The position numbers and the translations under genes were made by a program. A DNA stretch of 64,000 nucleotides. Origin: Halorubrum sp. CBA1229. GTDB taxonomy: Archaea > Halobacteriota > Halobacteria > Halobacteriales > Haloferacaceae. Every line of letters begins with the position of its first letter. Positions within the stretch are counted from its first letter, which is position 1. The notes under the pieces were generated by a model. The model saw only the letters and a list, made by a program, of their open reading frames with translations. It was not told the DNA's origin and searched no databases. The DNA lies in NCBI RefSeq assembly GCF_003721435.2, contig NZ_CP054585.1, positions 2,728,001 through 2,792,000 of the forward strand, read 5' to 3'. Below are positions 1-64,000 of this stretch, one piece after another.

Positions 1-1
1 G

Positions 2-277
2 TCGATCGAGGTCGACGGGCCCGATCCCGAAGCGGAGGGGTTCTTTTTCGTGAAGCGGCGGGACGCGGTCGACCACGAGGCGTTCGTCACCGGCCTGCTC
101 GGACTGGTGGGGACCTCCGGTCGGCTCGTGCTCCACCACCAGTCGGGATTCGCGGTCGTTCGCCTGCCGCACGGGCGCGCGAGACAGCTTGGGCGGCTCC
201 CGTGGATCGACGCCGTCGGCGGAGTTCGGTTCGATCCGGAGCGGTTCGCGGCGTTCGCCGGCGCTCCCGTCGTCTGA
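2..277 (+). CDS. Conserved hypothetical protein, 5'-truncated by window edge
   Basis: The frame is already open at base 2 and runs to a TGA at 275-277. It gives at least 91 residues in two visible parts: an acidic stretch, then a basic and aliphatic part with the phrases RRDAVDHEAFVTGLLGLVG and WIDAVGGVRFDPERF. A GTG at base 50 could start a 75-residue protein, but the upstream codons read as normal haloarchaeal coding sequence (many Asp, Glu, Pro), so the true start probably lies before the window. No signal peptide, membrane segment or catalytic motif is visible in this part, and I do not recognise the family. Confidence is good that the frame is coding, and low for any function. Confidence 0.55.
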   Translation, partial: SIEVDGPDPEAEGFFFVKRRDAVDHEAFVTGLLGLVGTSGRLVLHHQSGFAVVRLPHGRARQLGRLPWIDAVGGVRFDPERFAAFAGAPVV

Positions 278-352
278 ACGGCGGGGACTCAATTATCAGT
301 GCGGTCACTCGCACCGACAGCGTATTTATCCCCCGCATGCAACCTTACGGAC

Positions 353-826
353 ATGACTCTTGTCGTGGTCCCGGTCCGGTTCCCGCCGTCGTCGCATTCC
401 GAGGCGACGCTGCGGGAGGCGGTCCGGGTCGCGGAGGAGCGCGGCGCCGACCTCACGGTCCTCCACGTGGACCTCTATCAGAACTCCGGCGGCGTCTCCC
501 GCAGCGACCTCAAGCGCGCCGTCGAGAACCGGATCGGCAAGGTGGACCGGGCTCGGTACGTCGTCCGGCGTGGGTTCCTCGTCGAGGAGACCATCTTGGA
601 GGAGATCGTCGCCGAGAAGGCCGACGTCGTCGTCATCGGCTCGAAGCAGGCGGGTCGCTGGCGGCGGATGGTCCAGAAGCTCCTCTCCGATCCCGACATC
701 GACGCGTTCCTCCGCAGCGAGCTCGACTGCACCGTCATCACGGTCGCGGCCGACGGCGAGACCACGAGCAACGAGGCCGAGGACGACGGGTCCGGCGCCC
801 CGCTGCCCAACGACGGCGACGACTGA
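353..826 (+). CDS. Universal stress protein (UspA) family
   Basis: A single UspA alpha/beta domain of 157 residues. It has the usual opening beta strand (TLVVVPVRFPP), then an ALREAVRVAEERGADLTVLHV-like helix and strand, the VVVIGSKQAGR turn, and the closing strand CTVITVAA. The tail is acidic and disordered. In canonical ATP-binding Usp proteins the glycine loop reads GxxGx9GS/T; here the loop is SKQAGRWRRMVQ, so ATP binding is uncertain. The ATG at 353 was chosen over an in-frame codon at 299 because the protein then begins directly with the first beta strand. An AT-rich stretch before the gene (cgtatttatcccc, near 322-334) lies at promoter distance. It stands alone, without an operon partner. 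Confidence 0.85.
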   Translation: MTLVVVPVRFPPSSHSEATLREAVRVAEERGADLTVLHVDLYQNSGGVSRSDLKRAVENRIGKVDRARYVVRRGFLVEETILEEIVAEKADVVVIGSKQAGRWRRMVQKLLSDPDIDAFLRSELDCTVITVAADGETTSNEAEDDGSGAPLPNDGDD

Positions 827-870
827 GACCGCGGTCGCGGCGGAAACGCTCTCCGTGTGCGCTCGACTCC

Positions 871-1527
871 CTACTCCGACCGCTCGGCGCTCTCCCCGTC
901 CGGACCGGCGACCGCGTACCGACGCTCGTACTCGATGACGGTGGCGACGCGGTCGGCGATCTCCCGGCCGAACTCCCGCTCGACGATATATAAGGCCAGA
1001 TCGATACCGGAGGTTACGCCGCCCGCGGTGAGCAGGTCGCCGTCGTCGACGACGCGCGCGTCAACGACCTCGGCGCCGGACTCGCGCAGTTCGTCGATCG
1101 CGCCGGCGTGGGTGACCGCGCGCCGCCCGTCGGTGACGCCGGCCTCCGCGAGCAGCATCGACCCGGTACACACCGAGGCGATGCGCGTGCCGGCCGCGTG
1201 GTGGGCGGCGAGCGCGCGGGGCACGTCCCCCTTCTGCGCCTCCGCCCACGCGCTCGCCTCCTCGTCGCGGGCGTTCCACCCGCCGCCGGGGACGACCAGC
1301 AGGTCGGGGGCCTCGCCGGCGTCCGGTCCGGGCATAGTCGCGTCCACGCCGACGCGCGTCCCGTGGCTCGCGGTCACCGACTCGCGCTCGTCGAGGGTCA
1401 CGTACCGGACGCGCCCGGCGCGGTCCCCGCCCTCGGCGGCGTAGCCCAGCGCGTAGTCGAACACCTCGTACGGGCCGATCCCGTCCAACTCGTCGAAGCC
1501 GTCGTACAGCAGCACGTCGACGTCCAT
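871..1527 (-). CDS. DJ-1/PfpI family protein (class I glutamine amidotransferase-like)
   Basis: 218 residues. It starts MDVDVLLYDGFDELDGIGPYEV, the usual N-terminus of the DJ-1/PfpI and ThiJ-like group, and carries the nucleophile elbow ASVCTGSMLLAEAG with the conserved Cys, followed by a His-containing GRRAVTHAGAID segment. Family members include isonitrile hydratases, proteases, chaperones and glyoxalases; the sequence alone does not separate these. The C-terminus (LYIVEREFGREIADRVATVIEYERR) is typical of isonitrile-hydratase-like proteins. It is convergent with the upstream UspA gene and 45 bases from the Sco1 stop codon. A gatatataagg run sits inside the coding sequence at 985-994, unusual for this codon usage. 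Confidence 0.85.
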   Translation of the reverse strand: MDVDVLLYDGFDELDGIGPYEVFDYALGYAAEGGDRAGRVRYVTLDERESVTASHGTRVGVDATMPGPDAGEAPDLLVVPGGGWNARDEEASAWAEAQKGDVPRALAAHHAAGTRIASVCTGSMLLAEAGVTDGRRAVTHAGAIDELRESGAEVVDARVVDDGDLLTAGGVTSGIDLALYIVEREFGREIADRVATVIEYERRYAVAGPDGESAERSE

Positions 1528-1572
1528 ACCGACCCGGAGGGGGGCGGAGGGCTTGTGCGTTCCCCCGACGGC

Positions 1573-2259
1573 TCACTCCTCGTCGAACGCCTCGACGACC
1601 GTCTCGATGTCGCCGGCGACGCGGTCGCGGTCGATCTGCTCGCCGCGGTACGCGCGCTCCACGATCCCGTCGGGGTTGACGAGCAGGGTGACGACGGCGT
1701 GCGTGAAGTCGTAGCCGGGGAGCCGCTCGCTCTCGGTCGTCTTCTCGAAGCCGATCCCGAGCCGGTCTTCGACGATCGCCTTCGCCCGCTCCGGGCTCTC
1801 CGGGCGGAGGTAGTGCCAGTTGCCCGCGTCGAGGTCGACGCCGATCGTCTCGGCGTTCTCGCGGAGCGCCGCCGCGTCGTCGCGTTCGGGGTCGAACGTG
1901 ATCGGGAGGAACACCGTCTCGTCGGTCAGTCCAGCGTCGGCGACGCGTCGCTGGACGCCGACCAGTCGCCGCAGGAGGATCCCGCACTCCACGGGGCAGT
2001 AGGTGAACACCCCGGTCACGATCGCGGTGCGGTTAAGCGCCTCGCTGTCGATGGTGATCCCGGCGATCGGGTCGCGCAGCTCGAACGCGGGGAGCGGCTC
2101 GCCGTACGCGGGGTACGCGAGGTCCTCGCTGTCCGCGAGCTGGTCTTCCTGCGGCCCGAGCACGACACCTTCTGGCTCGCCGCCGAGCACCGACGTGCAT
2201 CCGGCGGTCGCGCCGATCGTCGCCGCGGCGATTCCGCCGAGTACCGCTCGCCGTTGCAT
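1573..2259 (-). CDS. SCO1/SenC/PrrC family copper chaperone lipoprotein
   Basis: 228 residues. It has a Tat-like N-terminus (MQRRAVLGGIAAATIG) and a lipobox at Cys21 (ATAGCTS), so it is probably a lipoprotein outside the membrane. The copper-binding CxxxC of the Sco family is present as YCPVEC (Cys88, Cys92), with the third ligand His187 in GYDFTHAVV and a thioredoxin-like fold around them. Sco proteins deliver copper to the CuA site of terminal oxidases. I chose the ATG at 2259 rather than the codon at 2286 because it places the RR motif at the N-terminus. It lies next to the TauE-like gene and close to nosDFY and nosL, which supports a copper/oxidase maturation role. Confidence 0.9.
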   Translation of the reverse strand: MQRRAVLGGIAAATIGATAGCTSVLGGEPEGVVLGPQEDQLADSEDLAYPAYGEPLPAFELRDPIAGITIDSEALNRTAIVTGVFTYCPVECGILLRRLVGVQRRVADAGLTDETVFLPITFDPERDDAAALRENAETIGVDLDAGNWHYLRPESPERAKAIVEDRLGIGFEKTTESERLPGYDFTHAVVTLLVNPDGIVERAYRGEQIDRDRVAGDIETVVEAFDEE

Positions 2260-2331
2260 ACCCGATCCGACGGACGCCGGTCGCATAACCGGTCTGGTGC
2301 GGGCGTCGAACGCCGCACTCGGCTCGTCCCT

Positions 2332-3297
2332 TTATAAAGGCGAGTAGTACGGGATCGGCAGGTGCGGCAGCGGGACGCCGAGCGTCGCGAGCCCGTGCTG
2401 GAGCGGGATGTAGCCGAGGGCGACGAAGGCGACGCCCAGCGCCCGGTGGAGCCGCATGCGGGTCTCGACGCTCACCGACCCGAACGCGGTGCCGAAGAGG
2501 AACATCGCTGGCACGGTTCCGAGGCCCAACGCGGCGAGCGCGGCCGCGCCGCCGAGCGCGCTCCCCTGCACGAACGCGTACAGGAACGCCGGGTACAACA
2601 GGGGACACGGCAGGAGCCCGTGCGCGGCGCCGAGCCCGACGATCCGCCAGTTACCGACCCACGCGTCGACCCGGGGGACGATCCGATCCGTGACGACCCC
2701 GGAGGCGGCCTCGATCCCGGGGACCGGGATCCGCTGCAGTTCCAGTCGGAGGGCGTACCGCACGCCGATCGCGACGACGACCGCCCCGACCACGAGGCCG
2801 GTGAGCGCGTGCACGTCGTCGGCGACCGTCGTCACGGTGCGACCCGTGACGAACGCGAGGCTCCCGGCGAGGCCGAACAGGCCCCCGATCGCGGCGTAGC
2901 TCGCGGTCCGCCCGAGGTTGAACAGCGCGTGCTGGCGCACCTGTCGCACGGTGAGATCACCGCGGCCGCCGGCGCGACCGCGGCCGCCGGAGCCGCTCGC
3001 GCCGCGGTCGGCGCCGTCGCCGGCGGCGCCGTCCCGCAGTCGGTCCGCGTACGTCGAGACGAGCGGGCCGCACATGCCGATACAGTGTGCGCCGCCGAGG
3101 AGCCCCACGAGCAGGAACACGCCGAGGCTCAGCGGCTCCGCCGAGTGGATCGTCCCCGCGGGCTCACACGTCGCCGTCGCGGGGACGTGCGACGTCACGT
3201 CGAGCGAGTCGACGCCGCCCTCGAGTTCACGCATGCCGTCTCCAAGTTCACGCATGCCGTCTCCGAGTCCACGCATACCATCCCCGAACCCGCTCAT
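2332..3297 (-). CDS. Sulfite exporter TauE/SafE (DsbD/UreH-like) membrane protein
   Basis: 321 residues. It carries the membrane-embedded motif GGAHCIGMCGPLV (residues 68-80) seen in the TauE/SafE/CcoS-associated group (COG2836 type), with about six hydrophobic segments, including GLGAAHGLLPCPLLYPAFLYAF near the middle. Such proteins often sit with heavy-metal transport and cytochrome oxidase assembly genes, which fits the Sco1 gene downstream. Two oddities are seen: the first 28 residues contain three copies of a GDGMREL-like heptad, encoded by a 21-base tandem repeat at about 3226-3290, and a Gly/Arg-rich loop (DGADRGASGSGGRGRAGGRG) is inserted between membrane segments. The true start may therefore lie after the repeats. 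The TAA stop is embedded in a tttataaagg sequence. Confidence 0.8.
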   Translation of the reverse strand: MSGFGDGMRGLGDGMRELGDGMRELEGGVDSLDVTSHVPATATCEPAGTIHSAEPLSLGVFLLVGLLGGAHCIGMCGPLVSTYADRLRDGAAGDGADRGASGSGGRGRAGGRGDLTVRQVRQHALFNLGRTASYAAIGGLFGLAGSLAFVTGRTVTTVADDVHALTGLVVGAVVVAIGVRYALRLELQRIPVPGIEAASGVVTDRIVPRVDAWVGNWRIVGLGAAHGLLPCPLLYPAFLYAFVQGSALGGAAALAALGLGTVPAMFLFGTAFGSVSVETRMRLHRALGVAFVALGYIPLQHGLATLGVPLPHLPIPYYSPL

Positions 3298-3387
3298 GAT
3301 CGATCGGTCGCGCGCGGCGGCCCTAACGGATCTGGTGCGATCGACGAACGCGACGGCGGCGACGGGACGAACTGACGGCGACGCCGC

Positions 3388-3891
3388 TCACTCGAGGAGG
3401 CTGTCGACGGTCCGAACGAACCGATCGACGATCCGGTCCGGGAGCGACCCCGACACCTCGTCGAGGAGCGCCGCGGTCTGCTCGGGGCGCGCGAGCGAGA
3501 CGCGCATCGGGCTGTCGTCGGACCGCTCGACGATCCCGCTTTCGGCCAGGTTAGAGACGTGCCACGAGACGGTGCTCCGCGCGAGGTCCAGCTCGTCGGC
3601 GAGCGTCGCGGGGCGGGTCGGCCCCTCGGCGTGGAGCCGGACGAGGATCCCGCGGGCGGTCTCGCGACGGAGGAAGGCGACGGCCCGTCGCTCCCACGGG
3701 TCGAACGCCGGGTCGAAGTAGTGGGCGCGGCCGCCGATCCGCTCGACGGCGACCTCGTCGTCGCTCACGAGGCGGCGGAGATGGTACTGCGCCTGTCCGG
3801 TGGCGATGTCGAGGTCGCGGCTCACCCGGTTGAAGTGGACGCCGGGCGTGTCGCGGACGTGTCGACGGACCCGGGCTCTGGTGTCCGACAT
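3388..3891 (-). CDS. Two-domain winged-helix (ArsR/MarR-like) transcriptional regulator
   Basis: 167 residues with two helix-turn-helix units. The first is in residues 1-55 (RRHVRDTPGVHFNRVSRDLDIATGQAQYHLRRL) and the second in residues 85-130 (TARGILVRLHAEGPTRPATLADELDLARSTVSWHVSNLAESGIV). This architecture is common in haloarchaea for regulators of membrane or redox genes. A gtttaaaacg box at 3921-3930 lies 27-30 bases before the ATG, consistent with a leaderless transcript. It is divergent from a small membrane protein gene and borders the Sco1/TauE and nosDFY blocks, so it is a plausible regulator of this copper-related island; that is inference. The ligand is unknown. Confidence 0.85.
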   Translation of the reverse strand: MSDTRARVRRHVRDTPGVHFNRVSRDLDIATGQAQYHLRRLVSDDEVAVERIGGRAHYFDPAFDPWERRAVAFLRRETARGILVRLHAEGPTRPATLADELDLARSTVSWHVSNLAESGIVERSDDSPMRVSLARPEQTAALLDEVSGSLPDRIVDRFVRTVDSLLE

Positions 3892-3920
3892 GGGTGCTTA
3901 TCTCGAGCTACCGGGTCGGT

Positions 3921-3930
3921 GTTTAAAACG
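3921..3930 (-). promoter_or_regulatory. TATA box for the two-domain HTH regulator
   Basis: The sequence gtttaaaacg is centred about 34 bases upstream of the ATG at 3891 on the minus strand, so it predicts a start of transcription within a few bases of the start codon. Because the core is nearly palindromic it could also serve the divergent membrane gene. Confidence 0.5.
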
Positions 3931-4004
3931 GGCCCGCGCGTTCTATCCGCGCGGGAGCGACCGGGAGAGTATTGTTATCGCCCGCCGCAGTAGGAGTCGA
4001 GAGC

Positions 4005-4400
4005 GTGAGCCCGACCTCCGCGACCGCGGTCGCGACCGCGACCGCCACGGCGACGACTACGGTGCCCCCGACAGCGACCGCCGGCGGCTGGGGCGTCGAG
4101 GGGTCGCTGCCGCTGCTCGCCGTCGTGCTCGTCGCCGGCGTCGGAACGGGGGCCCTCTTCCTCGTGAGCCTCGCCGCGTATCGCCGTCGCCGGAGCGCGC
4201 AGTACGCCTTGATAAGCGTCGCCGTCGGCGCCCTCCTCGCCCGCTCGGTCGTGGGCGCGGGCACCATCCTCGGCGTCGTGCCGATGCCGGTCCACCACTT
4301 CCTCGAACACGGGCTGGACTTCACGATCGCCGCGCTCGTCCTCTACGCGGTGTACGCTCACGCCCCCGGGTCGGTGGGGGACGACGCGCGCTCGGATTGA
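4005..4400 (+). CDS. Small haloarchaeal membrane protein of unknown function
   Basis: About 131 residues from a GTG at 4005. A TTG at 3972 would add 11 residues; the AT-rich attgttatcg at 3971-3980 looks more like promoter, about 27 bases before the GTG. It has a low-complexity Thr/Ala N-terminus (ATATATTTVPPTAT), then three hydrophobic segments: LPLLAVVLVAGVGTGALFLVSL, ISVAVGALLARSVVGAGTILG and DFTIAALVLYAVYA. Between the last two lies MPVHHFLEHGLD with two adjacent His residues. I do not recognise a named family. Its divergent pairing with the two-domain HTH regulator is likely functional, and the His pair in a membrane context could bind a metal, but this is a guess. Confidence 0.65.
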   Translation: MSPTSATAVATATATATTTVPPTATAGGWGVEGSLPLLAVVLVAGVGTGALFLVSLAAYRRRRSAQYALISVAVGALLARSVVGAGTILGVVPMPVHHFLEHGLDFTIAALVLYAVYAHAPGSVGDDARSD

Positions 4401-4426
4401 CCGGGAAGGGGTCCCTCGCCGCGCGC

Positions 4427-5290
4427 TCAGTCCCCGATCCCCCTGCGAACGCGTTCGATCGCGGCGTCGACGCGGCGACCGAACGCGAGCGTCGCGCCCG
4501 CGACGGCGACGCCGAGGAGCGTCCAGCCGACCAGCGACCCGACCGCCAGTCCGGTGGCGACGAACCCGCCCTCCGGGGCGAAGGCGACCCCGATCACGTG
4601 CTCGAACACGAGCCCGCGGAACGCTCCGTTCGGCGCGAGCGCGATGGAGGCGGGGACCGTCGTCGGCGACGCCCCGGCCGCGAGCGACCGGAGCAGGACG
4701 AGGTCGCCGCCGAGCACGCCCCCCACCAAGGCGAGAACGCCGAGCGCGATCGCGCTGCGGCGGCTCGCGGCGAGCGCCGAGACGGCCGCCGCGAGCGACA
4801 CGTACGCCGCGCCTAAGAGGAGGACGAACGCGAGGAACCGCAGGTACAACAGCGGCGAGTCGACCCCCGAATGCGTCGCGAAGATCCCCGTGTCCGGCGC
4901 GGCGGTCAGCCAGACGACCCCCCCGATGACCGCGTACGGGACGCCGACGACGGCGACGAGCGCGACCGTCCGCGCCAGCAACACCCCCGCGACGTACTCG
5001 CCGACGCGGACCGGGTAGGTCCGGATCACCGCGAGCTCGCCGCTCGCGGCGTCGGTGAGCAGCGCGCGGTAGCCCAACACCACCGCGACGAGCGGGACTA
5101 AGGCCTCGGTCGGGAGGAGCAGGTCGACGACCGCCGGCACGAAGCCGGTCGCGCCGCCCCCGCCCGCGGCGAGGAGTCCGCCGAGGGCGACGAACAGTCC
5201 GACCGCCAACACGCCGTAGCCGGGGGTTCGGATCACCGTCGCGAGCTCGCGGCGGAACACGGTCGCGACAGCCGAGAGGCGGCCGCTCAT
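4427..5290 (-). CDS. nosY: ABC-2 type transporter permease (NosY-like)
   Basis: 287 residues with about six hydrophobic segments and the ABC-2/NosY pattern: an N-terminal cytoplasmic start (VFRRELATVIRTPGYGVLAVGLFVALG), then LPTEALVPLVAVVLGYRALLTDAASGELAVIRTYPVRVGEYVAGVLLAR, which is the typical amphipathic segment followed by a membrane helix. NosY works with NosF and NosD in maturing the copper centres of nitrous oxide reductase; related sets lacking nosZ also occur. The start codon overlaps the stop of the ATPase gene by 4 bases, giving one transcription unit nosD-nosF-nosY. The symbol rests mainly on neighbours, since the permease itself is poorly conserved. Confidence 0.8.
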   Translation of the reverse strand: MSGRLSAVATVFRRELATVIRTPGYGVLAVGLFVALGGLLAAGGGGATGFVPAVVDLLLPTEALVPLVAVVLGYRALLTDAASGELAVIRTYPVRVGEYVAGVLLARTVALVAVVGVPYAVIGGVVWLTAAPDTGIFATHSGVDSPLLYLRFLAFVLLLGAAYVSLAAAVSALAASRRSAIALGVLALVGGVLGGDLVLLRSLAAGASPTTVPASIALAPNGAFRGLVFEHVIGVAFAPEGGFVATGLAVGSLVGWTLLGVAVAGATLAFGRRVDAAIERVRRGIGD

Positions 5291-6111
5291 CGGTCGGACA
5301 CCCCCGTGACGTGGACGTCCCGCTCCGCGTCGTCGCTCTCCTCGCGCTCGCCGTCTCCCTCCGTTGGATCGCCGTCACCGCCGCCCCCGTCGCCCGCGTC
5401 TCCCTCGTCGCTCGCCCGCGCTCCGGTACTCTCAATCACGGCGCGGTAGAGCTCGCTCGCGTCGGCCACGTCGCGCTCCTCGAGGAGTCGGTCCAGCGCC
5501 CCCGCGGCGGCGACACGCCCCTGTCCCAGGATCACGACGCGGTCGGCGTGTGCGTCGACGAGGTCGAGCGCGTGCGAGGAGACGACGACCGCGGTGTCGC
5601 CGTCGGCGCGCCGGGCGGCCGCGCGGAAGGCGCGCTCGCGCATCCCGGGGTCGAGCCCGCTCGCCGGCTCGTCGAGGACCACGAGCGATGGGTCACCTAA
5701 GACCGCCTGTGCGATGCCAAGCAGGCGACGCATCCCGCCCGAGAGCGCCTCGACGCGCCTACCGCCCGCGTCGACGAGCCCGACCCGCTCCAGCGCCGCG
5801 TCGGGGTCGTCGTCGACGAGCCGCGCGTAGAACGCGAGCGTCTCGCGGGCGGTGAACCCGTCCCGAAACGGGACCCGCTGCGGGAGGTAGCCGATCGGCT
5901 TCGGGCCGGTCGCACCGGGGTACCGGACCTCGCCCGCGGTCGGCTCCGTCGCGCCGACCAGGATCCGCTGTAACGTCGATTTCCCGGAACCGTTCGGGCC
6001 GACGACGGCGGTAACGCCCGGCTCGAAGTCGATCGACACGTCGTCGAGCACTCGGACGCCGCCGTACGTCCGAGCCACCTCGGAGAGGCTCGCGACGAGG
6101 TCGTCAGGCAT
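5287..6111 (-). CDS. nosF: ABC transporter ATP-binding protein (NosF-like)
   Basis: 274 residues. Walker A is VVGPNGSGKST (about residues 37-46), the Q-loop region is IGYLPQRVPFRDGFTARE, the signature is VEALSGGMRRLLGIAQAVLG, Walker B is LVVLDEPASGLDP, and the H-loop is VVVSSHALDLV. The last 45 residues are a disordered acidic tail rich in Asp, Glu and Gly, common in haloarchaeal cytoplasmic proteins. It overlaps nosD by 8 bases upstream and nosY by 4 bases downstream, so the three are translated as a unit. NosF powers the NosY channel in copper-centre assembly. The ATP-binding protein could also belong to an ordinary ABC-2 exporter, but the adjacent NosD makes the assignment likely. Confidence 0.88.
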   Translation of the reverse strand: MPDDLVASLSEVARTYGGVRVLDDVSIDFEPGVTAVVGPNGSGKSTLQRILVGATEPTAGEVRYPGATGPKPIGYLPQRVPFRDGFTARETLAFYARLVDDDPDAALERVGLVDAGGRRVEALSGGMRRLLGIAQAVLGDPSLVVLDEPASGLDPGMRERAFRAAARRADGDTAVVVSSHALDLVDAHADRVVILGQGRVAAAGALDRLLEERDVADASELYRAVIESTGARASDEGDAGDGGGGDGDPTEGDGEREESDDAERDVHVTGVSDR

Positions 6112-8164
6112 CCGCCACCCCGCTCGTCACGGTCCGGTTCGTCGCCGCCCCGCTCGTCGCGCTCCGAGCGGTTTCGGTCGGGGATCCAGCGGCTCCGCTC
6201 CCCGCTCGCTCGTCGAATCGGGCGCGCCAGTCGGCGTGGACCGGCCCCGCGCCCGGATCGAGGGCGGCGTCGACTCTGTCGGGCGAGTACGGCTCGGTCG
6301 CCGGCGCCGGGTCGATGATGCTCCCCGAGCGCGCGCCGGGGACCGTCCCGCGGAGGCGGTCGAGGAGGGCGACCGCGGGCGACTCGCGCACGCCGACCAC
6401 GGCGACCTCGCGGTGGAGCGCGCCGTCGACTGGCGAGGTCGGGCGGTACGCGCGCTCGCCGGGCTCGTGGATCCCGACGTTCGCCCCCTCCCAGTAGTTC
6501 CCGCGGTCGCCGTCGGCCCAGACCCGGAGCGCGCCCGCCCCGGCGGCCGCGTGGTCCGCGTTGCCGACGAAGTCGTTCGCGACGACTCGGCTCGACGGGA
6601 CGACCGTGGTCGCGCGGGCCCCGAGCTCGTTGTTCGCGGCGACGTTGCGCTCGTACAGCGACCCGCGCGAGCTGGTCGAGAAGCCGAGCTCGTTGCCGAC
6701 GAGGGTGTTGTAGCCGAGGTACGCCCGGGTCCCCGACGCCTGGATCCCCGCGCTGGAGTTCCGCACGTCGTTGCCGACGATCGCGTTGCCCGAGGGTCGC
6801 GTCATCACCGTGATCCCGCCGAACAGCTCGTCCCGGAAGGCGTTGTCGGCGATCAGCGCGTCGCTCGTGTACATGAGGTGGACGCCGTAGCGGTTGTCCG
6901 CGAACGACGAGTTCCGGACGACCGAGCCGTCGGCGCGGTGGAGGTAGATCCCGTCGCGGCCGCCAGCGAACGCGCTGTCGGTCACGGTCACCCGCGACCC
7001 CATGCCGGTGACCCCCATGAACCCGTCCTGCCACTCGTCCGCCCCGTCGACGCGGAGGTCCCGGACCGCGGCGCGCGAGCCCTCCCGCAGGAGCAGACCG
7101 CTCGCGTTCGCCTCGACGGTCACGTCGTCGACGAAGAGCCCCGGCGCGCCGATCGCGCGGATCCCCGCGTCGCCGTGGCCGTACCCGAGCTGGATGTTAG
7201 TGTCCCACGCCCCGTCCTCGGGGTCGCGGTCCTCGCGCGCCGCCTCCGGGTCGCGCGTCTCGCCCCCGCTCCCGTCCACCGCGATTCCGGTGATCGCCAC
7301 GTCCGGCGCTCGCACCGTGATCACCGACCCGTTCCCGTCACCGCTGATCCGCGCGTCGTCGCCGGCGATCGTGACCGACTCGGTCACCGTCAGCGTCTCC
7401 TCGTAGGTCCCCGGCGGGACGACGACGGTCGTGTTCGGCGGCGCGGCCGCGAGCGCCGCCTCGATCGTCGGCGCGTCCTCGCCGACGACGACGGAGACCG
7501 GCCGGTCGGCGCGGCGCTCGGCGGCCGCGATCCGCTCGTCGGCCGCGTTCCACCGGTCGGGAGCCATCCCGCGCACCGCCGCCGCGGAGTCCACGTCGAA
7601 CGACCGGCTCCGGACCGCCTCCCAGTCCACCACCCGTCCGCCGTGGTCGGCGGTGAACGCTTCGGCGGCGCCCCGCTCCCGGAACGGAACGACCGTCTCC
7701 CCGGCCGGGCTCCGGGCGTCGCTCCCGACGACGTACATCGCCTCCGGCGCCGGGGTCCACTCGCCGGCCAGCTCGGCGTCGAACAGGCCGCTCTCGGTCG
7801 TCCCCGGCCGCGCGTCGTCGAACGTCTCGACGTAGGCGACGACCGGGTAGCCGAACTGCCGTTCCGTCCGGCCGTCGTCGAGCGCCGCCGCGAACGACTC
7901 GACGCCGTTGTAGCCGACGACGTACTGGAGCTGCGAGTAGAAGACCTGGGTCCGGGGGATCGTCGCCGACCCCGCCATCAGCGCGTCCGTCTCGGAGGAG
8001 AGGCCGAGCTCGACGACGTCGTCGTAGGCGACCGGCGACGGCGCGGCCGACTCCGGGTCGGCGACGAACGCCCCCGCCGTCGCGGCCGCGGCGGCGAGGA
8101 CGAGCGCCGCGACAGCGAGCCGAACCGGGAGCGACGGTTCGCCGTAGGGATCGAAACGCGTCAC
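6104..8164 (-). CDS. nosD: NosD-like right-handed beta-helix copper-maturation protein
   Basis: 686 residues. After one N-terminal membrane segment (LAVAALVLAAAAATAGAFVA) comes a region of about 220 residues resembling a NosL-type domain, then a long parallel beta-helix (CASH/PbH1 repeats: VTVTDSAFAGGRDGIYLHRADGSVVRNSSFADNRYGVHLM and similar repeats). The pattern 'APPNTTVVVPPGTYEETLTV' before the helix is typical of NosD. NosD acts outside the membrane with NosF and NosY to deliver copper or sulfur to a copper enzyme. The extra domain ahead of the helix makes this protein longer than bacterial NosD (about 400-450 residues). It is divergent from nosL with 105 bases between the starts. No nosZ or halocyanin gene is seen in the window. 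Confidence 0.88.
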   Translation of the reverse strand: MTRFDPYGEPSLPVRLAVAALVLAAAAATAGAFVADPESAAPSPVAYDDVVELGLSSETDALMAGSATIPRTQVFYSQLQYVVGYNGVESFAAALDDGRTERQFGYPVVAYVETFDDARPGTTESGLFDAELAGEWTPAPEAMYVVGSDARSPAGETVVPFRERGAAEAFTADHGGRVVDWEAVRSRSFDVDSAAAVRGMAPDRWNAADERIAAAERRADRPVSVVVGEDAPTIEAALAAAPPNTTVVVPPGTYEETLTVTESVTIAGDDARISGDGNGSVITVRAPDVAITGIAVDGSGGETRDPEAAREDRDPEDGAWDTNIQLGYGHGDAGIRAIGAPGLFVDDVTVEANASGLLLREGSRAAVRDLRVDGADEWQDGFMGVTGMGSRVTVTDSAFAGGRDGIYLHRADGSVVRNSSFADNRYGVHLMYTSDALIADNAFRDELFGGITVMTRPSGNAIVGNDVRNSSAGIQASGTRAYLGYNTLVGNELGFSTSSRGSLYERNVAANNELGARATTVVPSSRVVANDFVGNADHAAAGAGALRVWADGDRGNYWEGANVGIHEPGERAYRPTSPVDGALHREVAVVGVRESPAVALLDRLRGTVPGARSGSIIDPAPATEPYSPDRVDAALDPGAGPVHADWRARFDERAGSGAAGSPTETARSATSGAATNRTVTSGVADA

Positions 8165-8269
8165 GGTGCGGCTTCGAAGCCCCGGGGTTTAGCCGATCTG
8201 GTTCGTTCCTCGAACGACGGCTTGAATCGGTTCCGAGGGGCTAAGACGGTCGTCTTCCAACGGTTACGT

Positions 8270-8839
8270 ATGACCGAACACCAGCGTCAGTCGGTGTCGC
8301 GTCGGAGTCTTCTCGCCGGGGTCGGCGCGGGCCTCTCGCTCGCGGCCGCCGGCTGTCTGGGCGAGGAGAGCGCGTCGATCACGCCGATCTCGCTCGACGG
8401 GGAGCGCGCCTGCGACGAGTGCGGCATGATAGTCGAGGACCACCCCGGTCCGGTCGGGCAGATCCACTTCGAGGACGACGAGCCCGAGGGCGGCCGACCG
8501 GGACAGTTCTGCAGCAGCGTCTGCACGTACACCTACCTGTTCGACGCCGAGGACGCGGGCCGGACCCCGCTGGCGACGTTCCTCACCGACTACTCGCTCG
8601 TCGACCAGGAGGTGTTCGAGGAGGGCTCCGACACGATGTTCTCCTCACACGTCGAGAGCGAGGCGTTCTCGCGGACGACGGAGCTCACGGTCGTCGCGCG
8701 CAGCGAGGTCGTCGGCGCCATGGGCCCCGAACTGATCCCGTTCAGCGAGGCGGACGACGTCGACTCCTTCGTCGAGGAGTACGGGGGCGAACCGATGGCG
8801 GCGACTGACGTGGAACGGTCGACGCTCGAAGCCTTATAA
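8270..8839 (+). CDS. nosL: NosL family copper chaperone lipoprotein
   Basis: 189 residues. Tat-like start with RR at residues 11-12, hydrophobic stretch, and a lipobox Cys29 (AAAGCLG), so probably anchored outside the membrane. The NosL signature C-x-x-C-G-M is present (ACDECGMIVEDHPG, residues 47-60), followed by FCSSVCTYTYLF, a second Cys pair that is expected in the family. NosL binds Cu(I) through the conserved Cys/Met site. The ATG at 8270 begins the RR-containing leader; upstream in-frame sequence belongs to the intergenic and nosD region. The TAA stop lies inside a cttataaat sequence. It is divergent from nosD and thus probably shares a regulatory region with it. Confidence 0.9.
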   Translation: MTEHQRQSVSRRSLLAGVGAGLSLAAAGCLGEESASITPISLDGERACDECGMIVEDHPGPVGQIHFEDDEPEGGRPGQFCSSVCTYTYLFDAEDAGRTPLATFLTDYSLVDQEVFEEGSDTMFSSHVESEAFSRTTELTVVARSEVVGAMGPELIPFSEADDVDSFVEEYGGEPMAATDVERSTLEAL

Positions 8840-8965
8840 ATAGTCGAGGCTGTCGACATCGAGTCCGTCGACATCGTGGTCGACGGCGTATTCGTTATAA
8901 ACAGGTCGTCGCGAGCGCGGGTCTCTTATAAACGGTGTGCGAGTGGACGACGGCGTTCCCGCCGG

Positions 8966-12187
<3,222 letters not shown>

Positions 12188-12314
12188 TATCGCGACGAAG
12201 TACGCTCATCGTAATAAGGTCGACGATAAAGTACGAATCTCGCAGCTAGTTTGCGATTTTCGCAAGGTATGTCGAGCCATAGCGCACGAGATACGGTGCC
12301 ACGCTTCCCGACAA

Positions 12315-12322
12315 TTTATAAG
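12315..12322 (+). promoter_or_regulatory. TATA box for the S66 peptidase gene
   Basis: The sequence tttataag is centred 27 bases before the ATG at 12346, the spacing expected for leaderless haloarchaeal transcripts. It lies in the intergenic region shared with the divergent carB gene. Confidence 0.6.
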
Positions 12323-12345
12323 ACCGCCGGACACAGCCCGCCAGC

Positions 12346-13383
12346 ATGGCGTTCACGACGCCCCCGCCGCTCGCCGACGGGCAGGTGCTCGCGATCGCGG
12401 CGCCCTCGCGGCCGGCCGACGCCACACGGCTTCGGATCGGCCGCGAGCGACTCGACGCGCTCGGCGTCGAGACGAGAGTGCTGCCGACGGCGGAGCCCGA
12501 CCGCGACGACCCGGCGTCGCCCGCCGAGCGCGCCGCCGATGTCGAGGCGGCCTTCGCCGACCCGGAAGTCGGCGCCGTGATGGCGTACACCGGCGGCGAC
12601 GACCAGATACGGGTCCTGCGACACTTGGACGGCGACGCGCTCGCGGCGAATCCGACGCGGTTCTTCGGGTACAGCGACAACGACAACCTCCGGCTGTTCC
12701 TCTGGGACCTCGGGATCGTCAGCTACGGGATCGGCGTCCATCCGGACCTCGTCTGCGACGCCGAGCTCCACCCGTACACCGAGCGGTACCTCCGGCGCGC
12801 GCTGTTCGAGGACTCGCTCGGCGCCGTCGAGCCCGCCGACGAGTGGACCGACGAGTGGTTCGACTTCGAGACGGGCGAACCGCGCGCGTGGCGCGACAAC
12901 CCGGGCCCGACGGTGTGGGTCGGCCCGGACGCGGATCCCGACGAACCGGTCGGGGGCCGAGTCTGGGGCGGCTCCTTCGGGATCGTGAAGTGGCACCTCC
13001 AGGCGGACCGGTATCTGCCGGCCCCGGAGCGCCTCGACGGCGCCGTCCTCGCGCTGGAGACGTCCGAGGACGTGCCGCCGCCGCGCGAGGTCGGCTACGC
13101 GCTGCGCGCGATGGGCGAGCGCGGGCTGTTGGAGCGATTCGACGGCGTGCTCGTCGGTCGCCCGCGGACGAACGCCCCGACGCTGGAGTGGGACCCCGAC
13201 CCCGAGGAGTACCCGACCGAGCTGGAGCGCGTGGTCACTCGCGAACTCGAGCGATACGCGCCCGGCACCGTCGCCGGCCTCGGCTACGACTTCGGCCACA
13301 CCGACCCCTCCTTCCCGCTCCCGCTCGGCGCGGTCGCGACGCTCGATCCGGCGGACGGTGCGCTCCGGTTCGACCCGGACTGA
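12346..13383 (+). CDS. LD-carboxypeptidase / MccF-like serine peptidase (family S66)
   Basis: 345 residues. It opens with the S66 pattern PLADGQVLAIAAPSRP, contains the nucleophile elbow FFGYSDNDNL (Ser110), the acid region VLALETSEDVPPP and a C-terminal His in GLGYDFGHTDPSFPLPLG, so the Ser-Glu-His triad of the family looks complete. S66 enzymes cut murein tetrapeptides or inactivate microcin C-type nucleotide peptides. Archaea lack murein, so a role in peptide-nucleotide detoxification or in handling scavenged cell-wall peptides is more plausible than wall recycling; this is inference. It is monocistronic: the next gene is convergent. Confidence 0.88.
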   Translation: MAFTTPPPLADGQVLAIAAPSRPADATRLRIGRERLDALGVETRVLPTAEPDRDDPASPAERAADVEAAFADPEVGAVMAYTGGDDQIRVLRHLDGDALAANPTRFFGYSDNDNLRLFLWDLGIVSYGIGVHPDLVCDAELHPYTERYLRRALFEDSLGAVEPADEWTDEWFDFETGEPRAWRDNPGPTVWVGPDADPDEPVGGRVWGGSFGIVKWHLQADRYLPAPERLDGAVLALETSEDVPPPREVGYALRAMGERGLLERFDGVLVGRPRTNAPTLEWDPDPEEYPTELERVVTRELERYAPGTVAGLGYDFGHTDPSFPLPLGAVATLDPADGALRFDPD

Positions 13384-13424
13384 CCGCTCCGTCCGTGGGA
13401 GTCGCTTCGGTCGGGGCGCCGCGA

Positions 13425-13640
13425 TCAGGTCTCCAGTCGGTACCGGTAGGGCCGGTCCGCGATGACCTCGACCTCGCCGCGCTCGGCCCACCGACCGAGC
13501 ACGGTCGCGACGCGGTGCGGGCTGTCGATCTCCTCGCATTCCTCCGCGAGCGCGAGGATCTCCCGCGCCGTCAGCGGCTCGTCGGCGTCGGCGAGCACGC
13601 TGCGAATCCGGTCGTATCGGTCGTATTCGCGGGTGCTCAT
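13425..13640 (-). CDS. Small HTH-domain protein
   Basis: 71 residues from an ATG at 13640. It consists almost wholly of a winged helix-turn-helix: YDRIRSVLADADEPLTAREILALAEE, then DSPHRVATVLGRWAERGEVEVIADRPYRYRL, with the wing at the end. The shorter start was chosen because a ctatatg box lies 27 bases before it, fitting a leaderless transcript; an alternative ATG at 13664 would add eight residues. Such proteins are common in haloarchaea as single-domain regulators or accessory factors; no ligand or target can be read. Its gene converges with the S66 peptidase gene (41 bases between the stops). Confidence 0.75.
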   Translation of the reverse strand: MSTREYDRYDRIRSVLADADEPLTAREILALAEECEEIDSPHRVATVLGRWAERGEVEVIADRPYRYRLET

Positions 13641-13663
13641 ACGTCTTACGTACGGTACCCGCA

Positions 13664-13670
13664 CATATAG
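13664..13670 (-). promoter_or_regulatory. TATA box for the small HTH gene
   Basis: Minus-strand ctatatg is centred 27 bases before the ATG at 13640, which fixes the likely start of the small HTH protein. Confidence 0.55.
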
Positions 13671-13775
13671 GGTTCAGTGAGACAGGAGTCGGACAACTGT
13701 CTGACAAGAGGCGTGAGACCGGCGTTCGCGGGGGATTCGGCCGATTTCGAGCCCCGGCCACCCCGCCGCTGGGCG

Positions 13776-14309
13776 TCAGGCGTACGGGTCCTCGGCCTCG
13801 AGGTCCCGCTCGGCGCGGTACTGCTCGACGAACTCGCTCACGTCGAACTCGACCATCTCCGCCTCGAACGCCGAGAGCGCCTCGTCGTCGTCGGCGTGGC
13901 TCACGGCGTGTTCCATCAGCTCGACGACGAGCTCGACGACGATCTCGTGGAGGCGGCGGGAGTCGAAGTCGGTCACCCACGCCATCGCGTAGCCGACGTC
14001 CGCGTTCTCGCTCGCGTCGTAGGCGACGACGGCCTCCGGGAACTCCTCCAACACGACGCCGAGGAGGTGCGGCGTGTCGAACTCCGGCATCTCCTCGCTG
14101 GTCGTCTCGATCGCCTCGCGGAGCACCTCGACGAGGAAGTCGGGGAGGAACCGCTCGGGCGGATGAACGTCCATCACGACCGCGTGCGACTCGCCGCAGT
14201 CGCACTCGAACTCGCGCATGCCGAGGTCCAGCTCGCCGGCCGCCATCGTCTGCCCGCAGGGCAGCTCCAGCGTGTTCTCGTCATCGCCCGGGACGCGCGG
14301 CTGGGACAT
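13776..14309 (-). CDS. Haloarchaeal conserved protein with Cys-rich N-terminus (DUF5815-like)
   Basis: 177 residues, acidic. The N-terminal part has Cys residues in a zinc-finger-like arrangement: LPCGQTMAAGELDLG followed by REFECDCGESHAVVMDVHPPERF. The rest is helical, with repeated Glu/Val-rich stretches ([48 protein letters not shown]). I believe this is the haloarchaeal DUF5815 family, from memory and not checked. No enzyme motif is visible. A rich acidic helical body with a small metal-binding head suggests a structural or protein-interaction role. It is monocistronic, and both neighbours are on the same strand but separated by more than 80 bases. Confidence 0.75.
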   Translation of the reverse strand: MSQPRVPGDDENTLELPCGQTMAAGELDLGMREFECDCGESHAVVMDVHPPERFLPDFLVEVLREAIETTSEEMPEFDTPHLLGVVLEEFPEAVVAYDASENADVGYAMAWVTDFDSRRLHEIVVELVVELMEHAVSHADDDEALSAFEAEMVEFDVSEFVEQYRAERDLEAEDPYA

Positions 14310-14390
14310 GGCCCCGCTTGGTCGCTGTCGAGGTTAAAAGAAGCGGAACGAGACGCTCGGCGGATTGAAATCCCGGGGCGAAACGGGCGG

Positions 14391-14693
14391 CTACTCGTGG
14401 TCGCCTTCGTGGTCTGAGTGGTCGGAGTCGTCGTCTCCGTGGTCTGAGTGGTCGGAATCGTCGCCTTCGTGGTCTGAGTGGTCGCCTTCGTGGTCTGAGT
14501 GGTCGGAGTCGTGGTCGGAGTCGTCGCCTTCGTGACCGCCCCCGTGCGTCTCCACCTCGGCCTCCACCTCGATCTCGATGCCCCCGGCCTCGTAGCTGGC
14601 CTCGACGAGTTCGGCGTCGTCGCGCTCGATCTCGAGCTCGTCGCTGTCGACCTCTACGTCGACCTCGACGTCGACGGTGACGTCCTCGGACAT
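14391..14693 (-). CDS. Small acidic protein with Asp/His-rich repetitive tail
   Basis: 100 residues. The N-terminal half alternates Val with Asp/Glu (MSEDVTVDVEVDVEVDSDEL, then ELVEASYEAGGIEIEVEAEVETHGGG), a pattern that could form an amphipathic beta sheet. Residues 50-100 are nearly only Asp, His, Ser, Gly and Glu, in short repeats of SDHSDHEGD and SDHEGDD type; the DNA shows a matching 12-15-base tandem repeat at about 14395-14525. Clusters of His and Asp suggest binding of divalent metals such as Ni, Zn or Cu. No homologous family is recognised. It lies between two long genes on the same strand and 2.6 kb from larC, which has a similar His-rich segment. The repeats may vary in number between strains. 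Confidence 0.7.
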   Translation of the reverse strand: MSEDVTVDVEVDVEVDSDELEIERDDAELVEASYEAGGIEIEVEAEVETHGGGHEGDDSDHDSDHSDHEGDHSDHEGDDSDHSDHGDDDSDHSDHEGDHE

Positions 14694-14768
14694 AGTCGGC
14701 TCTCGCTACGGACTACGCACGCAAAAACGGTCGGCGCGGACGGTCGGGCCCGGAGACGGGTCCGCCGC

Positions 14769-16991
14769 CTACTGGAACCCGATACGGCCGCCGGTGTCGC
14801 GGATCGCGCTGCCGCTGCCGCCCTTGAACTGCTGTTCGATCTCCTCGTAGTACGCGAGGATGTCGTCGTTGATGGTGGGGCGCACGGACTCCATGGCGCG
14901 CCGGAAGTGTTTCATCTCGACCTCCTCCGCGTCGTCGTCGTCGCGCAGCGCCTCGATGGCGGCCTCGCGGGCGATCCCCTCGAGGTCGGAGCCGACGTAG
15001 CCGTCAGTGATCTCCGCGACCTCGCGGAGGCTCACGTCGGGCGCGAGCGGCGTGTCCCGGGTGTGGATGTCGAGGATCTGCTCGCGGCCCTCCTGGTCCG
15101 GCTGGCCGATCATCACGAGCCGGTCGAACCGGCCCGAACGCAGCAGCGCGGGGTCGATCATGTCGGGGCGGTTGGTGGCGCCGATCACCATCACGTCGCC
15201 CATGTCCTCGAGCCCGTCGAGCTCGGTGAGCAGCTGGTTGACGACGCGCTCGGAGACGTTGTTCCCCATTTCCTGCCCGCGCGAGGGCGCGAGGCTGTCG
15301 AGCTCGTCGAAGAAGATGATCGTCGGGCTCACCTGCCGGGCCTTCCGGAAGGTCTGCCGGATCGCCTTCTCCGACTCGCCGACCCACTTCGAGAGCAGCT
15401 GCGGCCCCCGGACCGAGATGAAGTTCGCGTTCGTCTCGTTGGCGACCGCCTTCGCCATCAGCGTCTTCCCGGTGCCGGGCGGCCCGTACAGCAGGACGCC
15501 CTTGGGAGCGTTGACGCCCATCCGGTCGAACTTCTCCGGCGAGGTGAGCGGCCACTCCACCGACTCCTGCACCTGCTGTTGGGCGTCGCTGAGCCCGCCC
15601 ACGTCGTCCCACGAGATCTTCGGGAGCTCGACGAGCACCTCCCGCATCGCCGACGGCTCCACCTCGCTCAGCGCGCCGCCGAAGTCGTCGCGCTTGACGA
15701 TCATCCGGTCGATGAGACTCGGCGGGACCTCCTCGTCGTCGAGGTCGATCTCCGGGAGGTAGCGCCGGAGCGCCTTCATCGCGGCCTCCTTCGTCAGGCT
15801 CTCGATGTCGGCGCCGACGAACCCGTGCGTCTCGTCGGCGAGGTGGTCGAGGGAGACGTCGTCCGAGAGCGGCATCCCGCGGGTGTGGATCTGGAGGATC
15901 TCCTTGCGGCCCGTCTCGTCGGGGACGCCGATCTCGATCTCGCGGTCGAACCGCCCCGGGCGGCGGAGCGCGGGGTCGACGCTGTCGACGCGGTTGGTCG
16001 CGCCGATGACGACCACCTGCCCGCGCGTCTCGAGGCCGTCCATCATCGTCAGGAGCTGGGCGACGACCCGACGCTCGACCTCGCCGGTGACGTCCTCGCG
16101 CTTGGGCGCGATCGAGTCGAGCTCGTCGATAAAGATGATGCTCGGGCTCTCCTCTTTCGCGTCCTCGAAGATCTCCCGGAGCTGCTGTTCGGACTCGCCG
16201 TAGTACTTCGAGATGATCTCCGGGCCGGCGATCGAGAAGAACGACGCCGACGTCTCGTTGGCGACGGCCTTCGCGAGCAGGGTCTTCCCGGTCCCCGGCG
16301 GGCCGTGCAGGAGGACCCCCTGCGGCGGCTCGATCCCGAGCTTCGAGAAGATCTGCGGGTGTTTCATCGGCAGCTCGACCATCTCTCGGACGCGCTGGAT
16401 CTCGTTTTGAAGGCCGCCGATGTCCTCGTAGGTGATCCCGCCGCCGGTCTTCTCGAACCCGGAGATCGGCTCCTCGCGGAGCTCGACCTCGGTGTCCTCG
16501 GTGATCAGGCAGACGCCGTCGGGTTCGGTCTCCACCGCGATCAGCGGGATCGCCTGCCCGGGCGACCGCATGAACGGGTGGTTCGTCGATGACATCACGG
16601 GGACGATGTCGCGCTCGACGACCGGGCGCTTGAGGATCTGTCGTTTCACCATGCCGGCGGCGTCGGACCCGAACTGCACGGACGCCTCCTCCGGCGGGGC
16701 CAGCACGAGCTTGTCGGCCTTCTCGGCCTCGGCCTTGCGGATGGTCACGCGCTCGCCGATGCCGACGTCGGCGTTCTGCCGGGTGAACCCGTCGACGCGG
16801 ACCGTGTCGGTGTTCCAGTCCTGGCGGTCGGCGCGCCAGACCTTCGCGGCGGTCGTCTCCGCGCCCTCGATCTCGATGATGTCGCCGGGCGAGAGCTTGA
16901 GGTGCAACAGCGTGTCGGGGTCGAGTCGGGCGATGCCGCGTCCCGAGTCGTTCGGGTACGCCTTCGCCACTTCGAGTTGGACTTCGTTCAT
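14769..16991 (-). CDS. Cdc48/p97-type AAA+ ATPase (VCP-like)
   Basis: 740 residues. It begins [19 protein letters not shown], the conserved Cdc48 N-domain (double-psi barrel), then two AAA+ modules. D1 has Walker [12 protein letters not shown] (GPPGTGKT at residues 230-237) and Walker [16 protein letters not shown]2 has a second GPPGTGKT near residue 505 and [14 protein letters not shown]. The arginine-finger and second-region-of-homology segments are visible in both. Such unfoldases pull proteins out of complexes and feed the archaeal proteasome. An upstream frame opening would add 41 residues, but it is basic and unlike the family. The gene is separated from larC by a 260-base divergent region. 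Confidence 0.95.
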
Positions 16992-17252
16992 GATTCCTCG
17001 CGGGGGTTGTCCGTATCTCCATCCGGTTCGGGAATAAGCCTGTTGCCCCTGGCGGTGCCGCCGGCCAGTCCGGGAGAACCGGCGGGCACAGAGAACTGTG
17101 TTATCATATGTCACGATACGAATCCCTCACTTAAAACGCCGTCGTAAGCGTGCGTTTTCGCCGTCGATCCGGCGGCGGTCGCGCCCGGAGATCGAGGCGG
17201 CCTTCGTCGACGGATCCGGAGGTATTTGTCCCGCGCTCGCCTCCGGTCGGGC

Positions 17253-18653
17253 ATGCGAACGCTCGCCTTCGACGGCCGGACCGGCGCCGCCGGCGACATG
17301 GTCTGCGCCGCGCTGATCGCGGCCGGCGCCGACCCCGATGTCCTCTCGGTCGTGGAAGACGCGCTCCCCGTCCGATACGAGGTCGGAGAGACGACGAAGA
17401 ACGGGATCCGGGCGACGACCGTGGACGTGCTCCTCGACGGAGCGGACGGCGGAGGGGCGACTGGGAACGAGGACGCGGACGACCACGGTCACAGCCACGA
17501 TCAGGAGCACGACCGGGGTCACAGCCACGAGCACGGCCACAGCCACAACGACGGTCACGACCACAGCCACGACCACGACCACAGCCACGACCACGAATCG
17601 GAGCGCGCCGAGGGCGCCGGCGTCCACCGCAGCTACCCCGAGGTTGTCGCGCTCGTGGAGTCGATGGAGCTCCCCGACGTCGTCGAGTCGCTCGCGCTCG
17701 ACGCCTTCGAGCGGCTCGGCCGCGCCGAGGCGTCGGTCCACGGCACCGACCTCGACGAGACGCACTTCCACGAGGTGGGCGCGGACGACGCGATCGCCGA
17801 CGTGGTGGGAGCGGCGCTCCTGATAACTGATCTCGACCCCCAGCGAGTCGTGACGACTCCCGTCGCCGCGGGCGGCGGCGAGGTCGAGATGAGCCACGGC
17901 GTCTACCCGGTCCCCGCGCCGGCGACGACAGAGATCGCGGCCGGCGCCGACTTCTCGCTGGTCGGCGGCCCGGTCGATCGCGAGCTGCTTACGCCGACCG
18001 GGGCCGCGATCCTCGCCGCGATTGCCGAGGGCGTCGGCCGCCTGCCCGCCCTCGACGTCGACGCCGCGGGCTACGGCGCGGGGAAGGCCACCTTTCCCGA
18101 TCACCCGAACGTGCTCCGCGCGCTCGTCGGCGAGAGCGACGAGCGCGGCGAGGACGCCGCGACCGAGCCGGCCGGCGACGGGCTCGTTCGCGACGAGATC
18201 GCGGTGTTGGAGACGAACCTCGACGACGCCGCTCCCGAGGTGCTCGGCGGGCTGCAGGAGACCCTCGCGAGCGCCGGTGCCCGCGACGTGACCGTCGTTC
18301 CGACGACGATGAAGAAGTCGCGGCCGGGGCACCTCGTGAAGGTGATCTGCAAGCCCGCGGACGCCGAGGCGGTCGCGGCGCGGCTCGCCCGCGAGACGGG
18401 CACCCTCGGCGTTCGACAGTCGAGCGCGAGCCACCGGTGGATCGCGGGGCGCGCCTTCGAGACGGCGACCCTCTCGATCGACGGCGACGACCACGAGGTG
18501 ACGGTGAAGGTGGCCTCGACCGCCGGCGGCGACGTCTACGACGTGAGCGCCGAGTACGACGACGCGGCCGCGGTCGCCGAGGCCGCCGGACTGCCGATCC
18601 GGGACGTGCTCCGGCGCGCGGAGGCGCGGGTTCGCGAGGAGATCGGCGAGTAG
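17253..18653 (+). CDS. larC: Nickel-pincer cofactor biosynthesis protein LarC
   Basis: 466 residues, complete LarC1-LarC2 type (DUF111): N-terminal MRTLAFDGRTGAAGDMVCAALIAAG, the ETHFHEVGADDAIADVVGAAL motif, and the C-terminal VLETNLDDAAPEVLGGLQE and GHLVKVICKP segments. LarC inserts nickel into the pyridinium dithiocarboxylate precursor that serves lactate racemase and relatives. Residues 78-114 are a His-rich insert of alternating HS/HD/HG units, typical of nickel-binding stretches in LarC1. The LarB and LarE partners and a LarA enzyme are not in the window. The start at 17253 is 26-31 bases after a ggtatttgtcc promoter-like run. A reading without frameshift shows the two halves are fused, unlike the split gene of Lactobacillus. 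Confidence 0.92.
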   Translation: MRTLAFDGRTGAAGDMVCAALIAAGADPDVLSVVEDALPVRYEVGETTKNGIRATTVDVLLDGADGGGATGNEDADDHGHSHDQEHDRGHSHEHGHSHNDGHDHSHDHDHSHDHESERAEGAGVHRSYPEVVALVESMELPDVVESLALDAFERLGRAEASVHGTDLDETHFHEVGADDAIADVVGAALLITDLDPQRVVTTPVAAGGGEVEMSHGVYPVPAPATTEIAAGADFSLVGGPVDRELLTPTGAAILAAIAEGVGRLPALDVDAAGYGAGKATFPDHPNVLRALVGESDERGEDAATEPAGDGLVRDEIAVLETNLDDAAPEVLGGLQETLASAGARDVTVVPTTMKKSRPGHLVKVICKPADAEAVAARLARETGTLGVRQSSASHRWIAGRAFETATLSIDGDDHEVTVKVASTAGGDVYDVSAEYDDAAAVAEAAGLPIRDVLRRAEARVREEIGE

Positions 18654-18722
18654 CCACCCGTTGTCGCCCGGCTCACCGTTTCGGGCTGGCCCGGGGGTCC
18701 GGTCCCCGGGTCCCCGTCCCGC

Positions 18723-19064
18723 TCATCCGCCCTCTACGCGCTCGACACGCTGGGGATCCACGCCGAACCCGTCCGTCAGTCGCTCCGCGACCCGGTCGGC
18801 GACGCCGCCGGGCGCGTCCGTCTCCGGGCGCCTGTCTGGGTCCGCGACCGGGCGCTCGCCGTCGACGGAGAGGGTCGCGACCGCCTCCACCGTGGTGTCG
18901 TTGAGCCCCGGCTGGATGCCGGCGATCGTCAGGTCGTCGACGGCGACGCCGTCGACCCGCTCTAACTGTTGACGGGCCCCGGCGACGAGGTCGCCGCCGG
19001 CCGCCTGCGAGACTCGGACGGTCACCGTCGCCTCCACCGTCTGCGTGCGGATGGCTGCTGCCAT
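18723..19064 (-). CDS. Haloarchaeal conserved hypothetical protein
   Basis: 113 residues on the minus strand, starting MAAAIRTQTVEATVTVRVSQAAGG. It alternates short strands (ATVTVRVS, TVEAVATLSVDG) with acidic loops and ends in DRVAERLTDGFGVDPQRVERVEGG. The composition (Asp, Val, Ala rich, few Lys) is normal haloarchaeal coding sequence. No signal peptide, membrane helix, Cys or His motif is visible. It converges with larC (69 bases between the stop codons) and is divergent from aspS across a 548-base region. I do not recognise the family. Confidence in coding comes from composition and the clean start, not from homology. Confidence 0.55.
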   Translation of the reverse strand: MAAAIRTQTVEATVTVRVSQAAGGDLVAGARQQLERVDGVAVDDLTIAGIQPGLNDTTVEAVATLSVDGERPVADPDRRPETDAPGGVADRVAERLTDGFGVDPQRVERVEGG

Positions 19065-19612
19065 GAGCCCCTCGCCGCGAGTCGAACGCGGTGCGACCTC
19101 GACCGCCGGCGTCGCTCTCGACGCCCGCGGGAGCGCGGGCGGAAGCGGCGTCGGCGCTCGCGAGGGGGCACGGTCGCGGTCGGCGCGATTCCGCTGTCGA
19201 TACGGCGGCGGCTGGAGAGGACAGGTGCGGTCCGTCCCGCGGGGGACTCTCCCCAGCCGACGCGCGTTACGCGGTCGGCCGGACGGACCGTGTACCCGGA
19301 GTCCCGTAGCCGTTCCAGCCGAGGGGCGCGCCGCTGGCGAGGGCGGCGAACGCCGAGGCGGTGGAACGGAAGTGGGTCACGCGTGGACTCCGGCGGCGCG
19401 AGTGCGCCGTTGACAGGTTGATATGTCGGATGGTTATTAAATCTATGGCGGGGTTGCGGGTTGGTAGCACGCGACTTATTCGGCGGTCGGTCCGGTCGAA
19501 GGGACCGGCGCGGAGGCGGGGTGAGACCGCCGCGCGCGACGGGTTCCGTCGACGGCGAGACGACAGGCCTATGCCGAACGCCCGACCAGACACACGTAAC
19601 GCAGCCACCGTC
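19065..19612. other. Long non-coding gap before aspS
   Basis: 548 bases without a convincing gene. Short frames exist on both strands, but their composition is strongly Arg-rich, as expected for shadow frames. Near 19434-19445 there is a ttattaaatct box that may be the aspS promoter, followed by an untranslated leader of about 150 bases; a second weak box (cttattcgg) lies near 19475-19485. I saw no convincing hairpin of terminator type and no match to RNase P or SRP RNA that I can support. Confidence 0.4.
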
Positions 19613-20917
19613 ATGATCGAGCGAATCCACACGTCGGACGTCGAACCGGACGCGGACGAGGTCGCCATCGCCGGCCACGTCCACGAGATCCGCGATTTGG
19701 GGGGCCTCGTGTTCCTCATCGTGCGCGACCGCGAGGGGCTCATTCAGGTCGTCTTCAAGGAGGAGCGCGAGCCGGAGCTGTTCGAGGCCGTCCAGGACGT
19801 CGGCGCCGAATACGTGGTCCGCGTGGTCGGCGAGCCGCTGGAGAGCGACCAGGCCCCCGGCGGCGTCGAGATCGCGCCGACCGAGTACGAGGTCATCGAC
19901 GAGGCCGACTCCCCGCTCCCGCTCGAGATATCGAAGGACATCGAGGTCGACCTCTCGACCCGGCTCGACAACCGTGCGCTCGACCTCCGGAAGCCGGAGA
20001 CGCTCGCCGTGTTCAGCCTGCGCTCGAAGCTGATGACGGCGATGGAGGAGTGGTTCGACGACGAGGGGTTCGTCGACATCAAGACGCCGCTCATCTCGAA
20101 GGGCGGCGCCGAGGGCGGCGCCGAGCTGTTCCCGATCCTCTACTACAACAAGGACGCCTTCCTCTCGCAGAGCCCCCAGCTGTACAAGCAGATGCTGATG
20201 GCCTCGGGCTACGAGGCCGTCTACGAGACCGGGACCGCGTTCCGCGCCGAGGACTTCGCGACCTCCCGACACGTCTCCGAGATCGCGATGTTCGACGTCG
20301 AGCTCGCGTACATCGAGGACCACGACGACGTGATGGACGTCCAGGAGGAGTCGCTGCGGTACGCGCTCCGCGAGGCCGCCGAGAACGCCGAGCGCGAGCT
20401 CGACCTCCTCGACGTCGACCTCGACGTGCCCGAGGACGACTTCCCGCGGATCACCTTCGACGAGGCGCTCGACATCTTAGAGACCGAGTACGGCCACTTC
20501 CCGGACGACCCGACCGACCTCGACACGAAGGGGGAGAAGCTGCTCGGCGAGCACTTCGAGGAGCAGGGCCACCCCGCGTTCTTCGTCGTCGGCTACCCCG
20601 ACGAGAAGTTCTACTACATGCAGGACGTCGAGGGCGACGAGATCGCCTCCCGGAAGTTCGACCTCATTTATAAGGGACAGGAGCTCTCCTCGGGCGGCCA
20701 GCGCGAGCACGACGTCGGGCGCATGGTCGAGGTCATGGAGGAGGAGGGCGTCGAGACGGCCAACTTCGAGTTCTACATCGAGGCGCTCAGCTTCGGCACC
20801 CCGCCCCACGGCGGCTACGGGCTCGGCATCGACCGCCTCGTGCAGAAGGTCGCCGATCTCGACAACATCAAAGAGGCGATCATGTTCCCGCGCGATCCGA
20901 ACCGGCTGGAGCCCTGA
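19613..20917 (+). CDS. aspS: Aspartyl-tRNA synthetase, archaeal type
   Basis: 434 residues, the archaeal AspRS length. The N-terminal OB fold is [24 protein letters not shown]; the class II motifs follow: motif 2 [17 protein letters not shown], and motif 3 [13 protein letters not shown] near the C-terminus, with [11 protein letters not shown] and the flipping loop present. It charges tRNA with aspartate, possibly also tRNA-Asn; the sequence alone does not decide this. The ATG at 19613 begins the conserved N-terminus ([13 protein letters not shown]); an in-frame ATG at 19571 would add 14 residues of unlikely composition. An atttataagg run lies inside the coding sequence at 20667-20676. Confidence 0.95.
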
Positions 20918-21117
20918 GCGGGTCGCCCGGCCTGCGGCCGCGCTACCGACCTCGGTCGTTCCACCGTTCCTTTATAAGTTGCTACCCGTCTCCGACTTCG
21001 GGAGAGAAATCAGCCCCGACAAACCGCTTCCCCGCGATTAAACCGAGTTAATTCGGACCAAACTGGGCTGAACGGCGTACGCCATTAAAGGGGATAGCGC
21101 TCCGAGTCCGAATCGTC

Positions 21118-21429
21118 ATGAACGCGATCCGAACGACACTGATCGTGGCGCTCGCCACGGTGGTATTAGTCGGCACCGGCGCGGCCGCCGGCGCCGTTGC
21201 GGCGACGCCCGGTCCGGACAACGGCTCGGGCGACGCCGGCCCGCCGAGCGACCTGCCCGACCAGGTGCCCGACTTCGTCGGCGACATCCTGAACAACGTG
21301 AACGAGTTCCTGTCGGGCGGCGTTGACGATCTCGGCGAGACCGTGAGCGACGTCGCCGGCAACGGTGACGGCGCCGAGGGCGACGACGCTGAGACCGACG
21401 ACGGCGAGACCGACGAGGGGGGTGCGTAA
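21118..21429 (+). CDS. Small secreted acidic haloarchaeal protein
   Basis: 103 residues. A clear Sec-type signal: MNAIRTTLIVALATVVLVGTGAAAGAVAATP, with probable cleavage after AVA. The mature part is short and acidic: PDNGSGDAGPPSDLPDQVPDFVGDILNNVNEFLSGGVDDLGETVSDV, then an Asp/Glu/Gly tail. A central amphipathic helix (DFVGDILNNVNEFLSG) could contact membrane or protein partners. The next gene (DUF4382 lipoprotein) starts one base after its stop codon, so they form one unit. A gccattaaag box at 21081-21090 sits about 30 bases before the ATG. No named family is recognised; association with DUF4382 is the main clue. Confidence 0.75.
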   Translation: MNAIRTTLIVALATVVLVGTGAAAGAVAATPGPDNGSGDAGPPSDLPDQVPDFVGDILNNVNEFLSGGVDDLGETVSDVAGNGDGAEGDDAETDDGETDEGGA

Positions 21430-21430
21430 C

Positions 21431-22129
21431 GTGACGGACCGCGCGCCCGACCCCGACGCGGTCTCCCGGCGAACCTACCTGCAGGCGACCGGCGCCGCCG
21501 CGCTCGGGGCCGCCGGTCTCGCCGGCTGCGTCGGCAAGGCGACCGGGACGCTCGCGACCCGCGTGACCGACCAGCCGGCCGACATCGGCGACTTCGAGTC
21601 GCTCGTGGTCACCATCGAGGGGATCTGGCTCGGCCCCGAGGGCGCCGAGAGCGGCGCGGCGGGGAACGAGACGGACGACGGGAACACGACCGACGGCGAC
21701 GACGCCGACGGTAACGAGACCGACGACGGAGACGACGACGCGGACGAGCCCGCGGGTCGCGAGTACTTCGAGTTCGACGAGTCGCAGGAGGCGGACCTCG
21801 TGCAGCTGCAGGACGGCGAGACGCAGCTGATCGACGAGCGCGAGCTCGAGGTCGGCACGTACCAGTTCCTCCAGCTCGACGTCTCGAACGTCGACGGTAC
21901 CTTGGAGGGCGGCGACGAGGCCGAGATCGACCTCCCCGGGAACGCCCCGCTCACGTTCAACGAGGAGTTCGAGGTCCGTGAGAACACCCGGACCAGCTTC
22001 ACCGCCGACTTCGCGCCGGTGCGGCGCGGGAACGGCACGTACCTCCTGCGCCCGGTCCCGCGCGGGATCGAGGTCACGTACGGGGCGTCCGACGGGGACG
22101 ACGCGAACGAGAGCGACGGCGACGCGTAA
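21431..22129 (+). CDS. DUF4382 domain lipoprotein
   Basis: 232 residues, starting at a GTG that is one base after the stop of the preceding gene. Tat-like signal with RR (SRRTYLQATGAAALGAAGLAGC) and a lipobox Cys, so a surface-anchored lipoprotein. The body is a DUF4382-type beta fold: GTLATRVTDQPADIGDFESLVVTIEGIWL, then an acidic low-complexity insert (NETDDGNTTDGDDADGNETDDG), then LVQLQDGETQLIDERELEVGTYQFLQLDVSNVDGTLEGG and FNEEFEVRENTRTSFTADFAPVRRGNGTYLLRPV. DUF4382 proteins are predicted cell-surface sugar-binding or adhesion-like proteins; no activity is known to me. The Asp-rich insert may vary in length. Confidence 0.85.
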   Translation: MTDRAPDPDAVSRRTYLQATGAAALGAAGLAGCVGKATGTLATRVTDQPADIGDFESLVVTIEGIWLGPEGAESGAAGNETDDGNTTDGDDADGNETDDGDDDADEPAGREYFEFDESQEADLVQLQDGETQLIDERELEVGTYQFLQLDVSNVDGTLEGGDEAEIDLPGNAPLTFNEEFEVRENTRTSFTADFAPVRRGNGTYLLRPVPRGIEVTYGASDGDDANESDGDA

Positions 22130-22390
22130 TCGCGAACGGAACTCCGCGCGAGTCCGTATCGATTCGCGCCGAAACCGCCGATGCGACGACCCCGGTCCCC
22201 CGTTGAAGCCGTGTCCGGGCGGTGCCCCCTCAGGGCGCCGCCGCGGCTTCGGGGTTAGGGCTGGGACGGTCCCGGGAATCGGGGACCGGGGGAATGCACG
22301 CCGGCATCGGTCCCACAGGAGGCACACGGTTCGTTTCGACCGTTCGGAGGCCCCTGGCGTCCGGGCGGTCGGTACGTCCCGCCTGCAGTC

Positions 22391-22566
22391 GCGATCCCTC
22401 TGCCGACCGCGTCGCTGCGAACCACCCGCCGAGAGCGTAGCCGCGAACTATCCAACCGCGCGGTTGCGAACCATCCACTGACCGCGCCGTTGTGATTCCC
22501 CCGACAGCGCAGCCGCGATCGACTCCCCTGCCGCGATCCACCGACGGCTGCGATCTCTCGCCCGCC
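22391..22566. repeat. Degenerate tandem repeat array, about eight copies of 17-26 bases
   Basis: Units begin gcgaaccatccac or gcgatcc-like and recur at 22391, 22417, 22443, 22466, 22492, 22515, 22533 and 22550, i.e. spacings 26, 26, 23, 26, 23, 18 and 17 bases. The array fills the intergenic region between the DUF4382 gene stop (22129) and the VTT gene stop (22574), where the two genes are convergent. The remainder of this 444-base gap (22130-22390) shows no gene. Confidence 0.65.
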
Positions 22567-22573
22567 GAGACGG

Positions 22574-23251
22574 TCACGCCGTCGACGCGGGCCCTTCTCC
22601 GACGAAGGTCCGATACAGCGGCCCGGCGAGCAGCAGCGCCCCGACGCCGGCCATCGCGACGAGGACCGTCGGGTCGACGACCGAGAGGTCGCCGGCCGCG
22701 AGCCGGTCGAGCGAGACGCCGACCGCGACGCCGACGACTACCCACGGGAGCTCGCCCGCCGCGGTCCCGAGGAGGAACGGTCGCCGGCGGATTCCCACGG
22801 CCCCCGCCCCGACCGAGACCGCGTCGGAGGGGATCGGAAGCAGCCGAGTGGCAGCCACGGCCCGGACGCCGCCGGCCGCCGTCGCCAGTCGCTCGCCGGC
22901 GTCGCAGAGGCGGTCCGCGACCCGGAAGGCGCCGCGGGCGCGGACCCGACCGGCCCGCGCGAGCCGGTAGGGGAGGATCGCCGTCGCGACCAAAAGAGCG
23001 ACGCCGAGCGGGACGCCGGCCCAGCCGTACCCGAACCCGACGGCCACCGCGAGCAGCGTCGTCGGCCACGCTAGGAGGGGCCTGACGGCCGTCAGCGCCA
23101 GCAGCGCGACGCCGTATCGGATCGGGTTATCGGCGAGCAGCGAGAGCCGCCCGAGGACGGCCTCGGGCGAGGCGAGCCACGCGACGGCCGCCGCGACCGT
23201 GACGGCGACGCCCGCGGCGACGTATCCGAGCAGGACGAACCGGCGGTTCAC
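22574..23251 (-). CDS. VTT (SNARE-associated/TVP38-TMEM64) family membrane protein
   Basis: 225 residues from a GTG at 23251 (VNRRFVLLGYVAAGVAVTVAAAVAWL). It has five or six hydrophobic segments. The family's conserved core is visible as LLAWPTTLLAVAVGFGYGWAGVPLGVALLVATAILPYRLAR, and then RLLPIPSDAVSVGAGAVGIRRRPFLLGTAAGELPWVVVGVAVG. Family members act as scramblases or as exporters in membrane and lipid handling. An upstream frame merges with the next gene's shadow frame but has no plausible coding composition, so I place the start here. It is 77 bases from the NAD kinase gene on the same strand, so the two may share a transcript. The short Arg-rich sequences around it are not gene features. 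Confidence 0.85.
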   Translation of the reverse strand: MNRRFVLLGYVAAGVAVTVAAAVAWLASPEAVLGRLSLLADNPIRYGVALLALTAVRPLLAWPTTLLAVAVGFGYGWAGVPLGVALLVATAILPYRLARAGRVRARGAFRVADRLCDAGERLATAAGGVRAVAATRLLPIPSDAVSVGAGAVGIRRRPFLLGTAAGELPWVVVGVAVGVSLDRLAAGDLSVVDPTVLVAMAGVGALLLAGPLYRTFVGEGPASTA

Positions 23252-23328
23252 AGCCGACGGTTCGCTCCGGGGAATAAACGCTTTGTGGGCCGGCGTCGCC
23301 GCGGGCGTCGCTGCCGGCCTCGTCGCTC

Positions 23329-24156
23329 TCAGGAGAGCTTTCCAAGCGCCTCGAAGAAGTCGGACGGCGGGCCGGCGATCCGCATCGGCGGCGTCGTCCG
23401 CTCGACGGTTACCTCGACGGGCGCCTCCAGCGTCGTCTCGTTGCGCCCGTCGCTGACGACGACCGCCTCGTCGACGCCCTCGACCGCCACCGTGACCGCG
23501 GCGTCGACGTCGACGACGAGCGGGGGCATCCCTTCGTCGGCGGCCATCTCGTTCACGACGAGCCCACTCACTCCCGGGCCGACGAGGGGGCCCCGCTCGG
23601 AGAGGTTGTAGGCGGTCGAGCCGGTCGGCGTCGCGACGAGCACGCCGTCGGCGTGGCCGCCGGAGTAGCGGCTCCCGTCGACGCGCACCTCGTAGTCGAC
23701 GCCCGCGCCGGGGCCGCGGCGGTCGCTCTGGATCACGACCTCGTTCGCCGCCGGCACCGACGTCCAGTCGCCCGCCCGCGCCGCGAGCCGCGGCGCCTCC
23801 CGGACGTCCAGCTCGCCGCGACCGAACGCCGAGACCTCGGCGAGCACGGCCTCCTCGGCGTCCGCCGGGGGGACGGCGTTGAGGAAGCCGACCTCGCCGA
23901 GGTTGACGCCGACGATGGGAGTGTCGCCGGCGTTGCGCGCGGCGAAGAGGAACGTCCCGTCCCCGCCGACCACCACGGCGAGGTCCGCGTCGGCGAGCGC
24001 GTCGACCGACCGCCCGCGGTCGCCCTCGCCGAGCGCGTCGGCGGTTTCCGCGTCGAGCCAGACCGACTCCCCGGCGGCGACGACCGCGTCGCGCAGCTCC
24101 GCCGCGAGGCTCTCCGCGCGCTCGCTCCCCTTCCGCGCAACGATGCCGATCTCCAT
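23329..24156 (-). CDS. nadK: NAD kinase
   Basis: 275 residues from an ATG at 24156. The hallmark GGDGT motif is at residues 64-68 (LAVVVGGDGTFLFAARN), followed by GVNLGEVGFLNAV, the NE of VPAANEVVI, and the ATPTGSTAYNLS segment that contacts NAD. It phosphorylates NAD(H) to NADP(H), using ATP or polyphosphate. The alternative codon at 24204 would add 16 residues with no similarity to the family start. The gene is divergent from the KaiC-like gene, with a 121-base region between the starts. Confidence 0.95.
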   Translation of the reverse strand: MEIGIVARKGSERAESLAAELRDAVVAAGESVWLDAETADALGEGDRGRSVDALADADLAVVVGGDGTFLFAARNAGDTPIVGVNLGEVGFLNAVPPADAEEAVLAEVSAFGRGELDVREAPRLAARAGDWTSVPAANEVVIQSDRRGPGAGVDYEVRVDGSRYSGGHADGVLVATPTGSTAYNLSERGPLVGPGVSGLVVNEMAADEGMPPLVVDVDAAVTVAVEGVDEAVVVSDGRNETTLEAPVEVTVERTTPPMRIAGPPSDFFEALGKLS

Positions 24157-24277
24157 GTGTCTCGCGTTCTCGCCGCCGGACAAAAGGATGCGGACTTCGA
24201 CCACGGCTTCCGGAAAGTTTCAAGCCCACCGCCCGCGTTGCCGGATACATGTCGACCGCCAACGGCCGACTGGGACG

Positions 24278-25708
24278 ATGAGCGAGGAGGACGACTGGTT
24301 CGAGCGCGCGCTGCGCGACCTCGACGGGGAGTCCGACCGCTCGGCCGACGGTGAGACGGACGACGCCGAGGGCGGCGATCCGAAGACCGGAGAGGCCGAC
24401 CGCGAAGCGGAGACGGACGACGGCGAAAGCCGGCAACACGACGGCACGGCCGACGGAGACGACAGCGACGAAGGCACCGAGGGCGATCGCTTCGGCGGCG
24501 GTTCGTTCGGCGATGACGACCCGTTCGGCGGTGGTTCGCCCGGCGGTGAGAGTTCCACCGAAGCGCCGGCCGAGGAGGACCTCGGAAACGGGTTCGGCGA
24601 CGACGCTGGCGGGTCGTTCGGCGGCACTGACCTCGGCGAGGGCGACTCCGGGGGCCCAGACTTCGGCGAGGGCGACTCCGGGGGCCCAGACTTCGGCGAG
24701 GGCGACTCCGGCGGTCTCGATTTCGACGGCGCCGGCTCGTCCGAAACGGGCGATGGCGGTGAGGACCCGTTCGGCGGGTCAGAAGGCGGCGAGGACGACC
24801 CCTTCGGCGGGTCGGGAGGCGGGGGAGACCCCTTCGGCGGCGGCTCGTTCGGCGAGGACGACCCGTTCGGCGGCTACCGGAACTCCGCGGGGGGATCGTC
24901 GGACGACTTCGGCTTCGGCGAGTTCGGTGGGGGCGGCGGACCGGGCGACGTGGGCGACGCGGGCGGCGGCGAGCCGGAGTTCGACGTCGACCCGGACGAG
25001 TTCGAGTCGACGATCGAGCGCACCGACGTCGGGATCGAGGGGCTCGACGACATGATCCTCGGCGGGGTCCCGCGTCGCTCCCTGCTCTCCGTCATCGGCG
25101 GGGCGGGGACCGGGAAGACGACGTTCGCGCTCCAGTTCCTCAACGAGGCGCTCGAATCCGACCGAAAGGGGATCTACATCACGCTGGAGCAGACGCGCGA
25201 ATCGATCCTCTCGACCGCGACGGAGAAGGGCTGGTCGTTCCGCGAGCACGCCGACGAGGACCGACTCGCCGTGGTCGCCATCGACCCCATCGAGATGGCG
25301 AACTCGCTCGCGTCGATCCGGAACGACCTCGTCCGGCTGATCGCCGAGTTCGACGCCGACCGGCTGGTGCTGGACTCCGTCTCGCTCCTGGAGATGATGT
25401 ACGACCACCCGGCGAAGCGGCGCTCGGAGGTGTTCGGCTTCACCCGGTCGCTGAAAAACGCCGGCGTGACGACGCTGCTCACCTCCGAGGCCAGCGAGGA
25501 GAACCCCTACGCCTCCAGACACGGGATCGTCGAGTACCTCACCGACGCGGTGTTCGTGCTCCAGTACATCCGCGGCTCGGACTTCCGCGAGACGCGGCTC
25601 GCGGTCGAGATCCAGAAGATCCGCGACGCGAACCACTCCCGGGAGACGAAGCCGTACGAGATCACCGAAAGCGGGATCTCCGTGTACGGGCAGGCGAACA
25701 TCTTCTGA
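24278..25708 (+). CDS. KaiC-like RecA-superfamily ATPase with Gly-rich acidic N-terminus
   Basis: 476 residues. The N-terminal half (residues 1-245) is acidic and low complexity, full of DPFGGGSF, DFGEGDSGG and related units; two 30-base tandem repeats (24641-24670 and 24671-24700) are identical, with a third degenerate copy. From residue about 245 a single KaiC/RadA-type domain begins: ERTDVGIEGLDDMILGGVPRRSLLSVIGGAGTGKTTFALQFL, Walker A at about 274-282, then YITLEQTRESIL, Walker B VLDSVSLLEMMYD and VTTLLTSEASEENPYASRHGIVEYLTDAVFVLQYI. Such single-domain haloarchaeal proteins are often called HTR-like or KaiC-like; roles in signalling or motility are suggested for some. The disordered half might form a condensate or interaction tail. 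Confidence 0.85.
   Translation: MSEEDDWFERALRDLDGESDRSADGETDDAEGGDPKTGEADREAETDDGESRQHDGTADGDDSDEGTEGDRFGGGSFGDDDPFGGGSPGGESSTEAPAEEDLGNGFGDDAGGSFGGTDLGEGDSGGPDFGEGDSGGPDFGEGDSGGLDFDGAGSSETGDGGEDPFGGSEGGEDDPFGGSGGGGDPFGGGSFGEDDPFGGYRNSAGGSSDDFGFGEFGGGGGPGDVGDAGGGEPEFDVDPDEFESTIERTDVGIEGLDDMILGGVPRRSLLSVIGGAGTGKTTFALQFLNEALESDRKGIYITLEQTRESILSTATEKGWSFREHADEDRLAVVAIDPIEMANSLASIRNDLVRLIAEFDADRLVLDSVSLLEMMYDHPAKRRSEVFGFTRSLKNAGVTTLLTSEASEENPYASRHGIVEYLTDAVFVLQYIRGSDFRETRLAVEIQKIRDANHSRETKPYEITESGISVYGQANIF
24641..24730 (+). repeat. 30-base in-frame tandem repeat within the KaiC-like gene
   Basis: Two identical 30-base units, 24641-24670 and 24671-24700, then a diverged third unit 24701-24730. 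They encode GDSGGPDFGE, GDSGGPDFGE and GDSGGLDFDG. An earlier, more diverged partial copy precedes them. Confidence 0.9.
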
Positions 25709-25736
25709 CGGACGCGTTCGCGTACAGCGGAATGGC

Positions 25737-25744
25737 TTTATAAA
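25737..25744 (+). promoter_or_regulatory. TATA box for the small membrane protein gene
   Basis: The perfect box tttataaa is centred 27 bases before the ATG at 25767, supporting a leaderless transcript. Confidence 0.65.
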
Positions 25745-25766
25745 CCGCATCGCGCAACGGATCGGC

Positions 25767-26186
25767 ATGTCCCCCGCGATCGCGGCACTGCATCCCTCCC
25801 GTCGAGCACTCGGAAGCGGTCTGCTCGCCGGCCTTGCTCACCTGACCGTCGCCTGCGCGCTCGCCGACTGGTTCGGATTCTCAGTCGGCCTCTCTCCCTT
25901 CTCGGGGTACGTCGCCGTCGGCGGTCTGTTGCTCGGAGCGGTCCCGGTCGCGATTCTGGTCGAGACCCGACTCGTGGCCCCGTCGGTCGCCGTCGCCGCC
26001 GCGCTCGCCGCGTCGGCGTACGGGACGTGGTCCGTGTACGTCGCTCCGGACGTGACTCCCACCCCGGTCGATCCCACGCCGTTCGGCTGGTACCTGATCG
26101 CGTGGGTCGTCGTGCTCGGCGCGGCGCTGGCCGCGGGCGGCGTGGAGTACGGCCTCCGGCGGGTGTTAGCCGGACAACGCGACTGA
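25767..26186 (+). CDS. Four-helix membrane protein of unknown function
   Basis: 139 residues, mostly hydrophobic. Four membrane segments are visible: GSGLLAGLAHLTVACALADWFGF, GYVAVGGLLLGAVPVAILVETRLV, SVAVAAALAASAYGTWSVYVA and WYLIAWVVVLGAALAAGGVEYGL. The start is fixed by a TATA box 27 bases upstream. No charged residues in the helices suggest a transporter, and there is no Cys or His cluster. Only 44 bases separate it from the flavodoxin start, yet that gene has its own TATA box. I do not recognise a named family, but the composition and promoter make it a convincing gene. Confidence 0.75.
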   Translation: MSPAIAALHPSRRALGSGLLAGLAHLTVACALADWFGFSVGLSPFSGYVAVGGLLLGAVPVAILVETRLVAPSVAVAAALAASAYGTWSVYVAPDVTPTPVDPTPFGWYLIAWVVVLGAALAAGGVEYGLRRVLAGQRD

Positions 26187-26197
26187 TCGGCTACGAT

Positions 26198-26207
26198 CCG
26201 TTTAACT
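26198..26207 (+). promoter_or_regulatory. TATA box for the flavodoxin gene
   Basis: The sequence ccgtttaact lies 27-30 bases before the TTG start at 26231 and decides for that start. It falls just after the stop of the preceding gene. Confidence 0.55.
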
Positions 26208-26230
26208 GCGGCGACGCCGAGAGACACCTG

Positions 26231-26722
26231 TTGCCACCAAACGTCTGTATCGCGTACTACTCTCGGACCGGTACCACGCGGAGCATCGCCGAGACGGTCG
26301 CCGAGCGATTCTCCGAGGCAACGGTCAACCGGATTCGACCGGCGGAAGAACGCAGATACGCCGACTGGCTCCTCCGCTCGGCCGTCCCCGGATCGAGCGT
26401 TCCCATCGAACCGATCCAAACGGACCTCCGCGAGTACGACGCGGTCTTCCTCGGCACGCCGAAGTGGACGCTCTCGTGTCCGCCGTTCACGGAGTTTCTC
26501 CGGCGGGCCTCCCTCGAGGGCTGCCCGACGGGCGTCTTTCTGACGTACGGCGGGTTCGACGAGGAGCGGTATCTGCGACGGATCGTCTCGACGCTCCGGG
26601 AAGCCGGTGCGGACGTCCGCGCCACGCTCCGAGTTCAACGCGACGCTATCGACACGCCCGACTGCGACGCCGGCATCTCGCGGTTCTGCGACGCCGTCGT
26701 CCGGTCCGACACCGATCGCTGA
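26231..26722 (+). CDS. Flavodoxin family protein
   Basis: 163 residues from a TTG codon, reading MPPNVCIAYYSRTGTTRSIAE. This is the flavodoxin first strand and FMN phosphate loop (YYSRTGTTRSIA, residues 9-20). The second loop is FLGTPKWTLSCPPFTEFLRR and a third FMN-region loop is VFLTYGGFDEERYLRR. It probably carries FMN and acts as an electron carrier or as the flavin domain of a small oxidoreductase. Codons upstream in the same frame read as Arg-rich shadow sequence of the preceding gene, so a start near 26231 is likely. Sequences similar to the tRNA-Gly 3' end follow it within 60 bases. Confidence 0.8.
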   Translation: MPPNVCIAYYSRTGTTRSIAETVAERFSEATVNRIRPAEERRYADWLLRSAVPGSSVPIEPIQTDLREYDAVFLGTPKWTLSCPPFTEFLRRASLEGCPTGVFLTYGGFDEERYLRRIVSTLREAGADVRATLRVQRDAIDTPDCDAGISRFCDAVVRSDTDR

Positions 26723-26760
26723 CCGATGGCGACACGGCCGAATACCTCGTCCGTGATCCT

Positions 26761-26990
26761 AACTGCGTTCGAGAACTGCACCGTCCGGGAGTCACGCGAG
26801 CGGAGCGAGCGTGACAACGGACGGTGCACGATCGAAGGGAGTGCACCGTCCGGGAATTGAACCAGAGGAAGACGTTCCGGGGCTGCGGTCTCGCTTCGCT
26901 CGACCGTTCCGGGCTGCGACTTCCAGGGTTCAATTCCGTCCGGTGATTTCTCTCACTACGTTCGAGAAATGCACCGTCCGGGAATTGAAC
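26761..26990. repeat. Partial copies of the tRNA-Gly 3' end (attachment-site scar)
   Basis: tgcaccgtccggga occurs at 26777-26790; tgcaccgtccgggaattgaa plus cc at 26842-26863; and the same sequence is the 3' end of the tRNA gene at 26970. A stretch of about 30 bases (26761-26790 and 26954-26983) is a direct repeat with few mismatches that extends beyond the tRNA into the flank (cgttcgagaa). An inverted copy cggacggtgca lies at 26818-26828, and a plus-strand T-arm-like gggttcaattcc at 26926-26937. Together they mark repeated integration at this tRNA. Confidence 0.75.
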
Positions 26991-27040
26991 CCGGGCTATT
27001 AGCTTGGGAAGCTAATGTCCTACCACTGGACCAACGGTGC
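26970..27040 (-). tRNA. tRNA-Gly (anticodon CCC)
   Basis: 71 bases on the minus strand. The acceptor stem is gcaccgt paired with acggtgc, plus discriminator A. The D arm is ggtcc..ggac, the anticodon stem ttagc/gctaa encloses the loop ttcccaa with anticodon CCC, and the T arm is ccggg-ttcaatt-cccgg. No CCA is encoded and no intron is present. A ttta-containing promoter lies about 30 bases upstream. It reads GGG codons. Copies of its 3' end in the 200 bases downstream show that the gene served as an integration site. Confidence 0.95.
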
Positions 27041-27065
27041 CCTATCGGAACGTCCGTTTGGCTGC

Positions 27066-27076
27066 ACTTTAACATA
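27066..27076 (-). promoter_or_regulatory. TATA box for tRNA-Gly
   Basis: The plus-strand sequence cactttaacat is a minus-strand atgttaaagtg box, about 31 bases before the 5' end of the tRNA at 27040. Confidence 0.5.
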
Positions 27077-27390
27077 GCGTTTTGGACGGTGGTCAGGACC
27101 GTTCGCGTCCGCGGATCACGCGCCCGCTTCCGCATCAGTGAGAGAGGTCCGGTCTTCGGTACCGGCCCGCGGGACGGTGCGCGCGGGACTGCGACCGGGC
27201 CGTGAGACGATATTTCCGCGATAGACGGAGGGTGCTAGCAGTTCACGTGCGATCAGTCACCATCGTACCGCAGTCACCCGATTAAGTTGGATTACACCGG
27301 ATTAAAACCGCCAACTCGACCGAAAAACGGCTGAACTCCGGGCCAGCGTTTGGACGGTTCATAGGGGTAGAGGAGCCAGGGGGAGACACG
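27077..27390. other. Leader and intergenic region before the glycosyltransferase gene
   Basis: Over 300 bases without a supported gene. A ggattaaaacc box at 27299-27309 may be the promoter, giving a leader of about 60 bases that ends with a gggggagacacg Shine-Dalgarno-like run just before the ATG at 27391. Two nearby copies of ggatta (27285 and 27299 region) are seen. A tgctagca palindrome with rare ctag lies near 27233-27240. Confidence 0.4.
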
Positions 27391-28638
27391 ATGAACACGG
27401 AACGTATCGGACTGGTCGCGGTTACGCTAGCGCTCCTCGTGGGCGGTGCGGCGACGCTGTTCGCGCCGACGGTACTGTCTGGCCCGGGGAGCGCTCCGGC
27501 TCAGGCGCAGGCGACGACCACCATCGTCCTCGACGGCGGCCTCGCGTCGCTGTTCGGCGTCACCCTGTGGGGCGTGACGCTGCTCTTCGGGGCCACCGCG
27601 CTCGTGTGGTTCGTTCTCACGACGGTCGTCGGCGCGGGCTACGAGACGCCCCCGAACGAGTACGGGCTCGAGGAGATGCAGGTCCGGATCATGACCGTCG
27701 ACGCCGCCGACGTGGTTCAGGAGACCGTCGACTCCCTGCCCGAGGGGCTCGACGACGTCCACGTCGTCGCGGAATCGGCCATCGACGTGACGGGGGCGAC
27801 GGTCCACGTCGTCCCGGACGAGTTCACGAGTCGGGCGGTCCGGAAGGGCCGCGCACAGGAGTGGGCACGGCAGGCCCTGACGTGTCAGAAGGAGTTCGTG
27901 CTGTACCTCGACGAGGACAGCATTATCGAGTCGCTCAACGGGCTTCCGGACGCGGATATCGTCCAGCTCCGCGAGAAGCCGCGCCGTACGGGGTCGAATC
28001 TGAGCTATCTGGCCGACGTCTACCGGATGGGCGTGCAGTACGAGCAACGCGCGTTCGCGCGCCTCTCGATCCCGCTGTTCGCGTGGGGCGGCGGTATCGC
28101 GGTTCGGACGGAGGTCGAAGAGAGGACGACGTGGGACCGCGAGACGCTCGTCGAGGACACCGCCTTCGTCTGGGCGGCCTTCCAGGAGTTCGACGTGACG
28201 TTCGCGCTGGCGGACGCCGTCTGCCGGAACGAGGCGCCGCCCTCGCTGTACGAGATCCTGCAGCAGCGCCGCCGCTGGGCGGCCGGCAACGTGCAGGCGT
28301 CGACGATGCTCCCGCTGCGGTACGAGCTGCTGACCCGTCTGCGGAACTACGCCTGGGCGCTCTCGCCGATCGTCACGCTGCTCGTCGTGCCGCTGTCGCT
28401 CCTGAGCGTGACGATCGCGTACAGCGGGCTGTTCTTCGCGGCGTCCATGGGGCTGGCGCTGTGTACCCTCGGTTGGTTCCTCCTGGGCGTCGTCTACTAC
28501 GGCGATGACCACCGTCAGTGGGCGCTCGCGCTCCCGCTGGCACCGGTGATCACCGTCATCCACTCCATGGGGACGGTCGCGGGGATCCTCAACCCGCCGG
28601 AGACGTTCCGCGTGACGTCGAAGGTGGGGGGCGAGTGA
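27391..28638 (+). CDS. Membrane glycosyltransferase, GT2 family
   Basis: 415 residues. N-terminal membrane segments (LVAVTLALLVGGAATLFAPTV and ASLFGVTLWGVTLLFGATALVWFVLT), then a GT2 catalytic domain with the metal-binding DED at 174-176 (VLYLDEDSIIES), the acidic ED at about 255-256 and the processive-synthase QQRRRW motif at residues 291-296 (LQQRRRWAAGN). Two or three membrane helices follow (LLVVPLSLLSVTIAYSGLFFAASM and later). This is the cellulose/hyaluronan-synthase-like order, so the enzyme probably makes a surface polysaccharide or glycolipid; the sugar cannot be predicted. A Shine-Dalgarno-like run sits before the start, unlike most genes here. Confidence 0.85.
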   Translation: MNTERIGLVAVTLALLVGGAATLFAPTVLSGPGSAPAQAQATTTIVLDGGLASLFGVTLWGVTLLFGATALVWFVLTTVVGAGYETPPNEYGLEEMQVRIMTVDAADVVQETVDSLPEGLDDVHVVAESAIDVTGATVHVVPDEFTSRAVRKGRAQEWARQALTCQKEFVLYLDEDSIIESLNGLPDADIVQLREKPRRTGSNLSYLADVYRMGVQYEQRAFARLSIPLFAWGGGIAVRTEVEERTTWDRETLVEDTAFVWAAFQEFDVTFALADAVCRNEAPPSLYEILQQRRRWAAGNVQASTMLPLRYELLTRLRNYAWALSPIVTLLVVPLSLLSVTIAYSGLFFAASMGLALCTLGWFLLGVVYYGDDHRQWALALPLAPVITVIHSMGTVAGILNPPETFRVTSKVGGE

Positions 28639-28780
28639 CGCGTCAGTCCGACGCTGACCTCCGGCCGAGCGATTGCGGTCGCCGTGCGCGGGACAGTACC
28701 CTGCATTAACCAGGCCAACGGTGCTTGGTCCGGCGGATCTGTCGCCGTTCTCATGGCGTATTTCGGGTGCCGGGAGGCAC

Positions 28781-28790
28781 ACGCTTAACC
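28781..28790 (+). promoter_or_regulatory. TATA box for the M28 peptidase gene
   Basis: acgcttaacc is centred 27 bases before the ATG at 28813, consistent with a leaderless transcript. Confidence 0.5.
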
Positions 28791-28812
28791 GCCCGCCGAC
28801 GGACACGTTTCC

Positions 28813-30294
28813 ATGCACTCACAGCCGACCGGAACCGACGTGGCCGCCGATCCCGAGGCCGTCGAGCGCGTCCGCGAGCGACGCGCCGCGCTCGCCCCGG
28901 CGCTCGGACGGGCGTGGACCGACGACGAGCCGTGGCGCCTCCTCACCGATCTCACCGCGATCGGGAGCCGCATGGCCGGGAGCGACGGAGAGCGCCGCGC
29001 GGCGGCGGTCGTCGCGGAGGCGTTCGAGCGCGCGGGCGTCGCCGACGTCGACACCGACGCCTTCGGACTCGACGCGTGGGAGCGCGGGAGCGCGGAGCTC
29101 CGGGTCCGAGTCCCGGACCGGGCCGGCGGGGAGACCGCCCGCGAGTTCGAGTCGATCGCGCTCCCGTACTCGCCGGCGGGCGCGGTCGCGGGCGAGCTCG
29201 TCGACGTCGGGTACGGCACCCCCGCCGAGGTCGACGAGCGCGACGTCGAGGATCGGATCGTCGTCGCCTCGACGACGACGCCGTCGGGCGGGCGGTTCGT
29301 CCACCGCATGGAGAAGTTCGGGTATGCGATCGACGCGGGCGCGGTCGGGTTTATTTTCGTCAACCACCTCGACGGCCAGCTCCCGCCGACCGGCTCGCTG
29401 ACGTTCGGCGGGGAGGCCGACGCGGTCGCCGTCGGCGTCTCGAAGGAGACCGGCGCGTGGCTCCGCGAGTACGCGGTCGGCGGGGGCGTTGCGGGGAGCG
29501 GGGGCGTCGCGGGGAGCGGGCGCGACGCGGCCGAGGCGCGCGGCGCGACCGACGCGACCGCCGAGGCCGAGCTCGCGGTCGAAGCGACGACCGCCCCCGG
29601 CGAGAGCCGGAACGTCGTCGGGCGCGTCGGGCCGGACACTGACGAGCGGCTCCTGCTGATCGCCCACTACGACGGCCACGACGTCGCGGAGGGGGCGCTC
29701 GACAACGGCTGCGGGATCGCCACCGTCGCGACCGCGGCGGGGATCCTGACGGAGGCGGAGCTCCCGATCGGCGTCGATGTCGTCGCTGTCGGGGCCGAGG
29801 AGGTCGGTCTGCTCGGCGCGGAGCACCTGGCCGAGACGGTCGACCTCGACCGGGTTCGAGGCGTGATCAACGTCGACGGCGCGGGGCGCCACCGGAACCT
29901 CGTCGCGCTCGCGCACGCCTCCGACGCCGCCGCCTCGATCGCGAAGTCGGTGTCGGCGGCGACCCGCCACCCGATCGCGGTGGACGCCGAGCCCCACCCG
30001 TTCTCCGACCAGTGGCCGTTCGTCCGGCGCGGGGTGCCGGCGCTCCAGCTCCACAGCGACTCCGGCGATCGCGGCCGGGGCTGGGGGCACACGCACGCCG
30101 ACACCCGGGACAAGGTCGACGACCGCAACATCCGGGAGCACGCGATGCTGACGGCGCTGCTCGTCCGCGAGTTCGCGGCCGGCGAGCGCGACGTGCCCCG
30201 GCTCGGCCGGGACCGTCTCGTCGGCGAGTTCCGCGACGCCGACTTCGAGACGGGGATGCGCGCGGCCGACCTCTGGCCCGAGAACTGGGAGTAG
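28813..30294 (+). CDS. M28 family zinc metallopeptidase
   Basis: 493 residues. A PA-type domain lies in the middle of the first half (VVASTTTPSGGRFVHRMEKFGYAIDAGAVGFIFVNHLDGQLPP). The metal-binding and catalytic elements of the M28 domain are LLIAHYDGHDVAEGALDNGCG, VVAVGAEEVGLLGAEHLAE (catalytic Glu pair), GVINVDGAG and the distal GHTHADTRDKVDDRNI. It probably acts as an aminopeptidase on peptides. No signal sequence is visible, so it may be cytoplasmic. An insert of Gly/Ala-rich repeats (VAGSGGVAGSGRDAAEARGATDATAEAEL) separates the PA and peptidase segments. The gtttattttc run inside the gene at 29349-29358 is unusually AT-rich. Confidence 0.88.
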   Translation: MHSQPTGTDVAADPEAVERVRERRAALAPALGRAWTDDEPWRLLTDLTAIGSRMAGSDGERRAAAVVAEAFERAGVADVDTDAFGLDAWERGSAELRVRVPDRAGGETAREFESIALPYSPAGAVAGELVDVGYGTPAEVDERDVEDRIVVASTTTPSGGRFVHRMEKFGYAIDAGAVGFIFVNHLDGQLPPTGSLTFGGEADAVAVGVSKETGAWLREYAVGGGVAGSGGVAGSGRDAAEARGATDATAEAELAVEATTAPGESRNVVGRVGPDTDERLLLIAHYDGHDVAEGALDNGCGIATVATAAGILTEAELPIGVDVVAVGAEEVGLLGAEHLAETVDLDRVRGVINVDGAGRHRNLVALAHASDAAASIAKSVSAATRHPIAVDAEPHPFSDQWPFVRRGVPALQLHSDSGDRGRGWGHTHADTRDKVDDRNIREHAMLTALLVREFAAGERDVPRLGRDRLVGEFRDADFETGMRAADLWPENWE

Positions 30295-30321
30295 CGCGAG
30301 TCGACCGCGGGGGTCCGGCCG

Positions 30322-31329
30322 CTATCGCCCGCGGCCGGTCGGGACGGCCGGCGTCGAGCGCTTGTGGTCCGTGGCGCGGTGTCGCGCGAGCAGATCGTCG
30401 ACGGTCTCCTCGTCGATCTCGGTGTCGGCGTCCTCCCCCGACAGGCGCTCCGCGATCGTCGCGGCGTCGAGCCCGCGGTCGACGCCGAGCCGGAGCACGC
30501 GGTCGATCACGTCGTACGGGGCGCCGAGGTCGTCGGCGTCGCGCTGTCCCGGGAGGAACCCCGCGGTCGGCGGCTTCTCGACGACGAACTCCGGCACGTC
30601 GAGCTCGGACGCGAGCGCGCGGACCTCGGTCTTGTACAGGTGCCCGATCGGATGCACGTCCGCGCCGCCGTCGCCGTGTTTCGTGAAGTAGCCGAGCAGC
30701 AGCTCGCTCCGGTTCGACGTCCCGCAGACGAGGCGGTTCGTCGCGTTGGCGGCGAGGTACGCGAGCGTCATCCGGAGCCGCGCGACTGCGTTGCCGGACA
30801 GGATCGGCTCGTCGTGGAGGTCGAAGCGGTCCGGGGCGACCGCGCCGAACTGCGCGAACAGCGAGTGGAGGTGCACCGTGTCGTGCTCGATCCCGAGCGC
30901 GTCCGCGAGCGCTTCCGCGTCGCGCGCGTGGTGCGCTCCGACCTTGTTACACGGGAGTATCAGCCCGTACACGCGGTCGGCGCCGAGAGCCTCGACGGCG
31001 AGCGCCGCCGTCACCGTGGAGTCGAGGCCGCCGCTCATGTTGACCACGACCCCGTCGGCGTCTGCGGCCCCGATCGAGGACTCGATGAACGTCCGGACGC
31101 GCTCGCGCTCGACGACGGGGTCGCCCGGGGCGAGCCCCCGATCGACGGGGCCGTCGTCGCCGGTCGGCCCCTCGGTGAGGATCTCGTCGACGATCGCGGC
31201 GTCGGCCGCGCCGTCGGCGACCGAGCCGTCGGTCGCTTCGGCTCCGTCGCGGGCGCCCGCGGCGACCCCGACCGCTTCGCGTTCGGTCAGCGAGTCGCCG
31301 TCGAACGCCGGGGACCCGCGCTCATCCAT
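30322..31329 (-). CDS. nadE: NAD+ synthase (ammonia/glutamine-type domain)
   Basis: 335 residues. The ATP-pyrophosphatase P-loop SGGLDST is at residues 99-105 (VVVNMSGGLDSTVTAALAVEAL), with later elements VCGTSNRSELLLGYFTKHGDGGADVHPIGHLYKTEVRALA and FVVEKPPTAGFLPGQRDADDLGAPYDVID, all diagnostic for NadE. It lacks a nitrilase domain, so it is the single-domain, ammonia-dependent form. About 70 acidic residues precede the core, longer than usual; only one plausible start codon exists (ATG at 31329), so the extension is likely real. It is convergent with the peptidase gene. The 418 bases upstream are AT-rich. Confidence 0.93.
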   Translation of the reverse strand: MDERGSPAFDGDSLTEREAVGVAAGARDGAEATDGSVADGAADAAIVDEILTEGPTGDDGPVDRGLAPGDPVVERERVRTFIESSIGAADADGVVVNMSGGLDSTVTAALAVEALGADRVYGLILPCNKVGAHHARDAEALADALGIEHDTVHLHSLFAQFGAVAPDRFDLHDEPILSGNAVARLRMTLAYLAANATNRLVCGTSNRSELLLGYFTKHGDGGADVHPIGHLYKTEVRALASELDVPEFVVEKPPTAGFLPGQRDADDLGAPYDVIDRVLRLGVDRGLDAATIAERLSGEDADTEIDEETVDDLLARHRATDHKRSTPAVPTGRGR

Positions 31330-31747
31330 CGGTCGGTCCCCCGTTGGCTCCGATCGTCGGTCTCCGACTCCACCGCGTGACGCGATCCGTCACCGCGGCT
31401 CGGCGGCGATGCGGCCGCGGTCGACCGCCGGTTCGACGGTTCATGAGTTACCCGTCGCTTCCGAGCGCACGGATAAATACTCACGGTGCCAAGTGTATAA
31501 GGAATAATGCGTATTCCACGATGTATTTACTATTTTCTCGAATATCGTTTGACGAGACGCAACTAAAACGGGGATAAGTGTCCGATATATAAACTGAGCG
31601 TTCGAAAAGGCACGTCTAGAATCCGAATGTAGTGTTTTTTGGGAAAAAGACATAGGTTCTCAATTAGAACTCCCTAAGATGCCTATATTAAGAATATAAG
31701 TCCGGTATAGCCAAACGTTTATCCAGTACAATAGTCACCGTTTGTCC
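31330..31747. other. AT-rich intergenic region with inverted repeats
   Basis: 418 bases between the divergent nadE and HTH genes; roughly 31440-31747 is AT-rich, unlike the rest of the window. Two perfect inverted repeats are seen: ggaata-atgcg-tattcc (31501-31517) and tatatt-aag-aatata (31684-31698). Possible TATA-like boxes occur at 31584-31592 and 31718-31725. No protein frame is convincing. A T-run of six (31633-31640) might end a transcript. Confidence 0.6.
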
Positions 31748-32278
31748 ATGTCAGCGATACAGCTCACGTCGAGCCAGAAGCGCGTGCTCACCGCGCTCGT
31801 GAACCTCGCGGAGAACGCCGACCGGCCGGTGTCCGGGCGGGAGATCGCCGAGTCGATAAACCGGAACCCCGGCACGGTTCGGAACCGGATGCAGAGCCTC
31901 CGGGACCTCCGGTTAGTCGAGGGCGTTCCCGGTCCCGACGGCGGCTACGTGCCCACCGACGGCGCCTACGACACCCTCGGCGTCGAGCGGATGGACGACG
32001 CGGAGTCCACGCCGGTCGCGGTCGAGGGCGACCCGGTAGAGGGGGTCAACGTCGAGGAGATCGACCTCTCGAGCGTCGCGAACCCCGAGCTCTGCCGCGC
32101 CGAGCTCGTGATCCGCGGTCCGGTCAGCCCGTTCGAAGCGGGCGATCACGTCACCGTGGGTCCGACCCCGGCGGCCGGCCTGCGACTCTCGGGCGTCGTC
32201 GACGCCACGAACGTCGACGGCAACACCCTCCTGTTGCGCATCCAGGGCATGGAGACCCCCGCGGACGCCGCCACGTGA
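31748..32278 (+). CDS. Winged-HTH regulator (Rrf2-like) with C-terminal beta domain
   Basis: 176 residues from an ATG at 31748. The N-terminal part is a winged helix: QLTSSQKRVLTALVNLAENADRPVSGREIAESINRNPGTVRNRMQSLRDLRLVEGVPGPDGGYVPT. After an acidic linker (EGDPVEGVNVEEIDLSSV) comes a beta-rich domain, including CRAELVIRGPVSPFEAGDHVTVGPTPAAGLRLSGVVDATNVDGNTLLLRIQGM, which resembles a small barrel that may bind a ligand. Haloarchaeal proteins of this type are often listed as Rrf2-family, but the C-terminus lacks the iron-sulfur Cys ligands (only one Cys is seen). The upstream AT-rich region with two inverted repeats may hold its operators. It is convergent with truA (10 bases between stop codons). 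Confidence 0.75.
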   Translation: MSAIQLTSSQKRVLTALVNLAENADRPVSGREIAESINRNPGTVRNRMQSLRDLRLVEGVPGPDGGYVPTDGAYDTLGVERMDDAESTPVAVEGDPVEGVNVEEIDLSSVANPELCRAELVIRGPVSPFEAGDHVTVGPTPAAGLRLSGVVDATNVDGNTLLLRIQGMETPADAAT

Positions 32279-32288
32279 CCGCGGGAAT

Positions 32289-33242
32289 TTAAAAAGCGGC
32301 GTCGCCGTCGGCACCATCGTTGCCGTCGTCGACGGGCCTCCCGTCATCGCCGTCGCCCCGCTCGCCGGGCTCTCTCCGATAGCCGGTCGCGACCCGATCG
32401 CGGATCGCTCCCGTCGCGGCGGCGACGTCGCGGGCGGTCCGATACCGCTCTCCGAAGGCGACGCGGGCGCTCTCGGCGGCCTCCCGATCGACATCGAACG
32501 AGACTCCCTCGTACGCGACGTCCCACAGCACCAGCGGCTCGGGCGGCGCGGGCCCGACGCCGATCTCGCCCGGCACCGGATCCGAGTCGAGCAGGCGGTC
32601 GATTCGCGACAAATCAGTCTGTCCGCGGCCGACTGCCCGGACCGCGGCGACGAGGCGACGGACGAGCGCGCGCGGGAAGCCGTCGGCGGCGACCTCGAGC
32701 ACGAGCAGGTCGTCGTCCCGGGTCGCGGTCGCGGTCAGGTCCCGAACGGTTCCCGCGTCGTCGCTCGTCAGGTTGTGGAAGTCGTGGCGCCCCGAGAGCC
32801 GATCGAGGGCGTCGCGGACGCGCACGTCGTCCACGGCGTGGGCCGGGTCCGCCGAGGGGGCTCCCGCCTCCGGCGCATAGAGGTGATACCTGTAGGTTCG
32901 CCGGTCGGCGTCGTGGGTCGCGTGGAATCCGTCGCGGACGTCCGCGGCCGCCCAGACCCGCACCGAGCCGGGGAGGTGCCCGTTGAACGCCCGCGGCGTG
33001 AGCCATTCCGGTGCCTCGAACGAGACCGTCTGGGCGACGGCCGAAACCCCGGCGTCGGTCCGGCCCGCGGCCGCGTAGCCGGGCGGCGTCGCGTGCGTCG
33101 GCCCGTCGCCGCGGTCGAGGATCCCGTGGTTCGCGAGCGCCCGCAGCAGGGTCCCCTCGATGGTCGTCGCGTGGGGCTGGCGCTGGAAGCCGGCGAACTC
33201 GCGGCCGTCGTACGCGACCCGGAACGCGCGGGTCGCGGTCAC
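32289..33242 (-). CDS. truA: tRNA pseudouridine synthase A
   Basis: 317 residues from a GTG. The N-terminal FRVAYDGREFAGFQRQPHATTIEGTLLRAL is typical, and the catalytic Asp63 lies in AAGRTDAGVSAVAQTV. Later elements are ALVRRLVAAVRAVGRGQT and PLVLWDVAYEGVSFD. TruA modifies U38-40 in the anticodon arm. The protein is longer than bacterial TruA because of an acidic C-terminal tail. The start codon overlaps the stop of the usp gene upstream (GTGA), so the two are co-translated. Confidence 0.92.
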   Translation of the reverse strand: MTATRAFRVAYDGREFAGFQRQPHATTIEGTLLRALANHGILDRGDGPTHATPPGYAAAGRTDAGVSAVAQTVSFEAPEWLTPRAFNGHLPGSVRVWAAADVRDGFHATHDADRRTYRYHLYAPEAGAPSADPAHAVDDVRVRDALDRLSGRHDFHNLTSDDAGTVRDLTATATRDDDLLVLEVAADGFPRALVRRLVAAVRAVGRGQTDLSRIDRLLDSDPVPGEIGVGPAPPEPLVLWDVAYEGVSFDVDREAAESARVAFGERYRTARDVAAATGAIRDRVATGYRREPGERGDGDDGRPVDDGNDGADGDAAF

Positions 33243-33751
33243 GCCTCGTCTTCGGTCGACCCGTCGCCCTCGTCGGAGTCTTCGCTTGTCTCGGGCTCCG
33301 CTTCCGCCGCCTCCTCGGGCGTCTCGTCGGCTATCGGCACGGTGACCACGGGAACGGGGGAGAGGCGGACCACCTTCTCGGTGACGCTGCCGAGGAGGAC
33401 CCGGCGGAGGCCGCTGCGGGTGTGGCTCGGCATCACGACGATGTCGACCCCGAGGTCGGTGATGGCGTCTTCGATGACGTCGGCGGGCTCGCCCTGACGG
33501 ACGTAACCGACGACGTCGACGCCGGCGGCCTCCAGCTCCGCGGTCACCGTCTCGACGCGGTTCTGCGCCGCGGTCTCGATGCGCTCGGCGAACGCGCCGG
33601 CCTGCGGCCCGCGGAGCGTCTCCGCCAGCGTGTCGACCGCGCTCACGACGTGAACGGTCGCGTCGTAGCGCTCGGCGAGGCTGGCCGCGTGCGGCACCGC
33701 GTCGTTCGCTTCGCTTCCGGGCGCGACGGGCAGGAGGATATCATCGTACAT
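33239..33751 (-). CDS. Universal stress protein (UspA) family
   Basis: 170 residues from an ATG at 33751. It has the ordered Usp features: MYDDILLPVAPGSEANDAVPHAASLAERYDATVHVVSAVD, a GEPADVIEDAITDLGVDIVVMPSHTRSGLRRVLLGSVTEKVVRLSPVPVVTVPI segment, which holds the GxxGx9GS-type ATP-binding loop (SGLRRVLLGS). The C-terminal 25 residues are an acidic tail. An in-frame codon far upstream would add 57 Arg-rich residues and is rejected. It is the first gene of a two-gene unit with truA (4-base overlap) and is divergent from the cyclophilin gene. Confidence 0.9.
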   Translation of the reverse strand: MYDDILLPVAPGSEANDAVPHAASLAERYDATVHVVSAVDTLAETLRGPQAGAFAERIETAAQNRVETVTAELEAAGVDVVGYVRQGEPADVIEDAITDLGVDIVVMPSHTRSGLRRVLLGSVTEKVVRLSPVPVVTVPIADETPEEAAEAEPETSEDSDEGDGSTEDEA

Positions 33752-33893
33752 ACGTAACACTGCTCGGCCCGGGTGCAAAACGATACCGGCGCGCGAGAGC
33801 GGTCGGCGTCGCCCACGCCGACACGGACGGTAGACGCAGACGGGTACGACGCGGATGGGTAGGGTTTTCCGGCGCGCGTCCGTCCACGGTGAC

Positions 33894-34460
33894 ATGGCAC
33901 GAGCGGTTTCCAACCCCGACAACCCGCAGGTGACGCTCCGGACGAATCACGGCGACGTCGTCGTCGAGCTGTTCGCCGACCGCGCCCCGAAGACGGTGGA
34001 GAACTTCCTCGGGCTGGCGCGGCACGACCCCGCCGCGGACGCCGACCCCGCGCGCGACACGAACACGTGGGAGGACCCCGAGAGCGGCGAGGTCCGGGGC
34101 GACTCGCTGTACGAGGGGAACGTCTTCCACCGCGTCATCGAGGACTTCATGATCCAGGGCGGCGACCCGCAGGAGAACGGCCGCGGCGGCCCCGGCTACC
34201 AGTTCGACGACGAGTTCCACGACGACCTCACCCACGACGGTCCCGGCATCCTCTCGATGGCGAACTCCGGCCCAGACACGAACGGCTCGCAGTTCTTCAT
34301 CACGCTCGACGCGACCCCGCACCTCGACGGCAAGCACGCCGTCTTCGGACAGGTCATCGACGGGATGGACGTCGTCGAGGAGATCGGCTCGGTACCGACC
34401 GACCGCCGCGACGAGCCCCGCGACGCGGTCGAGATCGAAGGCGTCACGGTCGACGAGTAA
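33894..34460 (+). CDS. Peptidyl-prolyl cis-trans isomerase, cyclophilin type
   Basis: 188 residues. Family core motifs are present: [63 protein letters not shown], and [47 protein letters not shown]. Catalytic Arg of FHR and the [16 protein letters not shown] segment are conserved. No signal peptide, so it acts in the cytoplasm. The insert [25 protein letters not shown] in the middle is typical of haloarchaeal homologues. The start at 33894 follows an agggttttccgg stretch. A run of seven T lies just after the stop. Confidence 0.93.
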
Positions 34461-34475
34461 AGCGCGTTCGCGGAG

Positions 34476-34486
34476 TTTTTTTATAA
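34476..34486 (+). terminator. Poly-T terminator after the cyclophilin gene
   Basis: Seven T residues (34476-34482) followed by ataa, 16 bases after the TAA stop at 34458-34460. Archaeal termination needs mainly a U-rich stretch. The preceding bases (gcgcgttcgcggag) can form only a weak hairpin. Confidence 0.55.
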
Positions 34487-34586
34487 ATAAAGAGGGCCGT
34501 CGACGCTCTCAGTAGACGGACACTTCGGCTCGGATTCGTTCGAGACGCCCGGCTTCGCTCACGCCTGTCATCGAGCGAATTCGCGG

Positions 34587-34778
34587 TCAGGCGTCTTCCC
34601 GAGCGAGACGCTCTTCGCGGGACCGGTGTAATCCGTACACTCCGACGATCCCCGAGATCCATATGAGGGCCGTATACGGCCAGACGTAGCCGAACCCCTG
34701 TCCGTAGATCCGGATCGCTCCGAAGCAAGCGATCACGCCCAACAGAATCGCGAGCCGCTGGAGGGACTCACCGTGCAT
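34587..34778 (-). CDS. Small two-helix membrane protein
   Basis: 63 residues from an ATG at 34778. Two hydrophobic segments are visible: LAILLGVIACFGAIRIYGQGF and WPYTALIWISGIVGVYGL, then a charged tail HRSREERLAREDA. A minus-strand cattatac box lies about 28 bases before this ATG (34804-34811); a TTG at 34799 would add seven residues. The function is unknown; it resembles many small haloarchaeal membrane proteins that may modulate a partner complex. Neighbours are on both strands and give no operon clue. Confidence 0.65.
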   Translation of the reverse strand: MHGESLQRLAILLGVIACFGAIRIYGQGFGYVWPYTALIWISGIVGVYGLHRSREERLAREDA

Positions 34779-35033
34779 CGACCGATAGTTTGGACGCAAC
34801 TGACGTATAATGCTTGCTAATGATCGTGTTCGGCGGAGTTGGTAACCCCGTCGTGGTAAGTTCGCGCCAGTCAGCGAGCGACCGCTTCGCGCTCCGTGGC
34901 CGCCGAGGCGCGCAAGTCGAACCGCGTCGCCCGCGTCCGAGCGCGAGGGAGGCGCGGTCGACGGGATCGGTCGAGCGCGAGGGACGCGTTGCTACGTGAC
35001 CGTCTGGGATACGTGACCGTCTATGTCACCTGC

Positions 35034-35981
35034 TCACACCACCCGGTTCTCGAGCTCCTCGCCGCTTTCGAGCCGGTCGAGGTTGCCGGCGAGGATGTCG
35101 GCGACGCGGTCGTAGTAGTGCGGGGTGTGGCCCGCGTTGTGCGGGGTGATCGTGACGTTGCCGAGCCCCCACAGCGGGTGGTCCTCGGGCAGCGGTTCGG
35201 GGTCAGTCACGTCGAGCGCGGCCCCGCGAATCCGGCTGTTCCGGAGCGAGGAGACGAGCGCGTCGGTATCGACGATGGGCCCGCGCGCGATGTTTATCAG
35301 GACGGCGTCGGCGCGCATCGTCTTGAGCGCCTCCGCGTCGACCATTCCCCGCGTCGTCTCCGTGAGCGGGCAGGCGATCACCACGTACTCCGCGTCGGCG
35401 ATCGCCTCGTGGAACTCGTCGAAGCCGTACACCGCGTCGGCCGGGCCGCCTTTTTCCGGAGAGTACCGAACCCCGACCGTGTCGACGTCGAAGGATTTCA
35501 GGCGGTCGAGGACCGTCCGCCCGATTGCGCCGAGGCCGACGACCGCGACCGTCGAGCCGTACACCTCGGTCGTCTCGTAGGTGCGCCACTCGCGCTCCGC
35601 CTTCTGCCGGTGCGCGCGCGGCCACTGGCGGGCGTGAGTGATCATCGATCCGACGACGTACTCGGCGATGTTCGGCCCGTGGACGCCCGAGGCGTTCGTC
35701 ACGGCGACGCCGCGGTCCGCGAGGGCGTCGCTCGGGAGGTGGCCGGTCCCGGCGAAGACGCAGGCGAACAGCTCGAGCTCCTCGGCGGCGGCCAGCAGCT
35801 CCTCGTCGATGTGAAGCCCGACGGCGACGCGAGCGGTCGCGATCAGCTCGCGCTCCTCCGCCGGCGTCCGCGCCAGCCCGATCTCTTGGTCGGGGAGCCG
35901 CTCGCGGAGCGACGCGACGAGGTCCGACGCGTCCGAGCCGTGGATCGTCTGTCGCAACACGAGTACGTCTGGATCGCTCAT
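35034..35981 (-). CDS. D-2-hydroxyacid dehydrogenase, NAD(P)-dependent
   Basis: 315 residues. Rossmann fold with GLGAIGRTVLDRLKSFDVDTVGVRYSP, catalytic Arg in INIARGPIVDTDALVSSL, catalytic Glu in DVTDPEPLPEDHPLWGL and His in NVTITPHNAGHTPHYYDR, all conserved. NADP preference cannot be assigned with confidence: the residue after the second strand is VRYSPEK. Haloarchaeal members act on 2-ketoacids of the lactate, glycerate or 2-ketocarboxylate type. The gene stands alone; the next gene on the same strand ends 91 bases beyond its start, across a ttataaagg motif. Its own 3' end is at 35034, adjacent to an uncoded 255-base gap with no gene. Confidence 0.92.
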   Translation of the reverse strand: MSDPDVLVLRQTIHGSDASDLVASLRERLPDQEIGLARTPAEERELIATARVAVGLHIDEELLAAAEELELFACVFAGTGHLPSDALADRGVAVTNASGVHGPNIAEYVVGSMITHARQWPRAHRQKAEREWRTYETTEVYGSTVAVVGLGAIGRTVLDRLKSFDVDTVGVRYSPEKGGPADAVYGFDEFHEAIADAEYVVIACPLTETTRGMVDAEALKTMRADAVLINIARGPIVDTDALVSSLRNSRIRGAALDVTDPEPLPEDHPLWGLGNVTITPHNAGHTPHYYDRVADILAGNLDRLESGEELENRVV

Positions 35982-36072
35982 GGCGACGCCACTCGGCGCA
36001 ACCGTTATAAAGGGTGCCCGTGCGGCGAAGGGTGCCGGCTTCGAGACGGGACGAGTCGGCGGCTCGCTCCCG

Positions 36073-37251
36073 TTACTCCGAGGCGGCGTCGAACGCGGCC
36101 TGCAGGTCGGCCTTCATGTCGTCGACGTGTTCGAGGCCGACGGAGACGCGGATGAGCCCGTCCGTGAGCCCGGCCGCGAGGCGCTCCTCGCGCGGGATCG
36201 CGGCGTGGGTCATCGCGGCCGGCTGCTCGATGAGGCTCTCGACGCCGCCGAGCGACTCCGCGAGCGTGAACACCTCGGTCTCGCTCACGACCGTCGACGC
36301 CTGGTCGAGGCTCCCGTCGAACTCGAACGACAGCATCCCGCCGAAGGCGTTCATCTGCTCGGCCGCGAGCTCGTGGTCCGGGTGGCTCTCCAGCCCGGGG
36401 TAGTAGACCCGGCTCACGTCGTCGTGGTCCTCCAGCCACTCCGCGAGCTCCATCGCGTTCTCGCAGTGGCGGTCCATCCGCACCGGGAGCGTCTTCGTCC
36501 CGCGGAGCACGAGGAACGAGTCGAACGGCCCGGGCGTCGCGCCCACCGAGTTCTGGTAGAAGCCGAGCCGCTCGTCGAGCTCCTCGTCGTCAACGATCAG
36601 CGCGCCGCCGATCGTGTCGGAGTGGCCCCCGAGGTACTTCGTCAGCGACTGCGAGACGATGTCGGCGCCGTGTTCGAGCGGGCGCTGGAGGTACGGCGTC
36701 GCGAACGTGTTGTCGACCGCGCAGAGCGCGTCGTGCTCGTGCGCGATGTCCGCGAGCGCGCCGATGTCGTTGACGTTCATCAGCGGGTTCGTCGGCGTCT
36801 CCACCCACACGAGCTCCGTCTCCTCGCGCAACGCCGCCCGGACCGCGTCGTGGTCGGTCGTGTCGACGAAGCTGGTGTCGATATCGTACTCGTCGTACAC
36901 CTGCGTGAGGATGCGGTGGGTGCCGCCGTACACGTCGTCGCCGGCGACGACGTGGTCGCCCGCCGACAGCAGGTTCAGCACGGTGTTTATCGCGGCCATC
37001 CCCGAGGAGAAGCAGCGCGCGTGACTCCCCGACTCCAGCGACGCGAGGTTCGCCTCTAAGTCGGTCCGGGTCGGGTTCCCGGTCCGGCTGTACTCGTAGC
37101 CGCGATGGTCGCCCGGCGCGTCCTGTTTGTACGTGGAGTTCGCGTGGATCGGCGTCATCAGCGCGCCGGTCTCGGGGTCGGGCTCCTGTCCCGCGTGGAT
37201 CGCGCGGGTCTCGAAGCGGCGGTGGTCGTCGCCTTCGGGGTCGTCGCTCAT
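36073..37251 (-). CDS. Cystathionine gamma-synthase/lyase-type PLP enzyme
   Basis: 392 residues from an ATG at 37251. Cys/Met metabolism PLP family: [59 protein letters not shown], and the PLP lysine Lys205 in [17 protein letters not shown]. Later elements are [17 protein letters not shown] and [18 protein letters not shown]. It may act as cystathionine gamma-synthase (MetB), gamma-lyase, or O-succinyl/acetylhomoserine sulfhydrylase; the sequence does not separate these with confidence. An N-terminal Asp/Glu-rich lead reflects haloarchaeal adaptation. The frame continues upstream without stop but that part is Arg-rich and improbable. It is transcribed away from the intron-containing tRNA-Glu on the same strand. 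Confidence 0.88.
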
Positions 37252-37345
37252 ACCGGAGCCTCGTCGGCGAGCGTGGTGATTCTTCCCCTTCGACGCGGCG
37301 GTCGCGAGGACGACGCCGCCGCTGGCGGCGTAGGTGTGTGAGAAG

Positions 37346-37456
37346 TGCTCGGTCAGGGATTTGAACCCTGGTCGTCGGCTGACTTCCGAACCGGCGCGGC
37401 GTCGCGCCGAATCCGTCGAAAGGCCAACATGATTGGCCGGACTACACCAACCGAGC
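37346..37456 (-). tRNA. tRNA-Glu (anticodon TTC) with a canonical intron of about 36 bases
   Basis: 111 bases on the minus strand. The acceptor stem is gctcggt with accgagc plus discriminator A; T arm ccagg-gttcaaa-tccctg region; anticodon stem ttggc/gccga around the loop cttt-cg-a with anticodon TTC. Between the anticodon 3' neighbour and the 3' half of the stem lies about 36 extra bases (acggattcgg...ggaagtc on the minus strand), which can fold into a bulge-helix-bulge for the archaeal splicing endonuclease. Removing it leaves about 75 bases. The exact splice points are inferred. A promoter box sits 29 bases upstream. Confidence 0.88.
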
Positions 37457-37480
37457 GCGATTCCCGCTTGTGCCGCATCC

Positions 37481-37490
37481 GATTTAACTC
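37481..37490 (-). promoter_or_regulatory. TATA box for tRNA-Glu
   Basis: Minus-strand gagttaaatc, centred 29 bases before the 5' end of the tRNA at 37456. Confidence 0.5.
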
Positions 37491-37643
37491 TTCTCAACTC
37501 CCCGCACCGTGGGACGGCTCGACAGGGGTCCAGTCTCCGGGTTCTCCCGTGTCGACGCCGAGCCCGAAGTGCGGCGTTCGCCGGATACCGGTGGGGTGGT
37601 TGAAACGTTAACGTGCGGGTTGATGCGCCGTGGCGTCTTCGGT

Positions 37644-38456
37644 ATGGGCATGCCGAGAGCGACACGCGACGGCGTTGGGATCGACTACGCCGTCGACGGG
37701 ACGAGCGACGGGCCGACGGTGCTCCTGCTGGAGGGATTGGGGTACGGTCGCTGGATGTGGCGGTGGCTGACCGAGGACCTCGCGGACGGGTACGAGGTCC
37801 TTCGGCCCGACAACCGGGGGACCGGCGACTCGGACGTGCCCGAGGGGCCGTACTCGATCGACGAGATGGCCGCCGACGCGCAGGCCGTCCTCGACGACCA
37901 CGGCGTCGACCGTGTCCACGTCTGCGGGGCTTCGATGGGCGGGATGATCGCCCAAGAGCTCGCGCTGACCGACGACCGGGTCGCCTCGCTGACCCTGCTG
38001 TGTACGTCGCCCGGCGGCGACGACGCCCCCGAGATGCCCCCCGACGTGCGGGAGCACATCTTCTCGGCGCCCGAGGACGCGGGCCCGAAAGAGCGGGTCC
38101 GATACCTGATGGAGCCCGCGGTGAGCGACGACTTCTACGAGCGCGAGTCCGAGCTCGTCGACCGGATCGTCGAGTGGCGGCTGGCGGGCGACGCGACGCC
38201 GGCGGGCCGGGAGGCGCAGGCCGCCGCGGTCGCCGCGTTCGACGCGACGGACCGACTCGGCGAGCTCTCGGTCCCGACGCTGGTGCTCCACGGCACCGCC
38301 GACCGGGTGCTCCCGGTCGGGAACGCGGACCTGCTGGCCGAGCTCCTGCCGCACGCGACGGTCGAACGAGTCGACGGCGGCCCGCACCTCTTCTTCATCG
38401 AGGAGCGAGAGAGCGTCGACGGCAGGATCCGGTCGTTCCTCGACGGGGTCGCCTGA
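37644..38456 (+). CDS. Alpha/beta hydrolase
   Basis: 270 residues from an ATG at 37644. Core motifs: TVLLLEGLGYGRWMWRWLTEDL (oxyanion region), EVLRPDNRGTGDSD, nucleophile elbow HVCGASMGGMIAQELAL with Ser97, acid region LVLHGTADRVLPVGNADLL (Asp) and His in VDGGPHLFFIE. Substrates for this family include lipid esters, enol-lactones and thioesters. The start is ambiguous: ATGs also occur at 37623 and 37650; a gaaacgttaacg box at 37602-37613 best fits 37644. Its stop is followed one base later by the acyl-CoA synthetase start, so the pair is an operon, and it may release or prepare the acid that the synthetase activates. Confidence 0.88.
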   Translation: MGMPRATRDGVGIDYAVDGTSDGPTVLLLEGLGYGRWMWRWLTEDLADGYEVLRPDNRGTGDSDVPEGPYSIDEMAADAQAVLDDHGVDRVHVCGASMGGMIAQELALTDDRVASLTLLCTSPGGDDAPEMPPDVREHIFSAPEDAGPKERVRYLMEPAVSDDFYERESELVDRIVEWRLAGDATPAGREAQAAAVAAFDATDRLGELSVPTLVLHGTADRVLPVGNADLLAELLPHATVERVDGGPHLFFIEERESVDGRIRSFLDGVA

Positions 38457-38457
38457 G

Positions 38458-40083
38458 ATGTCGGACGACACGCCCGGGGCCGACGGCGCTCGCGGCCGAG
38501 GCGACGCGCCCGACGGCGACGACGCCGGCGGTGCGGTCGATCCCCGACCACACCCGCACGGCGACCGCGCCTACGAGTGGGTCGGGTCGCTGTCGGCGCG
38601 CCGAGCGCGGCTCTCGCCCGACCGGGTCGCCGTCACGGACACGGCCGCGGGCGAGGAGTACACGTACGCCGAGCTCGACGAGCGCGCCAACCGCACCGCA
38701 CGGTTCCTTCGCGACGTCGACGTCGGGAGCGGGGACCGCGTCGCGGTGGTCTCGCGGAACCGCGTGGAGCTGCTCGACCTCTTCTTCGCGACGGCGAAGG
38801 TCGGGGCGGTGTTGGCCCCCCTCTCCCACCGCCTCGCGGAGCGCGAGCTCGCGGCGGTCCTCGGCGACGTCGACCCCGCGCTGCTCGCGGTCGAGACGCC
38901 GTTCGAGGGCGACGCCGTCGACGCCTTAGAGCGCGCCGACGTCGAGCCGCCGGTCCGGGCGATCGCGACCGACGGGGACAGCGCGTGGCGCACGCTCGGC
39001 GACGACCTCCCCGACGACGGCTCGCCGGTCGAGACCGCCGCGGTCTCGCTCGCCGACCCGCACCTCTTCCTCCACACCGGCGGCTCGACGGGGACGCCGA
39101 AGGAGACGGTGATCAGCCACGGCGCGATCCGCTGGAACGCGTTCAACACGATCACGGCGTGGGGGCTCCGCGAGGACGACGTGACGCCGATGGTGTTCCC
39201 GATGTTCCACACCGGCGGGTGGAACGTGCTCACCGTCCCCTTCCTCCAGATGGGCGCGCGGATCCTGTTGAGCCCCGAGGTCGATCCCGGCCGCGTCCTC
39301 GCCGACGTCGAGCGGGAGGACGCGACGACCCTCGTCGCGGTTCCGGCGGTGCTCCGGATGATGGCCCGCCACGACGAGTGGGCGGAGACCGACCTCTCCT
39401 CGCTGCGGTTCGTCAAGAGCGGGGGCGGCCCGTGCCGCGAGAGCGTGATCGACGCGTGGCGCGACCGCGGCGTCGAGATCTCGCAGGGGTACGGACTCAC
39501 CGAGTGCGGCCCGAACAACTTCGCGATGCCCGACGGCTTCCCGCCGGAGAAGACCGCCAGCGTCGGCGTCCCCGCGCTCGCGGTCGACGCGCGCGTCGTC
39601 GACGAAGACGGTCCGGTCCCGTCCGGGACGGTCGGCGAGCTGGAGCTGGCCGGGCCCGCGGCGGCGGACCGGTACTGGAACAACGCCGAGGAGACGGCGG
39701 AGACGTTCGGCGACTGGGTGTCGACGGGCGACCTCGCCCGCGTCGACGCGGACGGCTACTACCACATCGAGGGCCGGAAGAAGAACATGTTCGTCTCCGG
39801 CGGCGAGAACGTCTACCCGCCCCGCGTGGAGGACGCGCTCACCGACCACCCGGGGATCGAGGAGGCCGTCGTGATCGGCGTCCCGAGCGACGAGTGGGGA
39901 ACGGTCGGGAAGGCGGTTCTCGTCGGCGACGAGTCGCTCACGCTCGACGACCTGCGCTCGCACCTCGCCTCCCGCGTCGCCCGGTACGCGGTGCCGAAGG
40001 AGCTCGCGTTCGTCGACGAGATGCCGACCTCGGGTCCGTCGAAGATCGACCGGACCGCGATCAAAGACCGGTTCGGGAAGTGA
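38458..40083 (+). CDS. Acyl-CoA synthetase (AMP-forming)
   Basis: 541 residues. AMP-forming ligase signature: LFLHTGGSTGTPKETVISHGAIRWN (P-loop like), ISQGYGLTECGPNNFAM, VSTGDLARVDADGYYHIEGRKKNMFVSGGENVYPPRVEDAL, and the C-terminal catalytic Lys in TSGPSKIDRTAIKDRF. It activates a carboxylic acid to an acyl-CoA; chain length or aromatic preference cannot be assigned. The first 45 residues are an acidic disordered lead. It lies directly downstream of the hydrolase (1 base between). The proximity to a HTH_10 regulator, an ABC importer and a ketoacyl-synthase-like gene on the same strand suggests a common substrate-use unit; this is inference. Confidence 0.93.
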   Translation: MSDDTPGADGARGRGDAPDGDDAGGAVDPRPHPHGDRAYEWVGSLSARRARLSPDRVAVTDTAAGEEYTYAELDERANRTARFLRDVDVGSGDRVAVVSRNRVELLDLFFATAKVGAVLAPLSHRLAERELAAVLGDVDPALLAVETPFEGDAVDALERADVEPPVRAIATDGDSAWRTLGDDLPDDGSPVETAAVSLADPHLFLHTGGSTGTPKETVISHGAIRWNAFNTITAWGLREDDVTPMVFPMFHTGGWNVLTVPFLQMGARILLSPEVDPGRVLADVEREDATTLVAVPAVLRMMARHDEWAETDLSSLRFVKSGGGPCRESVIDAWRDRGVEISQGYGLTECGPNNFAMPDGFPPEKTASVGVPALAVDARVVDEDGPVPSGTVGELELAGPAAADRYWNNAEETAETFGDWVSTGDLARVDADGYYHIEGRKKNMFVSGGENVYPPRVEDALTDHPGIEEAVVIGVPSDEWGTVGKAVLVGDESLTLDDLRSHLASRVARYAVPKELAFVDEMPTSGPSKIDRTAIKDRFGK

Positions 40084-40095
40084 CCTGCGGTCGCC

Positions 40096-40162
40096 GAGAT
40101 CGGACACTCGCCCCAAGATTGGACGCTCGCTCCAAGATCGGACGCTCGGCCCCGAGATCGGT
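40096..40162. repeat. Tandem repeat, 19-20-base unit, 3.5 copies
   Basis: Units gagatcggacactcgcccc, aagattggacgctcgctcc, aagatcggacgctcggcccc, then a partial gagatcggt, starting at 40096, 40115, 40134 and 40154. The array starts 12 bases after the acyl-CoA synthetase stop. A T-rich gtgttttcggtc run follows it, so it may also lie in the 3' untranslated region. Confidence 0.75.
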
Positions 40163-40236
40163 GTTTTCGGTCGCTTTGCGCCGCGAGCGTTTTTCTAAGG
40201 AACAACCGTTATATATGTAGAAGATAAGGAGGGGCC

Positions 40237-40938
40237 ATGATCGACGTCACGATGGACATGGAGCAGTTCGACTGCCCGTTCATCGACACCTCCGCGGACC
40301 ACGACGTCGGGTTCTCCGCGATGCACTGGCAGCTCGACACGGCGGCCGAACAGCTGGAGACCCGGCTGCTCGTGGAGTCCCCCGACCGCTACGAGCTTGG
40401 AGAGGGGCTCTCGACGCTCCGCGACCACGAGAACATGGCGGAGTACAAGCTGTTCTCGAAGCGGGACGGGACAGCGATCATCCGGACCGTCATCGAGGAG
40501 ACGAACGCGATGTCGACGATCACCGACCACGGCGGCTACATCACGGGCCCGTTCCGGATCGCGAACGGCTCCGAACAGTGGCAGGTCGGCTTCGACGACG
40601 AGGCGACCACGGAGGCGGCGCTCCACGACTTAGAGAAGGGCAACGAGTTCGTCGTCGAGGACCGGTCGAAGCTGGCGATGGAGTCGCTGTTCGACACCAT
40701 GCGCAACGCGAACGCCGCCTCCACGATGCTCGACGCCTGTCGCGACCTCACCGACGTCGAGCGCGACACCATCGAGACGGCCGCGGACGCCGGCTACTTC
40801 GAGTCGCCCCGCGAGGCGACCCTCTCGACGCTCGCCGACGAGTTCGACGTGTCGACGGCGGCGGTCTCGAAGAACATGCGGCGCGGGGAGAAGAAGCTGC
40901 TCCGCAGCGTCGTGCAGGCGCTCGACCGGATGAACTGA
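40237..40938 (+). CDS. Bacterio-opsin activator-type HTH regulator (HTH_10)
   Basis: 233 residues. The N-terminal 150 residues form the sensing part typical for these regulators (CPFIDTSADHDVGFSAMHWQLD, LVESPDRYELGEGLSTLRDHENM, GPFRIANGSEQWQVGF). The C-terminal HTH_10 domain reads LTDVERDTIETAADAGYFESPREATLSTLADEFDVSTAAVSKNMRRGEKKLLRSVV. It is common in haloarchaea for control of neighbouring metabolic genes. A gttatatatg box at 40208-40217 and a Shine-Dalgarno-like taaggagggg just before the ATG are both visible. It lies between the acyl-CoA synthetase and the ABC importer operon, so control of either is plausible; no ligand is known. Confidence 0.88.
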   Translation: MIDVTMDMEQFDCPFIDTSADHDVGFSAMHWQLDTAAEQLETRLLVESPDRYELGEGLSTLRDHENMAEYKLFSKRDGTAIIRTVIEETNAMSTITDHGGYITGPFRIANGSEQWQVGFDDEATTEAALHDLEKGNEFVVEDRSKLAMESLFDTMRNANAASTMLDACRDLTDVERDTIETAADAGYFESPREATLSTLADEFDVSTAAVSKNMRRGEKKLLRSVVQALDRMN

Positions 40939-41064
40939 CCCGGGAATCGCGGTCCACGAGGAGCGATCGGCGAATCGGATGTTCGTCGTCCGAACCCCGT
41001 GTTTCGGGGGATTTTCCGCGTTTTCGCGCCGCTTGTTAACATCTTAACTCGTCCCCTTTTGCGG

Positions 41065-41105
41065 GTGTGGTCACACCGATATAGGTATGCGAGACGTGAC
41101 CACAC
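41065..41105. promoter_or_regulatory. Inverted repeat around the start of the ABC importer operon (possible operator)
   Basis: gtgtggtcac at 41065-41074 and its exact reverse complement gtgaccacac at 41096-41105 flank the start codon (ATG at 41087), with about 31 bases between centres. The left arm also forms its own ggtgtg-gt-cacacc element. A regulator could bind here and block transcription or translation. Upstream sits a separate gttaacatcttaac element (41035-41048). Confidence 0.5.
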
Positions 41106-42517
41106 GGCGATCGTATCTTCGACGAACTGGCGCGGCGGTCGGAGGGGTCGGCCTCGCCGGCCTCGCCGGCTGTAGCGGAAACGGCGGCGACGGGTCCGAC
41201 GGGAGTGACGGCTCCGACGGGAGTTCCGGCGATGACGGGAGCGACGGCTCCGGCGGGAGCGACGGCGGCAACCTCTCCGGGGAGACGGTCCGGATCGGGG
41301 CGCTCCAGCCCACCTCCGGCGACCTCCAGTACTACGGGCAGATCAGCCTCATGGGGTTCTACTCCGGGCTGGCGTACAAACACGACGTGGACCCGGTCTC
41401 GGAGCTCACGCCCGGCACCTACACCGTGGAGGCCGACGGGGGTCCGACGTACGAGATCATCGTCGAGGACACCGGGTTCAGTCCCGACACCGCCCAGAAC
41501 GTCGCGACGAACCTCGTACTCGACGAGGACGTCGACATCCTCTTCGGGGGGACGTCTTCGGACAGCGCGCGGCGGCTCATCGACACCGTCGTCGACGAGA
41601 CCGATGTGCCGTATCTGATCGGCCCCGCGGCCGACGCGGGGATCACGGTGAGCGACGAATTCTGTCACCCGCTGGCGTTCCGCGCGAGCGAGCACACGGC
41701 GATGGACGCCCGGGCGGGCGGGACGTACGTCGCGGAGAACTTCGACATCGACACGGTCGCGGTCTTCGCGTCCGACAACGCGTTCGGGCAGAGCGTCGCG
41801 GAAAACTACGCCGCGGTCTTGGAGAGCCAAGGGGTCGAGGTGCTGGAACCGCGGTTCGTCGAGGTCGGCTACTCCGAGTTCGACGGGCTCTTCGAGGATG
41901 CCGTCTCCGACGGCGCGACGGGCGTCGTCGGCGGGTTCACCGCGTCGACGCTGCCGCAGTTCCTCACCTCTGCGATCTCCTTCGACGTGCAGGTGTTCGG
42001 CGGCTTCGCCGCGCTGCTCACGACCAAGCTCATCGGCGGCACCATCGAGTCGGCGCTCGGCGAGGACTTCACCGAGCAGGACATCCGGGACGCGGGACTG
42101 GGGCCGTTCACCAGCCGGTACCACTGGAACCAGTACGAGAACCCGATCAACGAGGAGTTCCGGGAGATGCACGTCGACGCGTACGACATCGTCCCCGACC
42201 TGTTCAGCTCCGGGACGTTCACGGCCGCCTCGGCGCTCTCGCAGGCCGTCACGGAGTCCGGGTCCACCGACGGCGCCGACATCGCGGAGGCGCTGCGCGG
42301 CATGACGGTCGCCGACACGCCGAAGGGCGCCGACGGCTACACGTTCCAGGAACACAACAACCAGGCCGCCTCCCAGATGACCGTCGCCTGGCCGGTGCCC
42401 ACCAGCGACGAGTACGCCGACACGTGGGACGCGCCGATCATGCCCGGCGAGCCCCTCGAACGCCTCGACGCCGAGGACGTGATGGTCCCCGAGGAGGACG
42501 CCGGCTGCTCGCTGTGA
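41087..42517 (+). CDS. Branched-chain amino-acid-type ABC transporter substrate-binding lipoprotein
   Basis: 476 residues. Tat-like signal with RR (MRDVTTRRSYLRRTGAAVGG), hydrophobic stretch and lipobox Cys (LAGLAGCSG), then a Gly/Ser/Asp linker. The periplasmic-binding-protein type I fold is read from VRIGALQPTSGDLQYYGQISLMGFYSGLAYK, EDVDILFGGTSSDSARRLIDTVVDETDVPYLIGPA and AVFASDNAFGQSVAENYAAVLESQGVEVLEPRF. The family binds amino acids, amides, urea or aromatic acids; the ligand cannot be read. It overlaps the next gene by one base (TGATG), starting a six-gene operon. Confidence 0.9.
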   Translation: MRDVTTRRSYLRRTGAAVGGVGLAGLAGCSGNGGDGSDGSDGSDGSSGDDGSDGSGGSDGGNLSGETVRIGALQPTSGDLQYYGQISLMGFYSGLAYKHDVDPVSELTPGTYTVEADGGPTYEIIVEDTGFSPDTAQNVATNLVLDEDVDILFGGTSSDSARRLIDTVVDETDVPYLIGPAADAGITVSDEFCHPLAFRASEHTAMDARAGGTYVAENFDIDTVAVFASDNAFGQSVAENYAAVLESQGVEVLEPRFVEVGYSEFDGLFEDAVSDGATGVVGGFTASTLPQFLTSAISFDVQVFGGFAALLTTKLIGGTIESALGEDFTEQDIRDAGLGPFTSRYHWNQYENPINEEFREMHVDAYDIVPDLFSSGTFTAASALSQAVTESGSTDGADIAEALRGMTVADTPKGADGYTFQEHNNQAASQMTVAWPVPTSDEYADTWDAPIMPGEPLERLDAEDVMVPEEDAGCSL

Positions 42518-43449
42518 TGCTGCTCGAAACCGACGGGCTGACGAAGCGGTTCGGCGGGATCACGGCCGTCAACGAGGTCGATTTCGCGCTGGAGGCCGGC
42601 GAGCTCTGCTCGCTCATCGGGCCGAACGGCGCCGGGAAGACGACGTTCTTTAACCTCCTCACCGGGGTGTTGGAGCCGTCCGACGGCGCGATCCGGTTCG
42701 CGTCGAGCGAGGGAGGAGACGGCGGGGCCGACGAAAGCGGCGTCCGGGACATCACGGACGCCCCGCCCCACGAGACGGCGCTCGCCGGCATCCACCGGTC
42801 GTACCAGATCACGAACCTCTTCCCGACGCTCACGGTGCTGGAGAACGTCCGGATCGCGGCGCAGGCGGCGCGAGGCGCCGACGCGTGGAAGCTCTGGCGC
42901 AACGTCAAGGGGTTCGACGAGCACTACGCGGAGGCTCGCCGGATCCTCGATCGGATCGGGCTCGCGGGCGAGGGCGAGACCGTCGCGAAGAACCTCAGCC
43001 ACGGCGAGAAGCGAAGCTTGGAGGTGGGCGTCGCGCTCGCTGGCGACCCCGATCTCCTGCTGCTGGACGAGCCCACGGCCGGCGTCTCCAGCGAGGGCGT
43101 CGACGACGTGGTCGCGCTGATCGAGGACGTCGCCGCCGATCACTCGGTGATGCTGATCGAACACAATATGGACGTGGTGATGGGCATCTCGGACCGTGTC
43201 GCGGTGTTACACCGCGGCGAGCTCATCGCTGACGGTCCCCCGGAGTCGGTCCGCAACGACCCGGCGGTCCGCGAGGCGTACCTCGGCGGCTACGGCCGCG
43301 AGGGCGACGCGACGGAGACGGGCACGGACGCCTCGCCCGACGGCGACGGCTCCACGGCGGCGACGGACGGGGGACGACGGATCGGTCCGTCGGCCGCTCG
43401 GAGGCTCGCGTCGTCGCCGACTCCGAACCGCGGGGGTGACGCCCGGTGA
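42517..43449 (+). CDS. livG: ABC transporter ATP-binding protein (LivG type)
   Basis: 310 residues. Walker A is IGPNGAGKTT (residues 34-43), Q-loop region GIHRSYQITNLFPTLTVLENV, signature NLSHGEKRSLEVGVALA, Walker B LLLLDEPTAGVSSEG, and H-loop VMLIEHNMDVVMG, typical of the LivG subtype including the HRSYQ segment. The last 60 residues are disordered and rich in Gly, Thr and Asp, unusual for LivG (about 255 residues). The ATG shares a base with the previous stop, and the stop overlaps the livF start by 4 bases (GTGA). It energises the importer of the operon. Confidence 0.93.
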   Translation: MLLETDGLTKRFGGITAVNEVDFALEAGELCSLIGPNGAGKTTFFNLLTGVLEPSDGAIRFASSEGGDGGADESGVRDITDAPPHETALAGIHRSYQITNLFPTLTVLENVRIAAQAARGADAWKLWRNVKGFDEHYAEARRILDRIGLAGEGETVAKNLSHGEKRSLEVGVALAGDPDLLLLDEPTAGVSSEGVDDVVALIEDVAADHSVMLIEHNMDVVMGISDRVAVLHRGELIADGPPESVRNDPAVREAYLGGYGREGDATETGTDASPDGDGSTAATDGGRRIGPSAARRLASSPTPNRGGDAR

Positions 43450-44144
43450 GCATGTTGGAACTCGACGGCGTCCACACGTACTACGGCGAGAGCCACATCC
43501 TGCAGGGACTCGATCTGTCCGTCGAGGACGACGAGATCGTCGCGCTCGTCGGCCGTAACGGGGTCGGAAAGACGACGACGCTGCGGACCGCGCTCGGGCT
43601 GACCCCGCCGCGGCGCGGGACGGTTCGGTTCAAGGGCGAGGACGTCACCGATCTCGAGCCCCACGAGATCGCCGCACGGGGGATGGGGTGGGTGCCGGAA
43701 GACCGGCGGGTGTTCGCACACCTGACGGTCGCCGAGAACCTCCGCGTCGCCGCCCACGCGGCCGCCGACCCGGACGCTCGACTGGGGGAGGCGTACGACC
43801 TGTTCCCGGCCTTGGAGCGGTTCGCCGACAAGGAGGCCGGCGACCTCAGCGGCGGCCAACAGCAGATGCTCGCGATCGCCCGGGGGATGTTGGGCGACAA
43901 CGACCTGCTGCTCGTCGACGAGCCCAGCGAGGGGCTCGCCCCGCAGATCGTGAGCGACGTGGTCGAGGCGCTCCGGGCGGCCTCCGCGGACACGACCATG
44001 GTGCTCGTCGAGCAGAACTTCCGGCTCGCGATGGACCTCGCAGACCGGTTCTACCTCGTCGACCACGGCGTCGTCGTCGAGGAAGGAGATACCGAGGGCG
44101 TCACCAGCGACGACGAGCGGGTCCGGAGGTACCTCACCGCATGA
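43446..44144 (+). CDS. livF: ABC transporter ATP-binding protein (LivF type)
   Basis: 232 residues from a GTG. Walker A is VGRNGVGKTT, signature DLSGGQQQMLAIARGML, Walker B LLLVDEPSEGLAP, H-loop MVLVEQNFRLAMDLADRFYLVDHGVVVEEG, all with the LivF-specific 'VEQN' form instead of 'IEHN'. A second ATG at 43452 is an alternative start. It overlaps livG by 4 bases and its stop overlaps livH by 4 (ATGA). Forms the second ATPase subunit of the importer. Confidence 0.93.
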   Translation: MSMLELDGVHTYYGESHILQGLDLSVEDDEIVALVGRNGVGKTTTLRTALGLTPPRRGTVRFKGEDVTDLEPHEIAARGMGWVPEDRRVFAHLTVAENLRVAAHAAADPDARLGEAYDLFPALERFADKEAGDLSGGQQQMLAIARGMLGDNDLLLVDEPSEGLAPQIVSDVVEALRAASADTTMVLVEQNFRLAMDLADRFYLVDHGVVVEEGDTEGVTSDDERVRRYLTA

Positions 44145-45175
44145 GCGCGACCGCGCTCTCCCTCGGCGTCGCGGACCCGGCCCCGCTGCTCGCGACGGGC
44201 GGCGCCGTCGACGGGCTCCGGACGGCGATCGGCGTCCTCGTCGAGGGGCTCGGCAAGGCGGCCGTCTACTTCACCATCGCGGTGGGGCTCACCCTCGTCT
44301 TCGGACTGATGGGCGTGCTCAACTTCGCGCACGGCGCCGTCACGATGGTCGGCGCGTACCTCGGTGGACTCGTGCTCGTTCTGGTCGTCGGCTCCGGGAC
44401 GGGGACGCTCGCGACGATCGGCGTCTTCTTCGCCGCGATGGCGATCGTCTTCGCCGTCACCACCGCGGCGGGCAGCGTCATCGAGCTGAAGCTGATCCGT
44501 CCGATCTACGACCGGACGCCGACCTACCAGATCCTGCTCACGTTCGGCGTCTCCCTGATCATCGAGGAGATCGCCCGGATCGTGTTGACGCTGCGGGGGA
44601 TCCAGCCGGACCCGCAGTGGCAGGCGCCGATGGGAACCACTCCGGACGTGCTGTTGGGGCGCACCGACTTCCTCGGGATCGCGGTGCGGCGGCTCTACCT
44701 GTTCGAGGTCCTGATCGGCGGCGTCGTCCTGGTCGCCGTCTGGCTGTTCCTCACTCGCACGCTGTACGGGCTGTACATCCGGGCCGGCAGCGAGGACACG
44801 GAGATGGTGCAGGCGCTCGGGATCGACGTCCGCCGGGCGTTCACCGTCGTCTTCGGCGTCGGGACGGGGCTCGCCGCGGTCGGCGGGGTCCTGCTGATGT
44901 GGGACCCGATCTGGGGCCCGAGCGTCCTGTTGAGCGTCGACGTGCTGCTGTACGCGTTCGTCGTCGTGATCATCGGCGGGCTCGGGAGCTTCCGCGGGAC
45001 CGTCGTCGCCGCCGGGATCGTCGGGATCGCGGACTCGGTGACGACGTGGCTGTTCACGACCGGCGCCGTCACCTTCTCGGGCCTCTCCGAGGTGACCATC
45101 TTCCTGCTTCTGGTCGGCATGCTGATCGTCCGGCCACAGGGGCTCTACGGCGTCGAGGAGGTGGGGGGCCATTAG
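44141..45175 (+). CDS. livH: ABC transporter permease (LivH type)
   Basis: 344 residues. The typical LivH motif is FTIAVGLTLVFGLMGVLNFAHGAVTMVGAYLGGL, and further hydrophobic segments include GTLATIGVFFAAMAIVFAVTTAAG, YQILLTFGVSLIIEEIARIVLTLRG and VLLYAFVVVIIGGLGSFRGTVVAAGIVGIADSVTTWLFTTGAVTFSG, with the conserved coupling-loop region IRAGSEDTEMVQALGIDVRRAF. An N-terminal 30-residue lead is slightly hydrophobic. It overlaps livF by four bases. Its TAG stop is where the downstream frame opens, see the note on livM. Confidence 0.92.
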   Translation: MSATALSLGVADPAPLLATGGAVDGLRTAIGVLVEGLGKAAVYFTIAVGLTLVFGLMGVLNFAHGAVTMVGAYLGGLVLVLVVGSGTGTLATIGVFFAAMAIVFAVTTAAGSVIELKLIRPIYDRTPTYQILLTFGVSLIIEEIARIVLTLRGIQPDPQWQAPMGTTPDVLLGRTDFLGIAVRRLYLFEVLIGGVVLVAVWLFLTRTLYGLYIRAGSEDTEMVQALGIDVRRAFTVVFGVGTGLAAVGGVLLMWDPIWGPSVLLSVDVLLYAFVVVIIGGLGSFRGTVVAAGIVGIADSVTTWLFTTGAVTFSGLSEVTIFLLLVGMLIVRPQGLYGVEEVGGH

Positions 45176-45195
45176 CGACCCCGCCTCCCCCGCCG

Positions 45196-45285
45196 ACGAC
45201 GCGGGGAACGACGCCGGGCGAGACGATGCGGGGACCGACGCCGGGCGAGACGATGAAGGGACCGACGCCGGGCGCGACGACGCGG
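45196..45285 (+). repeat. 27-base tandem repeat between livH and the livM core
   Basis: Three 27-base units of the type gacgatgcggggaccgacg.. followed by ccgggcga, starting at about 45196, 45223 and 45250, with a partial fourth. Read in the livM frame they encode DDAGTDAGR-like acidic repeats, in keeping with haloarchaeal N-terminal leads, whereas the other frames give Pro/Thr- or Arg-rich products. Confidence 0.8.
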
Positions 45286-45308
45286 AAATCAGCGGCGACG
45301 ACCGCGCC

Positions 45309-46538
45309 GTGACGCTCGCCGACTACCTCCGGGACCACGCGGTCCACGCCGCCGTCGTCCTCGTCTTCTTCCTGTATCCGCCGGTCAACGGAGCGCTGGA
45401 ATCGTCGCCGCTGGCGGCCGAGACGGCGGCGTTCCTCCCCGGGATCACGTTCATGATCGCCGTGTTGTACATGGGGCTGTTCGCGATGAGCTTCGACTTC
45501 GTCAGCGGCTACACCGGCTACCTCTCCTTCGGCCACGCCGCGTTCTACGGCACCGGGGCGTACTTCGTCGTGCTCGCGGCCAACGGGCAGATCCCCGGGA
45601 TCCCGGGCGGGACGCCGTTCATGATCACGCTGCTGCTCGGCGCGCTGCTCGCCGCGCTGTTGGCGGTGGTCATCGGCTCCGTCTCGTTCCGGCTCACCGG
45701 CGTCTACTTCGCGATGATCACGCTCGGGTTCGCGCAGGTGATCTACGAGCTGATCCGGTCGTGGGGGTACGTCTCCTCGAACCCCCAGGAGGGAGCGACG
45801 ATAAGCGGCGACGGGCTCGCGATCGGGGTACCGTACGTGGACGCGCTGAGCCTCCGGGTCGGTCGACTCACCGGCGAGAGCATCGAGAATCTGCTCGGGC
45901 TGGGGATCGACGTCTCCGCGACGGTCGTCTCCTACTACGCGCTCGGCGCCGTCGTCCTGGTCTCGTACTTCGCGATGCAGCGGATCCTCCACTCCCCGTT
46001 CGGGCGGGTGATGGTCGCGATCCGCGAGAACGAGGAGCGCGCCCGCGCGGTCGGCTACCCGACCTACCGGTTCAAGCTGGCCGCGTTCGCGATCAGCGGC
46101 TTCTTCGGCGCCGTCGCCGGCGGGATCTTCGCCGCGTACTCCCGGTCGGTGTCGCCGGACAACTCGTACTTCTTCCTCGTCACGGCCGACGCGCTGATCA
46201 CAACCATCATCGGCGGGTTCGGCACGCTGGCCGGACCGCTGTACGGGACGGCGTTCCACCAGTGGCTGGAGGACGTGCTCTCCACGGAGAGCGGCGGGCT
46301 CGCCACGTACATCCGCGAGGGCGTCCCGGCGGCCGTCCTCGAGACCGAGATCGCCGGGCTCAGCGTCGAGCTGTTCGTCAACACAGCGCTCGCGGGACGA
46401 GCGCCGCTGTACCTCGGGATCGTCTTCGTGCTGTTCGTGCTGTTCGTCCCGAACGGGATCCTCGGGACCGTGCGCGACCGCCTCGGCGGGACCGTCGGTA
46501 AGCGGCTGCCGGAGCGACTGCGGAGGTACCGCCGATGA
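45309..46538 (+). CDS. livM: ABC transporter permease (LivM type)
   Basis: 409 residues from a GTG at 45309. LivM family elements: MSFDFVSGYTGYLSFGHAAFYGTGAYFVVLAA, SFRLTGVYFAMITLGFAQVIYELIRSWGYVS, LHSPFGRVMVAIRENEERARAVGYPTYRFKLAAFAISGFFGAVAGGIFAA and DALITTIIGGFGTLAGPLYG, in about nine membrane segments. The frame is open back to 45126, and the 46 codons before 45309 encode an acidic repeat-bearing lead that looks like normal haloarchaeal protein, but no ATG, GTG or TTG precedes it; an ATT at 45171 overlaps the livH stop (ATTAG). The true protein may therefore be longer. Its own stop overlaps the next gene by 4 bases (ATGA). Confidence 0.9.
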   Translation: MTLADYLRDHAVHAAVVLVFFLYPPVNGALESSPLAAETAAFLPGITFMIAVLYMGLFAMSFDFVSGYTGYLSFGHAAFYGTGAYFVVLAANGQIPGIPGGTPFMITLLLGALLAALLAVVIGSVSFRLTGVYFAMITLGFAQVIYELIRSWGYVSSNPQEGATISGDGLAIGVPYVDALSLRVGRLTGESIENLLGLGIDVSATVVSYYALGAVVLVSYFAMQRILHSPFGRVMVAIRENEERARAVGYPTYRFKLAAFAISGFFGAVAGGIFAAYSRSVSPDNSYFFLVTADALITTIIGGFGTLAGPLYGTAFHQWLEDVLSTESGGLATYIREGVPAAVLETEIAGLSVELFVNTALAGRAPLYLGIVFVLFVLFVPNGILGTVRDRLGGTVGKRLPERLRRYRR

Positions 46539-47554
46539 CGGTCGGAGTCACCGGGCTCGGGACGTACGTCCCGCCCGATACGATCGCCGGCGCGGAGATC
46601 GCCGAAATCAGCGGGATTCCCGAAGAAGTGGTCGTCGAGAAGATGGGCGTGACGGAGAAACACGTCTGCCCGCCCGACGGCGACCACGCGACGGACATGG
46701 CCGAGACGGCGGCCCGCGAGGCGCTCGCGGACGCCGACGTCGACCCGGGTGACGTCGACCTCCTCTTATATCACGGCTCGGAGTTCAAAGACCACGTCGT
46801 GTGGTCGGCCGCGGCCGCGATCTGCGAGGCGCTCGGCGCCGAGAACGCCTACGCCACCGAAAGCTACACGCTCTGTGCGGGCGCGCCGATCGCGCTCCGA
46901 CAGGCGAGGGCCCAGCTCGCGGTCGAGGAGGCCGACACCGCGCTGCTCGTTTCGGCGAGCCGCGAGGAGGACCTCGTCGACTACAGGGACGAGGACGCGT
47001 CGTTCATGTTCAACTTCGGGAGCGGCGCGAGCGCGTTCGTCGTCGAGTCCGACCCCGGCGACCGGGCCCGCGCGACGGTCCACGAGAGCGCGGCCGAGAC
47101 CGACGGCTCCTTCGCCGACGACGTGGTGATGCCGGCGGGCGGGTCGAAGCGCCCCCCGAGCGAGGCGACGGTGCGTGAGGGGCTCCACACGCTTCAGGTC
47201 CCCGACCCGGACGGAATGAAAGAACGGCTCGGCCCGGTCTCGCTGCCGGCGTTCCTGTCGGTCGCCGATGAGGCGCTGTCGCGCTCGGGATTCGACCGCG
47301 GCGACCTCGACTTCGTCGCGCTCACGCACATGAAGCGGTCGTTCCACGACCGCGTGTTGGCGGAGCTCGGGCTCGACCCCGAGCGGCACGGGTACTACCT
47401 CGACGAGTACGGTCACGTCCAGAGCGTCGATCAGGCGCTCGCCGTCGAGGAGGGGATCGCCGACGGTCGGCTCGCCGCCGGCGACCTCGTCTGCTTCCTC
47501 GCCGCGGGCACCGGGTACACGTGGGCGGCGACGGTGCTTCGCTGGCACGGGTGA
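46535..47554 (+). CDS. Ketoacyl-ACP synthase III-like (thiolase-fold) enzyme in ABC importer operon
   Basis: 339 residues. The thiolase-fold pattern of KAS III/HMG-CoA synthase is clear: VTGLGTYVPPDTIAGAEIAE, MGVTEKHVCPPDGDHATDMAETAAREAL, active Cys114 in ESYTLCAGAPIAL, GSGASAFVVES, and the second catalytic residue His265 in VALTHMKRSFHDRV. In classic KAS III the third catalytic Asn lies in YGNTSAAS; here this segment reads EYGHVQSVDQALAV with His294. So the triad is Cys-His-His. The enzyme may therefore be a divergent condensing enzyme or acyltransferase. It overlaps livM by 4 bases, making it the last gene of the importer operon. Substrate unknown. Confidence 0.85.
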   Translation: MTVGVTGLGTYVPPDTIAGAEIAEISGIPEEVVVEKMGVTEKHVCPPDGDHATDMAETAAREALADADVDPGDVDLLLYHGSEFKDHVVWSAAAAICEALGAENAYATESYTLCAGAPIALRQARAQLAVEEADTALLVSASREEDLVDYRDEDASFMFNFGSGASAFVVESDPGDRARATVHESAAETDGSFADDVVMPAGGSKRPPSEATVREGLHTLQVPDPDGMKERLGPVSLPAFLSVADEALSRSGFDRGDLDFVALTHMKRSFHDRVLAELGLDPERHGYYLDEYGHVQSVDQALAVEEGIADGRLAAGDLVCFLAAGTGYTWAATVLRWHG

Positions 47555-47617
47555 GCTGATTTATAAGTGAGCGACGCGGTAGCCGCGTCACTCCCTTCGC
47601 GGTCACTCCTTTCGCCG

Positions 47618-48022
47618 CTATTCCTCGTGCGCCAGCGAGAGGACGGTCGCCTCGCCGTCGAGGACGCGCTCGTCGCGCGCGTCGACGAACGCCTCCGTCC
47701 GCACTCGGAGCCGGTCGCCGCCGAGGTCCTCGACCACCTCGACCGCGGCCCGGACCGCCTCGCCCGGGCGGACGGGGGCGTCGAAGGTGAGCTCCTGTTC
47801 GAGGTAGATGATATCGCCCGGGAGCGACGCGAGCGCCGCCGAGACCGCGGCGGCCGACAGCATTCCGTGCGCGACGCGTCCGCCGAACATCGTCTCCGCG
47901 GCGTACGCGTCGTCGAGGTGGATCGGGTTCTCGTCGCCGGAGAGCTCGGCGAACGCGTCGATCGCTTCCGCCGTGACCTGTACCTCGTGGGACGCCGTCT
48001 CGCCGACGCTCGCGACTGGCAT
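47618..48022 (-). CDS. MaoC-like dehydratase / hot-dog fold protein
   Basis: 134 residues. The (R)-specific enoyl-CoA hydratase-like motif is VTAEAIDAFAELSGDENPIHLDDAYAAETMFGGRVAHGMLSAAAVSAAL, with Asp and His of the 'D-x4-H' catalytic pair (GDENPIHLDD) conserved. C-terminal strands are LEQELTFDAPVRPGEAVRAAVEVVE and LRVRTEAFVDARDERVLDGEATVLSL. It hydrates enoyl-CoA compounds, for example in fatty acid or side-chain breakdown. It converges with the KAS III-like gene (63 bases between the stop codons) and is divergent from the PhoU-like gene. Its presence next to an acyl-CoA synthetase and importer fits a CoA-dependent pathway, inferred. Confidence 0.88.
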   Translation of the reverse strand: MPVASVGETASHEVQVTAEAIDAFAELSGDENPIHLDDAYAAETMFGGRVAHGMLSAAAVSAALASLPGDIIYLEQELTFDAPVRPGEAVRAAVEVVEDLGGDRLRVRTEAFVDARDERVLDGEATVLSLAHEE

Positions 48023-48100
48023 ACGTTTTCGATCCGCGTCCGGACGCCTCAATCCCGGGGTTCACCCTCGAACGTCCGAGGACGCGCGACCGACGTCACG

Positions 48101-48149
48101 AGAGATATATATTACTATATAAATTGGGTTTTGGATACCAGGTATCTCT
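48101..48149. promoter_or_regulatory. AT-rich divergent region with inverted repeats upstream of MaoC
   Basis: Two inverted repeats: agagata (48101-48107) with tatctct (48143-48149), and within this a near-palindrome gatacc-a-ggtatc (48134-48146). The whole stretch is AT-rich (atatattactatataaa), in strong contrast to the flanking genes. It may hold the MaoC promoter and an operator. Confidence 0.45.
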
Positions 48150-48246
48150 TTGTTCCCCTCCGTTACGCATCGTGTACGCCACATAAACACCGTTTAATGT
48201 GGCCTATACCGGGCAAAAGAGGAGTATATATTTTGGATAGATTTAA

Positions 48247-48266
48247 GGGATAACGTGTGTTATCCC
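48247..48266. promoter_or_regulatory. 20-base palindrome between TATA box and start of the PhoU-like gene (operator)
   Basis: gggataac-gtgt-gttatccc: perfect 8-base arms with a 4-base centre, ending 5 bases before the ATG at 48272. An agatttaagg box at 48239-48248 lies just upstream, about 27 bases before the start, so a protein bound here would cover the transcription start region. This is the strongest operator-like site in the window. Confidence 0.7.
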
Positions 48267-48271
48267 GATGC

Positions 48272-49270
48272 ATGGAAACGAGGAAGGTGCAGGTCACCGG
48301 CGGTTCGACGTATACGGTCTCGATCCCGAAGACGTGGGCGACCGACAACGACGTGGAGGCCGGCACCGAAATCGAGTTCTTCCCCGACGGCGACTCGCTG
48401 TTCCTCACGCCGCGGTCGGAGGAGGAGCGCACGCGCGGGACGCTCGACATCAGCGACCTCGCCGGGCAGGCGCTCACGCGCGCGGTGACGACGATGTACG
48501 TCAGCGGGTTCGACGTGATCGAACTGGCGGGCACCGAGATCACCACGGAGCAGCGCTCCGCGGTCCGCGAGGCCGTCCAGAGCCTCGTCGGGCTGGAGGT
48601 GTTAGAGGAGACCCGCGACCGGGTCGTCATCCGGGACCTGCTCGACTCCTCGGAGCTGTCGATCCACAACGCCGTCACCCGGATGCGGCTGATCTCGCTG
48701 TCGATGCTGGAGGACGCGATCGCCGCGCTCTCCGAGCGCGACCACGACCTCGCGCGCGACGTGATCGGTCGCGACGACGACCTCGACCGGCTGTGGCTCG
48801 TCGTCTCCCGAATCTTCCGGGCGACGCTGCGCACGCCGAAGGCGGCCGAGGAGCTCGGGCTCCCGCGCGAGGAGTGCTTCGACTACCACTCCAGCGCCCG
48901 CCAGCTGGAGCGGATCGGCGACCACGCGACGAAGATCGGCCACCTGACGCTCAACATCGAGGAGCCGCTCCCCGACGAGGTCGTCGACGCGGTCAGCGAG
49001 CTCCACGGCGACGCCGTCGAGGTGATCGACACCGCGATGGACGCCCTGTTCGCCGACGACAGCGACGAGGCTACCCGTCTCGCGAACGAGGCCCGCACCG
49101 GCGTCAGGGCGATAGACGAGCGCGTCCGCGCGATCGACGAGTTGCTCCGGGACCTGGACCCCGCGCGAGCACAGCTGCTCGGGCTCGTCGTCGACTCCGT
49201 GCTCCGGTCGGCCGACTACGGCGGCAACATCGCCGAGACGGCCCTTCAGAAGGCGGCGCCGACGCCGTGA
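48272..49270 (+). CDS. AbrB-PhoU fusion regulator (PhoU-like)
   Basis: 332 residues. N-terminus METRKVQVTGGSTYTVSIPKTWATDNDVEAGTEIEFFPDGDSLFLTP is a SpoVT/AbrB DNA-binding domain, followed by a PhoU-type helical repeat region: VREAVQSLVGLEVLEETRDRVVIRDLL, NAVTRMRLISLSMLEDAIAALSERDHDLARDVIGRDDDLDRLWLVVSRIFRATL and HSSARQLERIGDHATKIGHL. Such fusions are typical for haloarchaea and are thought to control phosphate uptake genes. An alternate GTG at 48257 would add five residues. The 20-base palindrome directly upstream suggests autoregulation. No pst transporter genes lie in this window. Confidence 0.92.
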   Translation: METRKVQVTGGSTYTVSIPKTWATDNDVEAGTEIEFFPDGDSLFLTPRSEEERTRGTLDISDLAGQALTRAVTTMYVSGFDVIELAGTEITTEQRSAVREAVQSLVGLEVLEETRDRVVIRDLLDSSELSIHNAVTRMRLISLSMLEDAIAALSERDHDLARDVIGRDDDLDRLWLVVSRIFRATLRTPKAAEELGLPREECFDYHSSARQLERIGDHATKIGHLTLNIEEPLPDEVVDAVSELHGDAVEVIDTAMDALFADDSDEATRLANEARTGVRAIDERVRAIDELLRDLDPARAQLLGLVVDSVLRSADYGGNIAETALQKAAPTP

Positions 49271-49380
49271 GCGCCGACGGCGGAAAAACGCGATCGAGGG
49301 AGCGGCAGCGCCGACCCTCCGACACCGAGCGGATCGCCGGGTGAGCGGGTTTTTTGAGCGTCGCCGCCGGAGCCTTCGGC

Positions 49381-49764
49381 ATGCCAGAGATCGAACTCGG
49401 CGTGCCGCGAGGGGTCGTCGAGTCGCTGCCCGAGGAGGACGGCACCGCGGAGCAGGACATGCGGCGCGCCATCGCCGGGATCCAGTCGCGGATCAACGAG
49501 GAGATCGAAGGGGCCGAACCAGCGGAGGCGGCCGAGGTCGTCGCCGACGCGGTCGAGCGCATGGAGGCGCAGGCGAGCACGTACCACGAGTACGTCCCCG
49601 AGCTGCGCGCGTGGGGCCAGTCGCCGATCTACGCCATCGCGTGGCGGAACCTCTACGTGGAGCTGATCGGACAGCTGTACGAACACGAGTGGCTCGGCGA
49701 CGAGCTGGGCCGCGAGCGCAACTTCCGGCTCGTCGAGGACGGCATCCGGCTCTCCGACCTGTAG
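49381..49764 (+). CDS. Haloarchaeal conserved hypothetical protein (helical)
   Basis: 127 residues from an ATG at 49381. It starts MPEIELGVPRGVVESLPEEDGTAEQDMRRAIAGIQSRINEEIEG, continues with a long amphipathic helix (AEVVADAVERMEAQASTYHEYVPELRAWGQSPIYAIAWRNLYVELIGQLYEHEWLGDELG), and ends RNFRLVEDGIRLSDL. This seems to be an all-helical protein with several Trp and Tyr residues that could form a binding face. No signal peptide or membrane segment. I do not recognise the family by name. It lies 111 bases after the PhoU-like stop and 97 bases before the MoaD-like gene; an independent unit is likely. Confidence 0.7.
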   Translation: MPEIELGVPRGVVESLPEEDGTAEQDMRRAIAGIQSRINEEIEGAEPAEAAEVVADAVERMEAQASTYHEYVPELRAWGQSPIYAIAWRNLYVELIGQLYEHEWLGDELGRERNFRLVEDGIRLSDL

Positions 49765-49861
49765 GGGTCCGCCGCTTCGTGTTGCGGCCGACTCGGTCGA
49801 TCGCCTCGCAGGGATCCCCGCAGCCGCCCGTTTTTAAGCCGCGGGGCTCCGATAACCGGGT

Positions 49862-50143
49862 ATGGAACTGGAACTGCGGTTCTTCGCGACGTTTCGCGAG
49901 GCCGCCGGCGGGAAGACCGTCGAGGCGGAGTTCGCCGACGGATCGAGCGTCGGCGACGTGTTGCGGGAGCTGGAAGACGAGTACGAGGAGATGGCCGGCC
50001 GCCTGATCGTCGACGGCGATCTCGCCCCCCAGATCAACGTGCTGAAGAACGGCCGCGAAGTGCTCCACCTCGACGGGCTGGAGACGGCGCTGGAGGACGG
50101 GGACCGACTCTCGGTGTTCCCGCCGGTGGCCGGCGGCGCATGA
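49862..50143 (+). CDS. MoaD/ubiquitin-like small modifier protein
   Basis: 93 residues. Beta-grasp fold pattern: MELELRFFATFREAAGGKTVEAEFADGSSVGDVLRELEDEYEEM, then LIVDGDLAPQINVLKNGREVLHLDGLETALEDGDRLSVFPPVAGGA. The FPPVAGG ending is the conserved MoaD/SAMP tail used for thiocarboxylation or protein conjugation, but here one Ala follows the Gly-Gly, generated by the 4-base overlap (GCATGA) with the next gene. Known SAMP proteins of Haloferax end in -GG. It may need trimming before activation by the E1-like enzyme. Upstream a tttttaagccg box (49830-49840) is about 27 bases from the start. Confidence 0.9.
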   Translation: MELELRFFATFREAAGGKTVEAEFADGSSVGDVLRELEDEYEEMAGRLIVDGDLAPQINVLKNGREVLHLDGLETALEDGDRLSVFPPVAGGA

Positions 50144-50508
50144 CCGTCGACGGCGGGGCGAACGACGGGGACGACGGCGACGGAAGCGACGGCGCCGACT
50201 CCGACGACGGCCTCCCTCCGGCGGAGGAGGGCTGGGAGCACGAGACGGTCGCGTACCGCGGGATCTCGCGGCGGCTCGCGGCCCACTACCTCGTCAACCT
50301 CGGCGGCGAGCTCGTCGGCACGGACGACCCGGCGGAGGCGACCCGCGTGGACGGTGACGGGTGGCGCGTCGCGCTCAGCGCCGAGACGGTCACGGCCGCG
50401 GCCGCAATCACGCTCACCGAGGTGACCGCGGAGTTCGTCGGGGATCCGGAGGCGCTGGCGGAGCTCCTCCCGAAGTACCGGCAGAAGGCGATGCGGGCCG
50501 GCGGCTGA
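50140..50508 (+). CDS. Conserved protein coupled to MoaD-like gene
   Basis: 122 residues. An acidic disordered lead (MTVDGGANDGDDGDGSDGADSDDGL) precedes a compact domain: WEHETVAYRGISRRLAAHYLVNLGGELVGTDDPAEATRVDGDGWRVALSAETVTAAAAITLTEVTAEFVGDPEALAELLPKYRQKAMRAGG. The domain resembles the C-terminal part attached to some MoaD-related proteins (I think of DUF1952, unverified). The protein ends in -AGG, the same kind of ending as a modifier. It starts within the stop codon of the MoaD-like gene (ATGA) and its stop overlaps the next start (TGATG), so three proteins are made together. Confidence 0.7.
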   Translation: MTVDGGANDGDDGDGSDGADSDDGLPPAEEGWEHETVAYRGISRRLAAHYLVNLGGELVGTDDPAEATRVDGDGWRVALSAETVTAAAAITLTEVTAEFVGDPEALAELLPKYRQKAMRAGG

Positions 50509-50942
50509 TGGGCGGGGACGAGGAGACCGACGGCGCGGGTCGAGACGCCCCCGACGGCGACGGGCCGGGCGACTACCCGATCGGCGGGCCCGCCCTCGTG
50601 AAGACCGCCGCACTCGCGAGCGTCCCCGCCGAGCGGCTCCCCGCCCTCCTCGCCCGCGTGCAGGCGGATCTCGGGCCACGGATCGACGACTACCGCCGGC
50701 GGTACGAGCGCATCGCCGCCGAGCCGGACCGCGAGACGTTCCTCGTCGAGCCCGACCACTGGGAGGGGATCGCGGAGCGGTTGGGGCTCTCGAACCGGGA
50801 GCGCGACGCGGTCGCCCGCGCCCACGAGACGGCGGTCGAACGCGCGGGGTCGGGCCGGACGTCGCGCGAGGAGTTCGAGACCGCGCTGGAGATCCGGTCG
50901 GGCGTCGTGATCGGGACTTCGGGCGAGCGCGCCGAGGACTGA
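50508..50942 (+). CDS. Conserved hypothetical protein, third gene of the MoaD-like operon
   Basis: 144 residues from an ATG whose first base is the last base of the preceding stop. It begins with an acidic lead (MGGDEETDGAGRDAPDGDGPGDYP), then IGGPALVKTAALASVPAERLPALLARVQADLGPRIDDYRRRYERIAAEPDRETFLVEPDHWEGIAERLGLSNRERDAVARAHETAVERAGSGRTSREEFETALEIRSGVVIGTS. Mostly helical with a conserved-looking Tyr/Arg face. I do not recognise a family. The DNA-mimicking acidic head and helical body suggest a protein-interaction role. Its coupling to the MoaD-like gene is the main clue. Confidence 0.65.
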   Translation: MGGDEETDGAGRDAPDGDGPGDYPIGGPALVKTAALASVPAERLPALLARVQADLGPRIDDYRRRYERIAAEPDRETFLVEPDHWEGIAERLGLSNRERDAVARAHETAVERAGSGRTSREEFETALEIRSGVVIGTSGERAED

Positions 50943-51025
50943 CTGCGACCGACCGCGTCCGCGACGACTGAGAACGATCGACCGCGACCGACGCCTTTTC
51001 GACGCCCCCGCGTGGACGTGCCGCC

Positions 51026-51745
51026 ATGCGACTCGCACGCCTGCTCACGCCGGACGGGCCGGTCTTCGGACGCTACGAGGACGGGACAATCGTCGCGGAC
51101 GACGGCCGCTACGAGGTCGGCCGCGACGGGCGGCTCCTCCCGCCCTGCGACCCGAGCGCGCTCTACTGCGTCGGGCGGAACTACGTCGAGACGCTCGACC
51201 AGATGGCGTACGAGCGCCCGGAGGAGCCGGACTTCTTCATCAAGCCGCCGGCGAGCCTGCTCGCGCACGGCGAGCCGATCGCGTACCCCGACTGGACCGA
51301 CGAGCTGACGTACGCCGGCGAGCTCGTCGCCGTCATCGACGAGCGCTGCCGCGACCTCGACCCCGAGGACGTCCTGGAGGTCGTCCGCGGCTACACGATC
51401 ATGAACGACGTCGACGCACTCGACCAGCAGGGCCGGACCGCGCGGAAGGCGTTCGACGGCTCCGCGCCCCTCGGGCCGTGGATCGAGACGGACGTCGACC
51501 CGACGAACCTCGACATCTCGACGACGGTCGGCGGGGAACAGCGCCAGGACGCCAACACCGAGCTGATGCTGTTCGGGCCCCACGAGATCGTCTCGTACCT
51601 CTCCGAGCGGTTCACGTTCGAGCCCGGCGACTGCGTCGCCTTCGGCAGCCCGGCGAACCCCGGGCTCGTCGAGCCCGGCGAGCGCGTCGAGATCACCTAC
51701 GAGGGCGTCGGGACGCTCTCGAACCGAGTCGTCGACAGGGAGTAG
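51026..51745 (+). CDS. Fumarylacetoacetate hydrolase (FAH) family protein
   Basis: 239 residues. The FAH fold is read from ALYCVGRNYVETLDQMAYERPEEPDFFIKPPASLLAHGEPIAYPDWTDELTYAGELVAVIDERCRDLDPEDVLEVVRGYTIMNDVDALDQQGRTARKAFDGSAPLGPWIET. Metal ligands E-x-E-D (TYAGELVAVI region and NDVDALD) appear to be present, and the C-terminus FEPGDCVAFGSPANPGLVEPGERVEITYEGVGTLSNRV is typical. Family members cleave C-C bonds or isomerise keto acids in aromatic or sugar breakdown. It ends before the structured intergenic element. The start ATG at 51026 is preceded by a cgccttttcgacgcc promoter-like run. Confidence 0.88.
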   Translation: MRLARLLTPDGPVFGRYEDGTIVADDGRYEVGRDGRLLPPCDPSALYCVGRNYVETLDQMAYERPEEPDFFIKPPASLLAHGEPIAYPDWTDELTYAGELVAVIDERCRDLDPEDVLEVVRGYTIMNDVDALDQQGRTARKAFDGSAPLGPWIETDVDPTNLDISTTVGGEQRQDANTELMLFGPHEIVSYLSERFTFEPGDCVAFGSPANPGLVEPGERVEITYEGVGTLSNRVVDRE

Positions 51746-51770
51746 GTGCGAAGTTCGAGGAACCCATTTA

Positions 51771-52202
51771 AAAAGACGCGGTTGGCGTGCGCCTGCTCGC
51801 GCGCCGAAGGGCGCGAGCAGACCGCACGAGGGAGTCGGACCGGCGCAGCCGCGCCGGTCCGACGAGGCTGGGGAGGCGTGAGGTGCTGTGCGGGGCGGGA
51901 CTCAAAGGAGCAGGCGTGAGGCGGGCGCAGGCGTTCACGAGAGCTTTGCTCTCGTGAGCCAATCAGAACGCGGAGCGTTCTGATGACGACGTAAGCACTG
52001 CAGGGAGCGAACGAAGTGAGCGACCGAAGCGCGTGGTTCGAAACGGCTTCGCCGTTTCGTCATCGCCGAAAATCTCTGATTTCCGGCTAGCAGTCAGAAT
52101 CCGATGGATTCTGACGACATCACGAAAGGCGCAGAGCGCCTTTCGAACGACAGCGAACGTGCGCCCGCCTCACGGCTGGGGCTTTGGACGTGTTCGCTGT
52201 CG
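51771..52202. other. Structured intergenic element of seven hairpins (possible ncRNA or repeat element)
   Basis: In the gap between the FAH and DUF418 genes (51746-52256), seven inverted repeats: arms at 51793-51802/51811-51820 (10 bp), 51834-51846/51851-51863 (13 bp), 51935-51944/51948-51957 (10 bp), 51962-51971/51975-51984 (10 bp), 52039-52047/52051-52059 (9 bp), 52093-52102/52106-52115 (10 bp), 52123-52132/52136-52145 (10 bp), all perfect, loops of 3-8 bases. Two longer pairings (51915-51929 with 52160-52174; 52148-52158 with 52192-52202) also exist. No convincing protein frame. An atttaaaaag box sits just upstream (51768-51777). Confidence 0.6.
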
Positions 52203-52256
52203 ATCCAGTATCGATTATTTATAAGTGAGCCGCTGGAGTACAGCCCGGGAATCTGA

Positions 52257-53477
52257 TTAGTCCGGATTTCTCATGGGCTGCCGTTCGCCGTACGTCAGGG
52301 TCCGCCAGACCCACTCGACGGGGCCGAACCGATAGCGCTTGAGCCACGCCACCGACAGCACCACCTGCACGACCCAGATCGCGAGGACGATCCCGTACTG
52401 CTCGACGCGGGTCACGGAGCCGAACAGGCCGAGGCCGTGGCCGTAGAAGATCGAGGTCGCGAGCACGGTCTGGAGCAGGTAGTTCGTGAAGGCGGTCCGA
52501 CCGACGGCGGCGAAGGTCCTCGTCACCGGCCCCTCCGGGCGCCGCTTCGCGTACAGCATGACGAGCCCGAGGTAGCCGCCGGCGACGAGGAGGCTCCCGA
52601 CGTAGTTGAACTGCCGCCAGTACAGCGCGGCGCCCGCGCTCCAGTCGTTGGCCTCGATGTAGGCGACGCCGGCGACGACGATCGCGACGCCGACGACCCC
52701 GCCGGCGACGAGTCGTTTATAAAACCCCGCCGAGCGCTCGCCGGTCAGCACGCCCCAGCGGTACAGCGCCATCCCGAGGAGCATCACGCCGCCGATCCGC
52801 CAGAAGCTGGAGCCGATGAAGCCGGTCGTCTGCCGCTGGAACGAGGCGGAGACGCGGTGGTCCATCTGCGCCAGCCAGCCGCTCCGATAGGTCGCCACCT
52901 CCTGACGCAACGCGGCCTCGCTCGGCGCCCACTGGGACGCGATCGCGTCGCCGCCGATGCTGACCGCGGCGAACAGCTCCGTGGCGGGGACGAACAGGAG
53001 GAAGATCCCGCCGAGCGCCGCGAGCCGCGTCGCGTCCAGGTCGCGGAGCGAGATCAGGAACAGCCCCGTGAACCCGTAGGCGACGAGGATGTCGCCGTAC
53101 CACAGCAGGTACGCGTGCATGAGCCCGATCGCGATGAGGGCCGCGGTCCGCCGGTAGTGGAGCCGGACCGCGTCCTGGCCCTTCTCCTCTTTGCTGTCGA
53201 CGAACAGCAGGACCCCGGCGCCGAACAGCGCCGAGAACAGCGTGATGAGCTTCGACTGCGCGAACACGTGGCCGGCGAACCACGCCCAGTAGTTCGCGCC
53301 CGTGAAGTCGCCGTAGGCGGCGGCGTCCGCGTAGACGGTGGGGTTCAACAGGCTCGCCTCCGGCATCGCGAACACCCAGACGTTGATGAGCAAGATTCCG
53401 AGGAGGGCGAAGCCTCTGAGCGCGTCGAGGCTGACGATGCGTTCGGAGGGGGGCGTCGGACCGGCGTCGCGTGTCAC
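52257..53477 (-). CDS. DUF418 family membrane protein
   Basis: 406 residues from a GTG at 53477. The start is VTRDAGPTPPSERIVSLDALRGFALLGILLINVWVFAMPEAS, the conserved DUF418/acyltransferase-like opening (SLDALRGFALLGILLIN). About nine membrane segments follow, with YRRTAALIAIGLMHAYLLWYGDILVAYGFTGLFLI and the C-terminal DUF418 block VGRTAFTNYLLQTVLATSIFYGHGLGLFG and WLKRYRFGPVEWVWRTLTYGE, which is typical. The role is unknown; similar proteins are linked to transport or lipid metabolism. Inside the gene, a gtttataaaacc run (52713-52724) encodes GFYKRL with AT-rich codons unlike its neighbours. Confidence 0.88.
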   Translation of the reverse strand: MTRDAGPTPPSERIVSLDALRGFALLGILLINVWVFAMPEASLLNPTVYADAAAYGDFTGANYWAWFAGHVFAQSKLITLFSALFGAGVLLFVDSKEEKGQDAVRLHYRRTAALIAIGLMHAYLLWYGDILVAYGFTGLFLISLRDLDATRLAALGGIFLLFVPATELFAAVSIGGDAIASQWAPSEAALRQEVATYRSGWLAQMDHRVSASFQRQTTGFIGSSFWRIGGVMLLGMALYRWGVLTGERSAGFYKRLVAGGVVGVAIVVAGVAYIEANDWSAGAALYWRQFNYVGSLLVAGGYLGLVMLYAKRRPEGPVTRTFAAVGRTAFTNYLLQTVLATSIFYGHGLGLFGSVTRVEQYGIVLAIWVVQVVLSVAWLKRYRFGPVEWVWRTLTYGERQPMRNPD

Positions 53478-53578
53478 GAGTTGGCTCCGAGGAGGGACTG
53501 CAGGACCGAATAGGTTCGGATAGCGGGAGCGGCCGACGCGACGAACTGACTCGTGTGACGGACCGGCCGACGACCCGC

Positions 53579-54649
53579 TCAGTCCAGCCTGACGGCCTCG
53601 CCGCGCTCCGAGGACCGGTAGATCGCGTCGATGACGCGCTGGACGGAGAGCGCCTCGTCGACCGTGTTGATCGCGGGCGCCTCGCCCGCCGCGACCGCTT
53701 CGAGGAAGGTCGATTGCTCGGCGGCGTGGCTGTCGCCCTCGCGGGTCTCGACCTCGGCGTCGGAGAAGTGGTGCTGGTCGTCGTCGAAGGATCTCGCCTC
53801 GTGGATCGTGAGCTCGTCGCTGCCGCGATCGAACGTCGCGCCCGCCTCGGTCCCCCGGATCACGAACTCGTCGTTCGTCGGGCGGTTCGTCGCCCACGCG
53901 ACCTCCAGCGACACCGTGTTGCCGTTTTCGTCGCGAATGAACGCCGACGCGGAGTCCTCCACGTCGAACCCGTCGGCGCCGTTGTCGTCGCCCCACATGT
54001 GGACGAACGAGTAGTCGTCGCGGTTCCCGAACTCGGAGCGGGTCTGGCCCGACACCTCGACGACCTCCGGGTGGTCGAGGAAGTACAGCGCCAGGTCGAT
54101 GGCGTGGACGCCGATATCGATGAGCGCGCCGCCGCCGGCGACCTCGTTCGAGGTGAACCACGAGCCGCGGCCGGGGACCCCGCGGCGCCGGACGTAGTTC
54201 GCCTCGACGTGGGTCGTCTCGCCGAACCGCCCCTCGTTCTGGTACCCCTTGATCACCTGCACCGGCTCCGCGAACCGGTTGTTGAACCCGACCATACAGA
54301 ACCCCTCGGCCTCGCGGGCGGCCGCGGCGATACGCTCCGCGCTCTCGACGGTGTGCGCGAGCGGCTTCTCCAGGAGCACGTCGAGGCCGGCCTCGAGCGC
54401 CGAGGTCGCGTACTCCTCGTGGAACCGGTTCGGCGTCGTGATCAGGACCGCGTCGCACTCCTCGTAGAGGTCCGCCTCGCTCTCGTAGGCGTGGACGCCG
54501 AACTCCTCGTGGAACCGCCGTCGAGCGTCGGCGTCGATGTCCATGCCGCCGACGAGGTTCGCGCCGCGTTCGCTCAGCTTCGTCGCGTGGTGGGTGCCGA
54601 TGCCGCCGAGCCCGACGATGCCGACGGCGACGTCGTTCGCGTGAGTCAT
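53579..54649 (-). CDS. Gfo/Idh/MocA family oxidoreductase
   Basis: 356 residues. Rossmann fold with VAVGIVGLGGIGTHHATKLSERGANLVGGMDIDADARRRF and the diagnostic EKP motif in LDVLLEKPLAHTVESAERIA. Then the C-terminal sheet domain with GGGALIDIGVHAIDLALYFL (conserved Asp and His of the active site) and a metal-free catalytic site. It oxidises or epimerises sugars, inositols or related polyols with NAD(P). It neighbours a ThDP enzyme and a TIM-barrel isomerase, a trio that resembles the myo-inositol catabolic set iolG-iolD-iolE. The 102-base gap to DUF418 includes no gene. Confidence 0.9.
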   Translation of the reverse strand: MTHANDVAVGIVGLGGIGTHHATKLSERGANLVGGMDIDADARRRFHEEFGVHAYESEADLYEECDAVLITTPNRFHEEYATSALEAGLDVLLEKPLAHTVESAERIAAAAREAEGFCMVGFNNRFAEPVQVIKGYQNEGRFGETTHVEANYVRRRGVPGRGSWFTSNEVAGGGALIDIGVHAIDLALYFLDHPEVVEVSGQTRSEFGNRDDYSFVHMWGDDNGADGFDVEDSASAFIRDENGNTVSLEVAWATNRPTNDEFVIRGTEAGATFDRGSDELTIHEARSFDDDQHHFSDAEVETREGDSHAAEQSTFLEAVAAGEAPAINTVDEALSVQRVIDAIYRSSERGEAVRLD

Positions 54650-54727
54650 GGACGGGATTCACAACGAATGTTGTTAAGGTTCACGCTCCGATTCGTAGAG
54701 GCGATATCGCCCCGAAGCGCCTCCTCG

Positions 54728-56479
54728 TCACCGATCCCGCGTCATCCACTCGCTCGCCTGCGGTTCCCCTGGGTCCGTGACGACCTCGACGAGCGCGGGC
54801 CCGTCGCGGCGCCGGGCGGCGTCCACCGCGTCGCCGACCGCGTCTCGGTCGGTCACGCGCTCCGCGGGGACGCCCATCCCGGACGCGACGCGCACGAGGT
54901 CGAGCCCCGCGTCCGCCCAGCCGTACGCGCCCTCGGAGAAGCCGTACGACCGCGACGCCTCCTCGCTGATGATCGCGTAGTCGTCGTTGTTGAGCGCGAC
55001 GACCGTGACGTCGATCCCCTCCGCGGCGAGCGTGTGCAGCTCGTGGACGCACATCATGAGCCCGCCGTCGCCGGTGAGCGCGACCACGTCGCGGCCGGGG
55101 TTCGCGAGCTTCGCGCCGATCGCCGACGGCAGGCCGGTCCCCATCGTCGCCCACGAGCCGGGGTTGACGTACGAGCGGGGGCCCGCCGCCGCGAAGGAGA
55201 CGAGCGTCCAGAGCCGGAAGCCGCCGGCGTCGGCCGTGACGACCGTCTCCTCGGGAAGCGCCTCGCGAACCTCGCGGAGGACTTCGACGGATCGGAGTGG
55301 GTCGGCGGAATCGCGGTCGCTCGCGAGCGCCGCGAACCGCTCCTCGTCGGCGGATCTGACCGCCTCGGCGCGGTCGGCGCCTCGGAGTGCCGGTGATGCC
55401 GGATCTCCCCCGTCGAGCCGGTCATCGAGCGCCCGGAGGAACCGGTCCGCGTCGGCGACGATCCCGAGCTCGGTCTCGTAGCCGAATCCAACGTCGTCGC
55501 CGTCGAGGGTGACGTGGACGAGCCGGTCCGGCATCGACACGGACCACGAGGCGGTCGCGACCGCGTCGAGGTCGGATCCGACGACGAGCCCGATGTCGGC
55601 TGCGGCGAGCAGCTCCCGGAGCGCCGTGCTCGACCCCCCGCAGAGGACCCCGGCGGAGAGCGGGTGCGTCTCCGGGAACACCCCCTTTCCTTTATACGTG
55701 GTCACGACCGGGGCGTCGAGCGCCGCCGCGACCGATCGGAGCGCGTCGCTCGCGCCGGCGCGTCGCACGCCTCCGCCCGCGATGATTACCGGGACGTCGG
55801 CGTCGACGAGGCGTTCCGCGGCGCGGTCGACGGCGTCGTCGGGGGGCGCCGGCGGCGCGCTCGGCGAGCGCTCGCCGACCGACGGCTGGGGCGTCCGGCT
55901 CGCGAGGACGTCCTTCGGGATCCCGACGCGGACCGGGCCTTGCGGATGCTCGCGGGCGACGCGGATCGCGTCGGCGACCGCGGGAACCGCGCCCGCGGGT
56001 GAGTCGACGAGGACGTTCTCCTTGACGACCGTGTCGTACGTCTCTGGCGGCGTCTCGTGGATCCCGTCGCCGCCGCGGACCTCCCGTTCGGTCTCGACGG
56101 CGAGGTGGAGGAGGGGGACGCAGTCGTTCAGGGCGTTCTTCAGCCCGTTCATCGCGTTCATATCTCCCGGCCCGGGGACGACCACCGTGGCCGCCATCGC
56201 CCCGGGCTCGCTCGTCTCGGCGTACCCCCACGCCTGGTGGGTGACCGCCGTCTCGTGACGCGCGACGACGAACCCCGCGTCCCGGTCCGCGAGCGCCTGG
56301 TTGAGCGGGAGCGTCTGCTTCCCGGGGATCCCGAAGGCGACGTCGATCCCGCGGGCGAGCATGCGGTCGACGACCGCCTCGGCGACGGTCGGCGCCTCGC
56401 CCGCGCCCGGCTCCGTACCGGTCGAGGGCTCGTCGCCGGACGATGGATCGTCGCCGGACGGGGACTCGTCGGTGACCAT
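54728..56479 (-). CDS. Thiamine diphosphate-dependent enzyme (acetolactate synthase-like)
   Basis: 583 residues from an ATG at 56479. N-terminal Pyr domain with the catalytic Glu in VVARHETAVTHQAWGYAE, central domain VPVIIAGGGVRRAGASDALRSVAAALDAPVVTTYKGKGVFPETHPLSAGV, and C-terminal PP domain with the ThDP motif ALTGDGGLMMCVHELHTLAAEGIDVTVVALNNDDYAIISEE (GDG...NN). It decarboxylates or hydrolyses a 2-keto compound; related to acetolactate synthase, benzoylformate decarboxylase and IolD. The first 35 residues are acidic and low complexity. It is divergent from the TIM-barrel gene, whose product may act on the same pathway. Confidence 0.9.
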   Translation of the reverse strand: MVTDESPSGDDPSSGDEPSTGTEPGAGEAPTVAEAVVDRMLARGIDVAFGIPGKQTLPLNQALADRDAGFVVARHETAVTHQAWGYAETSEPGAMAATVVVPGPGDMNAMNGLKNALNDCVPLLHLAVETEREVRGGDGIHETPPETYDTVVKENVLVDSPAGAVPAVADAIRVAREHPQGPVRVGIPKDVLASRTPQPSVGERSPSAPPAPPDDAVDRAAERLVDADVPVIIAGGGVRRAGASDALRSVAAALDAPVVTTYKGKGVFPETHPLSAGVLCGGSSTALRELLAAADIGLVVGSDLDAVATASWSVSMPDRLVHVTLDGDDVGFGYETELGIVADADRFLRALDDRLDGGDPASPALRGADRAEAVRSADEERFAALASDRDSADPLRSVEVLREVREALPEETVVTADAGGFRLWTLVSFAAAGPRSYVNPGSWATMGTGLPSAIGAKLANPGRDVVALTGDGGLMMCVHELHTLAAEGIDVTVVALNNDDYAIISEEASRSYGFSEGAYGWADAGLDLVRVASGMGVPAERVTDRDAVGDAVDAARRRDGPALVEVVTDPGEPQASEWMTRDR

Positions 56480-56609
56480 ACTTCGAGGTCGACGGAGCGG
56501 ATGTTGAAACCTTCGGCGAGGCGGAATACGGGGCGCCGGCGTGGGGGTCAGTATCGACGCGACGGCGAGTGATCCGAACGGATACGTCGCTGGCCGAGTG
56601 AGTGGGGAC

Positions 56610-57374
56610 ATGGTCGAGATCGCGGTTCAGTTGTACTCGCTTCGATCGCTCGACGCGCCGCTTCCGGACCTTCTCGACCGCGTGGGGGAGGCCGGCTACG
56701 ACGGGGTCGAGTTCGCCTATCGGGCGCGCGAGTCGCCGGTCGGGGACGTGCTCGCCGCCCTCGATCGGAACGGGCTCGACGCCGCGTCCGCGCACGTCCC
56801 GATCGAGGCGTTGGAGGACGTTCCGGCCGAGTGGCTGGAAGGGGAGTTCGAAGAGACGCTCGACCTGTACGATCGACTCGGCGTCGACACCCTCGTCGTC
56901 CCCTGGCTCGACCCGGAGCACTTCGAGAGCGCCGCCGCGATCGACGCGGCCGCGGCGCGGCTAGACGACCTCGCGTCCGCGCTCGACGCCGAGGGGATCC
57001 GGTTCGCGTACCACAACCACGATCAGGAGTTCGCGACTCTCGACGGCGCTCCCGCGTTCGAACGGCTGATCGACCGAACCCACGGTTCCGTCGGCTTCGA
57101 GGTCGACGTCGGCTGGGCACTCGCCGGCGGTGCGGACCCCGCAGCGCTGATCGACGACCACGCCGACCGGATCACGCACGTTCACGCCGCGGACGTCGAC
57201 GTCGCCCGCGGCGAATCGGTCGGGCTCGGCGACGGCGACGTGGACCTCGACGCGGTCGTCGCGAGCGCGCGGAACGCCGACGCGGAGTGGCTCGTCTACG
57301 AGCACGACGACCCCTCGGACCCGATCGCGTCGATCGAGCAGGGGGCTGACGCGCTCCGAAGGGCGCTGCGCTGA
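56610..57374 (+). CDS. Sugar phosphate isomerase/epimerase (TIM barrel, AP endonuclease family 2)
   Basis: 254 residues from an ATG at 56610. The xylose-isomerase-like TIM barrel reads MVEIAVQLYSLRSLDAPLPDLLDRVGEAGYDGVEFAY, with metal-binding and catalytic residues in IRFAYHNHDQEFATLDGAPAFERLIDRTHGSVGFEVDVGWALAGGADPAALIDDHADRITHVHAADV (His, Asp, His of HVHAAD). Family members include IolE, IolH, hydroxypyruvate isomerase and related enzymes. It lies divergent from the ThDP gene, only 130 bases between the starts. Substrate not assignable. A second in-frame ATG at 56541 would give an improbable lead. Confidence 0.9.
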   Translation: MVEIAVQLYSLRSLDAPLPDLLDRVGEAGYDGVEFAYRARESPVGDVLAALDRNGLDAASAHVPIEALEDVPAEWLEGEFEETLDLYDRLGVDTLVVPWLDPEHFESAAAIDAAAARLDDLASALDAEGIRFAYHNHDQEFATLDGAPAFERLIDRTHGSVGFEVDVGWALAGGADPAALIDDHADRITHVHAADVDVARGESVGLGDGDVDLDAVVASARNADAEWLVYEHDDPSDPIASIEQGADALRRALR

Positions 57375-57504
57375 GCGCGATGATCCCGGGATCGATGGGC
57401 TCGACAGGGTCAGACCGCGCTCCGCCCGCCCTCGCACCTGAAAGCGTGAGAGACGGGGGAGAACCGCCCGAGGGGTCTTCCGCTGGCCGGGACCACACAC
57501 GTAG

Positions 57505-57514
57505 CTACTTTACT
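57505..57514 (+). promoter_or_regulatory. TATA box for the DUF5789-adk unit
   Basis: ctactttact is centred 27 bases before the ATG at 57536, favouring that start over the ATG at 57527. Confidence 0.5.
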
Positions 57515-57535
57515 ACTCAGTGTCATATGTCTTGT

Positions 57536-57826
57536 ATGCGTTTACCAGAGACACGCGATCTGTTCGCACGGAAACTCCAGTTTCCGGCGTCACGGGATAC
57601 GGTGCTAGAGACGGTGGGGAGCACGGAGCTCTCACCTCCGGACGGGGAGGCCACGACGATCCGGACGGTCATCGAGCGGTCCGAGGTGGAGGAGTTCGCG
57701 TCGGCCGACGACCTCTACGACACGTTGATGACGCGGGTCGGAGCGCAGTTCATCGGACGCCGGTACTACGACGACCGCGGCGGGATGCCGCAGCAGGCCG
57801 ACGACGAGAGCGAGGTGAGCTTCTGA
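57536..57826 (+). CDS. Small haloarchaeal protein, DUF5789-like
   Basis: 96 residues, beginning MRLPETRDLFARKLQFPASRDTVLETVGSTELSPPDGEATTIRTVIERSEVEEFASADDLYDTLMTRVGAQFIGRRYYDDRGGMPQQADD. A compact alpha/beta protein with an acidic Asp/Glu tail. I recall this as a haloarchaeal DUF5789 family, unverified. The sequence DTLMTRVG...IGRRYYDDRGG is conserved-looking, but no activity is known. It shares one base of its stop codon with the start of the adenylate-kinase-like gene, so they are strongly coupled. Might be a regulator or partner of that protein. Confidence 0.75.
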   Translation: MRLPETRDLFARKLQFPASRDTVLETVGSTELSPPDGEATTIRTVIERSEVEEFASADDLYDTLMTRVGAQFIGRRYYDDRGGMPQQADDESEVSF

Positions 57827-58380
57827 TGGCGGTCACGCTGGTGTCGGGAGTCACCGGTGTCGGGCTCTCCAGCGTCTGTCAGGCGGTTCGGCGCGGACTC
57901 GGAGAGGAGTACAGGCTGATTAACTTCGGAGACGTGATGCTCGAACAGGCCGCGACGAGCGGGATCACGACCGAACGGAAAGAACTCGGTGAGCTCTCTC
58001 AAACGCAGACGCGCCGCCTCCAGCGTCGCGCGGGGGAGTTCGTCGCCGAAGAGGCGGAAACCGCGGACATTCTCCTCTCGACGCACCTGGCGGTCGAAAC
58101 GTCGGCCGGGTACATCCAGGGGCTGCCAGTCGAAGTGCTCCACGACGTTTCGCCGACCGCGTTCGTCCTCGTGGAGGCGGAGCCGGAGACGATTCTCGAA
58201 CGCCGACGGGAAAGCGACCGCGAAACGCGGGCGGCCACCGAGCGCAAGATCTCCTTCGAGCAGGACCTCAACCGGTCCGCCGCGCTCCAGTACGCGCGCG
58301 ACCAGAACGCGCCCGTTCGGTTCATCGAAAACGAGGGCGATATCCAAGAGGCCGCCGAGCGCATGGCCGAGACGTTGTGA
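57826..58380 (+). CDS. Archaeal-type adenylate kinase-like protein lacking the P-loop lysine
   Basis: 184 residues. It follows archaeal AdkA throughout: MAVTLVSGVTGVGLSSVCQAVRRGLGEEYRLINFGDVMLEQAATSG, LLSTHLAVETSAGYIQGLPVEVL, FVLVEAEPETILERRRESDRETRAATERKISFEQDLNRSAALQYA and VRFIENEGDI. In AdkA the P-loop is GxPGVGKTT; here residues 8-16 read GVTGVGLSS, so the invariant Lys is Leu14. The family fold is intact but canonical phosphoryl transfer is questionable. It might be a non-catalytic or differently acting nucleotide-binding protein. It is translationally coupled to the DUF5789-like gene. Confidence 0.8.
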   Translation: MAVTLVSGVTGVGLSSVCQAVRRGLGEEYRLINFGDVMLEQAATSGITTERKELGELSQTQTRRLQRRAGEFVAEEAETADILLSTHLAVETSAGYIQGLPVEVLHDVSPTAFVLVEAEPETILERRRESDRETRAATERKISFEQDLNRSAALQYARDQNAPVRFIENEGDIQEAAERMAETL

Positions 58381-58431
58381 CCGGGTGACTCCGGTCGGTC
58401 CTCCTCGCGGGACCGGACCGACCGTAGACGA

Positions 58432-58510
58432 CTCCGCGACGTCGGCGACCGCTACTCTGCGACGTCGACAACCGCGATTCCGCGACGTCGGCGACCGCTA
58501 CTCCGCGACG
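58432..58510. repeat. 23-base tandem repeat, 3.4 copies, ending in the XPB gene stop
   Basis: Units ctccgcgacgtcggcgaccg-cta, ctctgcgacgtcgacaaccg-cga, ttccgcgacgtcggcgaccg-cta, then a partial ctccgcgacg, starting at 58432, 58455, 58478 and 58501, so exact 23-base spacing. The last, partial copy overlaps the end of the helicase gene (its TAG stop is at 58498-58500). Confidence 0.85.
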
Positions 58511-60420
58511 TTCGTCTCCCGCACTCGCACGCCCTTGCGCGCGAGGTGTCGCATCTGCCGCTGCGCGAACTCCTCTTCGCTGGAGCCGCGCGTCGCGAGC
58601 ACGTAGACGAGCGCTGAGCCGGCGGGGCGCATCGTCCGGCCCGCGCGCTGGGAGCCCTGCCGGCGGGAGCCGCCGAGCCCGCTGGCGACGACCGCGACCT
58701 CGGCGTTCGGGAGGTCGATGCCCTCGTCGCCGACGCGGGAGACGACGAGGGTGTCGAGGTCGTCTACGTCCGAACCGGGTCCCGCTTCCTCGCCGTCGTC
58801 GCTCCCTCCGTCCTCGCGGAACCGCCGGAACAGCTCCGCGCGCTCGTGATGGGGCGTCTCGCCGCTTATAAACGGGACGCCGAGCGCGTCCGCGATCGCC
58901 TCGCCCTGGTCGAGGAACTCGATGAAGACGAGCGCCTTCTTGTCGCGGTGAGCGGCCAGCAGGTACCGGATCTCCTCGATCTTCGCGGGGTTCTCGGCGG
59001 CGAGCCGGCGTCGCTCGCGGCCGTCGGCGCTGGCGTACTCGTTCTGCGCCAGCTCGTCGCGCCACGGGACGTAGCGGATCTCGACCTCCGGCTCCTGGAC
59101 GAAGCCGGCCTCGAACAGCTCGTCCCAGTCGGCGCCGATCGGCTGGCCGATCAGGGTGTAGATCTCCTCCTCGCTGCCGGTCTCGCGGACCGGCGTGGCC
59201 GAGAGCCCGAGCCGGTGTTTGCTCTGGAGCTCGGCCGTCCGGGAGTAGACCGGGGCACTGACGTGATGGGCCTCGTCGAAGCAGATCAGTCCCCACTTTC
59301 GCGAGTCGAACAGGCTGCGGTGGCGGTCCATCCCGGCGATCTGGTAGGTCGCGATCGTGATCGGCCGGATCTCCTTCTGCCCGCCGTGGTACAGTCCGAC
59401 GTCGGCGGGGTCTATCGTGGAGTGTTCGAGCAGTTCCTCGCGCCACTGCCCGGCGAGCTCGCGGGAGGGGACCAGGATGAGGGTCTCGCCGCCGACCGCC
59501 GCGATGGTCGCGATGGCGGCGACGGTCTTCCCGGAGCCCGGCGGACCGACGTACACCCCGGAGCGGCGCTCGAGGAACGTCTCCACCCACGTCTCCTGGT
59601 AGGGTCGGAGGTCGGTCGTGAGGTCGACGTCGACCGGGTCGCCCACGTCGAGGTCGCGGTCGTCCTCGACCGGGTAGCCCGCGTCGTAGAGGGCGCGCTT
59701 GACCTCGGCGACGGCCTCCTCGTTCACCCAGGCCTCCGTCTCCGAGATGGGCGCCCGGAGGTGGTCGTCGTCGAGGTGCTGGTCCGCGACGTTGCCCATC
59801 AGGCTCTCGGCGGCGGCCGCCAGGACGACGTAGTCGTCCTCGTGCGTGTAGAGGCGAAAGCGGTGCGCGCGGCGCCACTGGTCTCGGATCCACTCCTCGA
59901 GGTGCTCGTACCGGCACGGGAGCACCGACCGGAGGCTCGCGATGAGGGCGTCGGCGTCGTCGAACGGCGCGGCCCACACGTCCTCCTGACGGATCCGGTA
60001 GAGGTACCCGCGGGTGCCGGGCTCCGTCCCGGTGGTGTCGACGAGGTGCGCGAACTGCGAGAGCCGTGCCCGGGTGTACTGCGTCGGGCGGTCGACGACG
60101 ATCTCGCGGCGGTTCGGGAACGCGACGACGCGCTCGCGGGTCGCCAGTCGGCCCCAGTCGGTCGGGTAGAAGACGACCGGGTCGCTCTCGACGTCGAGCC
60201 GGTCCACGTCGCCGCGGTCGACGAGCGCGGCCAGCGCGTCGCGGGCGGCCGACTGCGTCGTGCCGAGCCGGCGAGCGACCTCGCTGGCCGTCGCGATCGG
60301 TCGCTCTTCGGCTTCGAGCGCCTCGTGGAAACGGTCCAGCGAGAGGTCGGTGTCGGCCGTTGCGTCGTCCTCGGCGCCGGAGCCGTCTGCTTCGCCGGAC
60401 GCGCCGGGCTCGTCGGTCAT
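58498..60420 (-). CDS. XPB/Rad25-family DNA helicase (DEAD/DEAH-type SF2)
   Basis: 640 residues from an ATG at 60420. An N-terminal HTH-like region (TASEVARRLGTTQSAARDALAALVDRGDVDRL) precedes SF2 motifs: I GVYVGPPGSGKTVAAIATIAA, II LICFDEAHHVSAPVYS, III GLSATPVRETGSEEEI, IV KKALVFIEFLDQGEAIADAL, V RVGDEGIDLPNAEVAVVASG, VI SQRAGRTMRPAGSALVYVLATRG. It is an archaeal XPB relative, for repair or transcription-linked unwinding. A long acidic loop (EDGGSDDGEEAGPGSDVDDLD) separates motifs IV and V. A gcttataaacgg run (58863-58874) lies in the coding sequence (PFISGE). The frame extends upstream of the ATG but Arg/Pro-rich. Confidence 0.92.
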   Translation of the reverse strand: MTDEPGASGEADGSGAEDDATADTDLSLDRFHEALEAEERPIATASEVARRLGTTQSAARDALAALVDRGDVDRLDVESDPVVFYPTDWGRLATRERVVAFPNRREIVVDRPTQYTRARLSQFAHLVDTTGTEPGTRGYLYRIRQEDVWAAPFDDADALIASLRSVLPCRYEHLEEWIRDQWRRAHRFRLYTHEDDYVVLAAAAESLMGNVADQHLDDDHLRAPISETEAWVNEEAVAEVKRALYDAGYPVEDDRDLDVGDPVDVDLTTDLRPYQETWVETFLERRSGVYVGPPGSGKTVAAIATIAAVGGETLILVPSRELAGQWREELLEHSTIDPADVGLYHGGQKEIRPITIATYQIAGMDRHRSLFDSRKWGLICFDEAHHVSAPVYSRTAELQSKHRLGLSATPVRETGSEEEIYTLIGQPIGADWDELFEAGFVQEPEVEIRYVPWRDELAQNEYASADGRERRRLAAENPAKIEEIRYLLAAHRDKKALVFIEFLDQGEAIADALGVPFISGETPHHERAELFRRFREDGGSDDGEEAGPGSDVDDLDTLVVSRVGDEGIDLPNAEVAVVASGLGGSRRQGSQRAGRTMRPAGSALVYVLATRGSSEEEFAQRQMRHLARKGVRVRETNVAE

Positions 60421-60490
60421 TAGAACCGATTCGGGCGCGACGCTGAAAGGGGTAGCGTCCGCGGGCGGGAGGGGTGGTACGGCCCGGCTG

Positions 60491-61213
60491 TCAGCGACCG
60501 GAGCGCCCGTGACAGCCGCGGGAGGTGATCGCGTCCTTCGACCGGAACCGGCAGCCGCAGTCGGCACAGCGGACGTACGGCTCGCCGGGTTCGGTCTTCA
60601 GGCGGTGGTCGCCGACGACGAACGGGCGAGTCACGGTCCGGGGGCGGATCCGGTCCGGGATCGGCGTCGAGGACGACTCGCTGAGCGCCGCTCGCACGGC
60701 GATGGTGTCGACGTCGACGGGGTCCCATCGGCGGGCGTCGAGGGCCGCCTCGCGGTCGGCCACCTCGGTCCAGCCGGTGACGACGACGGGGGAGTTCGTC
60801 TCCGTGTCGCCGACGACGACGACGAACCGGATCCCGCCCTCGACGAGGGCGAACCGCCAGCCGTCGGTCCGGTTCCACCGGAGCTGTCCGCGCCGGATCG
60901 CGTCGCTCACGGTGCGGGTCGAGACGTAGCGACCGGGCTGTTCGAGCCGGTCGCGGAAGTGATCGGTGAGCGCGTAGAGCCCCGGGTCGCGGATCGGCGG
61001 GTCCTCCGCGGTTCGCGCGACCGAGGACCGTCGGTCCGAAGCGGAGTTCCGGCGCCGCGAGTCGCCTGTCTCCGGGTCGAAGGGGAGGGAATCCGACCTC
61101 GCCGCCCGCCGGCGAGACCCCGCCGGCGCGGTCGTGGACGCGGTCCGACGCTCCGTCGTCGATCCGGGACGGGGCGACTCGCCGTCCCCCGGCCCGCCCT
61201 GTCGGGATGCCAC
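60491..61213 (-). CDS. Hypothetical protein with C-terminal Cys-rich motif
   Basis: 240 residues. The first 70 are basic and disordered (Arg, Ser, Thr, Pro rich), unusual for haloarchaea. The core has RDPGLYALTDHFRDRLEQPGRYVSTRTVSDAIRRGQLRWNRTDGWRFALVEGGIRFVVVVGDTETNSPVVVTGWTEVADREAALDARRWDPVDVDTIAVRAAL, an alpha/beta domain. The C-terminus reads YVRCADCGCRFRSKDAITSRGCHGR, with four Cys and one His that could bind zinc. I do not recognise the family. It is on the same strand as the XPB gene with 70 bases between, so a shared transcript is possible. The real start may be later, because the first 70 residues are poorly structured. Confidence 0.6.
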   Translation of the reverse strand: MASRQGGPGDGESPRPGSTTERRTASTTAPAGSRRRAARSDSLPFDPETGDSRRRNSASDRRSSVARTAEDPPIRDPGLYALTDHFRDRLEQPGRYVSTRTVSDAIRRGQLRWNRTDGWRFALVEGGIRFVVVVGDTETNSPVVVTGWTEVADREAALDARRWDPVDVDTIAVRAALSESSSTPIPDRIRPRTVTRPFVVGDHRLKTEPGEPYVRCADCGCRFRSKDAITSRGCHGRSGR

Positions 61214-61329
61214 TGAGTGTTCGTACAGAGTGTGCTCTTAAGTGTGTTACGGCGACACAGGGGTGCGGTCCGCGGATCGGCGTCGGACGATCGGCGGGCG
61301 TTCGCCGCGGGTTGCGCTCCGGGCGCGAG

Positions 61330-62298
61330 CTACTCGTGCCCGGAGACACGGACCGGCTCGTACGGCTCCTCCAGCCACTCCACGTCCGACTCCGTGAGCG
61401 TCACGTCGAGCGCCTCAACGGCGTCCTCCAGGTGCTCGACGCTCGACGTGCCCACGATCGGCGCGTCGACGACGTCTTTGCCGGCCACCCAGCGGAGCGC
61501 GATCTGGGCCATCCGCACGCCCTTCTCGTCGGCCAGCTCCTCGATCCGGCGGTTGACCTCCTCGCCGCCGCCCTCGCGGTACGGGCGCCCGAGTTCCGTT
61601 TCGTGTTCCCCGCGGGACGTGGCGTCGTCCTGCTCGTAGGGGCGCGCGAGGTAGCCGGCGCCGACCGGGCTCCACGGGATCATCCCGACGTTCTTCTTCT
61701 CGCACAGCGGAACCATTTCGCGCTCCTCCTCGCGGTACGCGAGGTTGTAGAGGTTCTGCATCGTGACGAACCGCTCGTACCCCTCGCGCTCGCTCGCGTG
61801 GAGCGCCTCCGCGAACTGGTGCGCCCACATCGAGGAGGCGCCGACGTATCTGACCTGACCGCGGCGGACGGCGTCGTCGAGCGTCGCCAGCGTCTCCTCG
61901 ATCGGCGTGTCGTCGTCCCAGCGATGGATCTGGTACAGGTCGACTGTGTCCATGCCGAGCCGGTCGAGGCTGTGCTGCAGCTCCTGTTCGATCGCCTTCC
62001 GCGAGAGCCCGCCCGAGTTCGGGTTCGACTCGTCCATCTCGCCGTACACCTTGGTGGCGACGACGAACCGGTCGCGGTCGTACTCGGCGAGCACGTCGCC
62101 GAGGATCTCCTCGCTCTCTCCGTTCGAGTAGACGTTTGCGGTGTCGAAGAACGTGATCCCGAGCTCGACGGCGCGCTCGATGAGCTCGCGGCCCTCGTCC
62201 TCGTCGAGCATCCACTCGTGCCCGCTCCCGAAGCTCATGCAGCCGAGCGCGAGCTCGCTGACGCTCGTCCCGGTGTCTCCCAGCGTCGTGTATTCCAT
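61330..62298 (-). CDS. Aldo/keto reductase
   Basis: 322 residues. Begins MEYTTLGDTGTSVSELALGCMSFGSG, typical. The catalytic tetrad is visible: Asp in ITFFDTANVYSNGESEEILG (D and Tyr), Lys in FVVATKVYGEM and His in DLYQIHRWDDDTPIEETL. NADPH site near RKAIEQELQHSLDRL and MIPWSPVGAGYLARPYE is family-like. Belongs to the voltage-gated-K-channel beta/AKR7-AKR12-like bacterial group, reducing aldehydes. It stands alone, divergent of nothing nearby; the TrmB gene is on the same strand with a 77-base gap. Confidence 0.93.
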   Translation of the reverse strand: MEYTTLGDTGTSVSELALGCMSFGSGHEWMLDEDEGRELIERAVELGITFFDTANVYSNGESEEILGDVLAEYDRDRFVVATKVYGEMDESNPNSGGLSRKAIEQELQHSLDRLGMDTVDLYQIHRWDDDTPIEETLATLDDAVRRGQVRYVGASSMWAHQFAEALHASEREGYERFVTMQNLYNLAYREEEREMVPLCEKKNVGMIPWSPVGAGYLARPYEQDDATSRGEHETELGRPYREGGGEEVNRRIEELADEKGVRMAQIALRWVAGKDVVDAPIVGTSSVEHLEDAVEALDVTLTESDVEWLEEPYEPVRVSGHE

Positions 62299-62375
62299 AC
62301 GGAACGGGCAGCGCCCCGACTAATAAATCGCGGCGGCTGCGCGATCGGATATTTAAATTGAACCGGTGGGTCGGC

Positions 62376-63428
62376 CTACAGCGCCGGCGGCTCGTCGCGA
62401 CCGATGACGATCTCTTGTCCCTCGACGTCCTCGAGGGCGGCGACCCGCCCGCCGATCTCGACGCGCCCAGACGCCGTCTCGACCATCAGCGAGGCGACCT
62501 CCTCGGACTCCTCGAACGCGAGATCGACGACGCGGCCGCGGACGGTCACCTCCTCGCCGGTCTCGATGTCCCGTCCCTCGACGGCGGCGTAGAAGTCGTC
62601 CTCGCCGAACTCCTTGACGTCCTTGACGGCTCGGCGGATCGACGCGTAGCGGCGCGGGAACGGTCGATCCGCCCCGTTAGTGGCGAGCGTCTCCGCGGTC
62701 GTCCACAGCACGGTGCCGAAGAAGCCGGAGACGAGGAAGCCGAGCGCGGACCGGTTGAAGATGACCCCGTAGCGCTCGCGGTCGTCACGGAGGGCGTCCT
62801 GCGTGGCGTAGACGGAGTACTCCCCGTCGGCGACCGCGAGGATGGGCGTGGTGATTCCGCGGCGTGCCCGGGCGATGGTCGAGACTTCGAGGTAGTCGAA
62901 CTCGTCCGGGTCCGGCGCCTTCGACGCGGGCGTGACGAGGAGCTCGACGCTGACGCCCTCGGCCACCTTCGCCGCGAGGTCGTCGCGGAACCGACGGAGC
63001 AGGCCGGGGGTCAGCGAGACGGCGAGCTCGTACTCGGCGCCGCCGATGACCTCCTCCAGGTACCGGAGGATCGTCGAGCGCGACTTCACTAGCGACACGG
63101 CCTCGGTCTCCCGCGTCGGCGCGGTGTAGCGCGCCTCCAGCTCGTCGACCATCTCGGCGAACGACGACCGGAGGTCGCCGAACGCGTCGTCCGGGTCGAC
63201 GGCGACGATCTTCATCGGCCGCGACTCGCGCAGCTCCACGAGCCCGCGGTCCGAGAGGCTTCGGACCGTGTCGTACACGCGCGGCTGCGGGATGTCCGTC
63301 CGGTCGGCGATGTCGCTCGCCGTCAGTTCGCCGTGTTCCAGCACCGCGAGGTAGGCGTCGATCTCGTACTCGCCGAGGTTGAACCGGTCCCCGACGTGAT
63401 CGAGGGTGTCGCGGAGATCGTCGGTCAT
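62376..63428 (-). CDS. trmB: TrmB family transcriptional regulator
   Basis: 350 residues. N-terminal winged helix [61 protein letters not shown], a coiled-coil ([27 protein letters not shown]), and a sugar-binding-like C-terminal region ([54 protein letters not shown]) ending in an OB-like domain [36 protein letters not shown]. This is the full-length haloarchaeal TrmB, which in Halobacterium represses and activates sugar metabolism and gluconeogenesis genes. A gatatagg box centred 27 bases before the start suggests a leaderless transcript. It is divergent from nothing and next to the AKR gene on the same strand. Confidence 0.93.
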
Positions 63429-63450
63429 GCTGGTGACGATACGTCCCTCG

Positions 63451-63458
63451 GATATAGG
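63451..63458 (-). promoter_or_regulatory. TATA box for trmB
   Basis: The plus-strand gatatagg is, on the minus strand, a cctatatc box centred 27 bases before the ATG at 63428. A gtacatgtac palindrome at 63559-63568 lies further upstream, near the 3' end of the PAC2 gene. Confidence 0.55.
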
Positions 63459-63590
63459 TTTTTACTATGAGTCGAGTTGCACGCGTTTTCAGAGTCAGAT
63501 CCCCTGAGACGATCCGTCGACCAGCGTCGCTGTGATAGGTATTTGGTTCGAAGCGATAGTACATGTACGTAAGTCGATTCGCGTGGGCCG

Positions 63591-64000
63591 TCACATGTAC
63601 ATCCGATCGTAGGCGCCGTCCGGCTCGTCCTCCTCTATCCGCTCGGCGAGCCCTTCGTAGTGTTTGCGGACCTCGGCGGCGAACGACGCCAGCGGCTCGG
63701 AGTCGATCCCGAGGTCGTAGGTCCCGTTCACCGTATCCACGAGCCGCACCGCGGCCTCCACGTCCGGGGCCTGCGCGTGGACCGGCGTGATGAACACCCC
63801 GACACCGAGCGGCGAGCCCATTCCCCGTTCGAGCAGCGCCGCGTTCGCTCCGTCCAGGAAGCCGGCCTCCATCGGGGGGATTGCCTCCTCTCCGTCCCTC
63901 TCTGTCGCGAGCCGAGCCTCGCGGTAGTCGTCCGTCGCGACGTAGAAGGTCCGGTGAGCGTCGGGGCCGTGCGGGATCGGCACCCCCGACAGCACCGCGA
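63591..64000 (-). CDS. PAC2 family protein (proteasome-assembly-chaperone-like), N-terminus missing
   Basis: At least 136 residues, open at the window edge. The visible part reads AVLSGVPIPHGPDAHRTFYVATDDYREARLATE, PPMEAGFLDGANAALLERGMGSPLGVGVFITPVHAQAPDVEAAVRLVDTVNGTYDLGIDSEPLASFAAEVRKHYEGLAERI. This matches the middle and end of the PAC2 family (COG2047 type), related to proteasome assembly chaperones. The codon at 63993-63995 is a GTG, but family proteins have about 110 residues before this point, so the start probably lies beyond 64000. The C-terminal helices (EVRKHYEGLAERIEEDEPDGAYDRMYM) are family-like. The gene is upstream of trmB on the same strand (162 bases between). Confidence 0.85.
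   Translation of the reverse strand, partial: AVLSGVPIPHGPDAHRTFYVATDDYREARLATERDGEEAIPPMEAGFLDGANAALLERGMGSPLGVGVFITPVHAQAPDVEAAVRLVDTVNGTYDLGIDSEPLASFAAEVRKHYEGLAERIEEDEPDGAYDRMYM

Follow-up and report, generated by a model that had tools for sequence, protein, structure and literature searches.

The hairpin block in the gap 51746-52256

The window analysed here, a stretch of 64,000 nucleotides from Halorubrum sp. CBA1229, holds a hairpin-rich gap at 51746-52256. The gap is flanked upstream by a gene at 51026-51745 (+), which we take from its sequence to be FAA-hydrolase-like, and downstream by a gene at 52257-53477 (-) that presumably encodes a DUF418-like membrane protein, likewise recognised from sequence. 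The initial annotation had described seven perfect stem-loops and no protein frame in this gap. We found no such frame either, and every one of the seven stems was confirmed with exact complementarity: a 13-bp stem with a loop of 4 (51834-51863), four 10-bp stems with loops of 3 (51935-51957, 51962-51984, 52093-52115, and 52123-52145), a 9-bp stem with a loop of 3 (52039-52059), and a 10-bp stem enclosing an 8-base loop (51793-51802/51811-51820, part of the hairpin called H1 below). Perfect stems of at least 9 bp with loops of 3-4 bases numbered six, against a mean of 0.004 and a maximum of 1 in 500 dinucleotide shuffles, which agrees with the earlier judgement that a chance origin was implausible. 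Across the window, no other 432-nt stretch comes close to this stem density. RNA folding gave z scores of -8.3 (+) and -9.2 (-), and no shuffle folded equally well.

Two long-range pairings had also been proposed. The 15-base pair 51915-51929/52160-52174 is exact and corresponds to the conserved closing stem of the repeat family described below. The 11-base pair 52148-52158/52192-52202 is exact too, but it is peculiar to the window copy: the consensus 3' motif GTTCACCGTC does not pair in other copies, and we thus treated this pairing as incidental rather than as a family feature. The parts of the window copy, all on the + strand, are as follows.

51766-51775, +: AT-rich box ATTTAAAAAG, defined by the position profile and present in the window copy
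51778-51833, +: 5' domain hairpin H1 (outer stem 51787-51791/51823-51827, inner stem 51793-51802/51811-51820) followed by CGAGGGA; its pairs covary across 61 copies
51834-51863, +: hairpin H2, a perfect 13-bp stem whose sequence varies between copies while pairing is kept
51864-51896, +: G-rich conserved joint beginning with GAGGCTGGGGAGG, near-invariant in the aligned copies
51897-51913, +: core motif GGGACTCAAAGGAGCAG; CAAAG at 51903-51907 pairs with CTTTG at 52182-52186 (class-wide form GACTGAAAGGGGC / GGGGCTTTC)
51915-51929, +: 5' arm of the closing stem (15 bp), with strong compensatory changes in the family alignments
51934-51988, +: inserted double-hairpin module TCACGAGAGC..GCTCTCGTGA gcca ATCAGAACGC..GCGTTCTGAT
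51989-52033, +: conserved apical GA-rich stem AAGCAC..GGGAGCGAAC..GTGAGCGACCGAAGCGCG, in which 2-bp helices alternate with GA/GA mismatches
52034-52150, +: second run of inserted modules, with hairpins at 52039-52059, 52065-52088 (imperfect), 52093-52115, and 52123-52145; absent, shorter, or different at the same point of other copies
52160-52174, +: 3' arm of the closing stem (15 bp)
52175-52190, +: 3' conserved motif CTGGGGCTTTGG, at the base of the closing helix
52191-52230, +: 3' unit with a second AT box ATTTATAAG at 52217-52225; in other copies, tandem repeats with a period of ~57 bp

A dispersed repeat family of Halobacteria

A DNA search with the gap sequence (51746-52256) returned 172 matching pieces at dozens of places in the same genome, as well as matches in 87 of 97 relatives. 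A covariance model (R1) built from a 61-copy core alignment gave 98 matches in the genome. Every one of them lies on the 3.22 Mb chromosome; the second replicon (G000:C2, ~364 kb) has no copy, against about 11 expected by length. R1 matches were found in 306 of 391 sampled Halobacteria genomes and in none of the other 85; copy numbers vary greatly, with 94 in genome G081, 71 in G270, and one passing match in some Halorubrum. The earlier suspicion that related sequences recur in other haloarchaeal genomes as a repeat family was therefore correct, with ~98 copies in the genome itself and a class-wide distribution.

Forty aligned copies from this genome share a common order of parts, namely, an AT box, H1, CGAGGGA, H2, GAGGCTGGGGAGG...GGGACTCAAAGGGGCAG, the closing stem, the apical GA-rich stem, the closing stem again, CTGGGGCTTTGGAGGTGTTCACC, and one to five ~57-bp units ending in a second TTTATAA box. 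A TTTATAA-like box is seen in many units, and in one copy (L072, G000:C1:2615795-2616285) four nearly identical 57-bp units stand in tandem behind the 3' motif. Loci with the core motif GGGACTCAAAGGGGCAG that come from named genomes are all from Halorubrum, except for one uncultured-archaeon MAG. Most genera carry a short form of ~132 nt, GTGGGACTGAAAGGGGC...GGGGGCTTTC; Halorubrum copies, and some from other families, have in addition a 5' domain resembling H1/H2 with GGCTGGGGAGG. No gene was found inside the element in ~320 distinct copies, and an autonomous, gene-carrying version was accordingly dropped as a candidate.

Copies are dispersed along the chromosome with Poisson-like spacing (CV 0.995 versus 0.984 for random placement), and neither even spacing nor orientation blocks were detected along it. 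Of 182 Halorubrum cases, 122 have a downstream gene that faces the element and 77 are flanked by convergent genes. Copies thus avoid promoter sides, as would result from the loss of insertions there. The short form is rare on public plasmids (35 places in 27 records). Viral carriage found no support, as IMG/VR contains no exact core match. Head-to-head inverted pairs are frequent in G081 (L269, L331, L334, L336, L337, L346, and L348) and were also seen at L250, L258, L265, and L270 and in other genera; in every case the 5' ends face each other, and the cores are 35-330 nt apart.

A conserved fold read from one strand

Alignment of the copies indicates that the core is one long imperfect hairpin, built of a conserved foot (GACTGAAAGGGGC / GGGGCTTTC; the foot motif is also given as GACTGAAAG), a variable closing stem, and the GA-rich apical stem. 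In the core-half alignment of 61 copies (A1), the 30 consensus pairs are paired in 99.2% of cells, 21 of them show double compensatory changes, and the covariation score reaches 0.407 (shuffles, 0.138; sliding the alignment, no more than 0.064). A second alignment (A3) of 41 R1 matches, mostly from genera other than Halorubrum, has 98.3% of pair cells paired and 23 of 30 pairs covarying, with a score of 0.606 versus 0.170, although its fitting to R1 makes it lean towards the model. No shuffle attained the observed score for either alignment. Conserved mismatches, consisting of a GGG/GGG loop and tandem GA steps, are kept across the class. Judging from these alignments, the fold is strictly kept and its sequence is quick to change.

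The imperfect pairs are strongly asymmetric between strands. G.U cells outnumber A.C cells by 37:5 in A1, 29:1 in A3, and 62:9 in H1, an excess showing that the + strand as read here acts in single-stranded form, which is either RNA or ssDNA. Hairpin H2 shows no such bias (8 G.T and 10 A.C) and may have been shaped by DNA palindrome processes. Covariation beyond controls and G.U tolerance on one strand, both found here, are features of a structured functional RNA, and they suit ssDNA as well. Of the initial proposal of a structured ncRNA or interspersed element, the structure is thus upheld by covariation and the repeat by the family, while an RNA unique to the window locus is ruled out by the ~98 genomic copies.

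Double-hairpin modules in the core

The apical region GGCG-ACGTAAGCAC is uninterrupted in other copies. In the window copy and some others, a two-hairpin module of ~55 bp, TCACGAGAGCnnnGCTCTCGTGA gcca ATCAGAACGCnnnGCGTTCTGAT, sits exactly at GGCG-ACGTAAGCAC, and further double hairpins are found at other fixed points. Plasmids also carry the first module free of any core, namely those of Haloferax larsenii, Haloterrigena salifodinae, Haloferax mediterranei, and Halostagnicola larsenii (L396, L397, L398, and L399; ~500-580), within or at the start of what we take, by eye, to be an IS6-type transposase gene. Since the module occurs free of the core and is present or absent at fixed core positions, these sequences are separate small mobile palindromes, and most inner hairpins of the window copy are double-hairpin modules inserted later. 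Such palindromes are tiny insertions in their own right, landing in an apical region of the element that tolerates them. In this they match SMR-A-like small mobile repeats, which likewise insert into palindromic or IS elements. The idea that the hairpins form one designed structure was set aside, several of them being separate palindromic modules inserted in the apical region of the core.

Occupancy of sites and evolution of copies

Many element sites are common to Halorubrum species. Of the 13 sites that could be read in G035, the closest genome (92% identity over 2.2 kb), 12 hold the element, which implies that movement is slow. The remaining one, the site of copy L066, is empty in G035 and also in G023, the two closest species examined, and presence thus differs between species. 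Two gaps of the window, 47554-47643 and 60467-60512, are empty here and hold a copy in other Halorubrum (L028/L143 and L104/L135/L029, respectively). At the window's own site, the element has decayed to different degrees: a full copy is present in G011 (L035), the entire closing hairpin has been lost from G035, and G023 retains no more than the first arm of the stem, joined to the 3' motif.

No recent burst of near-identical copies was found, and the median identity among copies of the same genome (76.7%) equals that between copies of different species. Across 33 orthologous comparisons, 32% of core pairs differ, compared to 36% for random copies, and the differences comprise 155 compensated double changes versus 44 one-sided breaks. 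Orthologous copies are thus nearly as different as random ones and compensated changes prevail, a pattern that fits reshuffling among copies; the element would be continually rewritten by recombination between its copies, intact folds being favoured. In one orthologue (L380, G035:C15:4200-5100), the core hairpin carries its entire apical part the other way round between its arms compared with other copies. Neither a target-site duplication nor a precise end was found at the empty sites of several species, whose intergenic flanks are too diverged, and the aligned, approximately placed ends showed no terminal inverted repeats or target duplication.

Interpretation of the element

We tentatively favour, with a probability of about 0.48, the interpretation of this family as interspersed elements of Halobacteria that are ancient, non-autonomous, and non-coding, with the folded strand as the selected unit and with copies rewritten by recombination among themselves. 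Selection would act on the fold of one strand (+ here), to which Halorubrum adds a 5' domain made of H1, H2, and GGCTGGGGAGG. A putative enzyme would recognise the folded strand on the rare occasions when the element is copied to a new intergenic site, and continual exchange with other copies would shuffle the sequences of resident elements while intact folds persist. In favour of this reading are the many gene-free, randomly dispersed intergenic copies, their greatly varying number, the empty site of L066, the decay at the window's own site, the constraint on the fold with its strand asymmetry, and the signs of reshuffling among copies. Several observations weigh against this interpretation. 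Besides the missing target-site duplication and precise end, the lack of a recent burst, and the slow movement, no mobilising enzyme was found, and a fold that persists in old, immobile copies suggests selection at the level of the host. Furthermore, mobile elements usually do not avoid plasmids, so the absence of copies from the second replicon and their rarity on plasmids count against a mobile element.

This structure, which covaries strongly, reaches ~100 copies per genome, and occurs in most of the Halobacteria sampled, has apparently not been annotated. Searches by core sequence and topic returned no earlier description in the open-access literature, though one may exist elsewhere. Somewhat short of even odds, we consider it a class-wide haloarchaeal RNA or ssDNA family whose copies, at most ~100 in a genome, each conserve the fold, having either a host role or a putative mobilising enzyme that reads a ~130-nt single-strand hairpin, and absent from Rfam and from the mobile-element descriptions checked. 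As an RNA, it would represent an abundant, previously unrecognised RNA class of haloarchaea; as a mobile element, it would imply a route of propagation that reads hairpins and is independent of Y1 transposases. Either reading is directly testable in tractable haloarchaea. The covariance model would give annotators access to a recurrent part of haloarchaeal intergenic DNA, and the rapid turnover of paired arms at given sites offers a natural experiment on repeat recombination in polyploid archaea.

The main rival, which we regard as possible though rather unlikely, holds that the copies are multicopy functional structured RNAs or RNA domains, transcribed and acting through a fold that binds a protein or serves in regulation or 3'-end processing. 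Such a role agrees with the covariation seen across the class and its conserved motifs that are unpaired or mismatched, with the strong excess of G.U over A.C on one strand, with the retention of structure in copies without recent spread, and with the AT box near the 5' end of Halorubrum copies. This box had been read in the initial annotation as a TATA-like promoter for a transcript of ~430 nt. In most Halorubrum copies, TTTATAA starts 12-15 bases before GCGGTGG at the first stem, and the AT fraction at the box reaches 0.78 in a position profile of 143 copies; in the window copy, the box lies ~10 bases upstream of the first stem. Archaeal transcription starts ~27 bases from the centre of an AT box, and a transcript would therefore begin inside the 5' arm of H1 rather than before it. 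The proposed transcript is thus unsupported, the box being too close to the first stem and the short-form copies of other genera showing no AT peak at promoter distance. These short forms can begin ~40-90 nt after the upstream stop codon, and head-to-head cores may be as little as ~35 nt apart with no promoter between them. The weak orientation bias relative to the upstream gene (58%), the loss or deletion of copies at single sites, and the presence of 0 or 1 copies in relatives also argue against functional RNAs. Moreover, the covariance models of Rfam 15 gave no match at the curated threshold (the best were at chance level, with E of 2 or more).

It is improbable that the copies are instead host DNA elements working through an extruded or single-stranded hairpin, as sites of chromosome organisation, replication restart, or recombination. 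The restriction to the chromosome (0 of ~11 expected on C2) and the intergenic location in both orientations would suit such sites. Tandem GA mismatches, stable in both DNA and RNA, would also be compatible with a DNA fold. However, spacing is random, orientation shows no block switching along the chromosome, and many related species have no copies or nearly none.

We consider it very unlikely that a Y1 (HUH) transposase mobilises the family in the manner of PATE or REP/RAYT elements. The family does resemble REP/REPIN and PATE/SMR-A (PMC3119063) in its single-strand hairpins with strand polarity, in lying between genes, in forming inverted pairs, and in taking up small palindromic insertions. 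Yet no match to PF01797 (Y1) was found in the element-rich genomes G081 (94 copies), G270 (71), G340, G057, G363, and G159 or in the Halorubrum carriers G004 and G015, while G056, G342, G126, and G052 have many Y1 genes and no element. Dependence on Y1/RAYT was consequently rejected, as co-occurrence does not support it, and the existence of element-rich genomes without Y1 and of Y1-rich genomes without the element argues against mobilisation of the REP/RAYT or PATE kind. The enzyme that would mobilise the element is thus probably not a Y1 (IS200/IS605, RAYT) transposase.

Equally unlikely is the maintenance of perfect stems by a mutational process alone (template switching within palindromes) with no selection on the fold, which would account for the unbiased H2 and for the DNA-level apical inversion in L380 and may apply to H2 and the inserted modules, but which is largely refuted for the core because such correction would erase the GGG/GGG loop and the tandem GA steps, both kept class-wide, and predicts no G.U bias where H1 and the closing stem have one.

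Relation to described elements

Like the REP/REPIN sequences of bacteria with their RAYT, the element is a short, non-coding, imperfect hairpin with strand polarity and many intergenic copies, often in inverted pairs, and its foot (GACTGAAAGGGGC/GGGGCTTTC, with G.U bias) provides a strand-specific motif at the base of a single imperfect hairpin. It differs in size (~130-430 nt, with a core of ~132 nt, against 20-40 nt for REP), in having another foot sequence than a GTAG-type tetranucleotide, in the far greater divergence of its copies, in lacking Y1/RAYT in several copy-rich genomes, and in occurring outside the known range of REP hosts.

PATE and SMR-A are haloarchaeal, palindromic, and non-coding like the element, and in Haloquadratum walsbyi the small SMR-A repeats target the palindromes of PATEs, i.e., small palindromic repeats insert into a larger palindromic element (PMC3119063). 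The double-hairpin modules behave like SMRs, although they measure ~55 bp rather than 110. In contrast to a PATE, which has two near-terminal palindromes, the core is one large hairpin conserved class-wide, and it shows no similarity to the ends of the IS605-type transposons of its own genome. MITEs are likewise dispersed, non-coding, and devoid of transposase, but no terminal inverted repeats or target duplication were seen at the approximately placed ends of the element, whose pairing is internal and strand-asymmetric. The large ornate bacterial RNAs GOLLD, ROOL, and OLE and the structured RNA classes of Rfam share with it a large covarying structure from non-coding DNA; they usually occur in one or a few copies, whereas the element has many and matches no Rfam model.

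We also considered an IS605 right end or omega-RNA, suggested by the 3' motif near TnpB at two loci (L206 and L209). TnpB lies on the other strand there, and the contacts reflect IS insertion into or beside a copy; none of the 14 TnpB loci of the genome has the element as its own end. At L206 (~2490-2520; G000:C1 near 1742600), an IS1341/TnpB-type element lies inside a copy, with the junction GCTGA / AGCGCGCAGCG, and at L209, a second element of this type ends ~20 bp upstream of a copy.
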